Assembly (NCBI GenBank): GCA_001464935.1
Contig: LNEL01000049.1
Coordinates: 1-64,000, forward strand
From: Gammaproteobacteria bacterium Ga0077536
GTDB taxonomy: Bacteria > Pseudomonadota > Gammaproteobacteria > Ga0077536
DNA: 64,000 nt
Direction of reading: 5' to 3'
Shown: positions 1-64,000 of the stretch, one piece after another
Position numbering within the stretch: the first letter of the stretch is position 1
Layout: every line of letters begins with the position of its first letter
The notes under the pieces: generated by a model
What the model was told of the DNA's origin: nothing
Database searches by the model: none
The model's input: the letters and a program-made list of their open reading frames with translations, nothing else
Position numbers and translations under genes: made by a program

Positions 1-995
1 ATGTCATGCGTCATCTGGCGCACGAGTTCGTACTGGGATTTCTCGGGGTGGTCCCGGAAGAGCTCCATGTAGCGCACGAGCAGATGGATGTTGACGGAGA
101 TCGTCAGAATCAGGGTCAGCGCGATGAAGTTCGACGATATGACGGTCAGGTCCCAGCCGGCATGCCCCAGCATGCCGATGGCGAGCACCACTGCCCCGAT
201 GCCGAAGATCACGATGTCGCCGCGGACGAAGGTGATCAGGTCGTCGGTGATCATCGAAATGCCGCCGAGGTGCACCTTGGCGTCCCCGCGATAGCGCTCC
301 AGCACCGAGCGGATGCTCGCGACGGCGGCGTGATTGGCCTCGTCGATGGCGGCCTTCTGGGCTTTGTAGATTGGTTCGAGCCGGTTCAGGCGCTCCTGCT
401 GGGCCGGTGACAGGCCCGCGGTGGCGCGCAGATAAACCAGGTCGCCACGTTCCATCTGGAGTTCGCGAAAGTCCGGATGGTCCTTCATGACGACCCGGAT
501 GGCGGTGGTGCGGCCATCGGCGCTGATCGCGACGTTCTTGTACAGCGGGCTCGTCAGCAGTTCATTGCGCGCGCGCTCGAAGTCGACGTCGGGCGATTCG
601 AGCGTCTTGTACTTGGTGGCGACCTCGGACAGTTTGGCCTCGACGTTCTTGACCAGCGGCACATCCAGAATCGTCAGGACCGACTCGACTTCCGGCAGTG
701 CCTTCAGGTCACCGCGCATCGACGCTATCAGCGCGCGCGATTCGGGGCTGAACAGCGACGCGTCGGGCGTGACCGTCACGAACAGGAAGTCCCTGGCCGA
801 ATATCGCTTGCCCAGTTCCCGGAAGCGCTGCAGATCGGCATCGTTCTCGAGCAGCAGGGAATCGGCCGAGGCATCGACCCTGAATTTCGGGATGCCGGTG
901 GCGAAGGCCACCAGGATGGCGGCCAGCAGGATCAGGGTGCCCTTCGGGTTCGCGAGTACGACGCGATCGAAGAGCTCGGCAAGGGCTCTGAGCAT
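1..995 (-). CDS. MMPL/RND-family transporter, partial (C-terminal part lies beyond the window edge)
   Basis: Reverse-strand frame is open to the window edge; reads MLRALAELFDRVVLANPKGTLILLAAILVAFATGIPKFRVDASADSLLLEND..., a typical N-terminal TM plus periplasmic loop of MMPL exporters. Confidence 0.8.
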   Translation of the reverse strand, partial: MLRALAELFDRVVLANPKGTLILLAAILVAFATGIPKFRVDASADSLLLENDADLQRFRELGKRYSARDFLFVTVTPDASLFSPESRALIASMRGDLKALPEVESVLTILDVPLVKNVEAKLSEVATKYKTLESPDVDFERARNELLTSPLYKNVAISADGRTTAIRVVMKDHPDFRELQMERGDLVYLRATAGLSPAQQERLNRLEPIYKAQKAAIDEANHAAVASIRSVLERYRGDAKVHLGGISMITDDLITFVRGDIVIFGIGAVVLAIGMLGHAGWDLTVISSNFIALTLILTISVNIHLLVRYMELFRDHPEKSQYELVRQMTHD

Positions 996-1296
996 GGGAG
1001 ACGGCGCTGGTGTTATGGGTAAGTGAAGGGCGCCGCTGAGTCTATTAGAGACCGGCCGGCGCAGCCAGCCACTTTTGCAGCCTGCCCCCTGTCGGCCGGC
1101 GGTCGCACTTGAGCCAAATGGCTGCTCAAAGTTCGGGAATAGTTCCTGATTTGAACACGTCGAGCCTCCTGTGCATTGACGCTTCCGGTACGCGGAGTAG
1201 GCTTCGGCCTGCCACGAAGGGCAAATAATAATGGGTGGGGTCGGGCCTTCCGGGAAGGAGGGGCCGGGTCGTCAGACGCGGGGAAACAGTCAGCAG

Positions 1297-2583
1297 ATGC
1301 AGCCTGAAGAGTCATCGCCAGCCACGACCGCGGTCAGTGAGCTGGTCGACGAGCGAGTGGCGGCGCGCCAGTGCCAGATCGCCGCCGAGAACGGGCGTTT
1401 CGCCTTGCTGCCGCTGGTGCTGTGCGCCGTGTGCTATGCCGGACTGCTCGGCCAGTTCATTGCGGTCGACGTGCTCAACGGCTGGATGCTGGCGATGGTG
1501 CTGCTGATCTCCGCGCGCGTCATCGTGCTGGTGGGCTTCGGCCGCGTCGAGAGCATCGGCCGCAAGCGCTGGCTCGTGTTCAATGCCTGCTCCCTGTTCG
1601 CCGTCGGTGCCGGTTTCGGTGTCAGCACGCTGTGGTTCACGTTTCCGCAGGAAACCTGGGTGCTCGCCGTCGTCAATCTCTGGCTCGGCGGGCTCGCCTG
1701 TGGCGCGCTGCTCGGGCAGGGCATCGTGCGCTGGCACGGGCTGGCGTTCGCCATTCCGGCGCTTGCGCCGCTGCAGGTGCGTCTGCTGGCGAGCGGCGAT
1801 CCGACGCTGCTCGGGCTGGGCATCGGCAACATCCTGTTCTTCACCTACCTGTTCCACATCATCCAGCGCAGCCAGACCTACACCATTGGCGAGATGCGTC
1901 ATCGCGTCGAAGTCGAGGCCATTGCCGAGCGCCTGGCGCAGGAGCAGGCCCGCAGCGCGGCACTGGTCGAGGACCTGTCGGCCGAAATCGCGCGGCGGCG
2001 CAAGACGCAGGCGGCCCTGATCGACGCCCGCAACCGGGCACGCGATCAGTCGAATCTCGATCCGCTGACGAGCCTTGCCAATCGCCGTGTGTTCGAACGG
2101 GTGCTGGACCGGGAATGGGCGCGCGCGCTGCGTGAGCAGCGGCCACTGTCGCTGGTGATCTGCGATCTCGACCGCTTTCGCCCCTACAACGAGAGCTATG
2201 GCCATCATGCCGGTGACAAGTGCCTGGTGCGCGTGGCGCAGGTGGTCAGCGGATTTTCGCGCCGCGCCGGCGACCTGGTCTCGCGCTTCGGCGGTGAAGA
2301 GTTCGCGGTGCTGCTGCCGGAGACGAGCGAGTTCGCGGCACTGGATGTCGCCGACTCGATCCGGTCGGGCGTTTACGAATTGACGCTGATGCACGGCGCC
2401 TCCGACGTCGATCGCGTGCTGACGGCAAGCTGCGGCGCCGCGACGATCATCCCGGCGCCCGGTCAGAAGCCGCAGGAGCTCATCGATGCGGCCGCCAACG
2501 CCCTGCAGCGCGCCAAGCGCGCCGGGCGCAACTGCGTGTTCACCGTCACCGGCGTGCAACACCAGGAAACCGACGAAGGCTGA
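1297..2583 (+). CDS. Membrane-anchored GGDEF diguanylate cyclase
   Basis: Several N-terminal TM segments, coiled linker, SRFGGEEFAVLLPE active site, RAGD I-site five residues upstream. Confidence 0.9.
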   Translation: MQPEESSPATTAVSELVDERVAARQCQIAAENGRFALLPLVLCAVCYAGLLGQFIAVDVLNGWMLAMVLLISARVIVLVGFGRVESIGRKRWLVFNACSLFAVGAGFGVSTLWFTFPQETWVLAVVNLWLGGLACGALLGQGIVRWHGLAFAIPALAPLQVRLLASGDPTLLGLGIGNILFFTYLFHIIQRSQTYTIGEMRHRVEVEAIAERLAQEQARSAALVEDLSAEIARRRKTQAALIDARNRARDQSNLDPLTSLANRRVFERVLDREWARALREQRPLSLVICDLDRFRPYNESYGHHAGDKCLVRVAQVVSGFSRRAGDLVSRFGGEEFAVLLPETSEFAALDVADSIRSGVYELTLMHGASDVDRVLTASCGAATIIPAPGQKPQELIDAAANALQRAKRAGRNCVFTVTGVQHQETDEG

Positions 2584-2716
2584 CGCGCGAGCGGCGCGTC
2601 TTGCGCCCGTCTTCGTCCGCCGCCAGCCGCACATGCTGTCCCCGGCGTTGCCGCGGCGTCGTCCGCGGTGTCATGATCTGGCTCCCCCGCTGCACACATC
2701 CTGGATAGGCGCCTGC

Positions 2717-3523
2717 ATGGACTCGTCGCGCTCGGAAGAATTCAGTCGTTTCCTGCTCGAACTCGCCGACCTTGCGGGGCGTGTCGTGCTGCCCTATTTC
2801 CGGCACGAGATGGTGGTCGGTGACAAGGGCGGGCAGCGCTTCGACCCGGTCACTGAAGCCGATCGCGGCGCGGAGCGCGCGCTGCGCGAGGCCATTCTCG
2901 CCCGCTATCCGGATCACGGCGTGCTCGGCGAGGAAGACGGGGACACGCCTGGCGCAGGTCGATATCGCTGGGTGATCGATCCAATCGACGGCACGCGCGC
3001 GTTCGTCTGCGGCGTGCCGACCTGGGGCACGCTGATCGCGCTGTGCGAGCACGATCGCCCGGTGCTCGGCATGATGAGCCAGCCGTTCGTCGGCGAGGTG
3101 TTCATCGGGGGTGGCAACGAGGCCTGGCAGCTGCGCGGCGACGAGCGGCGTCGCCTGCGCACGCGCGACACGTCCGATCTCGCCGCGAGCTACCTGTTCG
3201 CCACCGCGCCGGAAATGTTCGCGGCGGACACCGAATGGCCCGCGTTCCAGCACCTCTCGCGTCAGGTGCGCCTGGCGCGCTTCGGCATCGACTGCTATGC
3301 GTACTGCCTGCTGGCGGCAGGGCATCTCGACCTCGTCGTCGAAGCCGGGCTCGGGTACTACGACATCGCGCCGATGATGCCGCTGATCGAAGCCGCCGGC
3401 GGCATCGTCACCGACTGGACCGGCGCGCCCGTCCGTGGCGGCGGGCGCGTGATCGCGGCGGCCAATGCGACACTCCACGGGTTGGCGCTCGCCGAGCTGC
3501 AGAAGACCACCGATGGGCGCTGA
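2717..3523 (+). CDS. Inositol monophosphatase family protein (histidinol-phosphatase HisN-like)
   Basis: Metal-binding motif WVIDPIDGTRAF, EEDG, and C-terminal YYDIAPMMPLIEAAGG. Confidence 0.85.
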   Translation: MDSSRSEEFSRFLLELADLAGRVVLPYFRHEMVVGDKGGQRFDPVTEADRGAERALREAILARYPDHGVLGEEDGDTPGAGRYRWVIDPIDGTRAFVCGVPTWGTLIALCEHDRPVLGMMSQPFVGEVFIGGGNEAWQLRGDERRRLRTRDTSDLAASYLFATAPEMFAADTEWPAFQHLSRQVRLARFGIDCYAYCLLAAGHLDLVVEAGLGYYDIAPMMPLIEAAGGIVTDWTGAPVRGGGRVIAAANATLHGLALAELQKTTDGR

Positions 3524-4538
3524 GCGCCGCTGCCGGCTCGCCGTCTGCATCGCACGCCTGCAGCCGCCGCAGCAGCGCCACGTCGACGCGCTGCGCGCGC
3601 TGGCCGCAGACCACGACGCCGTGTGGCTGGTCTGCGGCGGCGTCACGCAGGCGGCCAGCGTCGTCAATCCATGGACCTTCGACGAGCGGCGCGCGCTGCT
3701 CGCGCTCGCGCTGCCGCCTTCGCTCGACCTCGCATGCCTGGCGGTGGCCGACTGCTGGTACGACGATCGACGCTGGGCCGACGCGGTGCGCGAAGCCGTG
3801 CTGGCACAGGCGGCGCGCGCAGGCATCGACCCGGCGCAGGCCGACATCGCGCTGGTGCCGCTCGAACGCGGGTCGGCGTCGTTCTATGCCGCGTGCTTCC
3901 CTGAGTGGCGCGTGTGCGAACCCGGCGCGGACCTGCCGGCTTTCGACCGCACGTTGAACGAGCGCCTGCTCGGCGGCGACGCCGCGGCTGCACTCGACGC
4001 CAGCGTGCCGGTCCCTGTGCGGGCCGCGCTCGCCGCGACGCTCAGCGATGCCGTGCGTTGCGAACTGCGCGAGGAGATGGCGTTCATCACGCATTACCGT
4101 GACGCGTGGCAGACGGCGCCGTTTCCGCCGATCTTCGTCACGGTCGATGCGCTGGTCACGCACGGGGATCGGGTGCTGGTGATCCGGCGCGGGCGGCGTC
4201 CCGGCCACGGCCTGCTGGCTCTGCCCGGCGGTTTCATCGATCCCGATGAACCCCTGTGCGACAGCGCGCTGCGCGAACTGCGTGAAGAGACCGGCCTCGT
4301 GCTCCCCGCGTCGGCCTGCACCGCGGTCCGCGTTTACGATCATCCGCATCGCTCGCTGCGCGGACGCACGATTACGCATCTGCACCGCTACGTGCTCGCC
4401 GGCACGCAGCCGGCACCGGCGCTGGAAGCCGGTGACGACGCGGCGCAGGCGCTGTGGCTGCCGTTCGCCGACGCGCGCCCGCAGGCATTCTTCGAGGACC
4501 ATTACGCGATGCTGCAGCTCGAACTCGGCCTGGCCTGA
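3513..4538 (+). CDS. NadM-like nucleotidyltransferase domain fused to a Nudix hydrolase
   Basis: Nudix box GGFIDPDEPLCDSALRELREETGL; N-terminal fold resembles NMN adenylyltransferase/Nudix bifunctional proteins. Overlaps the upstream stop. Confidence 0.75.
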   Translation: MGAERRCRLAVCIARLQPPQQRHVDALRALAADHDAVWLVCGGVTQAASVVNPWTFDERRALLALALPPSLDLACLAVADCWYDDRRWADAVREAVLAQAARAGIDPAQADIALVPLERGSASFYAACFPEWRVCEPGADLPAFDRTLNERLLGGDAAAALDASVPVPVRAALAATLSDAVRCELREEMAFITHYRDAWQTAPFPPIFVTVDALVTHGDRVLVIRRGRRPGHGLLALPGGFIDPDEPLCDSALRELREETGLVLPASACTAVRVYDHPHRSLRGRTITHLHRYVLAGTQPAPALEAGDDAAQALWLPFADARPQAFFEDHYAMLQLELGLA

Positions 4539-4553
4539 GCGTCGTTCGCGGCC

Positions 4554-5471
4554 ATGAACGCGCGCGTCGTGCTCCTTCTGCTCGCGATGTGCTGTGGGAA
4601 CGCGCGTGCCGAAGCGACTCTGCTGCAAACCCGTTTCGACGTCCTGGTGACGTCGCTCGACGGGGCCGCGCCAGCGGAGCGCGTCGCATTCGCGGAGGCG
4701 GCGCTCGCCGAGCTCATCGCCGCCTACGAGACCGAACTGGCGCGCAGCGCCGGCGGCGCTGCGCCGGGTGCGGATCAGGTCTGGCGCCGCGGCACCGCGG
4801 GCTACGTGGCAAGACTCCACGCGCTGCGCGATCACCTGCGCGCCGGCCCGACCGTCGACCTCGTGCGTGAGGCGCACGGCACGGTGCGTCTCATCCTCGG
4901 CGAGGAACAGGTGATGTTGAGCGCGCCGCGCGCCAGCGCACAGCGGACCCTGGAGGCGAGCATTGCCGATGCGCTCTGCAGCCGACGCGATTGCGCGGCG
5001 ACGGCGGCGACGGTCGATGAAGTGGTCGTGGCCCGCGAACGCCAGATGCTCGGCGAGTGGGCGCTGGCCGACAAGGCGCCACCGATGTATTCGCAGCAGG
5101 ACGGCCTGCACTGTGTCTTCGAGGACATGCGCCACCTGCGCCTCAAGCAGGTGGCCTGCGAGGCCGTGACGCGCGAACTGCGCCTGCTCGAGGAGTCATT
5201 GCGGGCGGTGTTGCAGCATGGAGGGCAGGTCGACTGGGCGACTTTGCGCGTGGGGCCTGCGCCGGGAGCCGGCGGCACGGTGGGCGGGACCCGCGTAAGC
5301 TATGGCGCGAACGGCCGATACTTCGAACTCGACCTGCCTCATCTCGCTGCTGCGCCGGCGGTGGTGCAGGGTGCGATTCCCTGGTTGCAGACCCGACTGC
5401 GCGGCCAGCATGCGACCTATGTGATCGCGACCCCGGAGCGTCTCGCATACCGGGTGTCGGACACCGACTGA
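4554..5471 (+). CDS. Hypothetical secreted protein
   Basis: Signal-peptide-like MNARVVLLLLAMCCGNARAEA; codirectional with upstream genes; no family recognised. Confidence 0.6.
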   Translation: MNARVVLLLLAMCCGNARAEATLLQTRFDVLVTSLDGAAPAERVAFAEAALAELIAAYETELARSAGGAAPGADQVWRRGTAGYVARLHALRDHLRAGPTVDLVREAHGTVRLILGEEQVMLSAPRASAQRTLEASIADALCSRRDCAATAATVDEVVVARERQMLGEWALADKAPPMYSQQDGLHCVFEDMRHLRLKQVACEAVTRELRLLEESLRAVLQHGGQVDWATLRVGPAPGAGGTVGGTRVSYGANGRYFELDLPHLAAAPAVVQGAIPWLQTRLRGQHATYVIATPERLAYRVSDTD

Positions 5472-5504
5472 GCCTCCAGTATCAATGAGAGAGATTATTG
5501 AGCC

Positions 5505-5825
5505 ATGCGTGAGCTGATTTCCAAGCGAACAATCCCGGTGCTCGTCGCCTGTGGGCTGCTGATGGCTGCCGCCCGGGCCGACGAACGCTATCAGGCCGTG
5601 CCGATCGATTCGGGGACCGAATTCGGGACCGAAAAGGCGCTGATCGTCGACACCCTCGCCGGCCATATGTGGATCTGGACCGAGAGTCCGGCCACCGATG
5701 AGGAGCCCGGCGGGCGCTACATCATCTACCAGGGACAGTTGACGCCGGGCACCGAAATGGGCGAGGTCGTGCTCAAGCAGGAATGGCCGGTCGATCGGCC
5801 GTCGCAAATCAAGGTGGGCAAGTAG
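5505..5825 (+). CDS. Hypothetical small secreted protein
   Basis: 106 aa with signal-like N-terminus (MRELISKRTIPVLVACGLLMAAARADE). Confidence 0.6.
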   Translation: MRELISKRTIPVLVACGLLMAAARADERYQAVPIDSGTEFGTEKALIVDTLAGHMWIWTESPATDEEPGGRYIIYQGQLTPGTEMGEVVLKQEWPVDRPSQIKVGK

Positions 5826-5829
5826 GCCG

Positions 5830-6615
5830 ATGCCGCACGACCCGGTGCCAGGCTCGTGCGCGCACCGGCTGGCCGGCAAGCGCATCGTGATCACGGGCTC
5901 GAGCAGCGGCATCGGGCGTGGCGTCGCGCTGCGCTGCGCGGCCGAGGGAGCTGCGGTGCTCGTCGTCTACCGCCGCTCCCACGAGGCAGCGGCAGCGGTA
6001 GTCGAGGAGATCCGCGCGGCCGGTGGAGTGGCGTCGGCGTTCGGTGCCGATGTGTCGGATCCTGCCCGGATCGATGGCCTGGTCGCGGCAGCGGTCGACC
6101 GGCTCGGTGGCCTCGACACGTGGTGCAATTTTGCGGGTGCGGACATCCTGACCGGTGAAGGCGCGCGCGCGTCCGATCGGGACAAGCTGACGCGGCTCAT
6201 CGACACCGATCTGCGCGGCACGATCCTGTGCGCGTGGGCAGCGGCAGACGCGTTGAAGCAGTCGCGCGGTTCGATCGTGAACATGTCGTGGGATCTCGCG
6301 CTGCGTGGCATGGGTGGTCGCAATCCGGAAATGTTCGCGGCCGTCAAAGCCGGCGTCACGGGCTTCACGCGCGCGCTCGCACGCTCACTGGCCCCGGAAG
6401 TCAGGGTCAATGAAGTCGCGCCGGGCTGGATCGAAACCTCCTTTGCGACCTCGGACATGGCGCCGGATTACCGTGCGGCAGTCGAAGCCGCGACGCCGCT
6501 CGCGCGCTTCGGGATCCCGGCGGACATCGCGGCCGCCGTGGTGTTCCTGGCGTCGGACGAGGCGTCGTTCGTGACGGGCCAGACGCTGAAGGTCAACGGC
6601 GGCCTGTCGAGCTGA
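5830..6615 (+). CDS. SDR family oxidoreductase
   Basis: Rossmann TGSSSGIGRG motif, NFAGAD, C-terminal VTGQTLKVNGG. Confidence 0.9.
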   Translation: MPHDPVPGSCAHRLAGKRIVITGSSSGIGRGVALRCAAEGAAVLVVYRRSHEAAAAVVEEIRAAGGVASAFGADVSDPARIDGLVAAAVDRLGGLDTWCNFAGADILTGEGARASDRDKLTRLIDTDLRGTILCAWAAADALKQSRGSIVNMSWDLALRGMGGRNPEMFAAVKAGVTGFTRALARSLAPEVRVNEVAPGWIETSFATSDMAPDYRAAVEAATPLARFGIPADIAAAVVFLASDEASFVTGQTLKVNGGLSS

Positions 6616-6628
6616 ACGCGCGGCGCGC

Positions 6629-7888
6629 TCAATCCTCGTCGCGCGCGAGCCGCAGGCCTGCGAACTGCCAGCGTTGCTGCGGGTAGAAGAAATTGCGATA
6701 GCTCGCGCGCAGATGATCGCGCGGTGACACGCAGCATCCGCCACGCAACACCATCTGGTTCGCCATGAACTTGCCGTTGTATTCGCCGACCGCGCCGGCC
6801 AGCGGCTTGAACCCGGGGTAGGGCGCGTAACTGCTCGCGGTCCATTCCCATACATCGCCATACATCTGCGTCAGCGGCTCATCGCCGGCGCCAGCCGGAT
6901 GCAGCAGTCCATCGTCGACGAAGTTGCCTTCGAGCGCGACGCCTGCTGCCGCGTGTTCCCATTCCTGTTCGGTCGGCAGGCGCGCACCGGCCCAGCGTGC
7001 ATAGGCATCGGCTTCGTAGAAACTGACATGACACACAGCGGCGTGGGGCGACAGCGGGCGCGTGCCGCCGAGCGTGAACTCGTCATACCCCTCGCGACCG
7101 CCGTCGCGCGGCAGCCAGTACGCGGGATGCTGCCAGCCTTCACGCTGCACCGTGGCCCAGCCGTCAGCGAGCCACAGCAGCGGATTGCAATAGCCGCCAT
7201 CGGCCACGAACGCCGCGAACTCGGCATTCGTCACCGGGCGCTGTGCGAGCCGGTACGGTGCGAGCCAGGCCCGATGGCGCGGACGCTCGTTGTCGAAGGC
7301 AAAGGCGTCCGCCATGGCGCCGATGTCGATCAGACCGCCGGCAACGGATTGCCAGCTGCCGGCCCCGGTGACGGACGTCGGCGGTGGCAGTGGCAGGTTC
7401 GCATACACCGGCAGCAACGGGTTCTGCGCGAACAGGTGCTTGATGTCCATCAACAGCAGTTCCTGGTGCTGTTGCTCGTGATGCAGGCCCAACTCGACCA
7501 GTGCCGCAACGGCCGGCGGCAGGCCGCGTGTGAGATGCGCTTCGAGCCGTTCGTCGATTGCGTGCCGGTATGCCAGCACATCGCTCAGCGAGGGTCGCGT
7601 CAGCAACCCGCGCGAGGGACGCGCATGTTGACGCCCGATGCCCTGGTAGTAGGAGTTGAACAACACGCGATAGCCGTCGAACGGTGAGCGGTAGCCCGGT
7701 TCGAGCGCCTCGATGACGACGGTTTCGAAGAACCACGCCGTGTGCGCGAGATGCCACTTGGCGGGGCTTGCATCGGGCATCGACTGCGCGCAGGCGTCTT
7801 CCGGTGACAGCGGCGCGGCGAGCCGCGCCGTGGCCGAGCGCACCGCGCGATATCGCACCAGGAGTTGATCGCCGCGCGCGCTCAGCAT
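6629..7888 (-). CDS. EgtB-like ergothioneine/selenoneine-type sulfoxide synthase (DinB_2 plus FGE-sulfatase domains)
   Basis: N-terminal KWHLAHTAWFFETV; HHEQQHQELLLMDIKH; C-terminal VLRGGCCVSPRDHLRASYRNFFYPQQRWQFAGLRLARD. Confidence 0.88.
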   Translation of the reverse strand: MLSARGDQLLVRYRAVRSATARLAAPLSPEDACAQSMPDASPAKWHLAHTAWFFETVVIEALEPGYRSPFDGYRVLFNSYYQGIGRQHARPSRGLLTRPSLSDVLAYRHAIDERLEAHLTRGLPPAVAALVELGLHHEQQHQELLLMDIKHLFAQNPLLPVYANLPLPPPTSVTGAGSWQSVAGGLIDIGAMADAFAFDNERPRHRAWLAPYRLAQRPVTNAEFAAFVADGGYCNPLLWLADGWATVQREGWQHPAYWLPRDGGREGYDEFTLGGTRPLSPHAAVCHVSFYEADAYARWAGARLPTEQEWEHAAAGVALEGNFVDDGLLHPAGAGDEPLTQMYGDVWEWTASSYAPYPGFKPLAGAVGEYNGKFMANQMVLRGGCCVSPRDHLRASYRNFFYPQQRWQFAGLRLARDED

Positions 7889-8652
7889 CGGGCAGTCTCC
7901 AGCACATGACGGCTGTCACCGCAGGCGCGGCCAGCGGCGTCGTAGCGACGTTCGACGAAGACGAGGCGACCACCGTGTTCGCGCAGCACGACCGACGAGC
8001 AGCGCGTGCCATAGCCGCCCCCGTTGATGAAGATCGGGGCGAGCACGCGTTCCATGGCCACGCCGATGCCGGTGTCCGGCAACTCGTGGTCATCGGCGCC
8101 GGCATCGTCACACAGTGTGGCCAGCAGTGCGTCGATCAATGCCTCGCCGTCGAGCGCGCGATGGCGCCGGTACGCCGCTTTCAGGCGGGCGACCTTCGGC
8201 CATTCGTCATCGAGGGCGGCGTTGCTCAGGCCATAGACGCCGGGTCCGAGGTCACGCACGCGATTGTCCTGGTTGGACCATGCGCGCAGGTTCGTCGTGT
8301 CGGCGAAGATGAGATTGGCACCGGCGTAGTGCGCCGCGTTGGCAACGAGCCGTTCGCCATAATGCGCGGCAGCGTGGCGCTCGCGCAGGAAATCCGCGAC
8401 CAGTGCGCCGCGCGACCGTTGGCCGGCCGCCTGGCCAGGCCGCCGCACATTGGTGACGGCGGCGAAACGGCCCCCGTGTTCGACGCCCAGCCACGTGCCA
8501 CCCGCTTCGAGATCGCGACCGGCGACGACATGCGGTGCGTCGGGCCAGGCTGCCGCGACCGCAGACGGGCGGCTGTGAAACTCGTCCCGGTTGGCGGCGA
8601 CGACGAGTTCGTAGTCGGGGTGATCGCGCCACGCGGCCAGCAGGATGCACAT
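7882..8652 (-). CDS. NRDE family protein (TANGO2-like)
   Basis: N-terminus MCILLAAWRDHPDYELVVAANRDEFHSRPS is the NRDE signature. Confidence 0.9.
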   Translation of the reverse strand: MCILLAAWRDHPDYELVVAANRDEFHSRPSAVAAAWPDAPHVVAGRDLEAGGTWLGVEHGGRFAAVTNVRRPGQAAGQRSRGALVADFLRERHAAAHYGERLVANAAHYAGANLIFADTTNLRAWSNQDNRVRDLGPGVYGLSNAALDDEWPKVARLKAAYRRHRALDGEALIDALLATLCDDAGADDHELPDTGIGVAMERVLAPIFINGGGYGTRCSSVVLREHGGRLVFVERRYDAAGRACGDSRHVLETARC

Positions 8653-8673
8653 GGGCAGCCGACGGCAGCGCTG

Positions 8674-9189
8674 TCAGTAGTGCAGCAGTGCGTGCACGCG
8701 GCAGTTGCCGAGCGCCTGCCGCCCGCCGAGAAAATCGAGTTCGATCACGAACGCCGCGCCGACGATGCTGGCGCCGCTGTTCGCGGCGAGTTGCAGACTC
8801 GCGCTCGCCGTGCCGCCGGTGGCGATCAGATCATCGACGAGCAGCACCCGATCGGCGGCCGACAGCGCGTCCTGGTGCATCTCGAGGGCGGCAGAGCCGT
8901 ACTCGAGGTCATAGGCCACCCGGTGCGTGGCGTAGGGCAGTTTGCCGGGTTTGCGCAGCGGCACGAAACCGGCACCGAGTTCGGCTGCGACGAGGCTGCC
9001 GAAGATGAAGCCCCGGGCCTCCATGCCGAGCACCACCGTCACGCCCGAGTCGCGAAAGGGCCGCGCGAGTTCGACGGTGGCCAGGCGCAGCAGCGCGGGG
9101 TCGCGCATCACAGGCGTGAGGTCCTTGAAGACGATTCCCGGTTGCGGGAAATCGACGATGTCGCGAACGCTAGCTGCAATCTGTTCCAT
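8674..9189 (-). CDS. apt: Adenine phosphoribosyltransferase
   Basis: DFPQPGIVFKDLTPVM, GMEARGFIFGS, PRPP loop VLLVDDLIATGGTA; start chosen at MEQIAASVRD. Confidence 0.95.
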   Translation of the reverse strand: MEQIAASVRDIVDFPQPGIVFKDLTPVMRDPALLRLATVELARPFRDSGVTVVLGMEARGFIFGSLVAAELGAGFVPLRKPGKLPYATHRVAYDLEYGSAALEMHQDALSAADRVLLVDDLIATGGTASASLQLAANSGASIVGAAFVIELDFLGGRQALGNCRVHALLHY

Positions 9190-9479
9190 GCTTGGGCCTG
9201 CCGTGCGGAGAGTGGGAATTCGATGGACCCGATGATACGGACATTTCACGCAAACCGGTGTCCGGCAGTCTGCGGTCCGCAATTGTCATCGATCGATACG
9301 GGCGCAGTACAGCGGCGGAAAACACGGATGCTGCCGCTTGCGGCCCTGCAGCTTATTCGGGAAAATTGCGGCAAAACACGCAGAGCGAGACGCCCCGGGG
9401 TCCGCTGCCCGCGACAAGGATCTGATGGCTGCGGCCATCAGGCTGTCAACGCTACACGCTACGAGGTCGGGGCTTCCCG

Positions 9480-10517
9480 ATGCACGCCAATCATTCGGCA
9501 CATGACGAAGAATTGAGGCTGTCGGCGCTGCGACGGCTCAACGTGCTCGAGTCGGGGCATGAAGAACGCTTCGACCGCATCACGCGTCTCGCCGCCCTGT
9601 CGCTGGGCGTCCCGATGGCCGCAATTGCGCTCGTCGATCGTGATCTCGTCTGGTACAAATCCACGCGCGGCCTGCCGATTCAGAGCCTGCCGCGGTCGTC
9701 GACGTTCTGTGATGGTGCACTCGAAACCGACGGGCCGACCGTCGTGCCGGATGCCACGGTCGACGCGCGCTTTGCGCGACTCCCGATCGTCGCCGGCGCG
9801 CCACATGTCCGGTTCTACGCCTCGCAGCCGCTGTATGCACCGGACGGTCGTCGTATCGGCGGTGTCTGCGTGGCCGACACGCAGACCCGCGCGTTCGGTG
9901 ACGAGGAATTGCGGACGCTGCGCGATCTCGCGCGCATCGTCGAAACGGAGCTGCAGGTCGGCGTGCTCGTGCAGTCGCGCTCGGAGCTTGCCAACGATCT
10001 CGATGCCGCGCGCCGCCAGGTGTTCATCGATCCCCTGACCCAGACATGGAATCGCGCCGGCATCCTCGAAATCCTGCAGCGCGAACACGCCCGTGCGCGG
10101 CGCACGAAGACACTGGTCGGCGTCGCGATGGTCGATCTCGACAATTTCAAGGACATCAACGACAACCACGGTCACCTGACCGGCGACCGCGTGCTGCGGA
10201 CCGCGGCTGAACGCATGATAGAGGCGGTGCGCCCGTACGACGCGGTGGGGCGTTACGGTGGCGAGGAGTTCCTGATCGTGCTGGTCGAACGCGAAGCGGG
10301 GCGGGTGGCGTCAATCGCCGAACGCGTGCGCGCGAACATCGCGCAGCGGCCGGTCAGCATGGATCGCAAGACGATTTCGATGTCGGCGAGCGTCGGGGTG
10401 GCCTGCAGCGAGAATCCGTTGGTGCAGCAGGACATTCATCACCTGCTGCAGCGGGCCGACGACGCGCTCTACAGCGCCAAGCGCAACGGCCGCAACCAGG
10501 TCGTGTTCGCGAACTGA
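9480..10517 (+). CDS. GAF domain diguanylate cyclase
   Basis: N-terminal GAF-like segment followed by GRYGGEEFLIVL; RPYD I-site. Confidence 0.92.
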   Translation: MHANHSAHDEELRLSALRRLNVLESGHEERFDRITRLAALSLGVPMAAIALVDRDLVWYKSTRGLPIQSLPRSSTFCDGALETDGPTVVPDATVDARFARLPIVAGAPHVRFYASQPLYAPDGRRIGGVCVADTQTRAFGDEELRTLRDLARIVETELQVGVLVQSRSELANDLDAARRQVFIDPLTQTWNRAGILEILQREHARARRTKTLVGVAMVDLDNFKDINDNHGHLTGDRVLRTAAERMIEAVRPYDAVGRYGGEEFLIVLVEREAGRVASIAERVRANIAQRPVSMDRKTISMSASVGVACSENPLVQQDIHHLLQRADDALYSAKRNGRNQVVFAN

Positions 10518-10532
10518 GCGTGCCGACAGCGG

Positions 10533-11966
10533 TCAGCTCGGCCGACGCACCAGCAATTCCTGTCCCGGTTGCAGCTGTCGCTTGCGATCGAGTCCGTTCC
10601 ACGCCACCAGTTGCTGCACCGAGACCTTGAACTGGCGCGAGATGGTCCACAGCGAATCACCCGACCGAACCTTGTAGCGCACCGTGCGCTCGGCCTGCTG
10701 GGCGAGTTGTCGCGCGGTGCCGGTGCGCGAGGGAATGCGCAGCTGCTGCCCGATACGCAGGTTGGCGCGCGCGCTCAGGCCATTGGCCGCCGCGAGCTGC
10801 GCGACCGTGAGATCATGGCTTCGCGCGATCGTCCACATCGAGTCGCCGCTGCGAACCTTGTACGCCGCGGCAGGGTGTTTGCCGCCGGACGCGCGTGAAG
10901 CCGGCGCGGTGGCGAGCTGCACCGGCGGTGGCGCGTGCCCGATGCCCTTGGCCGCCAGCGCACGCGCGTTGTCGAGGTAGTCGATCGGCACGAGGATGCG
11001 GGCCCGGCTCCGGCCGGTATGGCCGGTGCGGTAGGCCGCGTTGAGTTGGGCGAACGTGTCGGCGGGCGCGCCGAGTGCGGCGCGAAAACGCTTCAGATCG
11101 GTGGGCTGGCGCAGTTCCACGGCTTCGAAATAAGGCTGATCGGGCAGTGCCTCGAGGGTGAGGCCGTAGCGCTCGGGCGTCTTGAACACGAGCGACAGCG
11201 CCACCATTCGCGCGACCAGACTGCGGGTTTCGCGAGTGACGGGCAGCGCCCAGAAATCGGTGCTGCGGCCCAGCCGCCGCTGCTGTGCGAGCGCTTTTTC
11301 CAGGTTGCCCCAGCCCGCGTTGTAGGCGGCGATCGCCATCAGCCAGTCGCCGTCGAAGCGCTCCTGCAGCGCGCCGAGGTAGTTGAGCGCGGCGCCGGTC
11401 GAGCGCGTCACGTCCATGCGCCCGTCATAGGTGCGATTGATTTCGAGTCCGAACTTCGATCCCGTGCCGCCCATGAACTGCCACATGCCGGCAGCCCCGT
11501 ACGGCGACTGGGTGTCCGTCCGGAAGCCGCTTTCGAGAATCGGCAGCAGGGCGAGTTCGCCCGGCAGTTTGCGCTGTTCGAGTTCGTTGACGATGAAGTG
11601 CAGGAACGGGCGGGCGCGCTGGCTGACGTCGCGCAGGTAGCGCGGGTGATCGCGGTACCACTGGAGTTCACGGCGGACATCGGCGTTGTCGACGGCGGTG
11701 AGGCGGAACTGGTGCCGGAGGCGTTGCCAGGTGTCGCCCACCGGCGCGGCGACCGGCTCGGGGCGCTCGCTGGCAACAGGTTTGGCCACGGGTGAGCGCG
11801 AGACGCTCGTCGCGGACACCGGACGGCCACGCGCTTCGATCGGCGCTGCCGCCACGGGCTCGGATGGCACGTCCTGGCGTTTGATCAGGCTACTGTTGCA
11901 ACCGGCGAGCACCATCGTGCAAAGCGCCGCCGCAACCATCGCGAAATGGCGGTTTCCCCCACGCAT
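10533..11966 (-). CDS. mltD: Membrane-bound lytic murein transglycosylase D with two LysM repeats
   Basis: Lipoprotein signal LAGCNSS; SLT motif ESGFRTDTQSPYGAAGMWQFM; two LysM repeats YKVRSGDSMWTIAR / YKVRSGDSLWTISR. Confidence 0.92.
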   Translation of the reverse strand: MRGGNRHFAMVAAALCTMVLAGCNSSLIKRQDVPSEPVAAAPIEARGRPVSATSVSRSPVAKPVASERPEPVAAPVGDTWQRLRHQFRLTAVDNADVRRELQWYRDHPRYLRDVSQRARPFLHFIVNELEQRKLPGELALLPILESGFRTDTQSPYGAAGMWQFMGGTGSKFGLEINRTYDGRMDVTRSTGAALNYLGALQERFDGDWLMAIAAYNAGWGNLEKALAQQRRLGRSTDFWALPVTRETRSLVARMVALSLVFKTPERYGLTLEALPDQPYFEAVELRQPTDLKRFRAALGAPADTFAQLNAAYRTGHTGRSRARILVPIDYLDNARALAAKGIGHAPPPVQLATAPASRASGGKHPAAAYKVRSGDSMWTIARSHDLTVAQLAAANGLSARANLRIGQQLRIPSRTGTARQLAQQAERTVRYKVRSGDSLWTISRQFKVSVQQLVAWNGLDRKRQLQPGQELLVRRPS

Positions 11967-12090
11967 GGGGGGATACTAGGCGCCTGCGTTTTCGCGCGTC
12001 AACCCTTGATCTGCCATTGCCCCTCGCGTCGCCGCATGCCAAAGTGCCTGCGGACCGGCCTTGCCGTGCAGATTCAAGTTGCTGATTTAT

Positions 12091-12876
12091 ATGAACGATG
12101 TGGCCGAGAAGACTGACCAGGCGCGAATGCCTGCCGGGACTGCCCTGCGGGCCTGGTTTGCGACGGGTCCGGGCCAGGCCGTCGCCGACGCCGAACTCGC
12201 GCTCGCCGGCGACGTGCTGCCGAACCTGTTCGGCTACCACATTCTGCAACTCGGCAACCCGTACGCGACGCCGATGATTGCGTGCAGCCGCATCCAGCAC
12301 CAGGCAGTGCTGGCCAATGCGCCGCTCAGCGGCGTCGAGGCCCTGTGCTGCAGCGTCGATGCGTTGCCGATTCAGGCCAGCAGCGTCGATGTGCTGGTGC
12401 TGCCCCACGTGCTGGAGTTCGCCCGTAGCCCGCACGGCGTGCTGCGGGAGGCCGAACGGGTGCTGATTCCCGAAGGACACCTGGTGATACTCGGCTTCAA
12501 TCCGTGGAGCCTGTTCGGCCTGTGGCGACTGGCCGCCGGTTGGCGCGGACGCCTGCCGTGGTGCGGACGCTTCGTCGCGATGCCGAGGCTGCGGGACTGG
12601 CTCGCGCTGCTGGGCTTTGAAATCGAGCGCGTCGAGAAGCTGTCGTTCCGCCCGCCGCTGCAGCGTCAGCGCCTGCACGACCGCCTCGAGTTCATCGAGC
12701 GTCTGGGCAGCCACTTCTGGCCCGTGTTCGGCAACGTCTCCTTCGTGCTCGCACGAAAACGCGTCGTGGCGGTGCGACCGATCCGGGCCAGCTGGGCGCG
12801 GCAGCGACGGCTGCCGGCGACCAGCGTCATCGAACCCACCACCCGCGAAGCCTGCGTGACGGAGCGCGAAGAATGA
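12091..12876 (+). CDS. Class I SAM-dependent methyltransferase (YafS-like)
   Basis: Methyltransferase fold; position next to rnhA/dnaQ as in the E. coli yafS locus. Confidence 0.8.
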
Positions 12877-13349
12877 ACGACGAAGCGGCAGACGAACTGG
12901 TCGTGATCCACACCGATGGCGCGTGCCGCGGCAATCCAGGTCCCGGCGGGTGGGGGGCGCTCCTGCGCTATAGAGGGCACGAACGGGTGCTGCGTGGCGG
13001 CGAGTTCGACACCACGAACAATCGCATGGAGATGCTCGGCGCGATCAGCGCGCTGGAAGCGCTGACGCGACCGAGCCGGGTCGCGCTGCACACCGATTCG
13101 CAGTACGTGCAGAAGGGCATCACCGAGTGGCTGCCGGGCTGGATCCGGCGCGGTTGGCGCACGGCCGATCGCAAACCGGTGAAGAATGCGGATCTGTGGC
13201 AGCGGCTGCAGGCCGCGGCCGCACCGCACCGGGTGTCATGGCATTGGGTGCGTGGTCATGCCGGTGATCCGGACAACGAGCGCGCCGACGCGCTGGCGAA
13301 CGAGGCCATCGATGAATTGACGGGCGCCGCACGCGCGCGCAAGGGCTGA
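12873..13349 (+). CDS. rnhA: Ribonuclease HI
   Basis: [38 protein letters not shown]. Confidence 0.97.
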
Positions 13350-13366
13350 ACAGGGCAGGGGAACGC

Positions 13367-14101
13367 ATGCGACAAATCATTCTCGACACCGAAACGACCG
13401 GCCTCGCGCCCGAGGAAGGTCATCGCGTCATCGAAATCGGCTGCATCGAACTGAAGAACAGGCGGCTGACCGAGCACCGCTTTCATCACTACCTGAATCC
13501 CGAGCGTGAAATCGACGCCGGCGCGGCCGAGGTGCACGGGCTGACGCTCGACAAACTGCGCGAGGCGCCGCGTTTCGGCGACATCGTCGTGGAGTTCCTC
13601 GAGTTCGTGCGCGGCGCCGAGATCATCATCCACAACGCCCCGTTCGATGTCGGCTTCCTCGACGCCGAACTCGCGCGGCTGGGCGCGGCATGGGGCAGGC
13701 TCGAAGATTACTGCCGCATCTTCGACACGCTGAAGCTCGCACGCGAACTGCATCCGGGGCAGCGCAACAGCCTGGATGCCTTGTGCAAACGTTACGAAAT
13801 CGACAACAACCATCGCACCTTGCACGGCGCGCTGCTCGACGCCGAACTGCTGGCGGACGTGTTCCTCGCCATGACCGGCGGACAGGGCGCGCTCAGTCTG
13901 GACGCAGGGCTCGTCGAGGAGCAGATGACGGGCGCGGAGCGCATCGCCGTCGCGCGCCAGTTGCCGCCGTTGCGGGTGGTGCATCCGCTGCCCGATGAAC
14001 TCGCGGCGCATCGCGCCCGCCTGACGGCGATCGCGAAGCGCAGCGGCGGCAAGTGCCTGTGGCTGGAGCAGGAGGACGCGGCGGGCGCCGGGCCGGCTTG
14101 A
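13367..14101 (+). CDS. dnaQ: DNA polymerase III epsilon subunit
   Basis: ExoI LDTETTGLAPEEGHRVIEIGCIEL, HNAPFDVGFLDAEL, LHGALLDAELLADVFLAMTGGQ. Confidence 0.97.
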   Translation: MRQIILDTETTGLAPEEGHRVIEIGCIELKNRRLTEHRFHHYLNPEREIDAGAAEVHGLTLDKLREAPRFGDIVVEFLEFVRGAEIIIHNAPFDVGFLDAELARLGAAWGRLEDYCRIFDTLKLARELHPGQRNSLDALCKRYEIDNNHRTLHGALLDAELLADVFLAMTGGQGALSLDAGLVEEQMTGAERIAVARQLPPLRVVHPLPDELAAHRARLTAIAKRSGGKCLWLEQEDAAGAGPA

Positions 14102-14111
14102 GCGCGCTCAG

Positions 14112-14156
14112 GCGCCGGCCGCGGCGATCTCCGCTGCCGGCCACGGTGGCCGGCGC
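14112..14156. terminator. Intergenic stem-loop between convergent dnaQ and grxD
   Basis: Perfect 9-nt arms GCGCCGGCC (14112-14120) / GGCCGGCGC (14148-14156), with an alternative CCGGCC/GGCCGG hairpin nested; no T-tract. Confidence 0.5.
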
Positions 14157-14164
14157 GGTGCGGA

Positions 14165-14476
14165 TCAGGCGGCGCCCGTGGCCAGCTTCTGCAGTTCGCC
14201 GCTCTGATAGAGATCGAGCACGATGTCGCAGCCGCCGACGAGTTCGCCGTCGATGAACACCTGCGGGAACGTCGGCCAGTTCGAGAATTTCGGCAGGTGC
14301 TGGCGATATTCAGGCTCAGCCAGGATATCGACGCTGTGGAACGGCGTGCCGCAGGCGGCCAGCGCCTGCGCGGTGCGCATCGAAAAGCCACATTGCGGGA
14401 ACTGCGGTGTCCCCTTCATGAAAAGCACGATCCTGTGTTCCGAGATCACCGACTGAATGCGTTCATTGATGTCCAT
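14165..14476 (-). CDS. grxD: Monothiol glutaredoxin (Grx4 family)
   Basis: VLFMKGTPQFPQCGFSMRT with CGFS active site; WPTFPQVFIDGELVGGCDI. Confidence 0.95.
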   Translation of the reverse strand: MDINERIQSVISEHRIVLFMKGTPQFPQCGFSMRTAQALAACGTPFHSVDILAEPEYRQHLPKFSNWPTFPQVFIDGELVGGCDIVLDLYQSGELQKLATGAA

Positions 14477-14570
14477 GCTGCTCACCTCTCGTGATGATTG
14501 AAGGCTGTCGCCGTTGCGCCCGATTCTAGGCGCGCACTGCGCGGTATAAAAGCTTGCTCGGCCGGGGTCT

Positions 14571-16115
14571 TTAATCGCCTGCACCCCATCCGCCGCCGCC
14601 GGGCGTTTCGAGCCGCAGGCGATCGCCGCGCGCGACTTCGATTTCTACCCTGCCGGGCAGGGCGCGGTCATTCAGATAATTCCTGCCCGAGGCACCGGCG
14701 CCGCCGCCAGCGAGGCCCCACGGCGCCGTGTCGCGGCGGTCGGTCAGCAGCGTGACAGACGCCGGGGCCAGGAATTCGTATTCGCGCACCAGACCATCGC
14801 CACCGCGATGCCGGCCCTGTCCGCCCGATCCGCGACGCATCGCGTAGCGCATGATGCGGGCAGGATAGACGGACTCGAAGACTTCGATCGGCGTGTTGAG
14901 GGTATTGGTCATGTGCGTCTGTCGCCCATCGAGGCCTGGACCCTGGCTGCTCGCGCCGCCGCCGCCGCCGATCGTTTCGTAGTAGTCCCAGCGCGCGCCG
15001 CCCATGGCCACGTTGTTCATCGTGCCGGCGCTGGCCGCCGGCATCAGCGTCGGCGCGGCATCGGCCAGCGCCATCAGCAGTACGTCGACGAGCCGCTGAC
15101 TGGTTTCTACGTTGCCGGCGGCGACGGCCGCGGGTGGCTGCGCGTTGACGAGACAGCCGGTCGGCGCCCGAATCGTCACCGGTCGCAGGCTGCCCGCACA
15201 CGCCGGCGTACCCGCGGGCATCAGGCAGTAGAAGACGTAATAGACCGCGGCGGCCGTGACCGACAGCGGGCAGTTGATGTTGCTGTCGACCTGCATGCTG
15301 GTGCCCGTGAAGTCGACGACGACCGAGGACTCGCCGATGTCGACGGTGGCGACGATGTCGATCGGCCCGGTCGCGCGCGCGTCGGCATCCATTACGTCGC
15401 GTCCGCGATAGACGCCCGGCGCGAGCCGCCCGATCGCGCGGCGCGCCATCGTGGCGGCGTAGTCGTTCAGGTGATCGAACATCGCCCCGAGCGTGACGTC
15501 CGCGAGCGTGCCCGCCAGGTCGGCCAGTCGCTCCAGGCCGCGCTCGTTCGCGCTGCGCTGTGCCGTGAAGTCGGCGAGGGTCGAACGTGGATTGCGCAGA
15601 CCCGCGCGCAGGCGCGACAGCAGTGCTGCATTGTCCTCGCCGCCAGCGACGAACCTGGTCGGCGCAATCACGATGCCTTCCTCGGCCAGCGTCCGCGACC
15701 AGGGCATCGAGCCGGGACGGGCGCAACCGATGTCCGCGTGGTGCGCGCGATTGGCGACGAAGGCGACGGGCGAACTGCCGATGAACAGCGGCGCCACCAG
15801 CGTGACATCAGGCAGGTGCGTGCCACCGAGAAAGGGATCGTTGACGATGAGCATGTCGCCGGGCTGCCAGTCGATCGCACCGACGAGGGACTGCATCGCG
15901 TAGGCCATGCTGCCGAGATGAACCGGGATGTGGGCGGCCTGTGCGCACAACTGTCCGCCGCCATCGAACACCGCGCAGGAATAATCGAGCCGGTCCTTGA
16001 TGTTCGGCGACAACGCGGCACGCCGCAGGCAGGCGCCCATCTCTTCACACACCGCCTGCAGGCGCGCGGCGAAAAGGCTCAGCGCGATCGCACCGACTGC
16101 TTCGTTGGTCGTCAT
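14571..16115 (-). CDS. Hydantoinase B/oxoprolinase family protein
   Basis: [38 protein letters not shown]-terminal GGGGWG. Confidence 0.92.
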
Positions 16116-16225
16116 TTCATTCGTTGTATCAGACTTGAATCTTCCAGGGTCGTAACTGACAATGCCCGGCCTAAGATCGCCGTCCAGCGACGATTTCCAC
16201 GGCCGCGCCAAGGGGAGTTAACGTC

Positions 16226-16321
16226 ATGAATCCACTCGAGACCATTCAGGGCACCGTCATTGCCGGTGTCGTCCTTGCCATCATACTGGCCTATGTCGCA
16301 GCCCAGATAGCGGGCGTTTGA
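16226..16321 (+). CDS. 31-aa single-TM peptide (candidate small membrane protein)
   Basis: ATG preceded by AAGGGGAG; translates to MNPLETIQGTVIAGVVLAIILAYVAAQIAGV*. Directly upstream of a membrane protein gene on the same strand. Below the length cut of the ORF track. Confidence 0.55.
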   Translation: MNPLETIQGTVIAGVVLAIILAYVAAQIAGV

Positions 16322-16369
16322 CGCCCACCCGCCCAGGCCTCGATTCCGATAACAGACCGGAGATTCACC

Positions 16370-16900
16370 ATGGAAATCGCTATCGCTGTCCGCTGGCTGC
16401 ACATCGTGGCAGGCGTGATGTGGATTGGACTGCTGTATTACTTCAACTTCGTCCAGGTGCCGGGCCTTGCGCAGGCCACGGGCGAAGCCTCGTCCGGCGG
16501 CCCGGGGCCGGCGGCCATCACCAAGTACGTGGCGCCGCGCGCCCTGTTCTGGTTCCGCTGGGCAGCGCTCGTGACCTGGCTCAGCGGCGCCGCTTATCTC
16601 GAGGCGAGCCCCTATGGCCTCGCCGGCGCGTTCTCGCTCGGCCTCGCCGGTGAAATGCCCAGCGCGGCGACGACCTACATCGGGTTCGGGGCCTGGCTCG
16701 GTACGATCATGCTGTTCAATGTCTGGGGCCTGATCTGGCCGAACCAGAAGAAGATTCTGGGGATCAAGCCGGCGACCGACGCGGAGAAGGCCAAGGCGCG
16801 TCGCGTGGCCTTCCTGGCGTCCCGCACCAACACGCTGCTGTCGATCCCGATGCTGATGTTCATGCAGGCGGGCGCGCACGGGTTGCCGTTCTTCGGCTGA
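16370..16900 (+). CDS. Membrane protein resembling the urate hydroxylase PuuD membrane domain
   Basis: MEIAIAVRWLHIVAGVMWIGLLYYFNFVQVP..., multiple TM segments, AAxYxxFGAWLGTIMLFNVWGLIWPNQKKI. Confidence 0.75.
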   Translation: MEIAIAVRWLHIVAGVMWIGLLYYFNFVQVPGLAQATGEASSGGPGPAAITKYVAPRALFWFRWAALVTWLSGAAYLEASPYGLAGAFSLGLAGEMPSAATTYIGFGAWLGTIMLFNVWGLIWPNQKKILGIKPATDAEKAKARRVAFLASRTNTLLSIPMLMFMQAGAHGLPFFG

Positions 16901-16926
16901 TCATCGGACACAACCGACCGCACAGT

Positions 16927-16960
16927 CTGAGCCCAGCCTCACCGCTGGGCTCAGTCTTTT
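16927..16960 (+). terminator. Rho-independent terminator
   Basis: 11-bp perfect stem CTGAGCCCAGC-ctcacc-GCTGGGCTCAG followed by TCTTTT. Confidence 0.9.
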
Positions 16961-16982
16961 GGTGCCAACTGCATTCCGAACA

Positions 16983-17894
16983 ATGTCGCCACGCCACCTC
17001 GTCGATCTCGCTGATCTGAGCCCGGCCGAGATCCGCGCCATCATCGCGCGGGCCACCGAGTTGAAGCAGCGGCGGGCACAAGGCGACAAGCCGCAGATCT
17101 TTCAGCACAAGGTGCTGGCGATGATCTTCGAGAAGTCGTCGACCCGCACGCGTGTCTCGTTCGAGGCGGCGATGATCGAAGGCGGCGGCGGGGCGATTTT
17201 CCTGTCGCCGAAAGACTCCCAGCTCGGCCGCGGTGAACCGGTCGAAGACACCGCGCGTGTGCTGTCGGAAATGGTGGACGGGATCATGGTGCGCACCTTC
17301 GCGCACGAAACGGTGCAGCGACTGGCCGCCTGCGCGACCGTGCCGGTGATCAATGGACTGACCGATCGTTCGCATCCCTGCCAGTTGCTCGCCGACCTGC
17401 AGACGTTTTTCGAGCGTCGCGGTGACATCGCAGGGCGCAAGGTCGCGTGGGTGGGCGATGGCAACAACATGTGCAACACCTATATCGAAGCGGCCAGCCT
17501 GCTGGATTTCTCGTTGACGGTCGCAACGCCCACAGGCTTCGAGCCGGAAGGGCTGCGCGCGGTCGCGGGTCATGCCGACATCCGGCTCGTCAACGATCCG
17601 TCTGCAGCGGTGGTCGATGCCGATCTGATCGTCACGGACGTGTGGGTCAGCATGGGGCAGGAGGACGAGGTCACGGCGCGCCGCGCCGCCTTTGCGCCTT
17701 ACCAGGTCACCCCCGAACTGATGGCCCGTGCACGGCCCGATGCGCTGTTCATGCATTGCCTCCCGGCCCATCGCGGCGAGGAAGTCGCGGCGGCGGTGAT
17801 CGACGCACCGAACAGCGTGGTCTGGGAAGAGGCCGGCAACCGGCTGCATGCGCAGAAGGCGCTGCTGGAGTTCCTGTTCGATCGATCGCGCTGA
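16983..17894 (+). CDS. argF: Ornithine carbamoyltransferase
   Basis: FEKSSTRTRVSFEAAM, HPCQLLAD, MHCLPAHRGEEV. Confidence 0.96.
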   Translation: MSPRHLVDLADLSPAEIRAIIARATELKQRRAQGDKPQIFQHKVLAMIFEKSSTRTRVSFEAAMIEGGGGAIFLSPKDSQLGRGEPVEDTARVLSEMVDGIMVRTFAHETVQRLAACATVPVINGLTDRSHPCQLLADLQTFFERRGDIAGRKVAWVGDGNNMCNTYIEAASLLDFSLTVATPTGFEPEGLRAVAGHADIRLVNDPSAAVVDADLIVTDVWVSMGQEDEVTARRAAFAPYQVTPELMARARPDALFMHCLPAHRGEEVAAAVIDAPNSVVWEEAGNRLHAQKALLEFLFDRSR

Positions 17895-17906
17895 GCACTG
17901 CCGCGC

Positions 17907-18653
17907 ATGCGCATCCTCGTCTGCAACGACGACGGCTACCGCGCCGACGGAATCCAGGTGCTGGGTGCAGCGCTGCGCAAGTTTGCTGATGTGACCATCG
18001 TGGCGCCCGTCGACAATCGGAGCGGCGCCAGTCATTCATTGACGCTCGATCGGCCGCTGCGCGCGAAGCATCACGGCGACGGTGTCCACGCGGTGGATGG
18101 CACGCCCACGGACTGCATCCACCTGGCCTTGCACAGCCTGCTGTCGACGCCGCCAGATCTCGTGATCGCCGGCATCAACGCCGGCGAGAACCTCGGCGAT
18201 GATGTGTTGTATTCCGGCACCGTGGCCGCGGCAACCGAAGCCTGCCTGCTCGGGATCCCCGCGATCGCCGTGTCGCTGGCAGGCGTGGACCCTAGCCATT
18301 ATGCTAGCGCCGCCCGCATCGCGGTCGACCTCGTTGCGCGTTTCGACGCCGACGGCCTGCCGCGGCACTCGCTGCTGAATGTGAACGTGCCCGATCTCCC
18401 GTACGATGCGGTGCAGGGCGTTCGGGTCACGCGCCTCGGCCAACGACACAAGGCGGCCACCGCGATCCGGCAGTTCGATCCCAGAGGTCGTCCGGTGTTC
18501 TGGATCGGACCAGCGGGTCCGCCCGGCGACGACGCGGGCCCCGGGACCGACTTTCGGGCGATCGCGGACGGATATGTGTCGGTGACACCGCTGCAGATGG
18601 ATCTGACAGCGTATGGAATGATGGAAGCACTTGCGGATTGGCTGGGGAAATAA
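17907..18653 (+). CDS. surE: 5'/3'-nucleotidase SurE
   Basis: MRILVCNDDGYRADGI, NRSGASHSLT, SGINxGxNLGDD-like region. Confidence 0.96.
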   Translation: MRILVCNDDGYRADGIQVLGAALRKFADVTIVAPVDNRSGASHSLTLDRPLRAKHHGDGVHAVDGTPTDCIHLALHSLLSTPPDLVIAGINAGENLGDDVLYSGTVAAATEACLLGIPAIAVSLAGVDPSHYASAARIAVDLVARFDADGLPRHSLLNVNVPDLPYDAVQGVRVTRLGQRHKAATAIRQFDPRGRPVFWIGPAGPPGDDAGPGTDFRAIADGYVSVTPLQMDLTAYGMMEALADWLGK

Positions 18654-18663
18654 CGTCGCTGCA

Positions 18664-19323
18664 ATGATGGCCGACAGGATCGGGATAGGCTTGACCTCCC
18701 AACGGGCGCGCAATCGTCTCGTTGAACAGTTGAGGACCATGGGCATCAGTTCCGAGGTGGTGCTCGATCTGATCCGCACGACCCCACGTCACCTGTTCGT
18801 CGACGAGGCCCTCGCGAGCCGCGCCTACGAGAACACCGCGTTGCCGATCGGTTTTGGCCAGACCATCTCCCAGCCCTATGTCGTGGCGGCGATGACGCAG
18901 GTGCTGCTGGAGACCGGTCCGATGCATCGTGTGCTCGAAATTGGCGGCGGCTGCGGCTATCAGAGCGCAGTGCTCGCACGCGTGGCGGCACAGGTGTACA
19001 CGATTGAACGCATCGCCGCGCTGGCCAATCGACTGCGTACCCGTCTGTATGAACTCAAAGTCTCGAATGTGCGCGTGCGCCACGGCGACGGCCGGCTCGG
19101 CTGGGCGGCGCATGCGCCGTTCGACGCGATCCTGGTGGCCGCCGCAGCGTCCTCGGTGCCACCGAAACTGCTCGAGCAACTCTCGGTGGGCGGGCGTGCG
19201 ATCATGCCTGTCGGGCGGCAGGGCGAGCAGATGCTGACGCTGATTCGGCGCACCAACGACGGCTTCGAGGAAGAAGCGCTGCAACGCGTGAGTTTCGTCC
19301 CGTTGCTCGAGAACGTGGATTGA
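18664..19323 (+). CDS. pcm: Protein-L-isoaspartate O-methyltransferase
   Basis: TPRHLFVDEALASRAYENTALPIGFGQTISQPYVVAAMT; VLEIGGGCGYQ; canonical position between surE and nlpD. Confidence 0.95.
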   Translation: MMADRIGIGLTSQRARNRLVEQLRTMGISSEVVLDLIRTTPRHLFVDEALASRAYENTALPIGFGQTISQPYVVAAMTQVLLETGPMHRVLEIGGGCGYQSAVLARVAAQVYTIERIAALANRLRTRLYELKVSNVRVRHGDGRLGWAAHAPFDAILVAAAASSVPPKLLEQLSVGGRAIMPVGRQGEQMLTLIRRTNDGFEEEALQRVSFVPLLENVD

Positions 19324-19330
19324 ACGCCAC

Positions 19331-20251
19331 GTGATCCGGGTGTGGCTGCTGCTGTTCGGCCTGTGTGCACTGCTGTCGGGCTGTGCAACGCAGGCGCCTG
19401 CGCCGATTGAAGGCAAGACCTCGTCGCGCGCCACGCCGGCGCCCGCCAAGCCGGCGCTGCAGCGGGCACCGCGTCCGGCGAGTGCGGCCCCGGCGACCTA
19501 CCGTGTGCAACGAGGTGACACCCTGTACTCGATCGCCTTCCGGTTCGGACTCGACCATCGGCAGATCGCGCAGTGGAACGGACTCGACAATCCGAACCGG
19601 ATTTTCGTCGGACAGTCGCTGCGCCTCAAACCGAAATCGCTGACGCCACCCGGCGTCGTCGCGCGCGCGACGGCGTCCCCGGACGTCGCAGCGCCAGCGG
19701 CCGTGGCGGTGCCTCCACCTGCTGCCGTCAGCGCAGCGCCGCAGTCGGCGCCAGGCAGCCGGCCTGCGCCGGTGTCGACTCCTTCGTCAGCGACGCCGCC
19801 GGTCGCGTCTGCGCCCCCGCCCGTAACGCCGCCACCGGCCGCAACGTCAACGCCGGCGGTGCTGGGTGGCAGTCGTGTCGTCAATGGCGTCAGCTGGACG
19901 TGGCCCGCGTCGGGCAAGACGCGTCGTGCCGTCGCCGCGTCCGGATCGGAAGGCCTGGAGATACTCGGGGCACGTGGACAGCCGGTGGTCGCCTCGGCGG
20001 CCGGACAGGTGGTCTACAGCGGGAATGGACTGCGCGGATACGGCCAGCTTATTATCATCAAGCACAACGACACGTTCCTGAGTGCGTACGCGCACAACGA
20101 CAAGTTGCTCGTCACCGAAGGCACCCGCGTGAATGCGGGACAGCAGATCGCCCAGATGGGCGACTCGGAGGCTTCCGAAGTCATGTTGCACTTCGAGATA
20201 CGCAAGAGCGGCAAGGCTGTGGGCCCGTTGCAGTACCTGCCGCAGCGTTGA
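19331..20251 (+). CDS. nlpD: Murein hydrolase activator NlpD (LysM plus M23 domain)
   Basis: Lipobox LLSGCA, LysM YRVQRGDTLYSIAFRFG, M23-like C-terminus; upstream of rpoS. Confidence 0.93.
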   Translation: MIRVWLLLFGLCALLSGCATQAPAPIEGKTSSRATPAPAKPALQRAPRPASAAPATYRVQRGDTLYSIAFRFGLDHRQIAQWNGLDNPNRIFVGQSLRLKPKSLTPPGVVARATASPDVAAPAAVAVPPPAAVSAAPQSAPGSRPAPVSTPSSATPPVASAPPPVTPPPAATSTPAVLGGSRVVNGVSWTWPASGKTRRAVAASGSEGLEILGARGQPVVASAAGQVVYSGNGLRGYGQLIIIKHNDTFLSAYAHNDKLLVTEGTRVNAGQQIAQMGDSEASEVMLHFEIRKSGKAVGPLQYLPQR

Positions 20252-20263
20252 GCAGCGCAGTCA

Positions 20264-21334
20264 ATGCCGCCACCGCCACGCAACCATCAGGGCAAGGATG
20301 CCGCACCGCCTGAGGACCAGGAGCAGGCCCCCGCGTCCCTCGCCGACGACGGAGCGTTCGTCGAGGTTCCCGACGGCGACTTTGCGGCCGATGAATTCGA
20401 TCCGGCAGCCGCTGAACTCGGCGACCTCGAGACGACCGGTGAGCCAGAGGCCGAAACCCTGCCGGTGGCCCCGGCCGCAGCCGAAATGCCGGATGGCGAA
20501 CTCGATGCCACGCGGCTCTATCTCAACGAAATCGGCTTCTCCCCGCTGCTGACCGCCGAAGAGGAAGTGTATTTCGCGCGTCTGTCGCTGCGCGGTGATG
20601 CTGCCGCCCGACGGCGCATGATCGAAAGCAATCTGCGCCTGGTCGTGAAGATCGCGCGGCGGTACATGAACCGTGGTCTGGCGCTGCTCGACCTGATCGA
20701 GGAAGGCAATCTGGGCCTCATTCGGGCCGTCGAGAAGTTCGACCCCGAACGCGGTTTCCGCTTCTCGACGTATGCGACCTGGTGGATCCGGCAGACAATC
20801 GAGCGTGCGCTGATGAACCAGACGCGCACCATTCGGCTGCCGATTCACGTCGTCAAGGAGATCAACATCTATCTGCGCGCGGCGCGCAAGCTCGCGCAGA
20901 CGCTCGAGCGTGAGCCGAGCCCGGAGGATGTCGCGCTGTCGCTCGACCGCCCGATCGAGGAGGTGAAGCGCATGCTGGGCCTCAACGAACGGATTGCTTC
21001 GGTCGACAGCCCGATTGATCGCGAGTCCGAGCGCACGCTGATTGACACGATCCCCGATGAGCAGAACCGCGATCCCGCGCGGCTGCTGCAGGACAGCGAC
21101 ATGCAGCGTCATGTCGAAATCTGGCTGTCGCAACTCAACGACAAGCAGCGTGCCGTCGTCGAGCGCCGATTCGGGCTCGACGGCCGCGAGATCGCGACGC
21201 TGGAAGAAGTCGGCGCAGAAATCGGCGTGACGCGCGAGCGGGTACGCCAGATTCAGATCGAGGCGCTGCGCCGCCTGCGCCACATACTCGAGCGCGAGGG
21301 GTTTTCGGTCGAAGCGTTGTTCACCGAAACGTGA
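20264..21334 (+). CDS. rpoS: RNA polymerase sigma factor RpoS
   Basis: [26 protein letters not shown], sigma region 2 [38 protein letters not shown], region 4 HTH. Confidence 0.96.
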
Positions 21335-21361
21335 CCGGCGACGGCCGACGCGGCCGGCGAC

Positions 21362-21745
21362 TCAGGACGTCGGGGTCAGCATGAACAGCGCCGCTGCCAC
21401 CGAGCGCGATTCCGCGATAAGCACGTTGTAGCTTCGGCAGGCTGCCGCGGTATCCATGCTTTCGCACCCGATGCCCCGGCTCAGCAGGGGCGCGGTCAGC
21501 GCCGGGTCGAGAAAGACCTGGCGCGAGCCGGTGCCGATCAGCAGCAGGTCGACGCCCAGGGCGCACAGGCGCTCGATATGGGCGGGGCCGAGTTGCTCCA
21601 GTGTCGGCGGCAGCAGGTCGATATCGATCGATGCGCCGCAGAGAACGACCGGCCGGGTCAGTCGCTGGTCGCCGACGACGATTTCCCGCGCACCATAGGA
21701 TCGGATGGTCAGGTGGCGGTCGGTCTGATCGAGTTCGAATTTCAT
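21362..21745 (-). CDS. Mth938-like (DUF498) domain protein
   Basis: VDLLLIGTGSRQVF...GIGCESMDTAAACRSYNVLIAE. Confidence 0.88.
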   Translation of the reverse strand: MKFELDQTDRHLTIRSYGAREIVVGDQRLTRPVVLCGASIDIDLLPPTLEQLGPAHIERLCALGVDLLLIGTGSRQVFLDPALTAPLLSRGIGCESMDTAAACRSYNVLIAESRSVAAALFMLTPTS

Positions 21746-21820
21746 GAAGCGGTCCGCATCGTGGGCCGTGGATGGCGGCCACTGGGGCCGGATACGAAAA
21801 TTTTACTGCAACTTCGATGA

Positions 21821-22477
<657 letters not shown>

Positions 22478-22583
22478 TCCACGATCCCCAGTTCGAGCAA
22501 AAAAGAAACGCTCTTCGTACAACGTTTAGTGTTGCGTGCTTGGCACATCTGTAATGACTTACGTAATTATTTTATGTAGAACC

Positions 22584-22613
22584 TTTACATATCCGTGCTA
22601 GGTGATGTATATA
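22584..22613 (+). promoter_or_regulatory. Putative sigma70-type promoter for the H1-like gene
   Basis: TTTACA (22584-22589), 18-bp spacer, TATATA (22608-22613) in a conspicuously AT-rich stretch. Confidence 0.55.
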
Positions 22614-22669
22614 AGCAAATGTGGTGTTGCATTTTTTGTTCAACCGTAAGTTGAAGGGGGACTCTTCAC

Positions 22670-22807
22670 ATGGCAACAGCGAAAAAGAAAGCTTCCAGCA
22701 AGAAGGCCGCGGCGAAGAAGCCGGCTGCCAAGAAGGCAGCGGCTCGTAAGCCGGCCAAGAAGAAGGCTGCGAAGAAGCCAGCCAAGAAGGCTGCGAAGAA
22801 GAAGTAA
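22670..22807 (+). CDS. 45-aa Lys/Ala-rich histone H1-like nucleoid protein
   Basis: ATG with upstream GAAGGGGG; MATAKKKASSKKAAAKKPAAKKAAARKPAKKKAAKKPAKKAAKKK* (20 Lys, 17 Ala). Not in the ORF track because of its length. Confidence 0.85.
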   Translation: MATAKKKASSKKAAAKKPAAKKAAARKPAKKKAAKKPAKKAAKKK

Positions 22808-23021
22808 CTGAGGGTTTACCTCACGCTACTTCACTGCGTAGGTGTCCGTTCGCAATCAAATGCGGGCGGGCACCTCCGCAACGACTCTCTCCTCGATGCT
22901 CCCACTCCTGCTCGATCGCTGAACCTGCTCCGGGCACAATGTCAGCACCGCCGACGCCAGCAGTCGGCATCACTCGACAAGCACTAGCGCCTGCAGCCTG
23001 AAACCTTCCGACTGAATTGCC

Positions 23022-25352
23022 ATGGCCGAAGCTGACGACACGTCGGAACGCGGCACCCTGGCCGCCGTTGGCGCGAAACTGCTGTTCGCGCTCAAACATC
23101 TCGCGATCTGGTGCTTCCTGGGCTTCATCGCGTACTGGGCATGGCTCGATCACGAGGTGATAGGCAAGTTCCAGCAGCGGCGCTGGGATCTTCCCGGCCG
23201 CATCTACGCGGCACCGCTCGAACTCTATGCCGGCCTGCGCTCCAGCCCGACCAGGGTCGGTGAGATGCTCACCGCCCTCGGCTATCGACGTGTGCGCGAC
23301 CCGACGGGCCCCGGCCAGTACCAGCTCGGCGAGCGCAGTGTCGCGCTGTACACACGGGGCTTCGTGTTCTGGGATGGCGCTGAACAGCCGCAGGCTGCCG
23401 TCGTCCGTTTCGCGGATGGCCGCGTCAGCGCAATCGCCCAGCGCAACGGCGGCGCCGAGATTGGCCTCCTGCGGCTCGATCCCCCGGAAATCGGCCGCAT
23501 CCATCCGACCAGTTTCGAGGATCGCCTGCTGTTGTCGGTTGCCGAGCTGCCGGCCTTCTTCACGCGCGCCCTGATCGCGGTCGAGGATCGCCGCTTCGAA
23601 GAGCACATCGGGGTCGACTGGTTGGGCATTGCGCGCGCGATGTGGGTGAACGTCCGGCGCGGCGGGATCGAGCAGGGCGGCAGCACGCTGACGCAGCAGC
23701 TCGTGAAGAACCTCTTCCTCACGCGCGAACGCACCATCACGCGCAAGCTGAAGGAAGCGATGATGGCGATCTCGATCGAGCGCGCCTACGGCAAGAGGGA
23801 GATCCTCGAGACCTACGTGAACGAGGTCTTTCTCGGACAGGACGGCAATCGCGCGGTCCACGGTTTCGGCCTCGCAGCCCAGTACTACTTCGGGCGCCCG
23901 CTGGGCGAACTCGGCGTCGCCGAGCAGGCGCTGCTCATCGGCATGATTCGCGGACCCTCTCATTACAACCCGTTCAAGTATCCAGATCGCGCGCTGGCGC
24001 GTCGCAATGAGGTACTGCAGCGACTCGCCAACAGCGGGCTGCTGACGGCCGAGCAGGCCACCACCTTGCGCGCCGTCCCGCTGGACCTGCGCGAAGGCGC
24101 CTGGCGAGGTCGCGCACGCTACGCGGCCTTCCTGGACCTGTTGCGTCGCCAGTTGAAGCGAGAGTATCGCGAGAGCGATCTGCAGACCGCGGGGCTGAAG
24201 ATTTTCACGACGCTCGACATCGGGGTGCAGCACGCCGCGGAGCAGGCCGTGCAGAAGGGCATTGCGGCGCTGGAGCGCAATCAGCCGGCGGCGAAGAACA
24301 AGCTGCAGGCGGCGATGGTGATCACCGATCCCCAGTCGGGTGACATCAAGGCGCTGATCGGTGACCGCGGCGGTTCGCCCGGCGGCTTCAATCGCGCCCT
24401 CGACGCGAAACGGCAGATCGGTTCGCTGATGAAGCCCTTCGTCTACCTTGCCGCGCTCGCCCAGCCGTCGCGCTTCAATGTGCTGTCGGAACTCGAGGAC
24501 GAACCCCGCACCTACCGCAGCGACACCGGCAAGACCTGGACGCCGAAGAACTACGATGGTGAGTATCACGGTCCGGTGTCGATGCAGGATGCGATGGCCC
24601 GCTCGCTGAATCTGGCGACGCTCGATCTCGGCTTCAAGGTGGGCATCCCGACCGTCACCGCGACCTTGCGCCGATTCGGCTATCAGGGCGACATGCCGAA
24701 CTACCCGGCACTCTTCCTCGGCGCCATCGACATGCCGCCGTACGAGGTCGCCCAGCTGTACCAGACGATCGCCAACGACGGCTTCCGCAGCCCCCTGCGG
24801 GCGATCCGGGCCGTGGTCGATGCGAACAACACCCCACTGCAGCGCTACGGTCTGAAGATCGAGCGCGTCGTTGATGCCCCCACCGCGTTTCTGACGCGTT
24901 ACCTGCTGACCAGGGTCGTCGAACGTGGCACGGCGCGCAGCCTGGCCGCCGCGCTCCCGTCGTCACTGCCGCTCGCCGGCAAGACAGGGACGTCGGATGA
25001 CGCGCGTGACAGCTGGTTCGTCGGGTTCGGCGGCGATCTGCTCGGCGTGGCATGGATCGGGCGCGACGATAACAAGCCCGCCGGCCTCACGGGCGCCACC
25101 GGAGCGCTGCGGATCTGGACCGACACGATGCGGGTCAGCGGAATCAGCCCGGTGAACATGGAGCCCCCGCCGACCGTCGAATGGCATCGCCTGACGCTGG
25201 ACGGGCGCGCGCTGGCTTCTGCCGAATGCACGGGGGCCGTGATGGCGCCAATCAACATCGAGCATCTGCCGCAGGCGGTACAATCATGCGCGCCGACGCC
25301 GGTGCCCGCCGGACCAGGCGTGTGGTCCACGCTCAAGGAGTATCTGCATTGA
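23022..25352 (+). CDS. mrcB: Penicillin-binding protein 1B
   Basis: Transglycosylase motifs EDRRFEEHIGVDWLGIARA, GGSTLTQQLVKNLFLT; transpeptidase SLMKPFVYL, SLN, KTGTSDD. Confidence 0.95.
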   Translation: MAEADDTSERGTLAAVGAKLLFALKHLAIWCFLGFIAYWAWLDHEVIGKFQQRRWDLPGRIYAAPLELYAGLRSSPTRVGEMLTALGYRRVRDPTGPGQYQLGERSVALYTRGFVFWDGAEQPQAAVVRFADGRVSAIAQRNGGAEIGLLRLDPPEIGRIHPTSFEDRLLLSVAELPAFFTRALIAVEDRRFEEHIGVDWLGIARAMWVNVRRGGIEQGGSTLTQQLVKNLFLTRERTITRKLKEAMMAISIERAYGKREILETYVNEVFLGQDGNRAVHGFGLAAQYYFGRPLGELGVAEQALLIGMIRGPSHYNPFKYPDRALARRNEVLQRLANSGLLTAEQATTLRAVPLDLREGAWRGRARYAAFLDLLRRQLKREYRESDLQTAGLKIFTTLDIGVQHAAEQAVQKGIAALERNQPAAKNKLQAAMVITDPQSGDIKALIGDRGGSPGGFNRALDAKRQIGSLMKPFVYLAALAQPSRFNVLSELEDEPRTYRSDTGKTWTPKNYDGEYHGPVSMQDAMARSLNLATLDLGFKVGIPTVTATLRRFGYQGDMPNYPALFLGAIDMPPYEVAQLYQTIANDGFRSPLRAIRAVVDANNTPLQRYGLKIERVVDAPTAFLTRYLLTRVVERGTARSLAAALPSSLPLAGKTGTSDDARDSWFVGFGGDLLGVAWIGRDDNKPAGLTGATGALRIWTDTMRVSGISPVNMEPPPTVEWHRLTLDGRALASAECTGAVMAPINIEHLPQAVQSCAPTPVPAGPGVWSTLKEYLH

Positions 25353-25354
25353 AT

Positions 25355-25960
25355 ATGCGCCACGTGGCACTCGCCGCGCTCACCCTGCTCGCAGGCTGTG
25401 CCGGCAACCAGACAATTGCGCCGATCGAAGATCGAATCACCAAGCCTGAAGTGCCGGTCGTGCGCGCGCCACCGCCCGTGGCGCCGAAACCCGCCGCAGT
25501 GCCGGTACCGGGCCAGCCGATCGTCAAGCCGCTGCCGGATGTCGAAAGTCCTGCCGTGCGCGCGGTGCCGATTCCCGAATCCGGCGCGGGCACGCCGCTG
25601 CCGTCCACGCTTGCACCGCCGACCGGTGCCGCGCCGGCACCGGCCATCGCCGGTCTCATCGCGAAGGCCGATCAGAGCAGCGCGCAGGGGCAATACGATG
25701 CGGCACGCGCGAACCTCGAACGCGCAGTGAAGATCGCGCCGCGCGATGCCGAACTGTGGCAGCGACTCGCGATGGTCAGTTATGCACAGGAAGACTGGAG
25801 CCAGGCGAAGGCGCTGGCGGAACGTTCGAACTCTTTTGCCGCCCAGGGCAGTCCGCTGGCCGCGCGCAACTGGACCCTGATTGGCAATGCCGAGCTCAAG
25901 CTCGGCAATCAGTCGGCAGCCGCCGCCGCATTCGAACGCGCGGGTGCGGCACCGCCCTGA
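25355..25960 (+). CDS. TPR-containing lipoprotein
   Basis: Lipobox TLLAGCAGN, Pro-rich linker, TPR-like C-terminus. Confidence 0.8.
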   Translation: MRHVALAALTLLAGCAGNQTIAPIEDRITKPEVPVVRAPPPVAPKPAAVPVPGQPIVKPLPDVESPAVRAVPIPESGAGTPLPSTLAPPTGAAPAPAIAGLIAKADQSSAQGQYDAARANLERAVKIAPRDAELWQRLAMVSYAQEDWSQAKALAERSNSFAAQGSPLAARNWTLIGNAELKLGNQSAAAAAFERAGAAPP

Positions 25961-26259
25961 GCCGCGTCGCGCCGTGCCGTCTGCGCGCGCTGCAGCGGCG
26001 CGCGGCCCTGCAGCGCATAGGCGAACGCGATGACCTCCGCGACCGCCACGTAGAGGCCGGCCGGAATTTGCTGATCGAGTTCGACCTTGCTCAACACGGC
26101 GACGAGCGCGCGGTCCTCGCGCAGCGGCACTTTGTTGTCACGCGCCAGCGCCATGATGCGATCGGCGATTTCGCCACGACCTTTCGCCGTCACGCGCGGC
26201 GCGCCTTCGCCATCCCAGCGCAGCGCCACGGCCATCGGCAAATGCGTTTGCTCGGCCAT
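25909..26259 (-). CDS. EscU/YscU/FlhB C-terminal-like protein (FlhX/FlhB2-type)
   Basis: AVALRWDGEGAPRVTAKGRGEIADRIMALARDNKVPLREDRALVAVLSKVELDQQIPAGLYVAVAEVIAFAY matches the FlhB C-terminal cytoplasmic domain. Confidence 0.85.
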   Translation of the reverse strand: MAEQTHLPMAVALRWDGEGAPRVTAKGRGEIADRIMALARDNKVPLREDRALVAVLSKVELDQQIPAGLYVAVAEVIAFAYALQGRAPLQRAQTARRDAAQGGAAPARSNAAAAAD

Positions 26260-26260
26260 G

Positions 26261-27451
26261 TCAGACTGCCGTGTCGATCAGCTGGCGTGGCAGGTGACGC
26301 AGCGGGTCCGGCGCATCGACGTGCCGGACCGCGATCGGCGACAGCTCGAATCCGGCCGCGACGAGACGCTGTTCGAGTTCGCCGACGCCGTCGCCGAGCA
26401 GTTCGCGCAGCGCCGGGTCCTCGCTCCATAACGTGACGGCCAGCCGGTCGCCGCTCAGGCCGATGCGCGCCCGCAGTTCGCCGAGCGCCTCGAGGGGAAT
26501 GGCGAGCGTCAGCGCCGCCGAGCCCGCGCCTTCATGCTGGGCCCCGTGCCGTTGCTCGTCGCGCTCGATCTCCATCGTCAGGGTGTCGATGCCGTGAGGC
26601 GTGCGGAACGGGATCTCGGTGAAGGCGAAGTACTCGCCCGTGGTCGCCGCAGCGAGGTGCTGCAGTTGATGTGTCGTGATTCGCGCAATGCCCGCGTCGA
26701 CGTCTGCCGCCAGTGCGCGCAGCGCGGCCGGTGCAGTGGGCAGGGGACCGGCGTCGGTCACGACCGGCAAGGACTGGCGCGCGTGCGGCGCCGTCGCGGT
26801 GGGCGGCAACGCGGCGCCGGCGTGGCGATTCAGCAGCAGCGCCTGGTCGTCTATCGCCTGGCGCAGTCCCAGCAGTTGCCACTTCAGATCGCCGGTCGGC
26901 AGTTCGGCCCGTGGCGTGTCCGGCAGCGCCGCCAGCGTCGCTTCCAGCAGCGGACCGGTCTGCGCGACCGCACGCGAGAGTTCGCCCGGACGACCGAGCG
27001 TCGGGAGATCGGGCAGACGCTGGGTCAGCGTCGTCAGTCGCGCCTGCACCTCCGTGCCGGTGTCGGCGGCTGCGGCGTCGGGCGCGGCGGCGAGTGACAA
27101 GCGCTCGAGCACGACTCTGATGGGTTCCTGGGCCGGTAGCGCGACCGACAGCGAGCTCGTCAGGACCTGCGCGGCAGCCGCGCCGGTGGCTGTACCGGTG
27201 GGGCCCACGATGGTCAACTGCGGCGGCGTGCCGGCGGCGCTGACGCGTGCAGTCAAGGCGGTGCCGGGTTTCAGGTCCAGCGTCGTGCGGGCCACGACCT
27301 CGCGGCCATCGATGGCAAGTCGAATCGAGGTTTCGTCAATCCGGCCGATAACGCCGATGGAGAGCAGCTGACCGACGAGCCAACCCTGTTGAACCGCGGC
27401 ACCTGCGCGGGGAGGCGGGGAGACACCGGCAAGCATTTGATCGATGCGCAT
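26261..27451 (-). CDS. FliK-like flagellar hook-length control protein
   Basis: C-terminal domain with IPLEALGELRARIGLSGDRLAVTLWSEDPALRELL...LEQRLVAAGFELSPIAVR; adjacent to the FlhB-like gene. Start chosen at MRIDQML. Confidence 0.75.
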   Translation of the reverse strand: MRIDQMLAGVSPPPRAGAAVQQGWLVGQLLSIGVIGRIDETSIRLAIDGREVVARTTLDLKPGTALTARVSAAGTPPQLTIVGPTGTATGAAAAQVLTSSLSVALPAQEPIRVVLERLSLAAAPDAAAADTGTEVQARLTTLTQRLPDLPTLGRPGELSRAVAQTGPLLEATLAALPDTPRAELPTGDLKWQLLGLRQAIDDQALLLNRHAGAALPPTATAPHARQSLPVVTDAGPLPTAPAALRALAADVDAGIARITTHQLQHLAAATTGEYFAFTEIPFRTPHGIDTLTMEIERDEQRHGAQHEGAGSAALTLAIPLEALGELRARIGLSGDRLAVTLWSEDPALRELLGDGVGELEQRLVAAGFELSPIAVRHVDAPDPLRHLPRQLIDTAV

Positions 27452-27572
27452 GACTGCAGCAGCGGCAAACCCGGCCGAAACTTGACGAACAGGGATGCCG
27501 GAAGGGCATCCGCCACCGGGCCGGACAGGCGGCCCGTCGACAGGCTTGCGGATAGCAGACGAAGGACACCGT

Positions 27573-28448
27573 ATGACGATAGGCCACCTCTGGTATGTCA
27601 AGCGCGCGGGCGCGCCGAAGGGGCCGTTTCCGTCCGCGATCATCGAAAAGAATATCGCGCTGGGCCGTATCCTGGGTTCTGACCTGATCAGCTCCGACGG
27701 CGCAACCTGGCACGCGGCGCTCGAGTATCCCGATTTCGACGTGCTGCAGAAAAGCGGCCAGCAGCCGCTCGTGCACCGCCGCCTCGACGAGCGGCAGGTC
27801 GAGCGACGGGCCAGGCCTGAGGTCGACGATGCGCCGGCGGAACCGCGGCGCGGCCCGGATCGCCGCGCGCCGGAAGATCCTGACACGGTGGCCCGGCGGC
27901 AGCGCGCGAACCGTGTCTGGCAAAGTCTGCGCTCCAATCCGGGGCAATTGAACAAGACGCCGCTGCTGCTCGCCGGTGGCCTGATATTCGCCCTGATCCT
28001 CGCGGCCATCGCGCTGGCGCCCACGCCGCGCACGAATGCCGATTGCGCCCAGGCGCCCGCACCTGGCGTGAACTGGGAGTTCTGCAACAAGGCGGCGGAC
28101 AATCTGCGCGGTGCGCAACTCGCAGGGTCGATTCTGCGCAACGTGCAGTTTGCCGGCGCCGATCTGTCTGATGCGGACCTCCGAAATGCCGACCTGGCCT
28201 ATGCCGATCTCAGCGGCGCGATCCTGCGTGGCGCCAATCTCGAAGGTGCCCGGCTGGACGGAGCGACCCTGCGCGGCGCGAGTCTCGTCAACGCGCGCCT
28301 CGCGCGTGCGTCACTCGCTTTCGCCGACCTGACGGCGGCGAACCTCGATGGCGCGATCGTCGCCGGGACGAACTGGCGCCAGGCCATCATGCCGAACGGG
28401 GTGTTGTGTCGGCCGGAAGAGGCCGCGAGTTGCGCGCCGCGGCCCTGA
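27573..28448 (+). CDS. GYF_2-like (DUF4339) domain - TM - pentapeptide repeat protein
   Basis: N-terminal LWYVKRAGAPKGPFPSAIIEKNIALGRI; one TM; long run of A(D/N)LxxA-type pentapeptides. Confidence 0.85.
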   Translation: MTIGHLWYVKRAGAPKGPFPSAIIEKNIALGRILGSDLISSDGATWHAALEYPDFDVLQKSGQQPLVHRRLDERQVERRARPEVDDAPAEPRRGPDRRAPEDPDTVARRQRANRVWQSLRSNPGQLNKTPLLLAGGLIFALILAAIALAPTPRTNADCAQAPAPGVNWEFCNKAADNLRGAQLAGSILRNVQFAGADLSDADLRNADLAYADLSGAILRGANLEGARLDGATLRGASLVNARLARASLAFADLTAANLDGAIVAGTNWRQAIMPNGVLCRPEEAASCAPRP

Positions 28449-28494
28449 AATAGTCACGCGCAGACACGATTATCAAACAAACATCTCGTGCAGC

Positions 28495-28523
28495 TTGAAT
28501 TGTCCGCCGTCACTCATTAATAT
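28495..28523 (+). promoter_or_regulatory. Putative promoter of tRNA-fMet/rimP operon
   Basis: TTGAAT (28495-28500), 17-bp spacer, TAATAT (28518-28523), just upstream of the tRNA. Confidence 0.6.
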
Positions 28524-28538
28524 CCTCGCGTTAACTAT

Positions 28539-28615
28539 TGCGGGGTGGAGCAGTCTGGCAGCTCGTCGGGCTCATAACCCGAAGGTCGCAGGTTCAAATC
28601 CTGCCCCCGCTACCA
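28539..28615 (+). tRNA. tRNA-fMet (CAT), initiator
   Basis: 77 nt; GGGCTCATAACCC anticodon arm with three G-C pairs, GGTTCAAATCC T-arm, encoded CCA; in the rimP-nusA-infB context. Confidence 0.96.
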
Positions 28616-28618
28616 CTT

Positions 28619-28652
28619 AAAAAGGCCCCGGGAAATCGGGGCTTTTTGCTTT
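28619..28652 (+). terminator. Terminator-like hairpin after tRNA-fMet
   Basis: AAAAGGCCCCGGGAAATCGGGGCTTTTTGCTTTT. Confidence 0.8.
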
Positions 28653-28665
28653 TCGGCGGAGAAAA

Positions 28666-29166
28666 ATGCAGGGCAGCGACGCCATCGCGCAGCTGATCGA
28701 GCCTACGGTCACTGGCCTGGGCTACGAACTTTGGGGAATCGAACGGGCCCGCTCGGGACAGCGCCAGCTGATCCGGCTGTTCATCGACGCCCCGGACGGA
28801 ATCGCGCTGGAAGATTGCGAAAAAGTCAGCGCGCAAGTCGCCGACCTGCTCGAAGCCGAAAACGCGATTCGTGGTGACTACACCCTCGAGGTGTCATCCC
28901 CCGGCGTCGATCGCGTGCTGTTCTACCCTGCGCAATGGGAGCGCTACCTGGGACAGGAAGTTCAGGTTCGGCTGCGGGCGCCTGTGGACGGTTTGCGCCG
29001 CCTGACCGGCACTTTGCTGAGCGCCGACGGCGATCAGGTCAGCGTCATGACCACTGACGGCGAGCGGACGGCCAGACACAGCATGATTGAGCGCGCGAGG
29101 CTGGTCCCGGTATGGCCGGAACCGGCGGACGGCAAAACGCGGCGTAAGAAAGTTGAGCGTAAATAA
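28666..29166 (+). CDS. rimP: Ribosome maturation factor RimP
   Basis: [17 protein letters not shown]...[13 protein letters not shown]. Confidence 0.95.
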
Positions 29167-29167
29167 G

Positions 29168-30721
29168 ATGATGAACAAGGAAATCCTGACGGTCGTCGAT
29201 GTCGTCTCGAACGAGAAGGGCGTCGCCAAAGAAGTCATCTTCGAAGCCCTCGAGGCCGCGCTGGCCAGCGCCACCAAGAAGCGCTTCACCGACGATGTCG
29301 ATGTCCGCGTTGCCATCGACCGCACGACTGGGGACTACGAGGCCTTCCGCCGCTGGGAAGTCATCGATCGCGCCGTGCGTTACGCCGAACTAGAACTCGT
29401 CAACGAGGGCGACCAGCCCGATCTCGAATTTCCCGAGCGCCAGATTTTTTTCGAGGAAGCCCAGGAAAAGCAACCTGGCATCAAGGTCGGCGAATTCGTC
29501 GAAGAACCGCTGGAAGCGGCGGAATTCGGCCGCATCGCCGCACAGACGGCCAAGCAGGTGATCGTGCAGAAGGTGCGCGAGGCCGAACGCGCGCAGGTCG
29601 TCGAAGCCTTCCAGGGACGCATCGGTGACCTCGTGATGGGGGTCGTCAAGCGCCTGGAGCGCGGCAGCATCTTCATGGACCTCGGCGGTAATGCAGAGGC
29701 CATCATTCCGAAAGAACACGTCATTCCGCGCGAAGTCGTCCGTCCGGGTGATCGCATTCGCGGTTATCTGTTCGATGTGCGGCCCGAGAAGCGCGGGCCC
29801 CAGTTGTTCGTCAGCCGCACCGCGCGCGAATTGCTGATCGAGCTCTTCAAGCTCGAAGTGCCGGAAATCGGCGAGAACATCATTGAGATTCATGGCGCTG
29901 CGCGTGACCCCGGCCTGCGCGCGAAAATCGCCGTGCACAGCACCGATCCCCGCATCGACCCGGTCGGCGCCTGCGTCGGCATGCGCGGTTCGCGCGTGCA
30001 GGCAGTGTCCAACGAGCTCGCCGGCGAACGCGTCGACATCATCCTGTGGGACGAGAACCCCGCCCAGTTCGTGATCAACGCAATGTCGCCCGCGGATGTC
30101 GTGTCGATTCTCGTCGACGAGGACAAGGGCAGCATGGACGTCGCGGTCAACGAGGAACAGCTGTCGCAGGCGATCGGGCGCAATGGCCAGAACGTGCGAC
30201 TCGCGAGCCAGCTGACCGGCTGGGAACTGAACGTCATGACTGAGGCCGACGCTGAACAGAAGAGCGAAGCGGAAGCCACGAAGGCGCAGAAGACCTTCAT
30301 GGACCTGCTCGATGTCGACGAGGAAATCGCCGCCATCCTGGTGCAGGAGGGCTTCGCTTCGATCGAAGAGATCGCCTACGTCCCCGAGCACGAAATGATG
30401 GCCATCGAGGAATTCGACGAAACGCTGGTGTCCGAACTGCGACAGCGCGCGAAAGATCTGCTGCTCACGCGCGCAATTGCGAGCGAAGAACAGCTCGGCG
30501 ATGCCCGTCCGGCCGACGACCTGCTGAACATGGATGGCATGAGCTCGTCGCTGGCCTATGCACTGGCGGCGCGAGGCATCGTGACGATGGAAGATCTGGC
30601 GGAGCAGTCGATCGACGAACTGCTGGACATCGATGGCATGACCGAAGAACAGGCCGGGCAGTTGATCATGACCGCGCGCGCGCCGTGGTTCGATGAAACA
30701 ACGAGCGGCGGCGAGGGTTGA
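29168..30721 (+). CDS. nusA: Transcription termination/antitermination protein NusA
   Basis: S1 and KH domains ([28 protein letters not shown]), two C-terminal acidic repeats. Confidence 0.97.
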
Positions 30722-30723
30722 GC

Positions 30724-33264
30724 ATGGCTGAAATTACCGTACGCGAATTCGCGAACGTCGTCGGTGTTCCGGTCGAACGGCTGATCACCCAGCTGGGTGA
30801 TGCCGGTTTGCAGGGCAAGAAGGCCGAAGACCCCATTTCCGAACAGGAAAAGAGTCAACTGCTGACCCATCTGCGCCGACTCCACGGCAAGGACGGCGCT
30901 CCGCCGGAACCGAGCAAGATCACGCTGAGCCGCAAGACCGTCAGCGAAATCAAGATTCCGGCCGACAAGGCCCGCACGCGCTCGCGAGTCGCGAAGCCGG
31001 GCGTGCCGGCGAAGACCGTCGCCGTCGAATTCCGGCGCAGCCGGACTTATGTGAAGCGCAGCGTCGTGGTCGAAGAGGAAACCGCGCGCAAGGAACAGCA
31101 GGCCGAACTCGAACGCCAGCGTCTGCTGGAGAATGCGCCCGAGGGCACCGAACTCCCGGCGATTGAGCTGCCGGTCGCCGCGCCGATCGAAGAATTCCAG
31201 CTCGAGGAACCACCGGTCGTCGAAGTGGCGCCAGAGCCGGAACCGGTGGCGGTTGCCGAAGCGCCTGCCCCCGAACCCGCGCCGGTCGCCGAGGTTGCGC
31301 CGGCGCCTGCGCCGCCGCGCCGCCCCGACAACGCGCCGCCACGGCACGGCGAACGGCGCGATGCGCCGGCCGACGATCGTCGTGGCGGTCGCAAGGAACT
31401 CCACGTGGCGCAGGACAAGTCGGGCAAGCGCAAGAAGAAATCGCCGCCGCCGCGCCGCTTCGTGCCGCAGTCGTCCGGCAAACACGGCTTCGAGCGACCG
31501 ACCGCACCGGTCGTGCGCGAGGTGCATGTGCCCGAGAGCCTGACCGTCGCCGAACTCGCGCAGCGCATGTCGGTCAAGGCCGCCGAGGTGATCAAGGTGA
31601 TGATGTCGATGGGCACGATGGCCACCATCAACCAGATGATCGACCAGGACACGGCGATGCTCATCATCGAGGAGATGGGACACAAGGGCCGTGCTGTGCG
31701 CGAGAACGCGCTCGAGGAGGAGTTGCTCGAATCCTCCGATGGGGCAGGCGATCAGCTCGCGCGCGCGCCGATTGTCACGATCATGGGACACGTCGACCAC
31801 GGCAAGACATCGCTGCTCGACTATATCCGCAAGACGCAGGTTGCCGCGGGCGAAGCCGGGGGCATCACGCAGCACATCGGCGCCTACCGCGTGCACACGC
31901 CGCATGGTCCGATTACCTTTCTCGACACCCCGGGCCATGAAGCCTTCACGGCGATGCGTGCACGCGGCGCCAAGGTCACCGACATCGTGATTCTGGTCGT
32001 GGCCGCGGACGACGGCGTGATGCCGCAGACCGAAGAGGCGATCAAGCATGCGCGCGCTGCCGGCGTGCCGCTGATCGTGGCCATCAACAAGATCGACAAA
32101 GGCGGCTCCGATCTCGATCGCGTGCGGCAGGAACTGTCGGTGCAGGGCGTCAACTCGGAAGAGTGGGGTGGCGATACGCTGTTCGTGCCGGTATCGGCGA
32201 AAACCGGGCAGGGCGTCGAGGCGCTGCTCGAAGCGATCTCGCTGCAGGCTGAAGTGCTCGAACTGAAGTCCGTGATCAACGGCCCGGCGAAGGGCGTCGT
32301 GATCGAATCGCGGCTCGACAAGGGGCGCGGCCCGGTGGCGACGGTGCTCGTCCAGCGCGGCACGCTGCGCAAGGGCGATGTCCTGCTGACCGGCACCGAA
32401 TTCGGCCGTGTGCGGGCGATGATCGATGCCAGCGGCGCGACGGTCGACAGCGCGGGTCCCTCGGATCCGGTCGAAGTGCTCGGCCTGTCCGGGACACCGA
32501 ACGCGGGCGATGATGCGATGGTCGTCGACGACGAGCGCAAGGCGCGCGAAATCGCGATTTTCCGCCAGGACAAGGATCGCGAAACCAAGCTGGCCCGCCA
32601 GCAGGCCTCGAAGCTGGAGAACGTGTTCCAGCAGATGAAGGACGGCGAGACGACCTCGCTGAAGATCATGATCAAGGCCGACGTGCAGGGTTCGGCCGAA
32701 GCGCTGAGCGAAGCGCTGATGCGCATGAGTTCAGCGGATGTGCGCATCGAGATCGTCGCCAGCGGCGTGGGTGGCATCAACGAATCCGACGTCAACCTGG
32801 CGCTGGCGTCGAAGGCATACATGATTGGCTTCAACGTGCGCGCTGACGCCGCGGCGCGGCGGCTGGTCGACGAAGAAGGCATCGATCTCCGCTACTACAG
32901 CATCATTTACGACGTCATCGACGACGTGAAGGCTGCGGTCAACGGACTGCTGTCGCCGGAAATACGCGAGACCATCGTGGGTGTGGCTCAGGTGCGCGAC
33001 GTGTTCAGATCCTCGAAGCTTGGTGCCATCGCCGGGTGTATCGTCACCTCGGGCTCGGTCAAGCGCAGCAATCCGATACGCGTGCTGCGTGACAACGTCG
33101 TGATCTACGAGGGCGAACTCGAATCGCTGCGGCGTTTCAAGGACGACGTCTCGGAAGTGCGGGCGGGCACGGAATGCGGTATCGGCGTCAAGAACTACAA
33201 TGACGTCAAACCGGGTGACCAGATCGAAGTCTACGAGCGCACCATCGTCGCCCGTACGATCTAG
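30724..33264 (+). CDS. infB: Translation initiation factor IF-2
   Basis: [36 protein letters not shown]. Confidence 0.98.
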
Positions 33265-33284
33265 CCCGCGCCGAGTCCCGACGA

Positions 33285-33632
33285 ATGCCCCGTGAGTTTC
33301 CGCGCAAGGTCAGAGTGGCTGAAAGCATTCAGCGCCTTCTGGCCGAGCCGCTGGCCCAGGCCGGCCGCGATGCCGGACTCGGCATGTTGACGGTCACCGA
33401 TGTCGAGGTCGCGACGGACCTGTCGACGGCCACGGTGTTCGTCAGCGCGTTCGGCGCCGGAGCCACACACGAAAAGATACTGGCGACGCTGCGCGATCTT
33501 CGCGCTGACATGCGGCAGCGGATTGCGCGTGAACTGCGCATGCGGAAAGCGCCTACGGTGAGTTTCGCGATCGACGACTCGATTGCGAATGGCGCACGCA
33601 TCAGCGAACTGCTGACGAAGCGCCCTGACTGA
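33285..33632 (+). CDS. rbfA: Ribosome-binding factor A
   Basis: RVAESIQRLLAEPLAQ...ATVFVSAFG; operon context. Confidence 0.94.
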   Translation: MPREFPRKVRVAESIQRLLAEPLAQAGRDAGLGMLTVTDVEVATDLSTATVFVSAFGAGATHEKILATLRDLRADMRQRIARELRMRKAPTVSFAIDDSIANGARISELLTKRPD

Positions 33633-33648
33633 GCGGGCGACGCCGATT

Positions 33649-34590
33649 TTGAGCGTGCAGACGCCGCGGCCAGCAAAACGGGCGGTCAATGGCATTCTTC
33701 TGCTGGACAAGCCCGCCGGCCTCAGTTCCAACGCCGCCCTGCAACGCGTGCGCCACTCGCTGGCCGCCGCCAAGGGCGGGCACACCGGCAACCTCGATGT
33801 CGCCGCCACCGGCCTGCTGCCGCTGTGCTTCGGCGAGGCGACCAAGGTCAGCGCGTTCCTGCTCGATGCCGATAAGGTCTACGTGGCCGATATCGCCCTC
33901 GGTGCGACCTCGTCGACTGGCGATCGCGAAGGCGAGATCCTGCAGCGGCGACCCGTTCCGGCCCTGAGTGCCGCAGGCGTCGCCGCCGTGCTCGACAGTT
34001 TCCTGGGCGAACAGCAGCAGGTGCCGCCGATGTATTCCGCGCTGAAGCGCGACGGGCGTCCGCTGTACGAGTACGCACGGGCCGGGGTGGAACTCGAACG
34101 CGCCGCGCGCCGGATTCACATCCATGCGCTGCGCCTGCTGACGCTGCGCGAAGATGGACTGGTCGTCGAGGTGCACTGCTCGAAGGGCACGTATGTCCGC
34201 ACGCTGGCCGAAGATATCGGCGAAAAGCTCGGCTGCGGCGCCCACCTGGCAGCGCTGCGCCGGACGCGAGCCGGCCCGTTCAGCCTCGATGACGCCTATC
34301 CGATCGAGCGCTTCGACGCCGGCGAGCCGGCGAGCTTCGATGCGCTGCTGCTGCCGCTCGATGGCGCGCTCGTCGACTTTCCGCAGGTCACGTTGGATGC
34401 GGCCGGTGTGTTCGCGGTGTCCCGCGGGCAGCGGATTGGGCCCGTGTCGGGGGCGCCGGTCGGCTTGTGCCGGCTGTATGCACCCGATGGCAGCTTCCTC
34501 GGCATCGGCGAAGGGGCGTGCGACGGCGGCATTTCGCCGCGGCGCATGATGCAGGCGGCGCAGACGCCCGATCTGGCCAGAAGCCAATGA
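33649..34590 (+). CDS. truB: tRNA pseudouridine55 synthase
   Basis: NGILLLDKPAGLSSNAALQRVR, GHTGNLDVAATGLLPLCFGEATK; TTG start. Confidence 0.95.
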   Translation: MSVQTPRPAKRAVNGILLLDKPAGLSSNAALQRVRHSLAAAKGGHTGNLDVAATGLLPLCFGEATKVSAFLLDADKVYVADIALGATSSTGDREGEILQRRPVPALSAAGVAAVLDSFLGEQQQVPPMYSALKRDGRPLYEYARAGVELERAARRIHIHALRLLTLREDGLVVEVHCSKGTYVRTLAEDIGEKLGCGAHLAALRRTRAGPFSLDDAYPIERFDAGEPASFDALLLPLDGALVDFPQVTLDAAGVFAVSRGQRIGPVSGAPVGLCRLYAPDGSFLGIGEGACDGGISPRRMMQAAQTPDLARSQ

Positions 34591-34607
34591 TCGGGCACCG
34601 AAAATTG

Positions 34608-34636
34608 TTGTGACGGGGTGCGGCCGCGGTTAGAAT
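34608..34636 (+). promoter_or_regulatory. Putative rpsO promoter
   Basis: TTGTGA, 17-bp spacer, TAGAAT upstream of rpsO. Confidence 0.6.
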
Positions 34637-34687
34637 GCGCGGCCTATCCAAGTAATTGAAATGCAAAGAAAGCAGGAGTCCGTAGCA

Positions 34688-34957
34688 ATGGCATTGACCA
34701 GCACTCAGAAACTCGAAATCGTGGCCGGTAACCGCCGCGGTGCCACCGATACCGGGAGCCCGGAAGTACAGGTTGCCTTGCTGTCGGCCCGCATCGAAGA
34801 GCTGTCCGGTCATTTCAAAGCCCATACGCACGACAACCATTCGCGGCAGGGGCTGCTGCGCATGGTGAACCGCCGTCGCAAACTGCTCGACTATCTCCGC
34901 GACCGCAGCCCCGAGCGCTACCGCGAACTGATCACCAAGCTCGGCTTGCGCAAGTAA
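34688..34957 (+). CDS. rpsO: 30S ribosomal protein S15
   Basis: [50 protein letters not shown]. Confidence 0.98.
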
Positions 34958-35047
34958 GTCGTCGCCGGCGGTTCCAATCAGGCGCCGCCGGCAGCGGCCG
35001 CGCCACGCGGTCCCTTCCATCATCTTTCAGCACAGATCGGTTCATCT

Positions 35048-37135
35048 ATGACGCCAACTACAGTTACGTTCCAATACGGAGATCGCGAAGTCACGCTAGA
35101 GACAGGGCGGCTCGCCAAGCAGGCGACAGGCGCTGTTCTCACCACCATGGGGCAGACTGTCGTACTGTCGACGGTGGTCGGCAAGAAGGAAGGAACGACC
35201 GATCGTGACTTCTTCCCGCTGACTGTCGACTACCAGGAACGCACGTACGCGGCAGGCAAGATCCCCGGCGGCTTCTTCAAGCGCGAAGGCCGGCCGACAG
35301 AAAAGGAAACGCTGACTTCCCGCCTCATCGATCGTCCGATTCGTCCGCTCTTTCCCGAAGGTTTCAACAACGAAGTGCAGATCATCTGCACCGTGATGTC
35401 GCTGGATCCGTCCGTCGATCCCGACATTCCGGCATTGATCGGCGCGTCTGCTGCATTGTCGATTTCCGGCCTGCCGTTCATGGGCCCGATTGCCGCTGCA
35501 CGCGTCGGCTATCGTGACGGCCAGTACCTGTTGAATCCGAGCTTCGGCGCACTTGCCGATTCGCAACTCGACCTCGTCGTTGCCGGTACCGAGACATCCG
35601 TGCTGATGGTGGAATCCGAAGCGCATCAGCTTTCCGAAGAAGTGATGCTCGGCGCGGTGGTGTTCGGCCACGATCAGTCGCAGGTCGTCATTCGCGCGAT
35701 CAAGGAACTGCAGTCAAAGCTGAACGTGGCGCCGCCGACCTGGCAGGCACCGCCGCAGCCCACTGCGCTGATCGATGCCGTGACCTCGCGTTTCGGCGCG
35801 GCCTTTGCCGACGCCTACGGCATCATCGACAAAATGGAACGTCGCGATCGGCTGTCAGCGATCCGTGCCGACGTGCAGACCGCTTTTGGCGGTGAAGGCG
35901 CCCAGTGGACGCCGCAGCAGATCGCCACCGTCATCGGCAATCTCGAATATGACACGGTGCGCGGCGCGGCAATTGCCGGCAAACCCCGCATCGACGGCCG
36001 CGGCAAGGCCGACATCCGGAAGATCTATGTCGAAGCGGGCCTGCTGCCGCGTGCACACGGCTCCGCCCTGTTCACGCGTGGCGAGACGCAGGCGCTGGTC
36101 GCCATCGCGCTCGGTACCGAGCGCGACTCGCAGATTATCGATGCGATCGAGGGCGAGCGGCGCGAACCGTTCATGCTGCATTACAACTTCCCGCCGTTCT
36201 CGGTGGGCGAGACCGGCCGCGTCGGTTCGCCGAAGCGTCGCGAAATCGGCCATGGCCGCCTCGCGAAGCGGGGCGTGCAGGCCGTGATGCCGGACATGAG
36301 CAAGTTCCCGTATTCGGTGCGCGTCGTATCGGAAGTCCTCGAATCCAACGGTTCGAGCTCCATGGCTTCGGTGTGCGGCACCAGTCTGGCGCTGATGGAC
36401 GCCGGCGTGCCGCTGCTGGCGCCAGTTGCCGGTATCGCGATGGGCCTGATCAAGGAAGGCGACGCGTACGTCGTGCTGTCCGACATTCTCGGCGACGAGG
36501 ATCACCTTGGCGATATGGACTTCAAGGTGGCCGGTACCGCGAACGGTGTCACCGCACTCCAGATGGACATCAAGATCAACGGGATCACGAAGGAAATCAT
36601 GGAGACCGCGCTGGCCCAGGCCAAGCAGGGCCGCCTTCACATCCTGACCTGCATGAACGAAGTGCTGAGCACGGCGCGCACCGAGATGTCGGATTACGCG
36701 CCGCGCATCATCACGATCAAGATCGACCCGGACAAGATTCGCGATGTCATCGGCAAGGGTGGCAGCACCATTCGCCAGATCACAGAAGAGACCGGTACGA
36801 CGATCGACATCAGCGATGACGGCACCGTCAAGATCGCGTCCGTCGACTTTGCCGCCGGCCAGGAGGCGAAGCGGCGGGTGGAAGCGATTACGACCGATGT
36901 TCAGGTTGGCGCGATCTACCAGGGGCGCGTGCAGAAGCTGATGGATTTCGGTGCCTTCGTGAACATCCTGCCCGGCAAGGACGGCCTGGTGCACATTTCC
37001 CAGATCTCCAACGAGCGCGTCGAGAATGTCAGCGACAAGCTGTCCGAAGGCGATACGGTGAAGGTCAAGGTACTCGAAGTCGACAGGCAGGGCCGCATTC
37101 GCCTCAGCATGAAGGCGATCGAAGAGGGCGAGTAA
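35048..37135 (+). CDS. pnp: Polyribonucleotide nucleotidyltransferase
   Basis: Two RNase PH domains, KH ([21 protein letters not shown]) and S1 domain. Confidence 0.98.
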
Positions 37136-37189
37136 AGACCCGGCCCCAAGCCAGCTGCCGGGGTACAAGCCCCTCGCAGGCGCCTGACA

Positions 37190-37223
37190 GGCGCGGCCCG
37201 CGACAGCGAGCCGCGCCTTTTTT
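37190..37223 (+). terminator. Rho-independent terminator after pnp
   Basis: GGCGCGGC-loop-GCCGCGCC followed by TTTTTT. Confidence 0.9.
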
Positions 37224-37494
37224 ATGCCCGGCATTCGGCGCGCAGCGCCTGGACGCGATCTCGAAACGATCTGAAGGCCTCAGTTAAAATCCATTTTTAT
37301 CATTACGATAAATTCACTTTCTAGAAACTTTCCAGCTGTCGTTCACCGGTCCGCACCTGCCGATACGGAAGGGCCGCATGCGACCGCGTCCCCGCTCAAG
37401 GTCCTCCCGTGCGTGCTCGAGCGCGCTCGATCGCAGCCGGTGACGGCCGCCTTCGTCTGGCTGCCGCGGTGTTGGTTGCCCGCCGATCGGCTGC

Positions 37495-38112
37495 TCAGCG
37501 TTGACCAGGCGAGTGGGTGTGTCGTGGCGGGCAGGCGTGCAGCCGCCGCTCCGTGACGAGATAGTCCAGCGGCTCGTCGTGCGCGGCGAGCGGCAGCTCA
37601 TCGAGGAGCTGAAATTCATAGCAAAGCCCGATGCGCACTGCCTCCGGATGCCGGGCCAGCCAGCGATCGTAATAGCCGGCGCCGTACCCCAGCCGACCAC
37701 CAGCCGTTGAAAATGCGAGGCCTGGCACGAGCACTGCGTCGACCTTGCCCGGATGCGCCGGGGAGCCGGCCGGCGGGCTCAGGATGCCGAGCGCCCCGGG
37801 CAGGAGCGCCGACCAGCCGGGAAAGGCGGTGGCCACCATCAGGGTCCGATCGACGAGGCTGGGGACCAGTACCGTCGCGTTCGCTGCTTCCAGCGCGCTG
37901 ATGAGGTGTCGCGTGTCGACTTCGCCGGCAGTCGACAGGTAGCAGAAAACAGTTCGGGGGCGCATCTGACACAGGAATTGGCCGAGCAGGGCGTCGAGGT
38001 GACGCTGGGCAAGCGCCGTGGCGGATGCCGACCGGGAGGCTCGAAGCGCTTTGATTCGGGTGCGAACCAGCCGCTTGGCAGCGGCAGCGGCGTCATCGTT
38101 TGGGGGCTGCAT
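37495..38112 (-). CDS. 5-formyltetrahydrofolate cyclo-ligase
   Basis: [42 protein letters not shown]. Confidence 0.93.
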
Positions 38113-38144
38113 CGAAGGTTCCTGCGCCAAATCCGTCAGATAGC

Positions 38145-38174
38145 TTCAAATTGCGCACGAACTCCGTATAGAAT
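38145..38174 (+). promoter_or_regulatory. Putative rpsP-operon promoter
   Basis: TTCAAA (38145-38150), 18-bp spacer, TAGAAT (38169-38174). Confidence 0.45.
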
Positions 38175-38193
38175 ACGGGCCCTCTCGACCGGA

Positions 38194-38457
38194 CTGGCCG
38201 GGGCCCCACGAAGGCTCTCCCGCACAGGCGCCAAAGCCCGTCCTTTTTATCACATCGTTGTCACCGACAGCCGCAACCAGCGCGACGGTCGTTTCATCGA
38301 GCGGGTCGGTTTCTTCAATCCGATCGCCGTCGCATCCGAAGAGTCGTTTCGCGTTGATCGTGCCCGTTACGAATACTGGCTCGGCGTTGGCGCCCAGCCG
38401 TCCGAGCGCGTGGCCAGCCTGCTCAAGCAGCACCCGCCCGCCGCTGTCGCCGCCTGA
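38194..38457 (+). CDS. rpsP: 30S ribosomal protein S16 (start codon uncertain)
   Basis: [39 protein letters not shown]...; no ATG/GTG/TTG at the expected start. 38194 is an in-frame CTG used only as a placeholder. Confidence 0.8.
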
Positions 38458-38498
38458 GAGCCCCCATTGCGCCGCTCTGCCGCGAACCCGCCGGGTCC

Positions 38499-39068
38499 GT
38501 GGCAGAGCAGCCAAATCTCCCCTTCTCCGTGCCTTCTGCTGACGAGGAGAGCGCCCGAGCACCCGCGCCGACGGCGCGAATACTGCTCGGCGAGATCAAG
38601 GCCGTTTTCGGCACACGCGGCTGGCTGAAGATCCACTCGGAGACGCGGCCTCGCGACGCGATCCTCGGCTATCACGCCTGGCAGATTGGCCGTCAGCACG
38701 ATTGGCAACGATACGTACTCACGGAATCGAGGGTCCAGGGACCCTCGCTGCTGGTCAAACTGCAAGACGTCGATGACCGTGAGGCCGCCGAGCTGCTGAT
38801 TGGCCAGCGCATCGCGGTGCTGCCCGATGATCTGGCCCCGCTGCCAACCGGCACTTACTACTGGCGCGATCTCGTTGGCTTGGCTGTGGTCAATACCGAC
38901 GGTGTCGCGCTCGGCGTCGTGCACAGTCTCATCGAGACAGGTTCGAACGACGTGCTGTGCGTACGCGGCGACCGTGAGCGGCTGATCCCCTTCGTCACCG
39001 GCCTGTACGTTGTCGATGTCGACCTGCCAGCACGCCGCCTGACTGTCGACTGGCAGCCGGACGACTGA
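38499..39068 (+). CDS. rimM: Ribosome maturation factor RimM
   Basis: GEIKAVFGTRGWLKIHSET, YYWRDLVGLAVVN; GTG start. Confidence 0.94.
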   Translation: MAEQPNLPFSVPSADEESARAPAPTARILLGEIKAVFGTRGWLKIHSETRPRDAILGYHAWQIGRQHDWQRYVLTESRVQGPSLLVKLQDVDDREAAELLIGQRIAVLPDDLAPLPTGTYYWRDLVGLAVVNTDGVALGVVHSLIETGSNDVLCVRGDRERLIPFVTGLYVVDVDLPARRLTVDWQPDD

Positions 39069-39069
39069 C

Positions 39070-39861
39070 TTGAGGCGCTACACCTGCATCACGCTGTTTC
39101 CGGATCTGATCGCGAGTTTCGGCGACACCGGCATCGTGCGCCGGGCCAGGGTGGCCGGCCTCATTGAACTCGCGACGGTCAATCCCAGAACCTTTGCCGA
39201 TGACGCCCGCGGCACGGTCGATGACGCGCCGTACGGGGGTGGGCCGGGCATGGTGATGATGGCGCGGCCGCTGCGCCTGGCGATTGCCGCCGCGCGCGCG
39301 CGCCAACCGGGACCGAGTCACGTCGTTTACCTGAGTCCCCAGGGCACGCCGCTCACGGAAGCCACGCTGCCACAGCTCGCGCAGCACGAACATCTGGTGC
39401 TGCTCTGTGGGCGGTACGAAGGCATTGACGAGCGCGTGGTCGACGCCGATGTCGACAGCGAATGGTCGATCGGGGACTTCGTGCTGTCGGGAGGAGAGGT
39501 GCCGGCAATGGCCGTGATTGACGCGCTGACGCGTCGGCTCGAAGGCGCCCTCGGCGACGAGCGCTCGGCCGTCGAGGACTCTTTCGCAAACGGGCTGCTG
39601 GATCATCCGCATTACACCCGCCCGGAAATCATTGACGGCATGCCCGTGCCGCCGGTGCTGATGAGCGGGAATCACGCGGCCATTGCCCGCTGGCGTCGCC
39701 AGCAGGCCCTGGGCCGGACCTGGCGCCGGCGTCCCGACCTGCTGGCGCAGCTCGAACTGACGGCGGCCGACCGCACCCTGCTCGAAGAATATCGCGCCGG
39801 GGCTCAAAACGATTCCCATGACGCTGATAATCAGGCTAAAATCGACGGCTCGAACCGATGA
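39070..39861 (+). CDS. trmD: tRNA (guanine37-N1)-methyltransferase
   Basis: [55 protein letters not shown] start. Confidence 0.96.
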
Positions 39862-39884
39862 ACGCCGACTCCGGAGCTCCCGCC

Positions 39885-40244
39885 ATGACCAATATCATCC
39901 AGCAACTCGAAAGCGAATTGATGCAGAAGACGATTCCGGCATTCGCCCCAGGCGATACCGTGGTCGTGCAGGTGCGCGTCAAGGAAGGCACCCGGGAGCG
40001 TCTGCAGGCATTCGAAGGCGTCGTCATCGCCATCCGCAAGCGCGGCGCGAATTCCTCGTTCACCGTGCGCAAGATTTCACATGGCGAAGGCGTGGAGCGC
40101 GTGTTCCCGACCTACAGCCCGCTGATTGCCGAAATCTCCGTCAAGCGCAAAGGCGCCGTCCGCCGCGCCAAGCTCTATTACATGCGCGAACTCAAGGGCA
40201 AGGCGGCGCGCATTCGCGAGAAGATCACCGCCAAGGCGAACTGA
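39885..40244 (+). CDS. rplS: 50S ribosomal protein L19
   Basis: [46 protein letters not shown]. Confidence 0.97.
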
Positions 40245-40267
40245 CGCCTCTTCGACGCGCTTCCCGC

Positions 40268-40291
40268 CACCGCGCTGTCTGCAGCGCGGTG
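40268..40291. terminator. Bidirectional hairpin between convergent rplS and glutaredoxin-like gene
   Basis: Perfect 9-bp stem CACCGCGCT-gtctgc-AGCGCGGTG; no T-tract. Confidence 0.55.
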
Positions 40292-40297
40292 ACCCGC

Positions 40298-40558
40298 TCA
40301 TCTGCCGCTCAACTCTTCCAGGTAGCGGCAGATATCAGCCGACTCGTAAAGCCAGCGAACGGCACCCCCGTCTTCTTCAATGCGCAGACACGGCACCTGT
40401 GTCTTGCCGCCACCCTTGAGCAGCGCTTCGCGATGCTGGGGATTACCCGTCGCGTCACGGATCTCGATAGCCATCCCCAGCCTGTCCATCGTCTGGCGCA
40501 CCCGCGCGCAAAACCAGCAGGTATCGGAGTTGTACAGGGCCAGTCTTGGTCCACTCAT
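40298..40558 (-). CDS. Glutaredoxin/GST N-terminal-like thioredoxin-fold protein
   Basis: LALYNSDTCWFCARVRQTMDRLG (CWFC), TQVPCLRIEEDGG. Confidence 0.85.
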   Translation of the reverse strand: MSGPRLALYNSDTCWFCARVRQTMDRLGMAIEIRDATGNPQHREALLKGGGKTQVPCLRIEEDGGAVRWLYESADICRYLEELSGR

Positions 40559-40753
40559 CACGTTCTCCAGCGGCGCGCGCCGCGCGTGGCCGCCCGTACG
40601 GGCGGCGAATTTGCCGTTACGCCTTGCCGGCAAGGCGCTATTCTTCGTACATCTGCGCTCACGTTAATCGTCGCGGCGACTCGCCACAATATCCGGCCTG
40701 ACCCGCACTCGAGCAGCGGACGACCATGACCCGCTCCGCCTGGAGGCCAGCGC

Positions 40754-41644
40754 TTGGCAGCTGACGAAAACGCCCTCGTGCATCGCTTTCTCGATCACCT
40801 CTGGGTCGAGTTCGGCCTCAGCGACAACACCGTTGCCGCCTATCGCACGGATGTCGATCACTTCCGACGCTTTCTCGCCGTCCGTGGATTGACGCTCGTC
40901 GCGGTGACCGACGCGGAGCTGTTCGCCTATCTCAGCCACAGTGCGCGCGGTTCGAGCCGCACGACGGCACGTCGTCTGTCGGCCCTGCGCCGCCTGTTCC
41001 GCTACCTGCTGCGCGAGCGGCTGGTCGCTGGCGATCCGACCGCCGCGGTCGATGGCCCGCGTATCGGCCGCAAACTGCCGCACAGCCTGTCCGAGGCGGA
41101 TGTCGAAGCACTGCTGGCCGCCCCCGACACCTCATCGCCGCTGGGCCTGCGCGACCGCACGATGCTGGAACTGCTGTATGCGACCGGTCTGCGCGTGTCC
41201 GAACTGATCGGCGTTCGCATCGGCGACATCAACCTCGTGCAGGGCGTGGTGCGCATCGTCGGCAAAGGTGACAAGGAACGCCTGGTGCCAGTTGGCGAAG
41301 TCGCGCTCGAATGGCTCGCGCGCTACTTCGACGGTGGACGAGCCAGCATTCTGAACGGCCAGTTGACCGACGCGGTGTTTCCGACCGCGCGCGGAGCTGC
41401 GATGACGCGTCAATCCTTCTGGCAAATCATCAAGAAGCACGGACTGCGTGCGGGCATCACGGCCGAACTTTCGCCGCACACGCTGCGTCATGCATTCGCC
41501 ACGCACCTGCTCAATCACGGCGCCGATCTGCGCGTCGTGCAGATGTTGCTCGGGCACGCCGATATTTCGACGACGCAAATCTATACGCATCTGGCGAAGG
41601 AGCGTCTGAAGGCCCTGCATGCGCAGCACCATCCTCGCGGCTGA
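40754..41644 (+). CDS. xerD: Site-specific tyrosine recombinase XerD
   Basis: ATGLRVSELIGV, SPHTLRHAFATHLLNHGADLRVVQMLLGHADISTTQIYTHL. Confidence 0.95.
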   Translation: MAADENALVHRFLDHLWVEFGLSDNTVAAYRTDVDHFRRFLAVRGLTLVAVTDAELFAYLSHSARGSSRTTARRLSALRRLFRYLLRERLVAGDPTAAVDGPRIGRKLPHSLSEADVEALLAAPDTSSPLGLRDRTMLELLYATGLRVSELIGVRIGDINLVQGVVRIVGKGDKERLVPVGEVALEWLARYFDGGRASILNGQLTDAVFPTARGAAMTRQSFWQIIKKHGLRAGITAELSPHTLRHAFATHLLNHGADLRVVQMLLGHADISTTQIYTHLAKERLKALHAQHHPRG

Positions 41645-41673
41645 GTGGCAGCGCGCCCGACGCGCGCGGCGTC

Positions 41674-43491
41674 TCAGTCGTCGGCCGTGGCGGGTGGTAC
41701 GACGCTCAGTACTTCCGCGAAGGTCGTGCGGCCGGCGCCTATCTTGAGTGCGCCGGCGAGCCGCAGTGGCCGCATGCCGTTGGTCAATCCTGCCCGACGC
41801 AGTTCGATACTGTTGCAGCCGGGCCTGATCAGCGCGTTGATCGCGTTGTCGATCGTCAGGATTTCGTAGATACCCTCGCGGCCCCGGAAGCCGGTGTGCC
41901 GACATTCGTCGCACCCCCTGCCGACCTGCGTCGTAGGCGGTGGTGCAACCGACGCGCGACCGATCAGGCTGCTCCAGGCGTCGACATCGGTCGGCACCGG
42001 CGCCTTGCAGTGGGGGCAGAGCGTCCGCACCAGTCGCTGCGCTACGACGCCGAGCAGCGTAGCGCCGATCAGGTACGGCTCCACGCCGAGATCCATCAAG
42101 CGGGTCACGGCCGATGGCGCGTCATTGGTGTGCAGGGTCGACAGCACCAGGTGGCCGGTCAACGCCGCCTGGATCGCGACGTCGGCCGTCTCACGATCGC
42201 GTATTTCACCCACCATGATTACGTCCGGATCCTGACGCAGCAGCGTGCGGACGCCGCCGGCGAAGTCGAGGTCGATCGCAGGCTGAACCTGCATCTGGTT
42301 GAACGCGGGCTCGACCATTTCAATCGGGTCTTCGATCGTGCAGACATTGATTTCGGGCCGCGCGAGCTGACGCAGTGCCGAATAGAGTGTCGTCGTCTTG
42401 CCCGATCCGGTGGGTCCGGTGACGAGAATGACGCCGTAGGTGTGGCGCACCATGCGATCCCACATTGCGATGTCATCTTCATTGAAGCCGAGCGCGGAAA
42501 ACGGCTGCTCGAGCTTCTCCGGATCGAAAATGCGCATCACGAGCTTCTCGCCGAAGGTAGTGGGCATCGTCGAGAGGCGCAGTTCGATCTCCTTGCCCAG
42601 CGGCGTCTTGGTCTTCATGCGACCATCCTGCGGCCGGCGTTTGTCGGCGACGTCCATGCGTCCGAGAGTCTTGATGCGGCTGATGATCGCCGCAATCACG
42701 GGCGTGCTCATCTGGTTGACGAGATGCAGCACGCCGTCGATCCGAAACCGGATACTGCTCTGTTCCCGCCGCGGCTCGATGTGGATGTCGCTCGCGCGCT
42801 GTTCGAAGGCGTACTGCAGCAACCAGTCGACCAGGTGCACGATATGCCGGTCGTTGGCATCCGGTTCGCCGCTTTCGCCGAGCTGCGTCAGTGCTTCGAA
42901 GTTTTCGACGATGTTCGTGCGTTCCGACGCCTTGCTGATCGCCGCCTTCGTGATCGAGCGGCTGACGCCGTAGAACTCTTTCAGATAGCGTTCGACGTCA
43001 ATCGGGTTGGCCAGCACACGTTGGATGCGGCGTTTGACGATCGGCGTGATTTCCTTTTCCCATTCAGTGATGAACGGTTCGGGCGATGCAATCGTGACCT
43101 GCGTATCGGTCACCTCGACCGGCAGGAACTGCCAGCGCGTCGCATAGGCCTGAGAGACAAGACTCGTGACCGACTCCACGTCGATTTTCAGCGGGTCGAT
43201 GCGGTAGTAGGGCAGTTTCGCGGATTCCGCGATCAGTCGGGTGATGGTCTCGATCGTCAGCGGATAACCCGGCGTCGTGTCGCTGTGTACGCCCTGCGCG
43301 GCAATCTGCACGAACGGATGTCGCCCGTCGCTGTCGCTGAGCGCGCCGCGCAGGCGCTGGACGGTACGCGCCTGCAGAATGCCGCCGGCGCGCAATTGCG
43401 CAAGCACGTCGTTCAGCGTCAGGCGCCGCTCCACATTCGGGCGCTCGCGCGCACCGCGCACCGTCGTCGACAGCCGTTCAGGTCCCGCCAC
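41674..43491 (-). CDS. GspE/PilB-family secretion ATPase
   Basis: Walker A GPTGSGKTTTLYSAL, GEIRDRETADVAIQAALTGHLVLSTLHTNDA, tetracysteine CPHC...CDEC. Confidence 0.93.
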   Translation of the reverse strand: MAGPERLSTTVRGARERPNVERRLTLNDVLAQLRAGGILQARTVQRLRGALSDSDGRHPFVQIAAQGVHSDTTPGYPLTIETITRLIAESAKLPYYRIDPLKIDVESVTSLVSQAYATRWQFLPVEVTDTQVTIASPEPFITEWEKEITPIVKRRIQRVLANPIDVERYLKEFYGVSRSITKAAISKASERTNIVENFEALTQLGESGEPDANDRHIVHLVDWLLQYAFEQRASDIHIEPRREQSSIRFRIDGVLHLVNQMSTPVIAAIISRIKTLGRMDVADKRRPQDGRMKTKTPLGKEIELRLSTMPTTFGEKLVMRIFDPEKLEQPFSALGFNEDDIAMWDRMVRHTYGVILVTGPTGSGKTTTLYSALRQLARPEINVCTIEDPIEMVEPAFNQMQVQPAIDLDFAGGVRTLLRQDPDVIMVGEIRDRETADVAIQAALTGHLVLSTLHTNDAPSAVTRLMDLGVEPYLIGATLLGVVAQRLVRTLCPHCKAPVPTDVDAWSSLIGRASVAPPPTTQVGRGCDECRHTGFRGREGIYEILTIDNAINALIRPGCNSIELRRAGLTNGMRPLRLAGALKIGAGRTTFAEVLSVVPPATADD

Positions 43492-44797
43492 TGCCGGCCT
43501 CCAGGACCGCCATCTGCTCAGTCACCGATTCGAGGCGATTGATCAGCGCCAACAGGAAGCTGCGCTGGAACTTGATCTGGGAATTGACCGACATCCGGTC
43601 GATGGTCGTGCCCTTGATGCGCAGCACGGTCACATTGTTCGCAGCGATGATCGTCGCGCAGCGCTCACGGCCGGAGAGCAGCCCCATTTCACCGAAGCAG
43701 TCGCCAATGCCGAGTTCAATCAGCGCGCGTCCGTTCTTTTCCACGTGCACGCTGCCGTCCACGATGACATAGAACGAGGCGTCGACGTCGCCCTCGCTGA
43801 CAATCGGGTCGCCGGCACGGGCGACGGTCCAGTCGCCGGCGTGGATCAGTTCCCACAGTTCGACATCCTGGAAATCCTTGAAGAACGGCAGGCCGCTGAT
43901 GCGCGCGAATTTTTCCTGCTGTGAGACGCCGCGCGCGGCGTCGCGCAAAAAATCGTAGACGAGCGAGAGGTCACCGGCGAAGTCGGCGCCCGTGCGATAC
44001 CGGTATTGCAGCGTGCGCGCCAGCGCCTTGTCCATGATGCGCTGATAGATTTCCGGAATGTCCGAGCGGAATTCCGAGAGCGGCGGTGGCTTCGTATTCA
44101 GGATCCGGTGCTGGATCGCCTCGAAGTTGGTGGCCTCGAACGGATGCTTGCCGGTCAGCAACTGGTAGCCGAGCACGCCGAGGGCGAAGAGATCGGACTG
44201 GCCGGTCAGCGGTTCGAGGCGGATCTGTTCCGGCGACATGTACAGCGGCGAGCCAACCCACTCTTCGCTCGCAGTCTGCGCCGCACTGTTCGTCACGGCG
44301 ACCCCGAAGTCGGCGATCTTGACGTCCATGCTGTCGCTGATCAGCACATTGCGCGGTTTGATGTCGCGGTGGACGACACCGCGGCGATGCGCGTAGTCCA
44401 GCGCCAGCGCGCACTGGTAGAGAATGCTCGTCACCTGTTCGAGTGGCAGCAGCTGGTCCGGTTTGGTGTATTGATCGAGCGTACGGCCGCCCGGGACGTA
44501 CTCCATGACAATGAAGTTGAACGCTTCGTCGGCGCCTGCGTCGTAGATGCTGGTGATGTTGGGGTGGCGCAGCATGCCGGCCGTCTGCGCCTCATTGAAG
44601 AACTGCTGGCGGTGCTGCTGAGCTTCGTCATCGTTGCCGCGAGGTCCCGGATTTGCCACCTTGAGCGCAACGGGGCGGTCGATGAACGGATCCTGGGCGA
44701 GGTAGACGCAGGCCATGTTGCCGGCGCCGATTTTGCGCACGATGCGGTACTTGCCGAGATGACGGCCCTCGAGGTCGGCTGCAGCCTGCGACTCCAT
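43478..44797 (-). CDS. Ser/Thr protein kinase fused to cyclic-nucleotide-binding domain
   Basis: VALK lysine, HRDIKPRNVL, DFG, SPEQ; C-terminal FGEMGLLSGRERCATIIA phosphate-binding cassette. Confidence 0.92.
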   Translation of the reverse strand: MESQAAADLEGRHLGKYRIVRKIGAGNMACVYLAQDPFIDRPVALKVANPGPRGNDDEAQQHRQQFFNEAQTAGMLRHPNITSIYDAGADEAFNFIVMEYVPGGRTLDQYTKPDQLLPLEQVTSILYQCALALDYAHRRGVVHRDIKPRNVLISDSMDVKIADFGVAVTNSAAQTASEEWVGSPLYMSPEQIRLEPLTGQSDLFALGVLGYQLLTGKHPFEATNFEAIQHRILNTKPPPLSEFRSDIPEIYQRIMDKALARTLQYRYRTGADFAGDLSLVYDFLRDAARGVSQQEKFARISGLPFFKDFQDVELWELIHAGDWTVARAGDPIVSEGDVDASFYVIVDGSVHVEKNGRALIELGIGDCFGEMGLLSGRERCATIIAANNVTVLRIKGTTIDRMSVNSQIKFQRSFLLALINRLESVTEQMAVLEAGSGGT

Positions 44798-44986
44798 TGC
44801 GCGTTCGAGACTCCCGGAAAGTGAGCAGTAGCCGCCGCACTGTAGCGACTTTGGCCTCAATGCGGAACACGCGGCGCCGCTAGCAGTCAGAAGCCGCAGA
44901 ACATCCCGAGGTGGTCTGTCCCTCGCGTTGTCCTTATCATGTCGGCCGCATTTGGTGCCGATTAATCCTTAATTCGAGGGATACGA

Positions 44987-45718
44987 ATGACCCCTTTTCG
45001 CCTGGTCGCCGCGCTGACGGTGACGCTCCTGGGCCTCCCGTTGGTCGCTGGTGCCGACGACGCGCTGACTGCCAAACTGAAATCCCGAATTCGCGCCGTG
45101 ATTCCGGATACGGAGATTACGAGCGTCAAGCCCGGGCCGATTCCCGGCCTGTATGAAGTGATGCTGGGCCCGACGATCCTGTACATGACCGAGGACGGCA
45201 AGTTTGCCGTGCGTGGCGATGTGTTCGACCTCGAATCCCGCGTCAACGTGACCGATCAGCGGCGAACGCAGGCACGCGTCGATGCGTTCCATGCGCTGGG
45301 CGACAACAGCGCCATCCGGTTCACGGCGACGGGCGGCAAGGCGAAGCACGAAATCTTCGTGTTCACCGACATCGACTGCGGCTATTGCCGGAAAATGCAT
45401 CAGGAAATCAACCAATTGACGAGCGCCGGCATCACCGTGAACTACCTTGCGTTCCCGCGCACGGGGCTCGACAGCGAGTCCTATGACAAGGCGGTGGCCG
45501 TCTGGTGCGCCGCCGATCCCAAAGCCGCGCTGACCACCGCCAAATCGGGCAAGAAGGTGCCGAGCGCGAAGTGCGATAACCCGGTGGCATCCCACTTCCA
45601 TCTGGGCGAAGCCATGGGCGTGCGTGGCACGCCGTCGGTGTTCTCCGACACGGGCGAGGAACTGGGCGGGTATATCCCGGCGAAGGAACTGGTGCGCATC
45701 CTGACCACTGGCGGCTGA
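44987..45718 (+). CDS. dsbC: Thiol:disulfide interchange protein DsbC
   Basis: Signal peptide; FTDIDCGYCRKMHQEI; GVRGTPSVF. Confidence 0.94.
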   Translation: MTPFRLVAALTVTLLGLPLVAGADDALTAKLKSRIRAVIPDTEITSVKPGPIPGLYEVMLGPTILYMTEDGKFAVRGDVFDLESRVNVTDQRRTQARVDAFHALGDNSAIRFTATGGKAKHEIFVFTDIDCGYCRKMHQEINQLTSAGITVNYLAFPRTGLDSESYDKAVAVWCAADPKAALTTAKSGKKVPSAKCDNPVASHFHLGEAMGVRGTPSVFSDTGEELGGYIPAKELVRILTTGG

Positions 45719-45742
45719 GTCGCACCGATCGGGTCCACGACC

Positions 45743-48544
45743 ATGTCGCGCAAGTCCAGCAGGCGCCATGCCCGACCACGCCGGTGGACGTGGATTGCTA
45801 CCGTCGCCGCCTGCGCGGTCCTGGGCGGGGCGTGGTGGTTCGTCTCGCGCGGGTTCGGGGACAACCCGGATAAGGCCATCGCCGAGGCCCGAGAGCACCT
45901 GACGAGCGGCGAATCCGCGCCTGCCATCGTCCTCCTGCGGGCGGCATTGCAGGCGCGGCCCAAGGACGCAGTCGCCCGCGAACTGCTGGGTCAGGCCTAT
46001 CTGCAAGCGGGCGACCCGGCCGGCGCCGTGAAAGAACTGCGACGTGCCATCGCCTTGGGGCGCGAAAGCGCCGACAACCTGCGCAGCCTGGCGCGCGCGC
46101 ACCTGCTCAGGGGCGAATTCGACCTCGCCAACGCGCGGCTGGCCTCGGCGCGCGATGACAACAACCCCGACTGGCAATTGCTGAGCGCCGATGTACTCGC
46201 GGCCAAAGGAGCGTTCGGCGACGCGTTGTCGTTCTATGAACGGGCCATTGTCCTGGCGCCGGCCAGGCTCGAGGGTTATCTCGGCCTGGCCCGAGCGCAC
46301 ATGGGGCAGGGCGATCTGACCGCTGCCGAAGCCGCGTTGACGCGGGCGACGGAGCGCGAGATCAGCGGCACGGGCCTGTGGTTGCTGCAAGGCGAACTCG
46401 GCCTTGCCCGACGCCGCTTCGAGGATGCCCGCAGCGCCTTCGATCGGGTGCTGCAGGTGACACCCACGCACGAGTTCGCTCTCTTCGGAGCCGCGTCCGC
46501 GGCGCTCGGCAATGAACGTTTCGACACCGCGACCGAGCTGCTCGATCGCCTGCCGGAGATGGCGCAGGAGGGACCGCGCGCGCTGTTCCTGCGGGCCATG
46601 GTCGCGGCTGGCCAGCGCGAGCCCGAAGCAGCGCTGAATCTGCTGCGCAGGGTGCTGGCCGCGGCGCCGGCACATGCCGAGAGCCTGCGCCAGGCCGCGC
46701 GCCTGCATTTTCAACTGGCGGAGTACGGCCCGGCCGAGCACATGCTGCGCAAGCTGCTGAAGCAGGATGCGACCGACGCGATGGCGCTGCGCATGCTCGA
46801 AGCCGTCCAGCTTGCGTCGGGGCAGTTCGATGGGGGCGCCTATGACCTCAATGCCATTGCCGAGGCGCGCCGCGAGGATCCGCAGATGCTGGCCCTGCTC
46901 GGCGCCGTGCTGATGCGCAGTGGCGATTTCGCAGCCGGAGAGCGCGTGCTCAGCAAGGCCGCCGCAGCGAGCACCGGTTCGCTCGCGCTGGAACGTCAGC
47001 TGCTGCTGTCCAAGCTCGCCAGTGCCAAGTTCGACGAAGTCCTGGCCGGCGTGCCCGCGCTGAAGCAACTGGGCGACAAGACACTGGTGCCGGACATGCT
47101 GCTCGTCGCGGCGCACATCGGTCGCAAGGATCCGGACGCCGCGCTGGTCGCGGCCCGCGCACTCGTGGCAGCGAACCCGCAGGATCCGTACGCGCTGAAC
47201 ACCCTGGCGTTCGTGCATGAACTCGCCGACCAGCGCGAGGAGGCGGTGCGCACGTATGAACAGGCGCTGGCGGTTTCACCAGGTTTCGATGGGGCGCTGC
47301 TGAATCTGGCACGCCTGGACCTCGCAGCAGGTGAGCATGCACGCGCACGGGAACGGTACCGGCAGTTGCTCGAGGCGCAACCGGAGCACGCGCTGGCACT
47401 CGAGGGACTCGCCCTGCTGGCGATGCGGGACAAAGACCCCGCACAGGCGGTCGAACTCTGGCAGCAGGCGCGGCGCGCGAACCCCGACGCGCTGCGACCG
47501 CGCTTGCAGCTGGCCCGGCAGGCCCGTGAGCGCGGGGCCTTTGATGAAGCTGTCGATTACGCCCGCGAGGCCTACCAGGTCGCACCTTATGCGCCGGGCG
47601 TCCAGCTCGAATACTGTCTGAGCCTGCTCGCGGCAGGTCGCCATGACGATGCCGTGCCGCTGGCGCGTCTGCTCGCCACGCGCTATCCGGACGACGGCAC
47701 GCTGGCGCGCCTGCTCGCGATCGCGCTGGCGCGCAACAATGATGCCGATGGCCTGCGTGAGGTCTTGAGCGGCATGGCGGAGACTGCGCCGGACAATCTC
47801 GATGCACGGGTGGCGCTGGCGCGGCTCGCGCTGCACGAGGGCAAGGCCGATGAGGCGGCCAGGCTGGCCGCGGAGATCGGGCAGCATCCGAAGGGCGCCG
47901 CCCTGGGCCATGAACTGCGCGGCGACGCGGCGGCTGCCGCGATGCGCGCCGGTGCCGCGGCCGATGCGTATGCCAGGGCCTTCGAATTGGCACCGACGCG
48001 CGCGCGTCTCCTCAAACTCGATGACTGGGAGCGACGGGCCGGCCGCCCCGGCCGCCGGCTCGAGGCGTGGTTGCGCCAACACCCGGACGACTTGCAGGTG
48101 CAGACGGCGCAGGCCCGGCATCTGCAGGCGGCGGGGGACGACCAGGGCGCAATCGCGCTGTACGAGCGCGTGCTGGCCGGGGCCTCGGACAGCGCCGTCA
48201 TCCGCAACAACCTCGCGTGGCTTTATCGCAAGATTGGCGACGGCCGTGCCCTCGAAATGGCCGAGCAGGCCTATAAGCTCGCGCCGAAGCGGGCGGAGAT
48301 CGTCGACACCTACGGCTGGATCCTGCTCGAGCAGGGACGTCACGAGCAGGCGGTCAAAATCCTGGAACAGGCGCTGACGCTGGCGCCGGAGAATCCGGAT
48401 ATCCGCTTTCACTGGGCCAGCGCGCTGGAACGCACCGGTCGCGAGGAGGATGCGTTGCGTGAACTGGACGCCCTGTTGCGACAGCCCGGCGACTTCGAAT
48501 CCCGCGCGCTCGCCGAGCAGCTTCGTTTCGATCTCGAATCCTGA
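45743..48544 (+). CDS. Large TPR-repeat protein, PEP-CTERM-system PrsT-like
   Basis: N-terminal TM and more than 20 TPR-like units over 933 aa; N-terminus KAIAEAREHLTSGESAPAIVLLRAALQARPKDAVARELLGQAYLQAGDPAGAVKELRRAI. Confidence 0.75.
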   Translation: MSRKSSRRHARPRRWTWIATVAACAVLGGAWWFVSRGFGDNPDKAIAEAREHLTSGESAPAIVLLRAALQARPKDAVARELLGQAYLQAGDPAGAVKELRRAIALGRESADNLRSLARAHLLRGEFDLANARLASARDDNNPDWQLLSADVLAAKGAFGDALSFYERAIVLAPARLEGYLGLARAHMGQGDLTAAEAALTRATEREISGTGLWLLQGELGLARRRFEDARSAFDRVLQVTPTHEFALFGAASAALGNERFDTATELLDRLPEMAQEGPRALFLRAMVAAGQREPEAALNLLRRVLAAAPAHAESLRQAARLHFQLAEYGPAEHMLRKLLKQDATDAMALRMLEAVQLASGQFDGGAYDLNAIAEARREDPQMLALLGAVLMRSGDFAAGERVLSKAAAASTGSLALERQLLLSKLASAKFDEVLAGVPALKQLGDKTLVPDMLLVAAHIGRKDPDAALVAARALVAANPQDPYALNTLAFVHELADQREEAVRTYEQALAVSPGFDGALLNLARLDLAAGEHARARERYRQLLEAQPEHALALEGLALLAMRDKDPAQAVELWQQARRANPDALRPRLQLARQARERGAFDEAVDYAREAYQVAPYAPGVQLEYCLSLLAAGRHDDAVPLARLLATRYPDDGTLARLLAIALARNNDADGLREVLSGMAETAPDNLDARVALARLALHEGKADEAARLAAEIGQHPKGAALGHELRGDAAAAAMRAGAAADAYARAFELAPTRARLLKLDDWERRAGRPGRRLEAWLRQHPDDLQVQTAQARHLQAAGDDQGAIALYERVLAGASDSAVIRNNLAWLYRKIGDGRALEMAEQAYKLAPKRAEIVDTYGWILLEQGRHEQAVKILEQALTLAPENPDIRFHWASALERTGREEDALRELDALLRQPGDFESRALAEQLRFDLES

Positions 48545-48553
48545 GCCTGCCCG

Positions 48554-49294
48554 TCAGGGCGACACGCTCGACATCACTGCGGTCGTCACGCCGCCATCCT
48601 TCTCCGTGTATTCGATACGCACCGGCAGATAGCCCAGCGCGGCCGCGCACCACAGCACCGTACGGCGCCCGTCGCTGCGACTGTAGGCCACCGGCACCGT
48701 GTCGTACTGCTTTCCGGCTGCCTGCACACGTTCGGCCGGTCGAAGTGCGAGGACATAGTCCTTGGTCGCGCCGACGTCGGCGACCCGGTAGCTCAGCGTC
48801 GTCGCGCCGGCAGCCAGGTCGCGCATCAGCGCGAGCTGATAGTTCAGCTTGTCGAGCGTGCCGCTGGTCACCGGCGAGTCGACCTTCGTGCCGTTGACGG
48901 TCGCCGCCGCGAGTCCGGCGTTCCAGTCGAACGTCAGCGTCGTTTCCTTGATCTTCTTGCCCGACTTTTTGCGATGGGCATAGCGCTGTGCCTGCGGCTG
49001 GTCAGCCGTCCAGGTGCCGATGCTGGACTCCTCGATGCGCGTGGGTTTCAACAGCGCAACGAGCCCTTCGGCTTCGATGATCGATGTGAAACGGTAATCG
49101 CCAGTGGCATCGATCTCGAACCGGCGATGCATGCTGCCGGCGGCAACCCCGCCGGTCTTCACGCGGTAGACGACATCGAACGCCTGTGGCGGAGCCGACG
49201 CTTCAGCGGCCGCAGGCATGGCGGTGGTGACGCAGGACAGGCTCGCGGCGAGGATCCACAGGGCCTTTGATGCGGCATGTCGCAGTGGGTGCAT
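48554..49294 (-). CDS. DUF3108 domain-containing periplasmic protein
   Basis: Signal peptide, FDVVYRVKTGGVAAGSMHRRFEIDATGDYRFTSIIEAEGL, C-terminal LGYLPVRIEYTEKDGG. Confidence 0.85.
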   Translation of the reverse strand: MHPLRHAASKALWILAASLSCVTTAMPAAAEASAPPQAFDVVYRVKTGGVAAGSMHRRFEIDATGDYRFTSIIEAEGLVALLKPTRIEESSIGTWTADQPQAQRYAHRKKSGKKIKETTLTFDWNAGLAAATVNGTKVDSPVTSGTLDKLNYQLALMRDLAAGATTLSYRVADVGATKDYVLALRPAERVQAAGKQYDTVPVAYSRSDGRRTVLWCAAALGYLPVRIEYTEKDGGVTTAVMSSVSP

Positions 49295-49389
49295 GTGATA
49301 GAATCCTGCCGAAAAATGCGCGCCCCGGGTGCGCGGGTGACCCTGCTGTTTCCGATAGCCTGTGACGGCCAGTATACACATCGAATCCC

Positions 49390-50823
49390 ATGAAGCCTGA
49401 CGTCGAACGCCTGCGCAATGCGCGCGTCATGGTCGTGGGTGACGTGATGCTCGATCGCTACTGGACCGGCACCACTTCGCGCATATCGCCCGAGGCACCG
49501 GTACCGGTGGTGCGGGTCGCCGGCCACGAGGACCGTGCCGGTGGCGCAGCCAACGTCGCCGCGAACGCGGTCGCGGTGGGTGCGCAGGCCATCCTGGTCG
49601 GTCTCGTCGGCGACGACAGTGACGGCGAGGCGCTGCGGGCCTGCTGTACAGCGGCCGGCATCGACGCGAAGCTGCAACGCGCCGCCGAACGCACCACCGT
49701 CAAGCTGAGGGTGCTTGCCCAGCACCAGCAATTGTTGCGGGTCGATTTCGAAGCGGTGCCCACGCGCGAGTGTCTCGACGTCACGCCCGAACTCGTGGCG
49801 CTGATGTCCGGCCTTGGCGCGGTGGTGCTGTCCGACTACGCCAAAGGGGCCTTGCTCAATCCCGCGCCCTGGATCGACCTCGCGCGTAGCCACCACAAAC
49901 CCGTCGTCGTCGATCCCAAGAGTCGCGACTTCAGCCGCTATGCCGGCGCCGATTTGATCACTCCGAACAGCGCCGAATTCGAAGCCGTGGTCGGCCTCTG
50001 CCGCACCGACGCGGAGCTCGCCGAGCGCGGTGTGCGGTTGTGCCGGGAACACGGGCTGGGCGCGGTGCTCGTGACGCGTGGCGAGCGCGGCATGTCGCTG
50101 ATCAGGGCTGACGGCGAACCCCTGCATCTGCGGGCACAGGCGCGTGACGTCTACGATGTCACCGGCGCCGGCGACACGGTGTGCGCCATCGCTGCGTGCG
50201 CACTCGCTGCCGGCAGCGATCTCGCCACCGCCACCACGCTAGCGAACATCGCGGCCGGCCTGGTCGTAGGTAAACTCGGCACCGCGGTGGTGACCAACGC
50301 CGAATTGTTGGCTGCCGCGCAGCCGCAGCGGCGCGCGACGCCGCTGCCGGCCAGTGAAGCACAGTTGTTCGATGCGCTCGACGTCGCGCGCGCGTGCGGC
50401 GAACGCATCGTGATGACGAATGGCTGCTTCGACATTCTGCACGCCGGCCACGTGCGCTACCTCGAAGAAGCCGCCGCGCTCGGCGACCGGTTGATCGTGG
50501 CCGTCAACACCGATGCGTCGGTCCGACGTCTCAAAGGCCCGACGCGACCGGTCAATACCCTGACGCAACGCTGCGAAGTACTGGCGGGCCTGCGCGCCGT
50601 CGACTGGGTAATCCCGTTCGATGAAGACACGCCGCAGCGGCTGATTGCCGCGATCGGTCCGGACGTGCTCGTCAAGGGCGGTGATTACCGCATCGCGGAC
50701 ATCGCCGGCGCGGATGACGTGTTGAAACGCGGTGGCCGCGTGCTGACATTGGCTTATCACGATGGCCTGTCGACCACCCGCATCATCGATGCCGCGCGTG
50801 GCGGCACAGAGGAGGGCGCATGA
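49390..50823 (+). CDS. hldE: Bifunctional heptose 7-phosphate kinase / heptose 1-phosphate adenylyltransferase
   Basis: VMVVGDVMLDRYWTG, DVTGAGDTV, nucleotidyltransferase TNGCFDILHAGHVRYLEEA. Confidence 0.96.
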   Translation: MKPDVERLRNARVMVVGDVMLDRYWTGTTSRISPEAPVPVVRVAGHEDRAGGAANVAANAVAVGAQAILVGLVGDDSDGEALRACCTAAGIDAKLQRAAERTTVKLRVLAQHQQLLRVDFEAVPTRECLDVTPELVALMSGLGAVVLSDYAKGALLNPAPWIDLARSHHKPVVVDPKSRDFSRYAGADLITPNSAEFEAVVGLCRTDAELAERGVRLCREHGLGAVLVTRGERGMSLIRADGEPLHLRAQARDVYDVTGAGDTVCAIAACALAAGSDLATATTLANIAAGLVVGKLGTAVVTNAELLAAAQPQRRATPLPASEAQLFDALDVARACGERIVMTNGCFDILHAGHVRYLEEAAALGDRLIVAVNTDASVRRLKGPTRPVNTLTQRCEVLAGLRAVDWVIPFDEDTPQRLIAAIGPDVLVKGGDYRIADIAGADDVLKRGGRVLTLAYHDGLSTTRIIDAARGGTEEGA

Positions 50824-51764
50824 TCGTTGTCACCGGGGGGCTCGGCTTCATCGGCAGTAACCTGGTGCACCAGCTCAACGCGCGCGGCCGTTCCGACATC
50901 GTCGTCGTCGACGATTTCACCAACGGCCACAAGATGGCCAATCTGCGCGACGCGACGATCGTCGACTATTACGATCGGCACGAATTCCTCGGCCGTTTCG
51001 AGCAGGTGGCCCGCGCGGGCGGCGGCATCGAAACGGTTTATCACCTCGGCGCCTGCTCGGATACCACGGAGTGGAACGGGCGCGCCATGATGGCCGACAA
51101 CTTCAGCTACTCGCGCGACCTGCTGACTCTGTGCGAGACACGCAATATCCCGTTCATCTATGCCTCCAGTGCTGCCGTCTACGGACTCAGTCGCGACTGT
51201 GAGGAGTCGCCGCGCTGCGAAGCGCCGCTGAACGTCTACGGGTATTCGAAACTCGCCTTCGATCAACACGTCCGGCAGCGCCTCGGCCGCTCCCGCTCGC
51301 GGATCGTCGGCCTGCGGTATTTCAACGTGTACGGTCCGCGCGAGCAGCACAAGGCGCGCATGGCGAGCGTCGCGTTTCACTTCAATCAGCAGTTGCAGAC
51401 AACCGGCGTGGTCAAGCTGTTCGGTGCGTCGCATGGCGTCGGCGCAGGCGAGCAGCGTCGCGATTTCATTCATGTCGACGATGTCGTCGATCAGACTCTC
51501 TGGTTCGGCGCAGCAGCCGACGTGTCAGGTATTTTCAACTGCGGCACCGGGCAGGCGGCGACGTTCAATGACGTCGCGAATGCCGTCATCGCGTGGCATG
51601 GCCGTGGTGCCATCGAGTACATCCCGTTTCCGGCCGACCTCCTCGGTGCCTACCAGGCGCATACTCTCGCGCTGCTCGCCCGCACGCGTGCCGCCGGTTA
51701 CCTGCGCGCGCAGCAGCCGGTGACAACGGGCGTACGCGCGTACCTGGACTGGCTCAACGGATGA
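50820..51764 (+). CDS. hldD: ADP-L-glycero-D-manno-heptose-6-epimerase
   Basis: MIVVTGGLGFIGSNLVHQLN, YGYSKLAFDQHV, RYFNVYGPREQHK. Confidence 0.94.
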   Translation: MIVVTGGLGFIGSNLVHQLNARGRSDIVVVDDFTNGHKMANLRDATIVDYYDRHEFLGRFEQVARAGGGIETVYHLGACSDTTEWNGRAMMADNFSYSRDLLTLCETRNIPFIYASSAAVYGLSRDCEESPRCEAPLNVYGYSKLAFDQHVRQRLGRSRSRIVGLRYFNVYGPREQHKARMASVAFHFNQQLQTTGVVKLFGASHGVGAGEQRRDFIHVDDVVDQTLWFGAAADVSGIFNCGTGQAATFNDVANAVIAWHGRGAIEYIPFPADLLGAYQAHTLALLARTRAAGYLRAQQPVTTGVRAYLDWLNG

Positions 51765-53029
51765 GGTGGCTGTACAGCGCAGCGTTTCTGCTGCTGCTGC
51801 CGGTCGTGCTGGTCCGCCTTGCGTGGCGCGCGCTCGGCAACGCCGCCTATCGGGATCGCTGGCGACAGCGCTTCGGCGTCTATGACGCCGCGCCGAGGCT
51901 CGATGCGCCGGTGTGGGTGCATGCGGTGTCCGTCGGCGAAGTCGGCGCCGCGGCGCCGCTGATTCGTGCGCTACGCGAGCGCTTTCCGTACGTCCCGATC
52001 CTGATCACCACCACGACGCCGACCGGCTACGACACCGTGGCGCGCCAGTTCGGCAGTACCGTTCAGCACGTCTATTTCCCCTACGACCTGCCGTGGATCG
52101 TCCGGCGCTTTCTGCGCAGGTTCAAACCACGCATGGCGCTGCTGATGGAAACCGAGCTGTGGCCGAACATGATTCACGAGTGTCGCCGTGCGGCGATCCC
52201 GGTCGTGCTCGTGAACGGACGGATGTCGGCACGGTCGGCACGGCGCTACCGTGCCCTCGGTGGCTTCACGGCCGCCATGTTGCAGCAGCTGACGCGGCTG
52301 GCCGCGCAGACCGGCGCCGACGCCGAACGTCTGCGCGAGCTGGGCGCGCCGGCTGAGCGCATCAGCATCACCGGCAGCCTGAAGTTCGACGTGCATCTGC
52401 CGGCCAGCGTGTTCGAGGAGGGCGCCGCCATCCGGCGCGAACTCGGCATCAACCGTCCGATCCTGATGGCCGGGAGCACGCGGCCGGGTGAAGAGCACAT
52501 TCTGCTCGAGGTGTTGCAGCAGCTGCGCGCGAGCTTCCCGACCGTGTTGCTGGTGATAGCGCCCCGCCATCCGGAGCGCTTCGAAGCGGTGGTCGATGCG
52601 TGCCGCAAGGCTGGTCTGTGTGTGGCACGGCGTCGCGGCACTGAGGGCTGTGGCGCTGAAGTTGATGTCTTTGTGGTCGATACCATGGGCGAGCTGCTGA
52701 AGTTCTATGCGGCTGCCGACGTTGCTTTCGTCGGCGGCAGTCTGGCGCCGTTCGGCGGCCAGAACGTGCTCGAGCCGGCCGCGCTGGGAATTCCCATTGT
52801 CACGGGGCCGCATCTGTTCAACTTTGAAGAGATTGCGACGAAGTTGCGCGCGGCAGGCGCACTCGACATCGCCAGCGACGCGACAGCGCTGACGGCAATC
52901 GTGGCGGGCTGGCTCGCCGACAGCGATCGCCGGGATGCCGCGGGTCGCGCCGGCGGCGATATCGTCGCGAGCAACAAGGGCGCGACGGACGCAGTCCTGG
53001 ACGTGTTGCTCGAAGCAGGCTTGCGCTGA
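51761..53029 (+). CDS. waaA: 3-deoxy-D-manno-octulosonic acid transferase
   Basis: VWVHAVSVGEVGAAAPLIRAL, METELWPNMIHEC, FVGGSLAPFGGQNVLEPAALG. Confidence 0.96.
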   Translation: MRWLYSAAFLLLLPVVLVRLAWRALGNAAYRDRWRQRFGVYDAAPRLDAPVWVHAVSVGEVGAAAPLIRALRERFPYVPILITTTTPTGYDTVARQFGSTVQHVYFPYDLPWIVRRFLRRFKPRMALLMETELWPNMIHECRRAAIPVVLVNGRMSARSARRYRALGGFTAAMLQQLTRLAAQTGADAERLRELGAPAERISITGSLKFDVHLPASVFEEGAAIRRELGINRPILMAGSTRPGEEHILLEVLQQLRASFPTVLLVIAPRHPERFEAVVDACRKAGLCVARRRGTEGCGAEVDVFVVDTMGELLKFYAAADVAFVGGSLAPFGGQNVLEPAALGIPIVTGPHLFNFEEIATKLRAAGALDIASDATALTAIVAGWLADSDRRDAAGRAGGDIVASNKGATDAVLDVLLEAGLR

Positions 53030-53142
53030 GTGGCACCGGAATTGAGGCAGGCTTCTCGTCCGGTGCCGCCTGACGGGGTTATCCTTGGCCACACAGCGCG
53101 TTGCGCAGTCGCACACGCGGGATTCGCGGGGAGGAAAGTGTA

Positions 53143-53820
53143 ATGAAGCGGACCATTTTCAACATGTCGAACGTCGCCGGTGGACTCGTGCTGTCGGCCT
53201 GCATGAGCCTGCCCGGTGTGGCCACTGCGCAGCAGGGACAGCCGTTCGCCTATCCCAACGGCGGCCAGAGCCAGGAACAGCAGGCGAGCGATCGCTTCCA
53301 GTGTCACCAATGGTCTGTGTCCCAGACGGGTTTCGATCCGACCACGGCACCGCCGGTGGCAGCCCCGAGCACTGCGGTGCCACCGCCGCCACCGCCGAAT
53401 TACGGCTACAGCGATCAGCCTCAACAGCAGCCCCAGCAGCAACAGGGCGGCGGCTTTCTGGGGCTCGGCAATGGCGGGTTCTTCAAGGGCGGCGGCATCG
53501 TCGGCGACGCGGCAACCGGCGCCGCGCTGGGAGCGGCGGGCGGCGCCATCGCCGGCAACGCCGGCAAGGGAGCTGCGATCGGCGCATTGGCGTCGACGGT
53601 GTTCGGCGCGGTTTCGCGCTCGACGACGCAGAATACACCGCCACCCCCGCCCCCCCAGCAGCAGGGCTACGACTACTACCAGCAGCAGCAGCAACAGCAG
53701 TACTACCAGCAGAACCAGGCGCAGGCGAACCAGGCATTCGAGCTGCGGCAGCGCCAGACGACGGACTACAACAACGCCTATTCGGCGTGCATGAAATCCC
53801 GCAACTACTCGGTGAACTGA
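53143..53820 (+). CDS. Glycine-zipper protein with Gln/Tyr-rich C-terminal region
   Basis: Signal peptide, GDAATGAALGAAGGAIAGNAGKGAAIGALAST zipper, GYDYYQQQQQQQYYQQNQAQANQ. Confidence 0.85.
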   Translation: MKRTIFNMSNVAGGLVLSACMSLPGVATAQQGQPFAYPNGGQSQEQQASDRFQCHQWSVSQTGFDPTTAPPVAAPSTAVPPPPPPNYGYSDQPQQQPQQQQGGGFLGLGNGGFFKGGGIVGDAATGAALGAAGGAIAGNAGKGAAIGALASTVFGAVSRSTTQNTPPPPPPQQQGYDYYQQQQQQQYYQQNQAQANQAFELRQRQTTDYNNAYSACMKSRNYSVN

Positions 53821-53846
53821 CGCACTGTCGCAGCCGGCCCGCAAAG

Positions 53847-54413
53847 ATGTTGTCAACGCAGGATTTCCCGGGCGAAGCCACGGCACAGACCGTGGTGCTG
53901 GACGTCGAGGCGTCGGGCTTCGGCCGCGGCAGTTATCCGATCGAGGTGGGCGTCGCGCTGGCCAGCGGGCACACGGCCTGCTTCCTGATCCGCCCGCAGG
54001 ACGACTGGACGCACTGGGATCCTGCCGCAGCCGCACTCCACGGCATCACACGTGAAGTCCTCGCCAACCGCGGACGACCGGTCGCTGAAGTCGCGGCAGC
54101 TCTCAACGATCTGCTCGCCGGGGCCGTGGTTTACACCGACGCCTGGGGGATGGACAGCTCATGGGTGGCGCTGTTGTTCGAACGCGCGCGCCTGACGCAG
54201 CGCTTCCGCCTCGAGGCCATTGCCGGCCTGCTGGACGACGAGCAGAAGGCGGTGTGGGCCGACTGCAAGTCGCGCGTGCGGGCGGAGATGAGCCTGACGC
54301 GCCATCGCGCGAGTGCTGACGCACTCGTGATTCAGCAGGCGCTCACGCGCACGAACCGTTTGCGCAGGGGCCCGCGACGGCCCCGCGCCCTCAGCGCAAC
54401 CAGCCCTGAATGA
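53847..54413 (+). CDS. DnaQ-like 3'-5' exonuclease family protein
   Basis: VVLDVEASGFGRGSYPIEVGVALASG, LHGITREVL, HRASADALVIQQAL. Confidence 0.8.
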   Translation: MLSTQDFPGEATAQTVVLDVEASGFGRGSYPIEVGVALASGHTACFLIRPQDDWTHWDPAAAALHGITREVLANRGRPVAEVAAALNDLLAGAVVYTDAWGMDSSWVALLFERARLTQRFRLEAIAGLLDDEQKAVWADCKSRVRAEMSLTRHRASADALVIQQALTRTNRLRRGPRRPRALSATSPE

Positions 54414-54972
54414 CCTTGAAGTGTTCGTGACGGGAATCGCCCATCCACTCGAACACCACTGACTCGGCGCTGACGATGTTGACGTTGCTCGCCCGCATGC
54501 GGTCGAGTGCATTCTGATAGTTTTCGAGCCGCCGCGAGCAGATCGCATCTTCGACGACGAAGACTTCCGCGCCCGTCGCCGCCAGATCCAACGCCGTCTG
54601 CAGCACGCAGATGTGCGCCTCCATGCCCACCAGCACCGCCTGCCGCCGTTGCAGGGCCGCGATGGCCGCCGGAAAACCATCGGCGTTCATGCAGCTGAAT
54701 GCCGTCTTGGAGAAATATTTGCGCGACGGCGGCAGCGCCTCGATGACCATCGGGTGCGTCACGCCGAGGCCCTGCGGATACTGCTCGGTTTGCATCACCG
54801 GCACACCAAGCAGGCTGGCCGAGCGACTCAGCAGGCAGGTGTTCTGCAGCACCCGGTTCAGGACCTTGCCCGGCATCGCATCGCCGAGTCGTTGCTGGAT
54901 ATCGACGACGATCAGGGTGCTGTCGTCGAGTCGACACTTGTGCGCGCCGGCAATGTGATTCGTGTTGGTCAT
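54391..54972 (-). CDS. Isochorismatase family hydrolase
   Basis: LIVVDIQQRLGDAM, KTAFSCMNADGF, VLVGMEAHICVLQTALDL. Confidence 0.93.
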   Translation of the reverse strand: MTNTNHIAGAHKCRLDDSTLIVVDIQQRLGDAMPGKVLNRVLQNTCLLSRSASLLGVPVMQTEQYPQGLGVTHPMVIEALPPSRKYFSKTAFSCMNADGFPAAIAALQRRQAVLVGMEAHICVLQTALDLAATGAEVFVVEDAICSRRLENYQNALDRMRASNVNIVSAESVVFEWMGDSRHEHFKVIQGWLR

Positions 54973-54999
54973 GTGCTCCCCTTGTGATGCTTATGATGA

Positions 55000-56394
55000 T
55001 TATGGGCTGTTGCCGGGCGCCGGCGTCTCGGCCCCGACCTCCCCGGGGCTGAGCCAGGCATTCGCCTGTGCCATCACGTCCGGGCTGAGCGTCCCGGCCG
55101 CTTCCTTCAGCCGCAGCAGGTTCAGCACGTAGTCGTAGCGCGCGCGCGCATAGTCGCGGCGCGCCTGCGACAGGCCGCGCTCCGCGGTCACCACGTCGAC
55201 CGTTGTGCGCGTGCCGACCTCGAACCCGGCTTTGGTCGACTCGAGCGCCGTGGTGGAGGACACCACGGCCTGCTTCAAGGCCTGCACCGCGCCAATTTGC
55301 GTCGCGATGCCGAGAAAGGCCTCCCGTGCCTGGCGATACACCGCGCGCCTTGTGCGTTCGAGCCGGTCGAGCGCACCGGCATGCTCGTGCACGGCCTGCC
55401 GCGTGCGCGAGTTGACGGCGCCACCTTCGTACAGCGGGATGTTCAGACGGACGCCGATCTCGCTGCTTTCGGTTTCGTTCTGCCCGAACAGCCCGCCTGT
55501 GCTGTTGAAGCCATGTCCGCCCTCGATGTCCACGGTCGGATAGTGACCCGCACGCTGCACGCCGATTTCATCCGCCGCGATCTCGGAGGCCACGAGTGCC
55601 GCCTCGAGTTCGAGGTTCTGTGCGATGGCCGTCTCGGTCCATTGTTCGATGTTGTCCGGATCGGGCCGCTCGAGCGGCAACTGCTCGCCGAGGCGCCACA
55701 GCGAGCGGTGCTCGGCGCCAGTGACTTCGCGCAGCCGCTCCTCGGCATTCTGCACCGCGTTCTCCGCCGTGATTTCCTGCGCGCGTGCCAGGTCGTAGCC
55801 GGCCTGCGCCTCCTGCACGTCGGTGATCGCGATCAGGCCCACGTCGAAGCGTTGTTGCGCCTGCTCGAGCTGGCCCTGCAACGACTGCGTCTCTGCCCGT
55901 GCGAAGCTCAGGTTGTCCTGAGCGGCGAGCACATCGAAGTAGCGTTCGGCCAGCCGTACCATCAGGCGCTGAAAGGCGGCATCGATCTGCAGCTGTGCCT
56001 GTCGCAACCGCTTGTCGGCCTGCTGAAGCCGCAGATGGCGGTCGCGATGGAACACCGGCTGCACGAGGCTCAGGCGATAGTCGGTCTGATCGAAGGCCGA
56101 TTCGCCGCCGCCGGTGCCGAACGCGAACTCGGCGGTGATGTCCTGGCGGACCCGGGCGCCGCCGGTGGTGAAGCGGAGCTGCGGCTTCCACAGCGCTGCC
56201 CGGGCCTGCGGAATCCCTTCGGCGACGGCGAGCGCATTGTTCTGGGACTCACGATACTCGGGATCCGACTGCTCGGCCAGCGCGAGCAGCGCGAGCAGAT
56301 CAGCCGCCCGGGCCGTGCCCGCCGACAGGGTGCACAGCGACAGCGTCAGGACTCCGAGCTTCAGACCTGAACGGAGGAGCTTCAAAACGGGCAT
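55000..56394 (-). CDS. TolC family outer membrane protein
   Basis: DLLALLALAEQSDPEYRESQNNALAVAEGIPQARAALWKPQL; coiled-coil repeats. Confidence 0.9.
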   Translation of the reverse strand: MPVLKLLRSGLKLGVLTLSLCTLSAGTARAADLLALLALAEQSDPEYRESQNNALAVAEGIPQARAALWKPQLRFTTGGARVRQDITAEFAFGTGGGESAFDQTDYRLSLVQPVFHRDRHLRLQQADKRLRQAQLQIDAAFQRLMVRLAERYFDVLAAQDNLSFARAETQSLQGQLEQAQQRFDVGLIAITDVQEAQAGYDLARAQEITAENAVQNAEERLREVTGAEHRSLWRLGEQLPLERPDPDNIEQWTETAIAQNLELEAALVASEIAADEIGVQRAGHYPTVDIEGGHGFNSTGGLFGQNETESSEIGVRLNIPLYEGGAVNSRTRQAVHEHAGALDRLERTRRAVYRQAREAFLGIATQIGAVQALKQAVVSSTTALESTKAGFEVGTRTTVDVVTAERGLSQARRDYARARYDYVLNLLRLKEAAGTLSPDVMAQANAWLSPGEVGAETPAPGNSP

Positions 56395-56433
56395 GCACGG
56401 TTCCTTGCAAAAGCGGGCGAGCGGGCGCCGGGA

Positions 56434-56748
56434 TCAGTAGGTCGCCATCGCGGGATCGATGCGTCGGGCCCAGGCGTCGATCCCGCCGGCGAGGTTCTGC
56501 ACGTGGACGAAGCCCTGCGCCAGCAGGAAGGCCTGCGCCGCGCGACTGCGCATGCCGTGGTGACACACCACGACCAGACGCCGTGTGCGATCCAGTTCGG
56601 CATGACGGGCGGGCAGTTCGCCCAGCGGAATGTGCAGCGCCCCGGGCAGACTGCACAGCGCGACTTCCCACGCTTCGCGCACGTCGAGCATTGCGGGTGC
56701 CGCCCCGGCCAGCGCGGCCGCGAGTGCCTCGACGTCAATCTCTTCCAT
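56434..56748 (-). CDS. Rhodanese-like domain protein
   Basis: MLDVREAWEVALCSLPGALHIPLGEL, VVVCHHGMRSRAAQAFL. Confidence 0.9.
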   Translation of the reverse strand: MEEIDVEALAAALAGAAPAMLDVREAWEVALCSLPGALHIPLGELPARHAELDRTRRLVVVCHHGMRSRAAQAFLLAQGFVHVQNLAGGIDAWARRIDPAMATY

Positions 56749-56751
56749 GGC

Positions 56752-57405
56752 CTAGAACGCGAACTTGGGTGCGCTCTCGGCTCCGACCAGCGGTTCGAGT
56801 TCCGTCTCGAACAGGGACTCGACGGCATATGCCTGCTCGGCGGTGCGGGTGATCAGCAGAGCCTCCATCGCGTGTCCACTGCCGACGACCATGAACAGGC
56901 GGCCGCCGACCGCGAGCTGCGCCTCGATCTGCGGTTGGCGCTGCGCAAACGAGCCGGTGACGGCAATCACGTCGAACGGGGCCTGTGCGGCATAGCCGTC
57001 GATGCCGTCGGCGGTGACCAGCGCGACATTCGAAATATCGCGTGCCCGCAGCCGCTTCGCCGCGCTGTCGGTGAACGCCGCATAGATTTCGACACTGACG
57101 ACGCTGCTGGCGAAATGGGCGAGCAGGGCGGTGAGATAGCCGCTGCCGGTGCCGATCTCGAGCGCCCGATCGCGCGGGCCCGGATTGAGCGCCTGCAGCA
57201 TGCGGGCTTCAACCTTCGGAAACATCATCGACTGCCCCATGCCGAGCGGAATGCGCGTGTCAGAGAACGCGAGCTGGCGGTAGGCCTCGGGGACGAACTG
57301 CTCGCGAGGCACTTCGAAGAGCGCATCGAGCACCGACTGATCGAGCACTTCCCACGTGCGGATCTGCTGTTCGACCATGTTGAAGCGGGCTTGCTGAAAA
57401 TCCAT
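56752..57405 (-). CDS. Protein-L-isoaspartate O-methyltransferase-like protein
   Basis: MDFQQARFNMVEQQIRTWEVLDQSVLDALFEVPREQFVPEAYR...; ALEIGTGSGYLTALLAH. Confidence 0.9.
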   Translation of the reverse strand: MDFQQARFNMVEQQIRTWEVLDQSVLDALFEVPREQFVPEAYRQLAFSDTRIPLGMGQSMMFPKVEARMLQALNPGPRDRALEIGTGSGYLTALLAHFASSVVSVEIYAAFTDSAAKRLRARDISNVALVTADGIDGYAAQAPFDVIAVTGSFAQRQPQIEAQLAVGGRLFMVVGSGHAMEALLITRTAEQAYAVESLFETELEPLVGAESAPKFAF

Positions 57406-57519
57406 GAAGAAGACTCGCGTAAGGAACCTGGTTTGCGTGAGACGGGGCGGCGAATAACCGCGCTGTGTCTCGGTATGGTCGCCCGGAATTATACGCTATA
57501 GTGCTGTCAGCGACAGCGG

Positions 57520-59595
<2,076 letters not shown>

Positions 59596-59614
59596 AACGA
59601 AAGGAAATGACACC

Positions 59615-60439
59615 ATGACAGGATTGATGCTGCGAACGACAAGGGTGCTGGGCGCCGCGGTGCTGGCCATGACACTGGGTACGCACGTCATGGCGGCGGA
59701 CGGACCGACACTCGAACAGGCCGTGGCCGGCGAGCACCGCAGCGCGGCGAATCGCGCGCGCGACGCGCATCGGCACCCGGTAGAGACGCTGGGCTTCTTC
59801 GGCATTGCGCCGACGATGACCGTCGTCGAGATTCTGCCGGGCGAGGGCTGGTATACGGAGATCCTCGCGCCGTATCTGAAGGACCGGGGCAAGCTGGTGG
59901 TCGGCATCTACGATCCCGCCAGCGAGAGTGCGTACGAGCGTAAAAGCACCGCTGCGCTGGCTGCCAAGCTCGATGCCTCGCCTGAGCTCTACGGCGCCGT
60001 CGAGCGTCAGATCATGTGGCAGGGCGACAGCGTCGTGCTCGGGCCCAAGGGCTCGGCGGACATGGTCGTGACCTTCCGCAACTCGCACAACTGGCTGAAC
60101 AGCGGCAAGTTCGAGGCGGTCTACAAAGCCTGCTTCGAGGTGCTGAAATCGGGCGGCGTGCTCGGCATCGAACAGCATCGGGCAGCAGCGGATGCCGACC
60201 CGTCAAAGAGTGCCGAGAAGGGCTATCTGCCGGAGGCGTATCTGATCGGCGTGCTCGAAGGCATCGGCTTCAAGCTGGCCGGCAAGTCCGAGGTCAACGC
60301 GAATCCGCGCGACACCAAGGACTACGCCGACGGCGTATGGACACTGCCGCCGGTCCTCAAACTCGGCGATCAGGATCGCGAGCGCTACGTCGCGATCGGC
60401 GAGTCCGACCGCATGACGCTGAAGTTCGTCAAGCCCTGA
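59615..60439 (+). CDS. Exported methyltransferase-like protein
   Basis: Signal-peptide-like N-terminus ending THVMAADG; methyltransferase motif I VVEILPGEGWYTEILAPYLKDRGKLVVGIYDP. Confidence 0.8.
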   Translation: MTGLMLRTTRVLGAAVLAMTLGTHVMAADGPTLEQAVAGEHRSAANRARDAHRHPVETLGFFGIAPTMTVVEILPGEGWYTEILAPYLKDRGKLVVGIYDPASESAYERKSTAALAAKLDASPELYGAVERQIMWQGDSVVLGPKGSADMVVTFRNSHNWLNSGKFEAVYKACFEVLKSGGVLGIEQHRAAADADPSKSAEKGYLPEAYLIGVLEGIGFKLAGKSEVNANPRDTKDYADGVWTLPPVLKLGDQDRERYVAIGESDRMTLKFVKP

Positions 60440-60514
60440 GGACGGGACGCGCACGTCGACGCTGCGCCGCTGGCAGGGCGCGCGGCCGACGTCGCGCCCT
60501 CGCCGCCCGTCGGG

Positions 60515-61540
60515 TCAGGCGGTCAGCGACTCTGCGTGCTGTCGGCTCGTGATTGTCGCTCGCAGCTCGGCGGGCGTCAGCCAGGCGCCCGCTTCCCCGC
60601 TCAGCAAGCGGCGCCAGTCACGCGCGCCGGGCCGGCCGTGAAACAGGCCGCACAGATGTTTCGTCATCACGCGCAGCGGCGTGCCGCGCGCGTACTCCGC
60701 TTCGAGGTAGGGCATGAATGCCGCCAGCAGTGCGAGCGCCGAGCGGGGTGACTGCGCGGGCTGGCCGAACAGCCGGGCATCGACCTCCTGCAGCAGCAGC
60801 GGACGGTCATAGGCTGCGCGACCGAGCATCACGCCGTCGAGGGCCGGCAGATGCGGCAGGCATTCCTCGAGCGAGCCGAGGCCACCATTCAGCACGATGC
60901 AGAGCTCGGGAAAATCCGCCTTGATCCGATGGACCCGCGGATAGTCGAGCGGCGGGATCTGGCGGTTCGCGCGAGTGTCCAGGTTCAGCAGTGCCTTGCG
61001 CGCATGCAACAGCACGACGCGGCACCCGGCGTCGCGAATGCGCGCGATGAGCCCGGCCAGCGCGTCGTAGCTGTCGAGGTCATCGACACCCAGGCGCGTT
61101 TTGACGGTGACGGGAATCGACACGGCGTCCCGCATCGCGGCAACGCAGTCCGCCACCAGCGCGGGCTCTTTCATCAGGCAGGCGCCGAAGCGGCCCGCCT
61201 GCACCCGATCGCTGGGGCACCCGACATTCAGATTGATTTCGTCATAGCCCGCCGCCGCGCCGATGCGGGCCGCAGCCGCGAGCACGCCCGGGTCGCTTCC
61301 GCCAAGCTGCAGGGCGACCGGGTGCTCGACTTCACCGAAGGCCAGCAGACGCTCCCGCGGGCCGTGCAGCACCGCCTGCGCCACCACCATCTCGGTGTAG
61401 AGCCGCGCGTGCTGCGACAGCAGGCGCGCAAAGTGCCGGTAATGACGGTCGGTGCACGCCATCATCGGCGCCACGCAGAAGCGCCACGCGGCGGGGTCCG
61501 GGGTGCGCTTGTCATCGACGGAAGGGGGCTTGGGATCCAC
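60515..61540 (-). CDS. dusA: tRNA-dihydrouridine synthase A
   Basis: FCVAPMMACTDRHYRHFARLLS, YDEINLNVGCPSDRVQAGRFGACLM. Confidence 0.95.
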   Translation of the reverse strand: MDPKPPSVDDKRTPDPAAWRFCVAPMMACTDRHYRHFARLLSQHARLYTEMVVAQAVLHGPRERLLAFGEVEHPVALQLGGSDPGVLAAAARIGAAAGYDEINLNVGCPSDRVQAGRFGACLMKEPALVADCVAAMRDAVSIPVTVKTRLGVDDLDSYDALAGLIARIRDAGCRVVLLHARKALLNLDTRANRQIPPLDYPRVHRIKADFPELCIVLNGGLGSLEECLPHLPALDGVMLGRAAYDRPLLLQEVDARLFGQPAQSPRSALALLAAFMPYLEAEYARGTPLRVMTKHLCGLFHGRPGARDWRRLLSGEAGAWLTPAELRATITSRQHAESLTA

Positions 61541-61745
61541 GGGGTGCTTTCGGTTCAGATTCGCGGATTATCCCCGATACAGACCAGGACTGTGTCGTTG
61601 GCGTAAAAGCGAACCCGGCGGCGGCCCCGCCACTCGTCGAAACAGGTGCCCTGCATCCGCCCCTGGCGTCGTGCATCCTCCGGCAGGCGGGGACAGCGCG
61701 CTTGGTTCGGCCGCATCGGATATGGCAGCATGCGACGAAACGGTC

Positions 61746-62123
61746 ATGCCGGTTCAACAGAGGGAAATGCCAGTGACTGACGCGAACGACCACGGACAAA
61801 CCACGTTCGTGAAACCGCCAGCAACGCCGCAAGCAACGCTCGATGAAGTCGATTTCGACGTGACGAAAGGCTTCGATGACGAGCCGGTCGAGGCGGGCGA
61901 CGAGATTTTCGACATCACCCAGGGGGCTGATGACGTCGCCGCGCTGCCGGTCAGCGAGCCGGCACCGCCGTCCCTCCCGCCAGCGCCTGTTGCGCCGCCC
62001 GTCGTGGAAGCCGCTGCCGTCAGCCCACCAACGCCGACCCCTGCAGGCGGCAGCCCGATTGGGATCATCCTGGCAGTGCTCGCGGTCGCTGCCGCTGCTG
62101 CGGCCTGGTTCCTGCTGAAATGA
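61746..62123 (+). CDS. Hypothetical acidic/Pro-rich protein with C-terminal TM anchor
   Basis: Repeated acidic motif, Pro-rich linker, terminal IGIILAVLAVAAAAAAWFLLK. Confidence 0.65.
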   Translation: MPVQQREMPVTDANDHGQTTFVKPPATPQATLDEVDFDVTKGFDDEPVEAGDEIFDITQGADDVAALPVSEPAPPSLPPAPVAPPVVEAAAVSPPTPTPAGGSPIGIILAVLAVAAAAAAWFLLK

Positions 62124-62160
62124 GTTCGCGCCGCGGCCACCCGGTCGCGGCCAGCACTGC

Positions 62161-62868
62161 TCAGACGATGCCGGCAGACGCCGTGGCCAGCAGGCGACGC
62201 GTGAATTTCGTGCGCAGATAAAAGCCGCGGGGCAGGGTGCCGGCCGGTTCTCCGGCGGCATCGAAACTGGGAGCCAGCGCGCGCGCGTTCGCGGCCTTCG
62301 GCCGAATCTGCAGATACCGGCCGACCCGGGCATCGAGTTGGGCGTAGCTGCCGGTCACCAGCAACTCCATCAGTTCCTCCCAGTCTTCGCGCAGCACGCG
62401 CGCGTCCTCCTGGTCCGGGCTCCACAGCACGGGCCAGCCGACACGCCGCACGGCCAGCGGCAGGCGCCGGTCCGCCTCGAGTGGAATCCACAGCACGCGG
62501 CGCAACTTGTGCCAGACCGGTGAGTCCTCCCACCGCTGTCCGCTCGCGCCGCGCAACGGCGCCACGCACAGGAAGGTCGATTCCGCGGGCACACCAGCGG
62601 CATTGACCGGAATGCTCTTCAGCTCGATGCCGAGGCGCGTGAAATCCGGTAGTGAACGCGAACCCGCATCAGCGCCGAGTACGCATTCGAGCAGGGTGCC
62701 GGCGTAGCCTTTCGTGTGGCGCGGGGCGCCTGGCGGGGGCATTCCCGCCTGCGCTGCGAGGACGCCCAGGGCTTGGCCGGCAATGGCGCGCGCGCGGGCG
62801 AGCAGTTCTTGCTCGGACGCGGGAGGTGGGGCACGACAGGCGCCTGCCGCGATCCCGGCCTCAATCAT
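62161..62868 (-). CDS. mutH: DNA mismatch repair endonuclease MutH
   Basis: KGYAGTLLECVLGADAGSRSLPDFTRLGIELKSIPVN; PRGFYLRTKFTRRLL. Confidence 0.94.
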   Translation of the reverse strand: MIEAGIAAGACRAPPPASEQELLARARAIAGQALGVLAAQAGMPPPGAPRHTKGYAGTLLECVLGADAGSRSLPDFTRLGIELKSIPVNAAGVPAESTFLCVAPLRGASGQRWEDSPVWHKLRRVLWIPLEADRRLPLAVRRVGWPVLWSPDQEDARVLREDWEELMELLVTGSYAQLDARVGRYLQIRPKAANARALAPSFDAAGEPAGTLPRGFYLRTKFTRRLLATASAGIV

Positions 62869-64000
62869 TGAGCGCCGCGATGATCTCCCCGCGCAACGCA
62901 TCCTGTCGCACCGCATTCTCGAAGGGCCGATCGTCGAAGTCGGTGATGTAGAAATAGTCTTCCGCGCGCTCCCCGATCGTCGCAATGCGCGCGTCGTGCA
63001 GCCGCACGCCCTGGTTCTGCATCGCGCGGCCGACCAGCGAGAGGAAACCGGGACGATCGGCCGCAATCACCTCCATGACGGTACGGGCATTGACGGTGTC
63101 GGGCGTGAACGTGACGGATGCCGGCACGCTGAAGTTGCGCAGACGGCGGCTCACCGCCGGCGTGGCGCGCGCCGGTGCGATCTCTCGCGCGCGCAGCGCG
63201 GAGCGCAGTCGGCTCTGGATGTCGTGCAGTCGTTGCGCGTCATCGACGACGCTGCGCGTCTCGGCATCGAGGACCGTGAACGTGTCGAGGGTATAGCCGG
63301 CGCTCGAGGTGATGATGCGCGCGTCCTGCACGTCGAGCCGCAGTCGATCCAGCGTGGCGGTTGCAATGGCGAACAGGAAGTCCGAGTCCGTGGCATAGAT
63401 GAACACCGACGTGCCGCCCTTGCTGTCGAAGTTGCGCAGTGCGATCAAGGGCAGGTCGTCTTCATCCGCCTCGAGGATCGTTTCGGTGTGCCAGGCGATT
63501 TCGATCGGCCGGTGACGCAGGAAGTACTCCTCGCTGAGCGTGCCCCACAGCAGCGATACCGAATGTTCGGGAAAGCGTTCTGTATCGATGAGCTTGCGCG
63601 CTTCCTGGCGCGTTGCCTCGGTGCGTTCGACGCGCTCGACCCGCGCCTCGATGCCGGTGCGCAGCGCGCGCAGCGTCGCGAGGTAGAGCTCGAAGATCAG
63701 CGAGCGCTTCCAGCCCGTCCACAGTTGCGGATTGGTGCCGCGAATATCGGCGATCGTCAGCAGGAACAGGTAGTCGAGGCGGGCCTCGTCGCCGACAATG
63801 GCCGCAAAGCGCTGGATGACTTCCGGATCGTAGATGTCCTCGCGCTGCGAGGTCGCCGACATCACCAGATGATTGTTGACCAGCCACGCGACGAGATTCG
63901 TGTCGTAGTTGCTGAGTCCGTGCGCCAGGCAGAAGGCGGTGGCCTCCTGGGCGCCGACTTCGCTGTGATCGCGGCCGGTGCCCTTGCCGACGTCATGGTA
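62861..64000 (-). CDS. glnD: [Protein-PII] uridylyltransferase / UMP-removing enzyme, partial (N-terminus beyond window)
   Basis: Frame open to the window edge; YHDVGKGTGRDHSEVGAQEA HD domain, two C-terminal ACT domains. Confidence 0.94.
   Translation of the reverse strand, partial: YHDVGKGTGRDHSEVGAQEATAFCLAHGLSNYDTNLVAWLVNNHLVMSATSQREDIYDPEVIQRFAAIVGDEARLDYLFLLTIADIRGTNPQLWTGWKRSLIFELYLATLRALRTGIEARVERVERTEATRQEARKLIDTERFPEHSVSLLWGTLSEEYFLRHRPIEIAWHTETILEADEDDLPLIALRNFDSKGGTSVFIYATDSDFLFAIATATLDRLRLDVQDARIITSSAGYTLDTFTVLDAETRSVVDDAQRLHDIQSRLRSALRAREIAPARATPAVSRRLRNFSVPASVTFTPDTVNARTVMEVIAADRPGFLSLVGRAMQNQGVRLHDARIATIGERAEDYFYITDFDDRPFENAVRQDALRGEIIAALND

Follow-up and report, generated by a model that had tools for sequence, protein, structure and literature searches.

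A TfpB-type pilus extension ATPase gene paired with a kinase and cyclic-nucleotide-binding-domain gene in a gammaproteobacterial genome

Two adjoining genes on the minus strand

The window analyzed here, a 64,000-nt stretch of contig LNEL01000049.1 from Gammaproteobacteria bacterium Ga0077536, carries two consecutive genes on its minus strand. The first begins with an ATG at position 44797, terminates with a TGA whose last base is 43478, and encodes a 439-aa protein in which an N-terminal Hanks-type Ser/Thr kinase (PF00069, E=8e-49) is joined to a C-terminal cyclic-nucleotide-binding (CNB) domain (PF00027, E=1e-14). The second, tfpB, runs from a GTG at 43491 to 41674 and encodes an ATPase of 605 aa. 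ORF calling places the kinase stop and the tfpB start in a 14-nt overlap (43478..43491, minus strand), exactly as given in the original prediction. A GGAGG sequence (43498..43502, minus strand), likely to be the tfpB ribosome-binding site, lies within the kinase gene 6 nt ahead of the GTG. The proposed translational coupling of the two genes is plausible, although the overlap itself is not conserved in relatives. Kinase/tfpB junctions among these relatives are close, ranging from about -14 to +50 nt; because their lengths vary, we rejected the 14-nt overlap as a conserved signature. The conserved feature of the junction is adjacency only.

Downstream of the pair lies a convergent xerD gene, and upstream lie divergent dsbC and PrsT-like genes. 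The latter (45743-48544, plus strand) adjoins dsbC and encodes a TPR protein of the XrtA/PEP-CTERM type that scores 549 bits, above its cut-off; it is kept at the same locus in several relatives. On the strand opposite tfpB, an open frame of 743 aa (41311-43542, plus strand) is most likely a GC-rich shadow ORF.

The AlphaFold model of the kinase-CNB protein (mean pLDDT 85.8) yields a fold match to PknB. The kinase domain (residues 17-266; 44000..44749, minus strand) contains a G-loop (GAGNMACVY), K46, HRD (residues 143-145), and DFG (residues 163-165), and by these motifs is predicted to be catalytically intact. The protein shares the kinase-domain fold and motifs of Hanks kinases of the PknB/StkP type, but it has no transmembrane or PASTA part, and the CNB domain occupies their place. 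Among solved structures, this CNB domain (residues 326-401; 43595..43822, minus strand) is closest to those of PKG and the PKA regulatory subunits. Its phosphate-binding cassette, FGEMGLLSGRERCAT (residues 368-382; 43652..43696, minus strand), includes F368, G369, E370, and R379, each invariant in an alignment of 37 kinase-CNB sequences. The domain therefore keeps the cyclic-nucleotide contact residues and is a predicted binding domain. The residue following the cassette arginine is a cysteine in the window copy and mostly threonine or serine in relatives, which does not settle whether cAMP or cGMP is bound. Two strong matches to class III cyclases and a weaker third were detected in the genome; with two clear cyclase genes, a cyclic nucleotide is plausibly made in this organism.

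Eukaryotic PKG likewise combines a kinase and CNB domains in one chain. In PKG, the CNB domains are N-terminal to an AGC kinase domain, whereas the window protein has the reverse order, with a PknB-like kinase first and a single CNB domain last. The resemblance is one of architecture only, and is best regarded as an analogy.

Three further kinase-CNB paralogues are encoded in the same genome and are linked to other genes, namely pgi and a gene for a PilZ-DUF1631-GGDEF-EAL protein. The kinase-CNB family is therefore not specific to type IV pili. One contig of the genome (C60) carries kinase-CNB paralogues flanking pgi (L174:8156-12629), and a similar arrangement, with two paralogues in most genomes (L024-L036), is conserved near nuoMN-like genes in many gammaproteobacterial metagenome-assembled genomes (MAGs). 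On the same contig, at about 83.6-88.8 kb (L173:8156-13254), the third paralogue starts at most 4 nt from the end of the gene for the 1273-aa PilZ-DUF1631-GGDEF-EAL protein. A neighbor of this type (41-46% identity) also precedes a kinase-CNB paralogue at three other loci (L134, L136, and L137), an adjacency that suggests a link between a cyclic-nucleotide-type kinase and c-di-GMP signaling.

The ATPase and the pilus genes of the genome

The ATPase (41674..43491, minus strand; AlphaFold mean pLDDT 80.7) consists of an MshEN-type N-terminal domain (PF05157, E=6.5e-12; residues 92-178; 42958..43218) and a T2SSE ATPase core (PF00437, E=8e-127; residues 213-595; 41707..42855). The Walker A sequence GPTGSGKT (residues 359-366; 42394..42417) and a tetracysteine region formed by C492, C495, C527, and C530 (41902..42018) are retained, as originally described, and both are invariant across an alignment of 31 TfpB sequences.

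The original prediction described this protein as an orphan GspE/PilB-type ATPase and considered a role in secretion. Profile comparison assigns it differently, with 838 bits for the TfpB model versus 508 for GspE and 492 for PilB. The score against the TfpB model, NCBIfam NF053534, is 838.4 bits just short of the curated cut-off of 850, a threshold that seven orthologues from the order pass, including three from the same genus. In a tree of 100 TfpB-group sequences, built by a quick method, for which the PilB, MshE, GspE-like, and C56 ATPases of the same genome served as outgroup, all TfpB matches, including the window ATPase, are split from the outgroup with a support of 100. The TfpB identity thus rests on the NCBIfam model and on this tree, in which the Acinetobacter TfpB sequence itself is not included. 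The protein retains a distant similarity to GspE, reflected in the 508 bits noted above, but it is neither closest to GspE nor linked to gsp genes, and a GspE-like/GspF-like pair accompanied by a secretin is present at a separate locus. On the basis of profile scores, tree, and genome inventory, we rejected a GspE identity, and a secretion ATPase under kinase control is very improbable. By sequence, the window ATPase belongs to the TfpB group, a known kind of second type IV pilus extension motor.

A role in anti-phage defense was also rejected. The PADLOC matches reflect similarity of the kinase domain only (PD-T4-6 models). For the ATPase, the sole match was a weak one to mad8 (18 bits), over the P-loop.

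Consistent with the reported lack of gspF, gspD, or pil genes nearby, whole-genome profile searches found no second GspE-type ATPase, PF00482 platform protein, or PF00263 secretin in the 64-kb window. PilB, PilC, and PilT/PilU-type ATPases are encoded elsewhere in the genome, and tfpB is not co-located with pilC; an MSHA locus occupies yet another site. The ATPase is therefore an orphan by position, as originally described, but not by function, and the GspE label was too coarse. The gene that follows pilC (L168, 11299-12168) probably encodes a prepilin peptidase, judging by position only. An isolated PilB/GspE-like ATPase (L171:8180-10321) resides on contig C56, which has no platform-protein match, and the gene after it resembles one for an HDOD protein.

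In Acinetobacter baylyi, TfpB is a second, distinct extension motor that is required for efficient pilus formation (PMC8213720; reviewed in PMC11656802). The window ATPase falls in the same group by profile and tree, its gene is likewise not beside pilC, and PilB is present in the genome besides. The two systems differ in that no kinase is mentioned in the A. baylyi study (PMC8213720), whereas the window tfpB is paired with a kinase-CNB gene. A second difference is seen in two genomes of the same family (G026, which is 98% complete, and G027) that carry tfpB and the kinase, and in which no PilB match was found at E<=1e-180, so that pilus extension may depend on TfpB alone in these organisms.

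Conservation and history of the pairing

Within the order, tfpB occurs in 21 of 36 genomes, mostly MAGs, and the kinase gene lies directly upstream of it in 20 of these 21. In an additional genome (G015), the kinase gene is located at the end of a contig, accompanied by a tfpB fragment. The pairing is thus far from confined to the genome in which it was first noticed. At GC-rich loci with antisense shadow ORFs (e.g., L079, L208, and L210), the presence of the kinase was checked by tblastn. The gene order xerD/tfpB/kinase/dsbC is found in all eight of the genome-contig loci that have the kinase between xerD and dsbC. In a class-wide sample of 369 genomes, nine of whose TfpB neighborhoods were covered by the kinase search only, TfpB was detected in 92; most gammaproteobacterial tfpB genes are without the kinase, which was seen beside tfpB only in the window's family, an uncultured one, and in two others (f120 and f133).

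In a tree of 85 kinases, likewise built by a quick method, the tfpB-linked representatives form one clade (23 sequences from three families, SH-aLRT 99) that contains no unlinked member. As a single clade of linked kinases was reproduced in none of 500 label shuffles, the pairing is not a matter of chance. In two f133 genomes (G167 and G279), the pair does not occupy the xerD site, but sits near genes that we take by sight to be recN and gcvP-like and near a greB-like gene named by Pfam; in a relative of these genomes (G374), the old xerD site harbors tfpB with no kinase. The occurrence of the pair at another chromosomal site indicates that kinase and tfpB moved as a unit. The kinase is absent from G005 and G374, with tfpB intact in both, and three f119 genomes have tfpB flanked by xerD and dsbC but lack the adjacent kinase. 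The simplest history that we infer from the trees is one in which tfpB was present first at the xerD site, the kinase was gained once, the pair moved in G167 and G279, and the kinase was lost in G005 and G374. In G001, the kinase frame (L076:125-1416) is broken near its 5' end, which might reflect a genuine lesion or a fault in the assembly.

These distributions bear on whether the two genes might be mere operon companions, with the kinase acting on other targets and the pairing reflecting co-expression. Such an arrangement would fit with the paralogues of the same genomes that adjoin unrelated genes such as pgi, with the variable overlap length, and with the persistence of tfpB without the kinase in several genomes. 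However, linkage to tfpB is restricted to this one kinase clade, and it persisted when the pair was relocated on the chromosome. We consider simple companionship unlikely. We favor the reading in which the pair comprises a TfpB-type second type IV pilus extension ATPase and its own dedicated cyclic-nucleotide-responsive regulator, formed by a Hanks-type kinase and a PKA/PKG-like CNB domain, and would give it a probability of roughly 55%. Counting against a dedicated regulator are the kinase absences in G005 and G374, the broken 5' end in G001, the many gammaproteobacterial TfpBs without a kinase, the paralogues at non-pilus genes, and the loss of a catalytic residue in relatives that is described below.

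A putative cyclic-nucleotide input to pilus extension

The catalytic aspartate of the HRD motif has been lost in at least six distinct tfpB-linked kinases (6/23), as compared with none of 62 unlinked paralogues. All six (G007, G010, G011, G012, G013, and G014) belong to the window's own genus and carry HQN, HRN, or HRQ instead, and two of them also lack the DFG aspartate (NFG). Nevertheless, all six keep the FGE...R cassette and the tfpB neighbor. Two close pairs of these pseudokinases have dN/dS values of 0.10 and 0.16, versus 0.02-0.07 in active pairs, which points to a retained function, though under relaxed constraint relative to the active pairs. Because the CNB domain, the adjacency to tfpB, and purifying selection have all outlasted the aspartate, a non-catalytic role is possible, and the CNB or scaffold half may be the part that carries the conserved role.

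Taken further, these observations could mean a mainly non-catalytic mode of action on TfpB, in which the protein serves as a cyclic-nucleotide-gated scaffold or allosteric partner and kinase activity is secondary or lost. However, in the window copy and most other members of the clade every catalytic motif is retained, and the kinase part evolves under strong purifying selection; the pseudokinases occur in a single subclade within one genus and may represent a derived state. We regard a predominantly non-catalytic role as rather improbable.

The gene identities, the overlap, the conserved and jointly relocated pair, the intact catalytic and cyclic-nucleotide contact residues, and the purifying selection are observed features. 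Beyond these, the favored reading of a dedicated regulator supposes that the two proteins act together, that cAMP or cGMP is the ligand, and that control runs in a particular direction; regulation of the ATPase by the kinase, as originally proposed, is likewise putative, and so is its phosphorylation. The kinase-CNB protein and TfpB would be expressed, coupled, from one operon; the former would bind cAMP or cGMP and would alter either the activity of TfpB or its engagement with the pilus base, such that pilus extension would track the cyclic nucleotide level. In lineages with an intact kinase, including this genome, the effect might be exerted via phosphorylation of TfpB or of a pilus partner, whereas sister lineages whose kinase is dead would rely on binding alone. 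In a more specific version, the kinase-CNB protein, with its PKG-like layout, would act directly on the motor and, once it has bound cAMP or cGMP, switch TfpB-driven extension by phosphorylation; one sub-lineage would have turned the kinase into a dead, cyclic-nucleotide-gated adaptor while keeping the switch. This version is tentative and somewhat doubtful.

One candidate phosphosite, a weak one, is Thr202 of TfpB (42886..42888, minus strand), which falls in a low-confidence, flexible linker of the AlphaFold model. All 23 kinase-linked TfpBs have threonine at this position, as do both lineages in which the kinase is taken to have been lost; the residue in other TfpBs is mostly hydrophobic. 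Since 12 other positions share the kinase-linked pattern through common ancestry, which confounds it, and threonine also occurs at this position in four unlinked TfpBs, we keep Thr202 only as a lead.

Cyclic AMP is known to influence type IV pili transcriptionally, through Vfr. Second-messenger control of a pilus extension ATPase itself is exemplified by the regulation of PilB by FimX, PilZ, and c-di-GMP, in which c-di-GMP acts through other proteins (PMC11656802). The system proposed here would resemble this control, but would use a cyclic mononucleotide via the kinase-CNB protein rather than c-di-GMP via FimX or PilZ. In A. baylyi, the known regulatory input CpiA acts on PilB, not on TfpB (PMC8213720). 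A 2024 review of PilB regulation contains no report of a pair formed by a kinase-CNB protein and an extension ATPase, and no description of such a pairing was found in the literature searched, subscription papers and preprints lying outside its scope. None of the components (TfpB, Hanks kinases, CNB domains) is new in itself. What stands of the original prediction of an undescribed two-gene system is therefore the conserved pairing, for which no earlier description was found; the parts are known, and the TfpB motor is of a known kind.

If the favored reading is correct, the kinase-CNB/tfpB pair may let cAMP or cGMP control pilus growth, and would constitute a direct, post-translational cyclic-nucleotide input to a pilus extension motor. 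It would also give a rationale for the retention of a second extension motor in some bacteria. Since intact, inactivated, and missing kinases all occur naturally beside the same motor, this question is open to testing.
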